From: an uncultured Caryophanales bacterium
GTDB lineage: Bacteria > Bacillota_I > Bacilli_A > RF39 > UBA660
Direction: 5' to 3'
Assembly: GCA_947169395.1 (NCBI GenBank)
Contig: CAMVPJ010000027.1
Location: 1-14,559, forward strand
Length of the DNA stretch: 14,559 bases
A model generated the notes under the pieces. The model saw nothing but the letters and a program-made list of their open reading frames with translations, did not search any database and was not told the origin of the DNA. Of this stretch, positions 1-14,559 are shown piece by piece. The position numbers were made by a program, and so were the translations under genes. How positions within the stretch are numbered: the first letter of the stretch is position 1; every line of letters starts with the position of its first letter.

Positions 1-87
1 ATTTGTTATTTTATATTATTTATAATTAATATTGTATTTATTATTGGTAGTAATTATAATCCTTTTATTTATTTTAGATTCTAATTA

Positions 88-96
88 TGTTATAAT
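88..96 (+). promoter_or_regulatory. Extended -10 promoter of the LCP gene
   Basis: TGT followed by TATAAT at 91-96 forms an extended -10 element; no good -35 is visible 17 bases upstream. The predicted transcript starts near 103, after an upstream in-frame TTG at 32 and before the ATG at 122. This supports the ATG as the true start. Confidence 0.6.
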
Positions 97-121
97 TTAT
101 AAAGAAGAAAAGAGGTTTAAA

Positions 122-1531
122 ATGAAAAAAATATTTAGTTTAATAGGTTTGGTTGCCAGTATAATTTTAATTGCTTTTATTATTACTTTAGGTATATTAC
201 CAACTAAATATTTATTAATAATTATTGGTATATTATTAGTTATTAATCTAATTGGATTTTTATTTATTACTAGAAAAAATATTATATGTACTATTATTGG
301 TTTCTTAATAGTAATATGTTTATGTGTTGGTTCTGGTATTGGTATTTATTATGTTAATACTACTAATAAATTATTTAGTAATTTAACTGAAGTAAAAGAA
401 AAAAGTTTATATTATGTAGTTATTAATAAAAGTAGTAATTATAAAGAGTTAAAAGATCTTAATAATAAATTAATTGGTACTATGAAAAGTGATGCTGAAA
501 ATTATAATAAAGCTTTAAATGAAATAGATAAGACTATTAAGGTTACTCATAAAGATTATGATAATTCATTTAATATGTTTACTGGATTACTTGATAATAG
601 TTTGGATGGTATTTTAATTAATTCTAATAATTATGAAATTATTTGTGAAAATAATGAAACTATTAAAAATGATACAAAAGTATTAGATGAAATAAGTATT
701 GATGTTATTAAACAAAAAGAAAAAGAATATAAGAATAGTAAGGGTACTTTTAGTGTATTAATTAGTGGTATTGATACTAATGGTAATATTAGTAAAGTAT
801 CAAGAAGTGATGTTAATATTATTATGACTGTTAATCCTAATACTCATGAAATATTATTAACTAATATTCCTAGAGATATGGAAGTTAAATTACATGGAAC
901 TGAAGGATTAACTGATAAATTAACTCATGCTGGTATATATGGTGTAGATATGACTAAAAGTACTTTAGAAGACTTTTTAGAAACAGATATTAAATATTAT
1001 GTTAGAGTTAATTTTGATAGTGTAGTAGAAATTATTGATACTATTGGTGGTATTGATATTAATAATGATGTTACATTTAGTTCTGGAGGATATACATTTA
1101 ATCAAGGAACTATTCATTTAAATGGAAAACAAGCATTAGTTTATTCAAGAGATAGATATCATCAACAATCAGGTGATTGGAGTAGAGGACAACATCAAAT
1201 GTTAGTAATCCAAGGTATTATTAATAAGATTAGTCATAGTACTGAATTATTAACAAATTATGCTACTTTAGTTGATCAAATTAGTTCTTTTGTACAAACT
1301 AATGTAGAAGATTCTTTAATAAAAGAATATGTTAAAAAACAATTAAATGATATGAGTAGTTGGAATGTATATAATAATGCTGTTGCGGGTACTGGATTTA
1401 GTTATCAAGAAACTTATTCAACTCCAGGAATCGCTTGTTATGTTACTCATCCTGAAGAAGCAAGTAGAGCTTATTCATCTAGATTAATTAATGGAATACT
1501 TAATGGAAAAGAGTATGAAAATATCAAATAA
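122..1531 (+). CDS. LytR-CpsA-Psr (LCP) family cell-wall polymer ligase
   Basis: This is a 469-residue membrane protein of the LCP family. Family members transfer undecaprenyl-phosphate-linked glycopolymers, such as teichoic acids or capsule, onto peptidoglycan outside the membrane. Three hydrophobic segments lie near residues 5-26, 30-49 and 54-77, followed by a long extracellular part. The LCP core is recognisable: the SGIDTNG stretch (Asp218), RSD (Arg228), the IPRD motif (Arg251, Asp252), then DKLTHAG, YYVRVNF and IGGIDI, and later the YSRDRY segment. These Asp/Arg residues bind the pyrophosphate in characterised LCP proteins. The frame is open back to a TTG at 32. I chose ATG at 122 because AGAGG lies just upstream and a TATAAT promoter falls between the two starts. 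The next gene is a second wall-modifying enzyme, which fits an envelope cluster. The polymer substrate cannot be told from the sequence. Confidence 0.9.
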   Translation: MKKIFSLIGLVASIILIAFIITLGILPTKYLLIIIGILLVINLIGFLFITRKNIICTIIGFLIVICLCVGSGIGIYYVNTTNKLFSNLTEVKEKSLYYVVINKSSNYKELKDLNNKLIGTMKSDAENYNKALNEIDKTIKVTHKDYDNSFNMFTGLLDNSLDGILINSNNYEIICENNETIKNDTKVLDEISIDVIKQKEKEYKNSKGTFSVLISGIDTNGNISKVSRSDVNIIMTVNPNTHEILLTNIPRDMEVKLHGTEGLTDKLTHAGIYGVDMTKSTLEDFLETDIKYYVRVNFDSVVEIIDTIGGIDINNDVTFSSGGYTFNQGTIHLNGKQALVYSRDRYHQQSGDWSRGQHQMLVIQGIINKISHSTELLTNYATLVDQISSFVQTNVEDSLIKEYVKKQLNDMSSWNVYNNAVAGTGFSYQETYSTPGIACYVTHPEEASRAYSSRLINGILNGKEYENIK

Positions 1532-1532
1532 G

Positions 1533-1561
1533 TTGATTTTTTAGTGATTTTTTAGTATAAT
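1533..1561 (+). promoter_or_regulatory. Promoter of the L,D-transpeptidase gene
   Basis: TTGATT at 1533-1538, a 17-base spacer and a perfect TATAAT at 1556-1561 make a good sigma-A-type promoter immediately after the LCP stop codon. The expected start site, near 1568, lies inside the following hairpin. Confidence 0.7.
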
Positions 1562-1597
1562 GTGTTAGCCATTGAGTGAGTTGGTTAACACTTTTAT
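1562..1597 (+). terminator. Hairpin and T-run, probable LCP terminator overlapping the next promoter
   Basis: GTGTTAGCC at 1562-1570 pairs with GGTTAACAC at 1583-1591 (nine pairs, one G-U), followed by TTTTATTT. It probably ends the LCP transcript. Transcripts from the 1533-1561 promoter would start within the left arm, so the hairpin would be incomplete in them. Confidence 0.5.
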
Positions 1598-1613
1598 TTA
1601 AGAGGGGATTTGT

Positions 1614-2627
1614 ATGAAAATTAGTAAATTAAAAACATATGGACTTGCATTACTTGCAGGAACTGTAGTAGTTGGTGCAGCTAAATCTGGTATGGCAAAA
1701 GAAACATCTGCAAATGTTGTTTTACCTAGGGAAACAGTTACAGCTAATGTTACAAGTGAAGGAGTACCTGTAGAGAATGGAGTAATTTTAGGTAATGAAG
1801 AAGGTGTTTCATTAGAAGCATTTACTGAAGAAGTAGAAAAAGAAGATGAATTACCTTATACAGTAAGTCCGGCGGTAGTTTCTACTACAGGGTTAAATGT
1901 TAGATTTGATCCATCTACAGATAGTACTATTCTTGGTACAGTAACACCTGGATTTAAATTTGAAAAAATTGAAGATGTAGGTGACTGGGATAAAGTAGAA
2001 TACTATGGACAATATGTATATGTTCATGATGATTATACTGAAGATACATATATGGTAAAAGGAACTCCAAAAAGAGTAATTTATTCTAAATATGAAGTTA
2101 CTTTTACTGAAAAAGATACTGGAGTTGTTAAGACATTAAATCCATATGAAGTAATGTTTGTATATCAAGAAGAGGCTGATAGATTATTAGTTTCAGCTAA
2201 TGGACTTTTAGGTTATATAGATAATAGGGAATATGCTGATTTAAGTGGTACTTACACAGTAGTAGATTTAAGTGATCAAAGATTAGATTTATATAGAGAT
2301 AATGAATTATTATATTCATCACCAGTTACTACTGGAAAAGACTCATCTCCAACAGATGTAGGATTCTTCCCAGTATGGAGTGAAAAACATAATGATTACT
2401 TAAATGGTCCAGGATATCATGTACCTATAACTGACTTCTATGCATTTAGTGGTGGTCAAGGTTTACATGATGCTTCATGGAGATATTCATTCGGTACAGA
2501 AGCATATCACGAAGATGGATCACATGGTTGTGTTAATATGCCTATGGCAACAGGAGATATTGTTAGTGATTTCTTTGAAGAAGCACAAGATAAGGGAGAA
2601 ACTCCAAGCGTATTAGTTAAACAATAA
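1614..2627 (+). CDS. Secreted L,D-transpeptidase (YkuD) with SH3-like wall-binding region
   Basis: The product is a 337-residue exported enzyme that should form 3-3 crosslinks in peptidoglycan or attach proteins to it. A signal peptide spans about residues 1-28, with a likely cut after GMA. A low-complexity acidic linker follows. An SH3b-type domain lies at about 88-140 (GLNVRFDPS is the typical start) and a second SH3-like stretch at about 150-205. The YkuD catalytic domain covers about 213-335. It carries the conserved His285 in GLHDA and the active-site SHGCVN motif, with His304 and nucleophile Cys306, so it looks intact. The start has a strong AAGAGGGGA site at the right distance and its own promoter (1533-1561). 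A strong terminator follows the stop, so the gene is probably monocistronic. Codon use is slightly richer in GGA/ACA than the neighbouring LCP gene. The crosslinking role is inferred from the family. Confidence 0.92.
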   Translation: MKISKLKTYGLALLAGTVVVGAAKSGMAKETSANVVLPRETVTANVTSEGVPVENGVILGNEEGVSLEAFTEEVEKEDELPYTVSPAVVSTTGLNVRFDPSTDSTILGTVTPGFKFEKIEDVGDWDKVEYYGQYVYVHDDYTEDTYMVKGTPKRVIYSKYEVTFTEKDTGVVKTLNPYEVMFVYQEEADRLLVSANGLLGYIDNREYADLSGTYTVVDLSDQRLDLYRDNELLYSSPVTTGKDSSPTDVGFFPVWSEKHNDYLNGPGYHVPITDFYAFSGGQGLHDASWRYSFGTEAYHEDGSHGCVNMPMATGDIVSDFFEEAQDKGETPSVLVKQ

Positions 2628-2655
2628 AAAGGAACTTTTTAGTTCTTTTTTTTTT
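2628..2655 (+). terminator. Rho-independent terminator after the L,D-transpeptidase
   Basis: AAAGGAACT at 2628-2636 pairs with AGTTCTTTT at 2641-2649 (one G-U) around a TTTT loop, and a long T run continues to 2655. Confidence 0.85.
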
Positions 2656-2662
2656 ACATTTA

Positions 2663-2691
2663 TTTACTTACACTTTTAATATTGCTATAAT
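2663..2691 (+). promoter_or_regulatory. Promoter of the paralogous surface-protein pair
   Basis: TTTACT at 2663-2668, a 17-base spacer and TATAAT at 2686-2691, with an upstream TG giving an extended -10. The start site would be near 2698, so the leader is only about ten bases and consists mostly of the AGGTGAT ribosome binding site. Confidence 0.65.
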
Positions 2692-2707
2692 TATTATAGG
2701 TGATGAT

Positions 2708-3646
2708 ATGAAAAAATATGTAATATTACTTTTAATATTATTCTTGCCATTTATGGTAAATGCTGCTACTTGTGATACTGATAAAATAGAAATAAAATCT
2801 ATTGATTTAGTTGAAAGTAGTAATGCTGTTGTTCAAAATAGTGATCCGTTTGCACAAGGAAAAGAAATTAAAGTAGATGTTAGTATGTCTAATGTAGGAG
2901 ATAATGCTAAATACAAATTAATTGTTAAGAATGATTCAGATGAAGATCTTGAATTTAACAAAGATAGTATTAATATTAATTCTCAATATTTAGATTATTC
3001 ATTTGATATTAGTGATAATAATATTATTAAGGCTAATTCTACTAAAGAGATATATTTAAATATTCAATATAAGAAAGAAGTTCCTGATTCTGCTTTTAAT
3101 GAGGGTGTATTTACTAATAATCAAGTAATGAATGTAGATTTATCTAATGAAAGTGTTGATGTAGAAAATCCTAAGACTGGTATCAGTATATTATTAGTGG
3201 CTTTATTAGCTGTTATTGTATTTAGTTTAACTATTATAGTTATAACTACTAATAAAAAATATAGTAAGTTAATGGTTATAATTATTACTCTTATGATGAT
3301 TATTCCTGTTAGTGTTTATGCTTTATGTAAGTGTAGTTTAAAAGTTGATTCTAGAGTTAGAATTGAAAAGAATGTTCAAAGTTTTTGTATAAAAGCTGTT
3401 TCTTCAGATTATTCTAGAATTTATTATTATCCATATGAGAGAGGTATGACTTGGAGTGATTTTATTAATAGTAATTATAATAATATCAGTCTTGGTGCTT
3501 TAGTAAGTGATGAAGAAGGAGTTTTATCAGTTCAATCAGGTGTTTGTTATAATATAGTAAAACTAAATAATATACCTGTTAGTATTAATGATAAGATTAA
3601 AAATAGACATGATGGTTGTTATGAAGAATATGAAAGTGTTTGTTAG
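2708..3646 (+). CDS. Surface protein with internal NPKTG sorting-like motif and second signal-like segment
   Basis: I do not recognise a named family for this 312-residue protein. A signal peptide (about 1-19, cut near VNAA) is followed by an extracellular beta-rich, Ig-like domain to about residue 150. NPKTG at 154-158 leads straight into a membrane segment (about 160-181) and a basic NKKYSK patch. This is the order of a sortase sorting signal, but the protein does not end there. A second hydrophobic segment (about 188-205) ends in VYA, like another signal peptide. It leads to CKC and a roughly 100-residue C-terminal domain that should lie outside the cell. That domain has a YPYERGMTW motif (Gly246-Trp249) and ends in Cys. 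The next gene is a full-length paralog whose ribosome binding site overlaps this stop codon. Topology and sorting are inferred; no sortase is in the window. Confidence 0.75.
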   Translation: MKKYVILLLILFLPFMVNAATCDTDKIEIKSIDLVESSNAVVQNSDPFAQGKEIKVDVSMSNVGDNAKYKLIVKNDSDEDLEFNKDSININSQYLDYSFDISDNNIIKANSTKEIYLNIQYKKEVPDSAFNEGVFTNNQVMNVDLSNESVDVENPKTGISILLVALLAVIVFSLTIIVITTNKKYSKLMVIIITLMMIIPVSVYALCKCSLKVDSRVRIEKNVQSFCIKAVSSDYSRIYYYPYERGMTWSDFINSNYNNISLGALVSDEEGVLSVQSGVCYNIVKLNNIPVSINDKIKNRHDGCYEEYESVC

Positions 3647-3657
3647 GGGATATGATT

Positions 3658-4623
3658 ATGAAAAGAATAGTTTATTTAGTTTTATTAATGGTTTTATTTA
3701 TACCATTTGTTGTTAATGCTGAAACATGTGAAGCTGAAAAAGTTAATATTAAATCAATTGATTTAGTTAAAACAAGTAGTGAAAAAGTTTCAGAACTTAA
3801 ACCTGCAACTGCTGAAGAAAGAGAAATTAATGTAGATTTATCTTTAGCAAATGTTGGAGATGAAGCTACTTATAAAATAGTAGTTGAAAACAAGTCAGTA
3901 GAAGACTATGACTTTGATAAAACTAGTTTAAAAATAGATTCTGATTATGTAACTTATTCTTTTGCATCAGATGATGATTCTACTATTATAAAAGCTAATT
4001 CTACTAAGACATTAACATTAACTGTTAAATATAAAAAAGAAGTGCCTGATAATGTATTAGTTAATGGAGAATATAATGATTCAAATATAATGGATATTAA
4101 TTTATCTAATGATATTATTGTTAATAATCCTAAGACTGGTATGAGTTTGCTAATTGGTTTATTAGTAATTGTATTTGTATTTAGCTTGATTGCATTTATA
4201 ATATCTGGTAAAAAGAGATATGCTACTACAATGGTTTTAGCAATTGCTTCTATATTAGTAATTCCTATGACAGTTAATGCTATTTGTAAATGTCAATTAA
4301 AATTAAATTCTAATGTTAAAATAGTTAAAGTATTTACTTATAAAGTTGACTATGTAAATTGTCGTTTACAAGACACTCAATATTTCCCATATGAATATGG
4401 AATGACTTGGAGAGAGTATTTTGAAAGTGATTATTATAGAAATGTTAATTATGAAGATAAATTAACACCTGAAATTATAAATGATGACAGACATTTCTTT
4501 TTAGAAAATTATTTATGTGACAATGCATATAACCTAGATTGTAAAAATTATGATATTGATTTAGATGATGTAATTGTTCCATCATTTATAGGATATTATC
4601 AAATAGGAGATTATATTTGTTAA
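3658..4623 (+). CDS. Paralogous NPKTG surface protein, second copy
   Basis: This 321-residue protein is a tandem paralog of the preceding gene and shares every architectural element. It has a signal peptide ending VNAE, an Ig-like outer domain and NPKTG at 157-161 followed by a membrane segment and GKKRY. A second signal-like hydrophobic segment ends VNAICKC, and a C-terminal domain carries YEYGMTW (Gly248-Trp251) and a final Cys. The two are clearly similar through residue 210 (for example KSIDLV, YKKEVPD, NPKTG). The C-terminal domains are much more divergent outside the GMTW region. I chose ATG at 3658 because AGGGGAT, overlapping the upstream stop codon, sits at the right distance; ATG at 3652 is too close and TTG at 3640 lacks a site. 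The overlap suggests translational coupling and joint expression. The function is unknown. Confidence 0.75.
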   Translation: MKRIVYLVLLMVLFIPFVVNAETCEAEKVNIKSIDLVKTSSEKVSELKPATAEEREINVDLSLANVGDEATYKIVVENKSVEDYDFDKTSLKIDSDYVTYSFASDDDSTIIKANSTKTLTLTVKYKKEVPDNVLVNGEYNDSNIMDINLSNDIIVNNPKTGMSLLIGLLVIVFVFSLIAFIISGKKRYATTMVLAIASILVIPMTVNAICKCQLKLNSNVKIVKVFTYKVDYVNCRLQDTQYFPYEYGMTWREYFESDYYRNVNYEDKLTPEIINDDRHFFLENYLCDNAYNLDCKNYDIDLDDVIVPSFIGYYQIGDYIC

Positions 4624-4648
4624 AAAAGAACTCAATTGAGTTCTTTTT
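4624..4648 (+). terminator. Rho-independent terminator after the surface-protein pair
   Basis: AAAAGAACTC at 4624-4633 and GAGTTCTTTT at 4638-4647 form a perfect ten-pair stem around AATT. Its flanking A and T runs could also let it work on the other strand. Confidence 0.88.
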
Positions 4649-4699
4649 ATATTATCACCATTATTATTATATTATTAATTTATAATAATAAATATTTTA

Positions 4700-4728
4700 T
4701 TGATTTTTGTTCTTTAAAATATTAATAT
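4700..4728 (+). promoter_or_regulatory. Possible promoter of the four-helix membrane protein
   Basis: TTGATT at 4700-4705 is followed after 17 bases by TAATAT at 4723-4728. The -10 is a weak match in an extremely AT-rich stretch, so other positions are possible. Confidence 0.35.
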
Positions 4729-4747
4729 ATATATCAGGTGAATAAAT

Positions 4748-5380
4748 ATGAGAAAGTATAAAGAAGAAATTAAAGAAGAATTTAAAAATAATAGTATAGT
4801 ATTATCATTTGCATTATGTATTATTGTAATTGGAATATTATCAATATTTTTTAAAACAGGTTCTACATTATTAATAGGAATTGCTATATCTGGTTTATTA
4901 TTAACAATAATACAATGTATAAGTGAAGGGAATACTTTATTAAATATATTACCAGTATTTACTTTATTAATATTTGGTTTTTTTGAAAAATCTATTGCAA
5001 AGATTCCTGTTATTAATTTATTAGTAGATGATAATATTTGTTATTTTATAATTTTTCTTTCTTTAGCTATTACATTCTTTACTCAGTCATATAAAAATAT
5101 TATTTATAAGCATAAAGTAAGAGAACAATTAGTTAATTATAATAAAGAGAAAAATAGTATTGTATATAATCAATTAGAAGTATTAAAAAAAATATCTGAA
5201 ATGACATATGAAGCTAGAAATAAATCAAGTGATAAAGATGCTTTTAAAGATTTAATAAATTATATTGATCAAGAAGTGTTTGTTAGTAATGTAAAAAATA
5301 GTTTAATTAATACCGGAAATAGTAATTATAATATAGATGAAGTAGAGGAGTCTATTAAATTAAATAGTAAGAATAAATAA
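4748..5380 (+). CDS. Four-helix membrane protein of unknown function
   Basis: I do not recognise this 210-residue protein. It begins with a short charged N-terminus (residues 1-15, Lys/Glu-rich) and has four hydrophobic segments near 17-35, 40-58, 64-80 and 96-113. A polar, probably cytosolic tail of about 95 residues follows. The tail is Lys/Asn/Glu-rich with a helical, possibly coiled stretch around 128-160. There is no signal peptide, catalytic motif or known ligand site. AGGTGAAT sits at normal distance from the ATG. No terminator follows its stop. The first small-RNA promoter starts within five bases, so transcripts of this gene would probably run through that RNA and end at its terminator (5451-5479). 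Any functional link to the neighbouring peptide/RNA loci is speculation. Confidence 0.7.
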   Translation: MRKYKEEIKEEFKNNSIVLSFALCIIVIGILSIFFKTGSTLLIGIAISGLLLTIIQCISEGNTLLNILPVFTLLIFGFFEKSIAKIPVINLLVDDNICYFIIFLSLAITFFTQSYKNIIYKHKVREQLVNYNKEKNSIVYNQLEVLKKISEMTYEARNKSSDKDAFKDLINYIDQEVFVSNVKNSLINTGNSNYNIDEVEESIKLNSKNK

Positions 5381-5384
5381 TTTA

Positions 5385-5393
5385 TGTTATAAT
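5385..5393 (+). promoter_or_regulatory. Extended -10 promoter of small RNA A
   Basis: TGT followed by TATAAT at 5388-5393 is an extended -10. The same bases recur in front of small RNA B at 5656-5664. No clear -35 is seen. Confidence 0.65.
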
Positions 5394-5399
5394 AAATAT

Positions 5400-5480
5400 G
5401 AGGAACATTTAATTTTTGTATGTTAAGTGTTACCTATTATTAATGGTGTACCTAACTAGCAATAGTTAGGCTTTTTTTTA
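5400..5480 (+). ncRNA. Small RNA A, candidate type I antitoxin
   Basis: This is a predicted ~80-base RNA with its own promoter and no open reading frame. A 5' hairpin pairs AACATTTAA with TTAAGTGTT (one G-U). The 3' end is a terminator with CCTAACTA at 5451-5458, a GCAA loop, TAGTTAGG at 5463-5470 and a T run. It converges on the minus-strand peptide gene at 5478-5558. It also carries ACCTAACTA, which recurs in direct orientation at 5584-5592 and is therefore complementary to the leader of the peptide mRNA. This matches the direct-repeat logic of Fst/par RNA II. The RNA itself is inferred, not shown. Confidence 0.6.
5451..5479 (+). terminator. Terminator of small RNA A
   Basis: An eight-pair stem, CCTAACTA/TAGTTAGG, closed by a GCAA tetraloop and followed by C and eight T. 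It may also end transcripts of the upstream membrane-protein gene. Confidence 0.85.
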
Positions 5481-5558
5481 TTTTAGAATTACAAATAGTA
5501 ATACTAAATGTAGAAGGATGATTATAATCAAAACTGATATTAATCTATCTTTAAACAT
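5478..5558 (-). CDS. Small hydrophobic peptide A, candidate type I toxin
   Basis: The gene encodes a 26-residue peptide beginning MFKDRLIS and ending LLFVILK. A single unbroken Leu/Ile/Val helix fills about residues 7-25, with charge only at Lys3, Asp4, Arg5 and the final Lys. Such peptides in type I toxin-antitoxin systems insert into the cell's own membrane. I chose the inner ATG (5558) because GAAGGTGAT lies eight bases upstream; the in-frame ATG two codons earlier (5564) is too close to the site. Peptide B (5744-5824) is nearly identical. The five base differences give three conservative changes and two silent ones, which argues that the frame is translated. It does not show the Pro and Val-Gly core of Fst-family toxins and I cannot place it in another named family. 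The toxin role is inferred from size, composition and locus layout. Confidence 0.65.
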   Translation of the reverse strand: MFKDRLISVLIIIILLHLVLLFVILK

Positions 5559-5602
5559 AAGCATCACCTTCTTAAGAGGTATCACCTAACTAATTAAATG
5601 CT

Positions 5603-5616
5603 CCTATAGTATTATA
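5603..5616 (-). promoter_or_regulatory. Promoter -10 and start region of peptide A mRNA
   Basis: On the minus strand TATAAT occupies 5616-5611 and a start is expected near 5604. The leader begins AGGAGCATTTAAT, almost the same as the first bases of small RNA A on the other strand. The leader of about 45 bases can fold into a CATTTAA/TTAGGTG helix, followed by only four pairs over the ribosome binding site. Confidence 0.5.
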
Positions 5617-5655
5617 TTGATTATTTTAAATTAATTATTAAAAAATATTCATTTA

Positions 5656-5664
5656 TGTTATAAT
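5656..5664 (+). promoter_or_regulatory. Extended -10 promoter of small RNA B
   Basis: TGT then TATAAT at 5659-5664. The bases from TTTATG through AGGAACA match copy A exactly. Confidence 0.65.
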
Positions 5665-5670
5665 AAATAT

Positions 5671-5745
5671 GAGGAACACTTAATCGTGGTAGTTAAGTGC
5701 TACCTTTTGGTTAGACACCTAACTATTTAGTTAGGTGCTTTTTTT
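5671..5745 (+). ncRNA. Small RNA B, candidate type I antitoxin
   Basis: This is a predicted ~75-base RNA. Its 5' hairpin pairs AACACTTAA with TTAAGTGCT (one mismatch). The T-to-C change relative to copy A turns a G-U pair into G-C, which supports the fold. CACCTAACT at 5716-5724 pairs with AGTTAGGTG at 5729-5737 as the terminator. CACCTAAC also recurs at 5849-5856, so the RNA can pair with the peptide B leader; GGTTAGA just before it resembles GGTAG before the second repeat. The 5' loop differs strongly from that of RNA A, as expected if each RNA prefers its own mRNA. Existence and role are inferred. Confidence 0.6.
5716..5745 (+). terminator. Terminator of small RNA B
   Basis: A nine-pair stem, CACCTAACT/AGTTAGGTG, with an ATTT loop followed by GC and seven T. 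Read from the minus strand there is no T run after the stem, so the peptide mRNA may run on through the RNA region. Confidence 0.85.
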
Positions 5746-5824
5746 ATTTTAGAATTACAAATAGTAATGCTAAATGTAGTAGGATGATTATAATCAAAAG
5801 TGATATTAATCGATCTTTAAGCAT
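5744..5824 (-). CDS. Small hydrophobic peptide B, candidate type I toxin
   Basis: This is a 26-residue peptide starting MLKDRLIS and ending LLFVILK, identical to peptide A at 23 of 26 positions (Leu/Phe2, Leu/Val9 and Ala/Val19 differ). It is one hydrophobic helix with a charged N-terminal LKDR and a single His near the middle. The ribosome binding site is a perfect AAAGGAGGTGAT, eight bases before the chosen ATG. In the mRNA, ACCTCC (5846-5841) can pair with this GGAGGT (5837-5832) across an AAA loop and would hide the site. Copy A has both a weaker site and a weaker hairpin, so the two features change together. Such self-occlusion is typical of Fst-type toxin mRNAs. The family is not recognised, and a membrane toxin role is inferred. 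Confidence 0.68.
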   Translation of the reverse strand: MLKDRLISLLIIIILLHLALLFVILK

Positions 5825-5869
5825 AAGCATCACCTCCTTTGGAGGTAGCACCTAACAATTAAAGGTTCC

Positions 5870-5906
5870 TATATTATTATTAGAAGAAATACATATATTT
5901 TGACAA
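5870..5906 (-). promoter_or_regulatory. Possible promoter of peptide B mRNA
   Basis: On the minus strand TTGTCA (5906-5901) is followed after 18 bases by TAATAA (5882-5877). The transcript would begin near 5870 with AGGAACCTTTAAT. The -35 lies on the opposite strand of the TTGACA of the next gene's promoter, so the two promoters are divergent and overlap. Confidence 0.4.
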
Positions 5907-5928
5907 TATTTATATTTTTTATTATTAT
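5900..5928 (+). promoter_or_regulatory. Promoter of the phospholipase C-like gene
   Basis: A perfect TTGACA at 5900-5905, a 17-base spacer and TATTAT at 5923-5928. It is the best -35/-10 pair in the window. GGAG at 5944-5947 then serves the ATG at 5955. Confidence 0.75.
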
Positions 5929-5954
5929 ATGATTGTAGGTTATGGAGTGATAAT

Positions 5955-6617
5955 ATGCCTTGTTGGACAATACATACTGCAATAGCAAAAGATTTAAATA
6001 AAGAATTAAAACTTAATCCTGATTTATTATATTATGGAGCAATATTACCTGATGTAGATAAAAATAATAATTATGGTAAATTTAAAGCTCATTTTTATAT
6101 AAAGCATCCTAAGTATTTAGAAGAAGTTATTGTAGATTTTAATCAATTTATGGAAAAATATAAAAATAAATTAGACAAAGATTTAATAATAGGATATTAC
6201 ATTCATTTATTAACTGATTATTATTTCAATGAATATATGTTTAATAATACTTATGTTCTTGATGATAAAGGATATATCAGAGAAATTAAATTACTTCTAG
6301 GGTCATCTAATGATATAGAGTCTAGGAGAAGGTTTAAACAGTTAGATTTTATTATGTATGGAGGGTATTTACTTAGAAATAATAGAGTTGGTATTCCTAA
6401 AGATAAAGATATTATTAATAAGCATTTATGTGAATTAGAAGATTGTTTTCTAAGTGAAGATGAAGTTAATAAAAGAATAGATTATATGAATAGTAATGAT
6501 TTTTATGAATATAATAATAGAGAAGAGAATTATTGTTTATTTACTAGAGAGGTATATGATAAATTATATTCTGATTGTTTAGATTTTATTAAAGATAAAT
6601 TAACTAAAATTAGTTAG
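5955..6617 (+). CDS. Zinc-dependent phospholipase C-like protein
   Basis: This 220-residue protein resembles the zinc-dependent phospholipase C / S1-P1 nuclease-like group common in Firmicutes. Visible family marks are the N-terminal PCWTIHTAIAKDL (His7), YYGAILPDVD (Asp33), KAHF (His46) and GYYIHLLTDYYFN (His84, Asp88). They occur in the order and spacing expected of metal ligands. The C-terminal half is charged and helical, with no further motif I recognise. There is no signal peptide, unlike secreted phospholipases, so it probably acts in the cytosol. Its substrate may not be a phospholipid at all. It has its own promoter and a GGAGTGAT site. A weak hairpin (TAACTA/TAGTTA) with a T run overlaps the stop. 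Fold assignment is fairly sure; activity is unknown. Confidence 0.7.
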   Translation: MPCWTIHTAIAKDLNKELKLNPDLLYYGAILPDVDKNNNYGKFKAHFYIKHPKYLEEVIVDFNQFMEKYKNKLDKDLIIGYYIHLLTDYYFNEYMFNNTYVLDDKGYIREIKLLLGSSNDIESRRRFKQLDFIMYGGYLLRNNRVGIPKDKDIINKHLCELEDCFLSEDEVNKRIDYMNSNDFYEYNNREENYCLFTREVYDKLYSDCLDFIKDKLTKIS

Positions 6618-6624
6618 TTTTTTT
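6601..6624 (+). terminator. Weak terminator overlapping the phospholipase C-like stop
   Basis: TAACTA at 6601-6606 pairs with TAGTTA at 6611-6616 around AAAT, followed by G and seven T. The stem is short and A-T rich. Confidence 0.4.
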
Positions 6625-6675
6625 ATCTAAACCTTTATATATCAACAAATAAATGTAAAATTACGTTAAGCGAGA

Positions 6676-6704
6676 TTGAAAAAAAAGGTTCTTTTCGTTA
6701 TAAT
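6676..6704 (+). promoter_or_regulatory. Promoter of the parE-parC operon
   Basis: TTGAAA at 6676-6681, a 17-base spacer and TATAAT at 6699-6704. AGGAGTGAT at 6720-6728 precedes the parE ATG. Confidence 0.75.
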
Positions 6705-6733
6705 AATTATTGGATTAATAGGAGTGATAAGAT

Positions 6734-8641
6734 ATGGCTGGAAAATATGATGCATCTTCGATAAAGATACTTGAAGGGTTAGAGGCAGTTAGGAAACGTC
6801 CAGGAATGTATATTGGATCTACTGATAAAAGAGGGTTACATCATTTAGTATGGGAAATAGTAGATAATGCAGTAGATGAGGCCATTAATGGTTTTGGAGA
6901 TTATATAAAAATTACTCTTCATAAAGATGGCTCCGTAAGTGTAGAAGATCATGGTCGTGGTGTACCAACTGGTATGCATGAATCTGGTAAAAGTGCTCCT
7001 GAAGTAATATTTACTGTGTTACATGCAGGAGGTAAATTTGAAAGTGATGGATATAAGGTATCAGGAGGACTACATGGAGTAGGTTCTTCAGTTGTTAATG
7101 CATTATCTAAATGGATGGAAGTAACAATTAAAAGTAATAAAGAAGAACATTATATTAAGTTTGAAAATGGTGGACATGTAGCTGTTCCATTAAAGAAGAT
7201 TGGTACAACTAATAAAACAGGAACAACTGTTAGATTTATGCCAGATGATGAGATATTTAATACTACAAATTTTTCATATACAACTATATGTGAAAGAATG
7301 CAAGAGTCTGCATTTCTTTTAAAAGGAATTACTATAGAAGTAGTAGATGAAGAAGATGAAAGAGATGTTAAATTTCACTATGATAGAGGAATTGAAGAAT
7401 ATGTAGAAGAACTTAATAAAGGGCAAAATGTTTTACATAAAGTACTAACATTTGAAGGTATTAAAGACAAAATAGAAGTAGAAATATCTATGCAATATAC
7501 TGATACATATAATGAAAAAATTGTATCATTTGTTAATAATGTTAAAACTATAGATGGTGGTTCTCATGAAGTTGGTTTTAAAACAGCTTTAACAAGAGTA
7601 TTCAATGATTATGCTAGAAATAATGGGTTTGTAAAAGGAAAAGAAAAAGCTTTTGAGGGAAGTGACGTAAGAGAAGGTCTTACTGCTATTGTTAGTTTAA
7701 AAATACCAGAAGGTATTCTTCAATTTGAAGGACAAACTAAAGGAAAACTTGGTACTCCTCAAGCAAAAAATGCAGTAGAACAAATTGTTACTCAAAATTT
7801 ACAAACATATCTAGAAGAAAATAAAGCAATTGCAACTGATATTATTAATAAAAGTTTAAAAAGTAGAAATGCAAGAGAAGCAGCAAGAAAAGCTAGAGAA
7901 GAAGCAAGAAAAGGAAGCAAAGGTAAAAAAGAAGAAAGATCTCTTTCTGGAAAACTTGCTCCTGCTCAAAGTAAAGATAAAACTAAAAAAGAATTATTCT
8001 TAGTCGAGGGAGATTCTGCCGGAGGTAGTGCTAAACAAGGAAGAGATAGACGTTATCAAGCAATACTTCCATTAAGAGGTAAAGTATTAAATACTGAAAA
8101 GACTAAAGAAGACGAAATATTAAAGAATGAAGAAATAAATACGATGATTTATACAATAGGTGCTGGATATGGATCTAATTTTGATATAAATGATTGTGAA
8201 TATAATAAAGTTATTATAATGAGCGATGCCGATGAAGATGGAGGACATATTCAATGTTTACTTTTAACATTCTTCTATAGATATATGAAACCATTAATAG
8301 AAGATGGAAGATTATTTGTAGCTTTACCACCTTTATTTAAAATTCAATCTGGAAAAGATATTGAATATGCATATACTGTTGATGAAATGAAAGAAAAAAG
8401 TAAAGGTAAGAAATGTGATATTCAAAGATATAAAGGTCTTGGTGAAATGAATGCAGACCAATTGTGTGAAACAACAATGAAACCAGGAAGTAGAACATTA
8501 ATAAGAGTTAATATTGAAGATGCACAACTTGCTGAAAAACGTGTATCTATTCTTATGGGGGATGATGTACCTCCTAGAAAAGAATGGATTGAAGAGAATG
8601 TTGAGTTCTCTTTAGAAGATGATTATAAAATAGAAGCTTAA
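6734..8641 (+). CDS. parE: DNA topoisomerase IV subunit B (ParE)
   Basis: ParE is the ATPase subunit of topoisomerase IV, which unlinks daughter chromosomes together with ParC. The 635-residue length is normal. The GHKL ATPase domain begins with LEGLEAVRKRPGMYIGS and holds the catalytic EIVDNAVDEA (Glu41, Asn45) and the ATP-lid GGLHGVGSSVVNALS. The TOPRIM domain has LFLVEGDSAGGSAKQGRDR (Glu425) and SDADEDGGH (Asp498, Asp500), the magnesium ligands. The C-terminal MGDDVPPRKEWIEEN stretch is typical. STDKRGLHHLVWEIVDNAVDEA and the adjacent parC favour ParE over GyrB. AGGAGTGAT and a TTGAAA/TATAAT promoter support the start. parC follows after 23 bases without a terminator. The sequence looks complete and functional. 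Confidence 0.95.
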   Translation: MAGKYDASSIKILEGLEAVRKRPGMYIGSTDKRGLHHLVWEIVDNAVDEAINGFGDYIKITLHKDGSVSVEDHGRGVPTGMHESGKSAPEVIFTVLHAGGKFESDGYKVSGGLHGVGSSVVNALSKWMEVTIKSNKEEHYIKFENGGHVAVPLKKIGTTNKTGTTVRFMPDDEIFNTTNFSYTTICERMQESAFLLKGITIEVVDEEDERDVKFHYDRGIEEYVEELNKGQNVLHKVLTFEGIKDKIEVEISMQYTDTYNEKIVSFVNNVKTIDGGSHEVGFKTALTRVFNDYARNNGFVKGKEKAFEGSDVREGLTAIVSLKIPEGILQFEGQTKGKLGTPQAKNAVEQIVTQNLQTYLEENKAIATDIINKSLKSRNAREAARKAREEARKGSKGKKEERSLSGKLAPAQSKDKTKKELFLVEGDSAGGSAKQGRDRRYQAILPLRGKVLNTEKTKEDEILKNEEINTMIYTIGAGYGSNFDINDCEYNKVIIMSDADEDGGHIQCLLLTFFYRYMKPLIEDGRLFVALPPLFKIQSGKDIEYAYTVDEMKEKSKGKKCDIQRYKGLGEMNADQLCETTMKPGSRTLIRVNIEDAQLAEKRVSILMGDDVPPRKEWIEENVEFSLEDDYKIEA

Positions 8642-8664
8642 TAATAAAAGAAAGTAGTGGTATT

Positions 8665-11229
8665 ATGCCAAAGAAAAAAACTGAAACAGAAGAAGTAATA
8701 GAGAAGATTTTTGATTATACTCTAGAAGATATAATGGGTGAAAGATTTGGAAGTTATTCTAAATATATTATTCAAGATCGTGCTATACCTGATGCTAGAG
8801 ATGGATTAAAACCAGTTCAAAGAAGAATTCTTTATTCAATGCATAAAGAGAAGAATACTTATGATAGAGGATATCGTAAGAGTGCCAAGACTGTTGGAGA
8901 TGTAATAGGTAATTATCATCCACATGGTGATACTTCTATATATGATGCTATGGTACGTATGAGTCAACCTTGGAAGACAAGACTACCATATATTGATATG
9001 CATGGTAATAATGGATCAATTGATGGGGATTCTCCTGCAGCTTATCGTTATACTGAAGCAAGACTTTCTAAAATTAGTAATGAAATGCTTAGAGATATTG
9101 ATAAGAATACAATTGAGTTTGCTCCAAACTTTGATGATACTACTGTAGAACCTACTGTTCTTCCTGCTAGATTTCCTGCACTATTAGTATATGGAGCTCA
9201 AGGTATTAGTGCTGGTTATGCAACTAATATTCCTCCACATAATTTAGGTGAAGTTATTAATGCTACAATTCATAGAATTGATAATCCAAACTGTGGACTT
9301 GATACTTTAATGAAATATGTTAAAGGGCCTGATTTTCCTACAGGAGGAATTGTAGAAGGAATTAGTGGCATTAAAGATGCGTATGAAACTGGTAGAGGAA
9401 GAATAGTAGTAAAAAGTAGATATACTATAGAAGAAGATAAGAATGGTAAATCTATTGTTATTACTGAAATACCTTTTGAAGTTAATAAAGCTTTAATGGT
9501 AAAAAAGATAGATGATATCAGAATAGATAAAAAAGTAGATGGAATAGTTGAAGTTAGAGATGAATCTGCTGCAGATGTTAGAGTAGTAATTGATTTAAAG
9601 AAGAATGCTAATACTGATTTGATAGTTAATTATTTACTTAAAAATACTGATATGCAAATAAGCTATAACTTCAATATGGTATCTATAGTTAATAGAAGAC
9701 CTAAATTATTAGGACTTAAAGAAGCATTAGATGCATTTATTGCTCATCAAAAAGAAGTAGTTAGACGTAGAACTGAATTTGATTTGGCTCATGCTAAAGC
9801 AAGATTTCATATAGTAGAAGGTTTAATTAAATGTATATCTATTCTTGATGAAGTTATAAAAGTAATTCGTGCTTCAAAAAATAAGAGTGATGCTAAAGAT
9901 AACTTGGTTAAGGAATTTGAATTCACAGAAGAACAAGCTGAAGCAATTGTTACATTACAACTATATAGATTAACTAATACAGATGTTGTTGCTTTAGAAC
10001 AAGAACTTGCTCAACTTAAGAAAATTATTGAAGGTTTAACAGCTATTCTAGGTAGTGAAGAAGTATTAAAATCAGTAATGAAGAAAGACTTAAGAGATGT
10101 TAGAGATAATTATCCAACTCCTAGACTTACTGATATTAAGGATGAAATAACAGAAATTAAAATAGATGAATCAGCAATGATTCCTAAAGAAGATGTTGTA
10201 GTATTAATTACTAAAGATGGATATATTAAACGTACGTCTTTCAGAAGTTATACTGCATCTGATGAAAATGATTTAACTCTAAAAGAAAATGATTATATCT
10301 TAGGTTTATATGAAATGAATACTACAGATACATTATTTGTATTTACAGATGGAGGTAATTATTTACATATACCAGTACATATTATTCCAGATCTTAAATG
10401 GAAAGATATGCCTAAACATGTATCTAATGTAATTGAACTTCCAGGAGAAGAAAGTGTAATTGCAGCAATTCCTGCATATGACTTTAGTAGTAATAAGAAT
10501 CTTATCTTAACAACTAAAGATGGTTTAGTTAAGAGAACTAAGTTAACTGATTTTAGATTACAAAGATATAATAAAGCATCAAGTTGTATGAAATTAAAAG
10601 ATGGAGATAAACTAATAAGTGTAATTCCAGAAGAATACGATACTATATTTATGACCACTGATTCCGGATATGGTTTAAGTTTTAAGACTGAGGAAATTCC
10701 GGTGGTTGGTGCTAAAGCATCTGGTGTAAAAGGAATGAAATTAAAAGATGATTGCATAGTAGGGGTTGCTAATTTCTCATATAATGTTCATGAATTTATT
10801 TCTATTATTACTACTAAGGGTACTGGTAAGAGAGTTAGACTTTCTGAATTTGATTTATCTACTCGTACTCGTCGTGGTATTCAAGTGATTAGAGAAGTTA
10901 AGTCTAATCCATATAAAATATTAAAAATATTTATTGAAGATAATAGATGTAATATTGGTCTTAAGAATGGTGAAATTAATATTATAAAGATTACTGAATT
11001 ACCTATAGTTGATAGATATTCTACAGGTAGTCAAATAGTTAAAGGTAATATTTCTGATTCTTTTGTAGTAGCAACTTTAATAAAACCTGGAAAAGAACAA
11101 GAGTCTTTATTAGATGATAGCAAAGAAGAAATAGAAGTATTAGAAGAAGAACCAGTATTAAAGAAAGAAAAAGTAAATTTAAAAGAAATAGATGATAGAT
11201 TAATGACTATTGATGATTTCTTAAATTAA
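8665..11229 (+). CDS. parC: DNA topoisomerase IV subunit A (ParC)
   Basis: ParC is the DNA-cleaving subunit of topoisomerase IV and works as a ParC2ParE2 complex. The 854 residues are slightly more than usual because of an acidic C-terminal tail (about 815-854). The breakage-reunion core starts with IIQDRAIPDARDGLKPVQRR. The active-site tyrosine is Tyr129 in AAYRYTEARL, and HGNNGSIDGD precedes it, as in other Firmicute ParC proteins. The quinolone-determining stretch reads HPHGDTSIYDAM, with Thr90 where ParC normally has Ser and Asp94 at the acidic position. The C-terminal half (about 500-815) shows the repeated blades of the GyrA/ParC beta-pinwheel, without a GyrA box (QxRGGKG), which agrees with ParC. 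The ribosome binding site is weak (GTAGTGG), so translation may be coupled to parE. A clear terminator follows. Confidence 0.95.
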   Translation: MPKKKTETEEVIEKIFDYTLEDIMGERFGSYSKYIIQDRAIPDARDGLKPVQRRILYSMHKEKNTYDRGYRKSAKTVGDVIGNYHPHGDTSIYDAMVRMSQPWKTRLPYIDMHGNNGSIDGDSPAAYRYTEARLSKISNEMLRDIDKNTIEFAPNFDDTTVEPTVLPARFPALLVYGAQGISAGYATNIPPHNLGEVINATIHRIDNPNCGLDTLMKYVKGPDFPTGGIVEGISGIKDAYETGRGRIVVKSRYTIEEDKNGKSIVITEIPFEVNKALMVKKIDDIRIDKKVDGIVEVRDESAADVRVVIDLKKNANTDLIVNYLLKNTDMQISYNFNMVSIVNRRPKLLGLKEALDAFIAHQKEVVRRRTEFDLAHAKARFHIVEGLIKCISILDEVIKVIRASKNKSDAKDNLVKEFEFTEEQAEAIVTLQLYRLTNTDVVALEQELAQLKKIIEGLTAILGSEEVLKSVMKKDLRDVRDNYPTPRLTDIKDEITEIKIDESAMIPKEDVVVLITKDGYIKRTSFRSYTASDENDLTLKENDYILGLYEMNTTDTLFVFTDGGNYLHIPVHIIPDLKWKDMPKHVSNVIELPGEESVIAAIPAYDFSSNKNLILTTKDGLVKRTKLTDFRLQRYNKASSCMKLKDGDKLISVIPEEYDTIFMTTDSGYGLSFKTEEIPVVGAKASGVKGMKLKDDCIVGVANFSYNVHEFISIITTKGTGKRVRLSEFDLSTRTRRGIQVIREVKSNPYKILKIFIEDNRCNIGLKNGEINIIKITELPIVDRYSTGSQIVKGNISDSFVVATLIKPGKEQESLLDDSKEEIEVLEEEPVLKKEKVNLKEIDDRLMTIDDFLN

Positions 11230-11255
11230 GGAAAGAATAATATCTTTCCTTTTTA
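11228..11255 (+). terminator. Terminator of the parE-parC operon
   Basis: AAGGAAAGA at 11228-11236 pairs perfectly with TCTTTCCTT at 11243-11251 around ATAATA, followed by T-rich sequence. Confidence 0.85.
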
Positions 11256-11285
11256 TTTACAATATAAATTATATAGTGTTATAAT
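11256..11285 (+). promoter_or_regulatory. Promoter of the split gene at 11310
   Basis: TTTACA at 11256-11261, an 18-base spacer and TATAAT at 11280-11285, preceded by TGT (extended -10). AGGTGAT then precedes the ATG at 11310. Confidence 0.65.
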
Positions 11286-11309
11286 AAGCACTTAGAAATA
11301 GGTGATATT

Positions 11310-11543
11310 ATGTCAAAAATGAATAGTATATATAATGATTATTGTTTAATTCATAAATTAAAGTCAGCATGTGAAGTATTAGGTATAAATGATTTGGTTT
11401 TTTCTTGTTTAGCTCTTGCTTATTCATTGGGCTTATATAGTGAAAAATATGATATATTTGCTCATTGTGAAGATTTTATTGATTTCATTTTTGTAAAACT
11501 GATATTACAGATTATGGTGGAGAAGAATATGCTAAACAATTAG
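11310..11543 (+). CDS. N-terminal fragment of an unrecognised protein, probably frameshifted
   Basis: The frame has a good promoter, an AGGTGAT site and an ATG. Its first ~60 residues look like real protein (CLIHKLKSACEVLGINDLVF, then SCLALAYSLGLYSEKYDIFAHCEDFIDF). After about residue 62 it runs on as FVKLILQIMVEKNMLNN and stops. At the same point the frame of the downstream gene opens without a start codon and reads CKTDITDYGGEEYAKQLDYFLKK directly into it. One extra T in the five-T run at 11488-11492 would join the two into a single protein of about 467 residues. I therefore treat this as the 5' part of a disrupted gene; sequencing error or programmed slippage are alternatives. No family is recognised. 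Confidence 0.55.
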   Translation: MSKMNSIYNDYCLIHKLKSACEVLGINDLVFSCLALAYSLGLYSEKYDIFAHCEDFIDFIFVKLILQIMVEKNMLNN

Positions 11544-11551
11544 ATTATTTT

Positions 11552-12709
11552 TTGAAAAAACAATATGTAGATCCTAAGATAACTACTATTTTTAAAAGAA
11601 TATTTGATCTAGGAAAAGAATTAGATAAAATACATATTAATTATAGTAATAATTTAGATGGATATACTGAAATTAAAGATAGAATGATTAAAAAGATTAT
11701 GAGTTTTGATAAAGAGATTGATGAGAATACTGCTACTAAAATATTTAATTTATATTATGCTTTATACTTAGGTAGTTTATTAAATATGGGTGATACTAAA
11801 ATATCTGATAGAGCAATTTCAAATATATTATTATCAAAATCTACTAGAAGAGAATATGATTCTTTATTTGATAAAAGTATATATGAACCAAATATTTATA
11901 AAGATTCTTCTCTATATAGTAAAAATGAATATGCTAGATTTGCTATTTCTAATTATTTTATGATTGCTTGTGATCGATTAAAAAAAGTTAGAAATGGTTC
12001 GGGGAAAATATTATTATATGATATTATAGATGCTCATAGAAGTAGTATTGATATGGATTCTATTAAAAGTAGTATAATAACTTCTAAAAGTGATGGATTA
12101 AAAAGACTAATTTTGGCACATGATGGGTTAGATTATATTTTTAATAAAAAGAGATTAGGATATAGAATTAGTGAGAATGGTACTATTAATAATGATAGTT
12201 TTTATAATTGTAATTATTTATTTCCAGATATTATGGGGGAATTTTTTAATATTCATTTAGATAGTGGTAAAAATAATACAAATAGTAATATTAGAAGGAA
12301 AATTGATAATCATTTGATTTCTTTCTTGAATAATAATATTTTTAAATCTAATAAAATAGATGGGGCTTATACTATTAGGTTTTCTGATAATAATTATAAG
12401 TTATTTATTGTTGCTAAAAATAGGGATACTTATAATTCTTTGTTAGAAAATTTAGAATATTTATCTAGTTGTCTTCATGAATTAGGTGATGATTTAAAAG
12501 ATTTTTCGTTTACAATTACACCACTTTATATTCCTTCATTGCAAGATGATAGTATATGTTCTGAATTATTTAAGGAATCAATATTATGTGGTATTGATAC
12601 AATATATTATGATAGAACTAAAGCATTAAGTAATAAAATTAATTCTTTAATTAAACAAGAAGAAACTACCAAGCAATATATTAGAAAAAAAGGTAATAGT
12701 AGTGAATAA
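11552..12709 (+). CDS. Main part of an unrecognised Asn/Lys-rich protein, joined by frameshift to the upstream fragment
   Basis: From the TTG at 11552 this frame gives 385 residues, but coding-like sequence in the same frame extends back to about 11483. TTG has no ribosome binding site, so it is probably not the real start. The protein is soluble, without signal peptide or membrane segments, and is rich in Asn, Lys, Ser and Ile. There is a helical N-terminal half (TTIFKRIFDLGKELDKIHIN). Patches such as LILAHDGLDYIF, GEFFNIHLDSG and the AYTIRFSDNNYKLFIVAKNR beta stretch suggest folded domains. I recognise no family or catalytic motif. It probably belongs to one gene starting at 11310. A strong terminator overlaps the stop. 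The function is unknown. Confidence 0.6.
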   Translation: MKKQYVDPKITTIFKRIFDLGKELDKIHINYSNNLDGYTEIKDRMIKKIMSFDKEIDENTATKIFNLYYALYLGSLLNMGDTKISDRAISNILLSKSTRREYDSLFDKSIYEPNIYKDSSLYSKNEYARFAISNYFMIACDRLKKVRNGSGKILLYDIIDAHRSSIDMDSIKSSIITSKSDGLKRLILAHDGLDYIFNKKRLGYRISENGTINNDSFYNCNYLFPDIMGEFFNIHLDSGKNNTNSNIRRKIDNHLISFLNNNIFKSNKIDGAYTIRFSDNNYKLFIVAKNRDTYNSLLENLEYLSSCLHELGDDLKDFSFTITPLYIPSLQDDSICSELFKESILCGIDTIYYDRTKALSNKINSLIKQEETTKQYIRKKGNSSE

Positions 12710-12738
12710 ATCTATGTGAAAAATACATAGATTTTTTT
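12708..12738 (+). terminator. Terminator after the split gene
   Basis: AAATCTATGT at 12708-12717 pairs perfectly with ACATAGATTT at 12725-12734 around GAAAAAT, followed by a T run. Confidence 0.88.
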
Positions 12739-12770
12739 ATGTATAAATTTTTGTATAGTAAGAGTAAAGA

Positions 12771-12796
12771 AAGTGTTTTTTTATATAAAATCACTT
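12771..12796. repeat. Inverted repeat upstream of the WXG100-like gene
   Basis: AAGTGTTTTT at 12771-12780 and AAAATCACTT at 12787-12796 match in nine of ten positions around TTATAT. It lies between the preceding terminator and the next gene and could be an operator or leader hairpin. Its A-T richness makes chance plausible. Confidence 0.35.
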
Positions 12797-12856
12797 GTAT
12801 TTTTATGTATTCCATGAAAAAATAGAAATATAGGTATAAAATAAGAGGGTGAATGT

Positions 12857-13183
12857 ATGGCAATAACAAGTGAATCTCAATTATTGGATATAGGAAAGAT
12901 TAGATCTGGGTATGAAAAATATATGGATTCTTTAGAAGGGTTTATAGCTGCGGCTAAAATAGTTTATGAAGCAGGTGCAACGTGCACTAAAAAAGCTTTG
13001 TCAGTTGATGGAGGAACAATGCAGCCTACATTATATGAATTAGGGCGTACTATTTCTGATATGGCTACAACTTATGGCAATGCTGCTAATGAGTTTTATT
13101 CTAGTGCAACAGCTTTATATAATGCACAAGTAGCTGAATTGAATGCATATTATGAGAGTTTGGAAAATCAAGAAAATGATTAA
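12857..13183 (+). CDS. Small helical WXG100/LXG-accessory-like protein
   Basis: This 108-residue protein looks like a two-helix hairpin of the kind exported with type VII secretion cargo. The first helix is IRSGYEKYMDSLEGFIAAAKIVYEAG, read as two overlapping parts either side of residue 25. A turn around CTKKALSVDGG (about 43-53) follows. The second helix covers about 60-103 (ELGRTISDMATTYGNAAN, then Tyr/Ala-rich). There is no signal peptide and no classical Trp-X-Gly in the turn, so WXG100 membership is not certain. GAGGGTGA precedes the ATG, and a TATAAA at 12835-12840 is a possible -10. It lies 18 bases upstream of a large repeat-rich protein gene in the same direction. That small-partner-before-large-cargo order is usual in LXG operons. 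Codon use is less A/T-biased than in the rest of the window. Confidence 0.5.
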   Translation: MAITSESQLLDIGKIRSGYEKYMDSLEGFIAAAKIVYEAGATCTKKALSVDGGTMQPTLYELGRTISDMATTYGNAANEFYSSATALYNAQVAELNAYYESLENQEND

Positions 13184-13201
13184 TAGATAAGGAGAATTTA
13201 T

Positions 13202-14559
13202 ATGGCAAAATTAGAGTATGAAAAATCTTTAGTAGATCAAACGTTAGATATACTTGCATCAGCTAAGGAACCATTAGAAGATATTGAATCTGATATGTCT
13301 TCTGCACTTGGAATTATTTTAGGCGCAAGAGGTGTAGAAGAATTAGATACAAGCGGTATTTCAAAAGGAACAAGCGCACCTGACCAATGTATTCAAGAAA
13401 TAGATAAAAATATTCAACTTATTCAAGAAAAGGCAGAAGCTATTGTTAAATATAATGAAGAAATTGATTCAATGGGGGTTACCCAAAGACTATTTTCAAC
13501 ACTTGCTTTTGGTACAGCAAAATTTACTGAAGGCTTTTTCAAAGCAGGTGAGCAAATTGTTGATGGATTTGCTTCAGTACTTGGAATGGCAGCTGGTATA
13601 TTTAGTCCTTCAGCTAAAGAAAAAATAGGAAATTTTATAGAAAAAGACCATGTTGGTGATGCATTTAATGATCTTTATAATGATGAATTTAAAGATATAG
13701 TACAAGCAAGTTATATGAAAAGAGATGGGGCTGGAGCTAAAATATGTGAATTTTTCGGTACTGCAATTGGATATTCAGTTGCTATTCAAACAGCAGGAAG
13801 CATATTTGGAATTTCAACGAGAGTTTCAGCAGCTGCACCAACTACCAATTCGCTTTCTAGTCTTGGAAAATATGCTGTTCAGGTTGCAACAGATAAAGCA
13901 ACTATATTTGCAGCGACAACTACAGGAATTGGTGGTTCAGGAGCAGCTATGCAAGCCGGATTAAAAGGCGGACTTGATTATAATGATGCTTATTTAAGAA
14001 GTATTAAGTCAGGAGTTGCTGCAAGTGCACTTACAATAGGCGCAAGTACCTTGTTTGCAGTTGCTGGAGCGGCTACAAAAAATGCTTTAAGAGATTGGAA
14101 AAATGGTAGAGGAACTTCTTCAGGCAAAGGTACAGGAGGTCCTGAAGGTGATGGAGGAGGATCTGGAGGTTCCGGAGGCGATGGCGGTGGCTCTGGAGGC
14201 GATGGCGGAAACTCTGGAGGCAATGGAAACGGTAACAATGGAACTAATGGTAACAACGGAACTAATGGTAACAACGGAACTAATGGTAACAACGGTACTA
14301 ATGGTAACAATGGTACTAATGGTTCTAATGGAACTAATGGTAACAATGGAACTAATGGTTCTAATGGTACGAATACTAATGGAACTAATGGTTCTAACGG
14401 AGCGTCACAAAGTGCTGATGATATATTGAATGGTGAAGGCAAAAAAGGTACAAGTGGTACAGAAAGTACTAATAAAGGTTCAAATGGAACAGGTAATACA
14501 GAAGGTACTAATAAAGGTTCAAATGGAACAGGTAATACAGAAGGTACTAATAAAGGTTC
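13202..14559 (+). CDS. Large repeat-rich protein, probable type VII (LXG-like) secreted cargo, incomplete
   Basis: The gene is open to the window edge: 452 codons are present and the C-terminus is missing. ATG at 13202 has AAGGAG seven bases upstream. Residues 1-95 are helical and polar (MAKLEYEKSLVDQTLDILAS, IQEIDKNIQLIQEKAEAIVK), like the N-terminal export domain of LXG proteins, though I cannot confirm the LXG family. About 97-305 is rich in Gly/Ala, with three hydrophobic glycine-zipper-like stretches (near 119-132, 186-206 and 273-296). These could insert into or cross a membrane. From about 307 it becomes Gly/Ser/Asp-rich. Eight tandem 18-base units encoding G-N/S-N-G-T-N follow from residue 344. 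A perfect 39-base repeat (GTNKGSNGTGNTE) runs off the edge. There is no Sec signal peptide. The C-terminal effector or adhesion domain is not visible, so toxin or surface-protein roles remain open. Confidence 0.6.
   Translation, partial: MAKLEYEKSLVDQTLDILASAKEPLEDIESDMSSALGIILGARGVEELDTSGISKGTSAPDQCIQEIDKNIQLIQEKAEAIVKYNEEIDSMGVTQRLFSTLAFGTAKFTEGFFKAGEQIVDGFASVLGMAAGIFSPSAKEKIGNFIEKDHVGDAFNDLYNDEFKDIVQASYMKRDGAGAKICEFFGTAIGYSVAIQTAGSIFGISTRVSAAAPTTNSLSSLGKYAVQVATDKATIFAATTTGIGGSGAAMQAGLKGGLDYNDAYLRSIKSGVAASALTIGASTLFAVAGAATKNALRDWKNGRGTSSGKGTGGPEGDGGGSGGSGGDGGGSGGDGGNSGGNGNGNNGTNGNNGTNGNNGTNGNNGTNGNNGTNGSNGTNGNNGTNGSNGTNTNGTNGSNGASQSADDILNGEGKKGTSGTESTNKGSNGTGNTEGTNKGSNGTGNTEGTNKG
14231..14374 (+). 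repeat. Eight tandem 18-base coding repeats (G-N/S-N-G-T-N)
   Basis: Units begin at 14231, 14249, 14267, 14285, 14303, 14321, 14339 and 14357. Third positions vary (GGA/GGT, AAC/AAT) and TCT replaces AAC in two units, while the peptide stays regular. A degenerate remainder continues to about 14404. The repeats are in frame and form a flexible hydrophilic linker. Confidence 0.9.
14465..14559 (+). repeat. 39-base tandem coding repeat running off the window edge
   Basis: Copies start at 14465, 14504 and 14543, the last one cut after 17 bases. They are identical except for the first base of copy one (A for G). Each encodes G/S-T-N-K-G-S-N-G-T-G-N-T-E. The near-perfect DNA identity indicates recent expansion, and copy number may vary between strains. 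Confidence 0.9.

Follow-up and report, generated by a model that had tools for sequence, protein, structure and literature searches.

In Bacillus subtilis, the txpA/RatA and bsrG/SR4 systems consist of convergent genes with long complementarity between the mRNA and the antisense RNA, and the enterobacterial Ibs/Sib, ShoB, TisB, ZorO, and Ldr systems encode a short hydrophobic single helix within other RNA organizations. A long convergent overlap of the toxin mRNA and the antisense RNA has also been described for the type I pairs of C. difficile, CD2517.1-RCd8 among others (PMC6563280). The par locus of pAD1 combines convergent RNAs with direct repeats, a 5' stem-loop that hides the Shine-Dalgarno sequence, and a bidirectional terminator (PMC7472228, PMC8309996), and its Fst peptide requires charged residues at the K and D positions (PMC7472228). 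Functional metastable structures are known from a Helicobacter toxin mRNA (PMC6733600).

The window analyzed here, a DNA stretch of 14,559 nucleotides, contains two tandem units, each of which is probably a chromosomal type I toxin-antitoxin-like pair. They are best read as members of a new family of type I toxin-antitoxin-like pairs, whose plan resembles that of par/Fst and whose peptides are devoid of the PXXXG motif of Fst. A new type I family had already been proposed in the first-pass annotation, and the proposal is now backed by a conserved frame, a conserved convergent structured RNA, complementarity that is unit specific on average, and the lack of an above-cut-off match to any curated family.

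The units are direct copies located at positions 5380-5890 with a spacing of 266 bp. At ~265 bp, they are longer than the ~230 bp originally assigned to them, while the duplication itself is borne out by the aligned pairs 5473-5597/5739-5863 (90% identical) and 5348-5420/5619-5691 (81%). In each unit, a minus-strand frame of 26 codons with a Shine-Dalgarno sequence faces a convergent plus-strand RNA. In unit A, an extended -10 sequence (TATGTTATAAT, read directly at 5383..5393 and similar in near relatives) precedes the predicted antisense RNA A (5400..5479, plus strand, start at ~5400), which consists of a 5' hairpin (~5401-5435), a terminator stem (5451-5470), and a T-run, and contributes a row to the alignment A4 discussed below. 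The toxin-like peptide A (26 aa, MFKDRLISVLIIIILLHLVLLFVILK) is encoded on the minus strand at 5478..5558 and belongs to a group with signs of purifying selection. Its Shine-Dalgarno sequence, AAGAAGG, is found at 5567..5573; the leader address GTTAGGTG, complementary to the terminator stem by direct reading and duplex energies, at 5583..5590; and a -10-like TATAAT of the peptide mRNA, with a predicted start at ~5605, at 5611..5616, all on the minus strand. Unit B repeats this layout, with the same extended -10 sequence read on the plus strand at 5654..5664 and the predicted antisense RNA B (5671..5745, plus strand) comprising a 5' hairpin, a terminator stem at 5716-5737, and a T-run. On its minus strand are the toxin-like peptide B (26 aa, MLKDRLISLLIIIILLHLALLFVILK, 5744..5824, likewise from a group with signs of purifying selection), the Shine-Dalgarno sequence GGAGG (5833..5837), predicted by folding to be paired in the leader hairpin, and the leader address GTTAGGTGC (5848..5856, from direct reading and duplex energies). 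The promoter-like sequence of peptide mRNA B (5876..5906) was read directly as TTGTCA at 5906-5901 and a -10-like TAATAAT at 5882-5876, with a predicted mRNA start at ~5870.

A sigma-70 scan of positions 5300-5960 remained at chance level (7 sites found versus 5.9 expected); its list includes neither the extended -10 sequences nor the promoter-like sequence of peptide mRNA B. Terminator-like sites in the same region number three, all on the plus strand, versus 0.1 in shuffles, and each plus-strand terminator sits opposite the stop codon of its unit's peptide frame. The first-pass annotation had described minus-strand 26-codon frames behind ribosome binding sites, convergent plus-strand RNAs with an extended -10, a 5' hairpin, and a terminator, and a direct repeat common to the antisense RNA and the peptide leader. 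The frames with their Shine-Dalgarno sequences and the -10 sequences were confirmed by direct reading, the predicted RNAs are supported by the comparison of terminators with shuffles and by fold z-scores, and the repeat was read as ACCTAACTA at 5450-5458 and 5584-5592 in unit A and as CACCTAAC at 5716-5723 and 5849-5856 in unit B. Two features had been missed: the 3' region of the peptide mRNA itself also contains the complement of the direct repeat, and the peptide mRNA and the antisense RNA have 5' ends that are alike in the same sense.

Mechanically called ORFs extend each peptide frame to an upstream GTG, which gives 35 aa; the 26-codon start is preferred because of the Shine-Dalgarno spacing seen on reading. 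For comparative analysis, 81 units were extracted from 187 sequences, mostly by means of a peptide profile, so that conserved frames are favored in this set. The pN/pS ratio of the peptide frame was 0.32, versus 0.58-1.70 in the five other frames, in 28 nearest-neighbor pairs of 27-codon frames (72-95% identical, every sequence used once). Across all pairs of the five units from the window and from the nearest related genome (G001), which were found by DNA, it was 0.21. Judged by these ratios, the peptide frame is under purifying selection, and its translation is predicted. The 19-residue hydropathy maximum reaches 3.42 in peptide A and 3.27 in peptide B. Among the units, the peptides are 21-30 aa long, 78 of 81 carry KD near the N terminus, and two contain proline. 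A short hydrophobic peptide frame under coding selection, as expected of a type I toxin-antitoxin pair, is thus present in the units.

Searches of curated libraries are consistent with a new family. Rfam gave no matches in the window at the gathering score. The Pfam scan covered both window peptides in their 35-aa form, and Pfam, NCBIfam, and PHROGs were searched with peptide B and five relatives. Pfam and NCBIfam returned nothing above the cut-off, the lowest E value being 0.045 (DUF2417, 13.7 bits versus 25, for a relative); PHROGs, which has no cut-offs, returned only E values of 0.5 and 0.75; and the Fst profile (PF13955) had no hit among the scanned peptides. The earlier statement that the peptide does not resemble TxpA/BsrG, Ibs, TisB, or Ldr holds in this comparison via family libraries, which yielded no family match above cut-off. 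In the literature, no title on such pairs in this lineage appeared among the matches listed, and four peptide strings had no match in the papers searched.

The predicted antisense RNAs fold better than their shuffles, with z-scores of -3.30 (A) and -3.74 (B); the single-sequence fold of antisense RNA B differs from the two-hairpin form. After nine of the 81 units were skipped and three duplicates removed, 69 entered the antisense alignment, and A4 retained 66 after three near-identical ones were dropped. In A4, the two hand-given hairpins are paired in 92.9% of cells, against 28-46% in slid controls. Both-side changes occur in 11 of 18 pairs, with 56 such cells versus 12.0 in shuffles (0/500), a significance that is overstated here, as in the leader and address tests below, since shuffles and permutations ignore relatedness. 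By this alignment, both antisense hairpins covary. RNAalifold alone recovered only the terminator hairpin (a consensus of 7 pairs), and a model built on that consensus was dropped in favor of the two-hairpin model. Forty hits of the antisense-RNA model R2 were picked by hand, mostly for having no listed peptide hit beside them. Opposite 25 of these lies an intact Shine-Dalgarno-led hydrophobic frame; the same test was passed at 59 of 2000 random positions in the fetched loci, which are themselves unit bearing. Besides variant forms of the same peptide, the frames facing R2 hits encode others (MKKREYN..., MKKKDLLI..., MKRRENFQ..., MNKKDILI...). The remaining 15 hits have no intact frame by this test, and some of them show visible remnants. 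Loose -10 patterns occur in 60 of 81 units for the peptide side and in 65 of 79 for the antisense side, counts that are uncorrected for chance. What a type I pair calls for, an antisense RNA complementary to the toxin mRNA, corresponds here to a convergent structured element with such complementarity and a predicted RNA. In a comparison of 19 units, those of L005-L011 and others were seen to carry an extra hairpin (~ATGAAGGAAACTTCAT) between the antisense -10 and GGAAC, which is missing from the units of the window, L001, L002, and L012.

The leader of the peptide mRNA was analyzed in 50 of 61 sequences, the 11 left out including near-duplicates, two insertion-disrupted units, and contig-edge units. 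In the hand-given structure, the Shine-Dalgarno helix is paired in 77.1% of cells and holds all 35 double-change cells, versus 10.7 in shuffles (0/500). The number of its pairs with double changes is unremarkable (6 versus 4.1; 37/500), as are the pair types (128/500); slid versions of the structure reach 7 pairs and 23 cells; and the first (5') hairpin has zero double changes in these 50 leaders. The Shine-Dalgarno hairpin may therefore be said to covary in part. The leader folds have z-scores of -0.80 (A) and -1.40 (B), and the Shine-Dalgarno sequence lies in a 5' stem-loop in the fold of unit B, while unit A folds otherwise. In 53 of 79 units, the peptide strand continues past the complement of the antisense 5' hairpin into a T-run of at least four, which suggests that this run marks the end of the peptide mRNA in these relatives. 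The window units have no such run, so the 3' ends of their peptide mRNAs are uncertain.

Just upstream of the Shine-Dalgarno hairpin, the leaders carry a short address with the consensus GTTRRGTGX. The central hairpin is part of the antisense RNA, and its complement is part of the 3' end of the peptide mRNA itself. The strict pattern RRGYG+X was readable in 50 of 69 units (the 19 dropped comprise lost leaders and pattern misses), and in 42 of the 50 the X forms a Watson-Crick pair with the antisense base before YACC (shuffled mean, 17.9; maximum, 30 in 10,000). The eight misfits include the two window units and the two G001 units of L001. Six of the stretches contain two readable units: in L005, L152, and L166, the two units differ in their addresses, and each address fits the antisense arm of its own unit; L176 has the same fitting address twice; and L001 and the window show no fit. 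For 58 of the 69 units, the cognate mean duplex energy lies below all 5000 permutations with either arm. With an 18-nt segment, it is -15.43 versus -13.01 for others on the antisense arm and -16.09 versus -13.64 on the mRNA's own 3' arm; on average, 69% (antisense arm) and 75% (own 3' arm) of the non-cognates are weaker. On average, the address thus fits its own unit's central hairpin better than those of other units. With the 14-nt leader core, the own 3' arm is better in 44 of 52 units and the antisense arm in 5, with 3 ties. A role of the direct repeat solely as an mRNA-antisense contact was rejected as over-simple, since the leader core mostly prefers the mRNA's own 3' arm. Within the window, the address is not unit specific: the pairing energies of leader A are -17.4 (antisense A), -16.2 (antisense B), and -11.9 (own 3' arm), and those of leader B are -17.6, -13.1, and -17.2, respectively, so that the two neighboring units may cross-silence each other. 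In the family at large, many neighbors appear to be kept apart by a short address, which changes in step with its target. In L305 and L308, from a genus (g74) with many copies, the leader reads ATGGGTGTTTT, and the antisense arm has a matching AAATACCC.

The searches of related genomes that had been suggested with a covariance model and the peptide recovered the family widely. G001, which has 27% of sampled words in common with the window, contains three units. Two of these occupy the orthologous site and have the same genes on either side. The DNA of unit B matched 24 of 59 relatives at an E value of 0.001, many of the matches being short; four (G038, G041, G045, and G048) fall outside one bacterial family, f1, and are taken for chance (~20-40 nt, E values of 2e-4 to 7e-4). 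A 12-row peptide profile was found in 24 of 39 genomes of the genus at an E value of 0.01. A 25-row profile at 0.001 was found in 219 of 385 genomes of the order and 75 of 117 genera, all in f1, with up to 15 matches per genome, part of which were read as units. Peptide-profile samples of the class (296 genomes) and phylum (295 genomes) yielded 14 hits and 2 hits, again all in f1, and R2 was detected in 90 of 146 genomes of the order and in 2 of 100 of the class, both in f1. In the sampled genomes, the family is restricted to this one bacterial family. Unit B DNA had no match in phage or plasmid records, and the exact pattern of the antisense 5' hairpin had none in viral contigs. The named records with the most similar ParE are labeled uncultured Bacilli and the like and come from rumen, rabbit, and other guts; L123, labeled uncultured Erysipelotrichaceae, carries a unit.

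To the right of the units, positions 5955-6617 encode a Zn-dependent phospholipase C-like protein (PF00882). Among the 39 genus genomes, close orthologues of this gene (76-81%) are found only in G001 and G008; 27 others have distant matches. The site holds two intact units in G001 and only remnants in G008, where the 26-codon frame is open with a TTG start and the leader, Shine-Dalgarno sequence, and antisense terminator are gone on reading. Relatives that keep the DNA and break the frame had been named as evidence against the pair; the G008 site partly corresponds to that description, and the antisense half has been lost there, too. No true empty orthologous site was found, and the 80 named ParE loci had no neighboring phospholipase C-like gene in the stretch examined. 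In L160 and L182, the antisense region is cut by an insertion-like sequence, and the Shine-Dalgarno sequence of L182 is degenerate. The insertion-like end that replaces the antisense region carries GTCCAACTTTTGGGG. The leader and frame of L160 look intact on reading despite the cut, which argues against strong toxicity there, barring an RNA acting in trans from another copy or a peptide that is not made. Elsewhere in the window, positions 12857-14557 encode proteins of 108 aa and 452 aa, the latter truncated at the end of the window, with long Asn-Gly-Thr repeats, and positions 2708-4623 encode two neighboring membrane proteins of similar appearance (312 and 327 aa) that carry NPKTG motifs; neither pair had a Pfam hit at an E value of 0.001. 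The layout of the former recalls a WXG100/LXG type VII secretion pair.

Coding selection, the RNA structures, the average fit of the addresses, and the restriction to one family in the samples were computed directly. For transcription, RNA-RNA binding, the order of events, and toxicity, we infer the following scheme. A short mRNA from one strand would encode a membrane peptide of 26 residues with a single helix; in this mRNA, the Shine-Dalgarno sequence would be folded into the leader hairpin, with the address just upstream. The other strand would produce an antisense RNA of ~75-80 nt (longer in relatives with the extra 5' hairpin) that converges on the gene and has its end at the gene's stop codon. 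Provided that the mRNA extends as far as the hairpin facing the antisense 5' end, its whole 3' end would be complementary to the antisense RNA. The address could then pair either with the mRNA's own 3' end, giving a closed, silent mRNA, or with the antisense terminator arm, and either contact may be the one that silences the mRNA here. Should the antisense RNA be lost faster than the mRNA, translation would follow, and the peptide would harm the membrane. A wider reading, put forward tentatively and with somewhat less than an even chance, is that a lineage-wide superfamily of type I pairs in one Bacilli family uses one RNA chassis for several different membrane peptides.

The computed evidence fits any antisense-controlled peptide, including a small membrane protein that is not toxic but acts as a regulator or stress peptide and whose dose is limited by a cis-antisense RNA, and one unit, L160, seems to tolerate the loss of that RNA. 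However, match counts of up to 15 in a single genome, the use of one RNA chassis for different hydrophobic peptides, and the 15 of 40 antisense hits without an intact frame would be more usual in toxin-antitoxin turnover than for a housekeeping regulator, which makes this alternative unlikely. The units might instead be miniature inverted-repeat elements, non-autonomous transposons in which the similar 5' ends act as terminal inverted repeats and the frame is incidental. They are indeed multicopy, 76 of 81 overlap no ORF of at least 80 codons, and the two ends of a unit show inverted similarity. Yet there is no target-site duplication (the best 6-mer offset pair occurs in 3 of 56 units, with shuffled maxima of 3-5), conservation declines gradually past the inverted repeats, across the promoter regions, and the frame is under coding selection, so that a transposon origin of this kind is extremely improbable.

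A divergent branch of the Fst/par family itself would account for the convergent RNAs, the direct repeat, the hidden Shine-Dalgarno sequence, and the charged K-D near the N terminus in 78 of 81 peptides, as in Fst (PMC7472228). Against such a branch, PXXXG occurs in none of the 81 peptides, in accord with the earlier remark that the Pro and Val-Gly core of Fst is lacking; Pfam gave no Fst hit; the central hairpin in the window has a T-run on one strand only; and the repeat lies inside the stem of that hairpin. The Fst profile was found in 0 of 60 genomes of the order, an insensitive test, as the profile hit only 1 of 14 control genomes (Lactococcus lactis), and that below the cut-off. Membership in the Fst/par family is therefore very unlikely, and a new type I toxin-antitoxin-like family is still the best reading.

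Reading frames this short are often missed by gene callers, so that whole families can go unseen; this one, apparently undescribed so far, matches 219 of the 385 sampled genomes of the order. Its units provide a natural series for testing the evolution of antisense specificity, and L160 and L182 are a possible natural test of a toxin without its antitoxin. In small-genome bacteria, known from gut assemblies, the family is also a candidate factor for stability or stress tolerance.

Compared with the described systems, the units share with the Ibs/Sib, ShoB, TisB, ZorO, and Ldr systems the short hydrophobic helix, a comparison made via family libraries only. They resemble the C. difficile type I pairs in their convergent genes and long toxin mRNA-antisense complementarity (PMC6563280). 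The C. difficile toxins tabulated there, however, are 34-59 aa long, versus 21-30 aa here; a leader address like that of the units is not described for these pairs in the accessible part of that source; and a number of the C. difficile loci are located within prophages or next to CRISPR arrays (PMC6563280), whereas unit B and the hairpin pattern had no phage, plasmid, or viral matches. The closest likeness in plan is to par/Fst of pAD1 and the chromosomal Fst loci (Fst/Ldr family), with a convergent toxin mRNA and small antisense RNA, direct repeats as a second pairing site, a Shine-Dalgarno sequence in a 5' stem-loop, and a short peptide that forms one helix and bears charged K and D residues at its N terminus (PMC7472228). 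Of the Fst/par-type organization assigned in the first-pass annotation, the convergent RNAs, the repeat, and the Shine-Dalgarno hairpin (in unit B) stand, and the bidirectional terminator does not, positions 5300-5960 containing plus-strand terminators only. The repeat that provides the second pairing site, in the leader and the antisense RNA, is single, whereas par has DRa and DRb. Unlike in par/Fst, only the antisense side of the hairpin between the genes carries a T-run in the window, the repeat forms an arm of this central hairpin, the 5' hairpins of the two RNAs are similar, and the 5' hairpin of the antisense RNA may be opposite the point where the peptide mRNA ends; the peptides have VILK, VVLI, or IKK at their C termini, whereas Fst has a charged tail of ~7 residues. 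Because neither PXXXG nor a shared bidirectional terminator was found when looked for, the family is not filed under Fst; the KD of 78 of the 81 peptides, together with the need of Fst for charged K and D, may nevertheless reflect a very distant tie to it.
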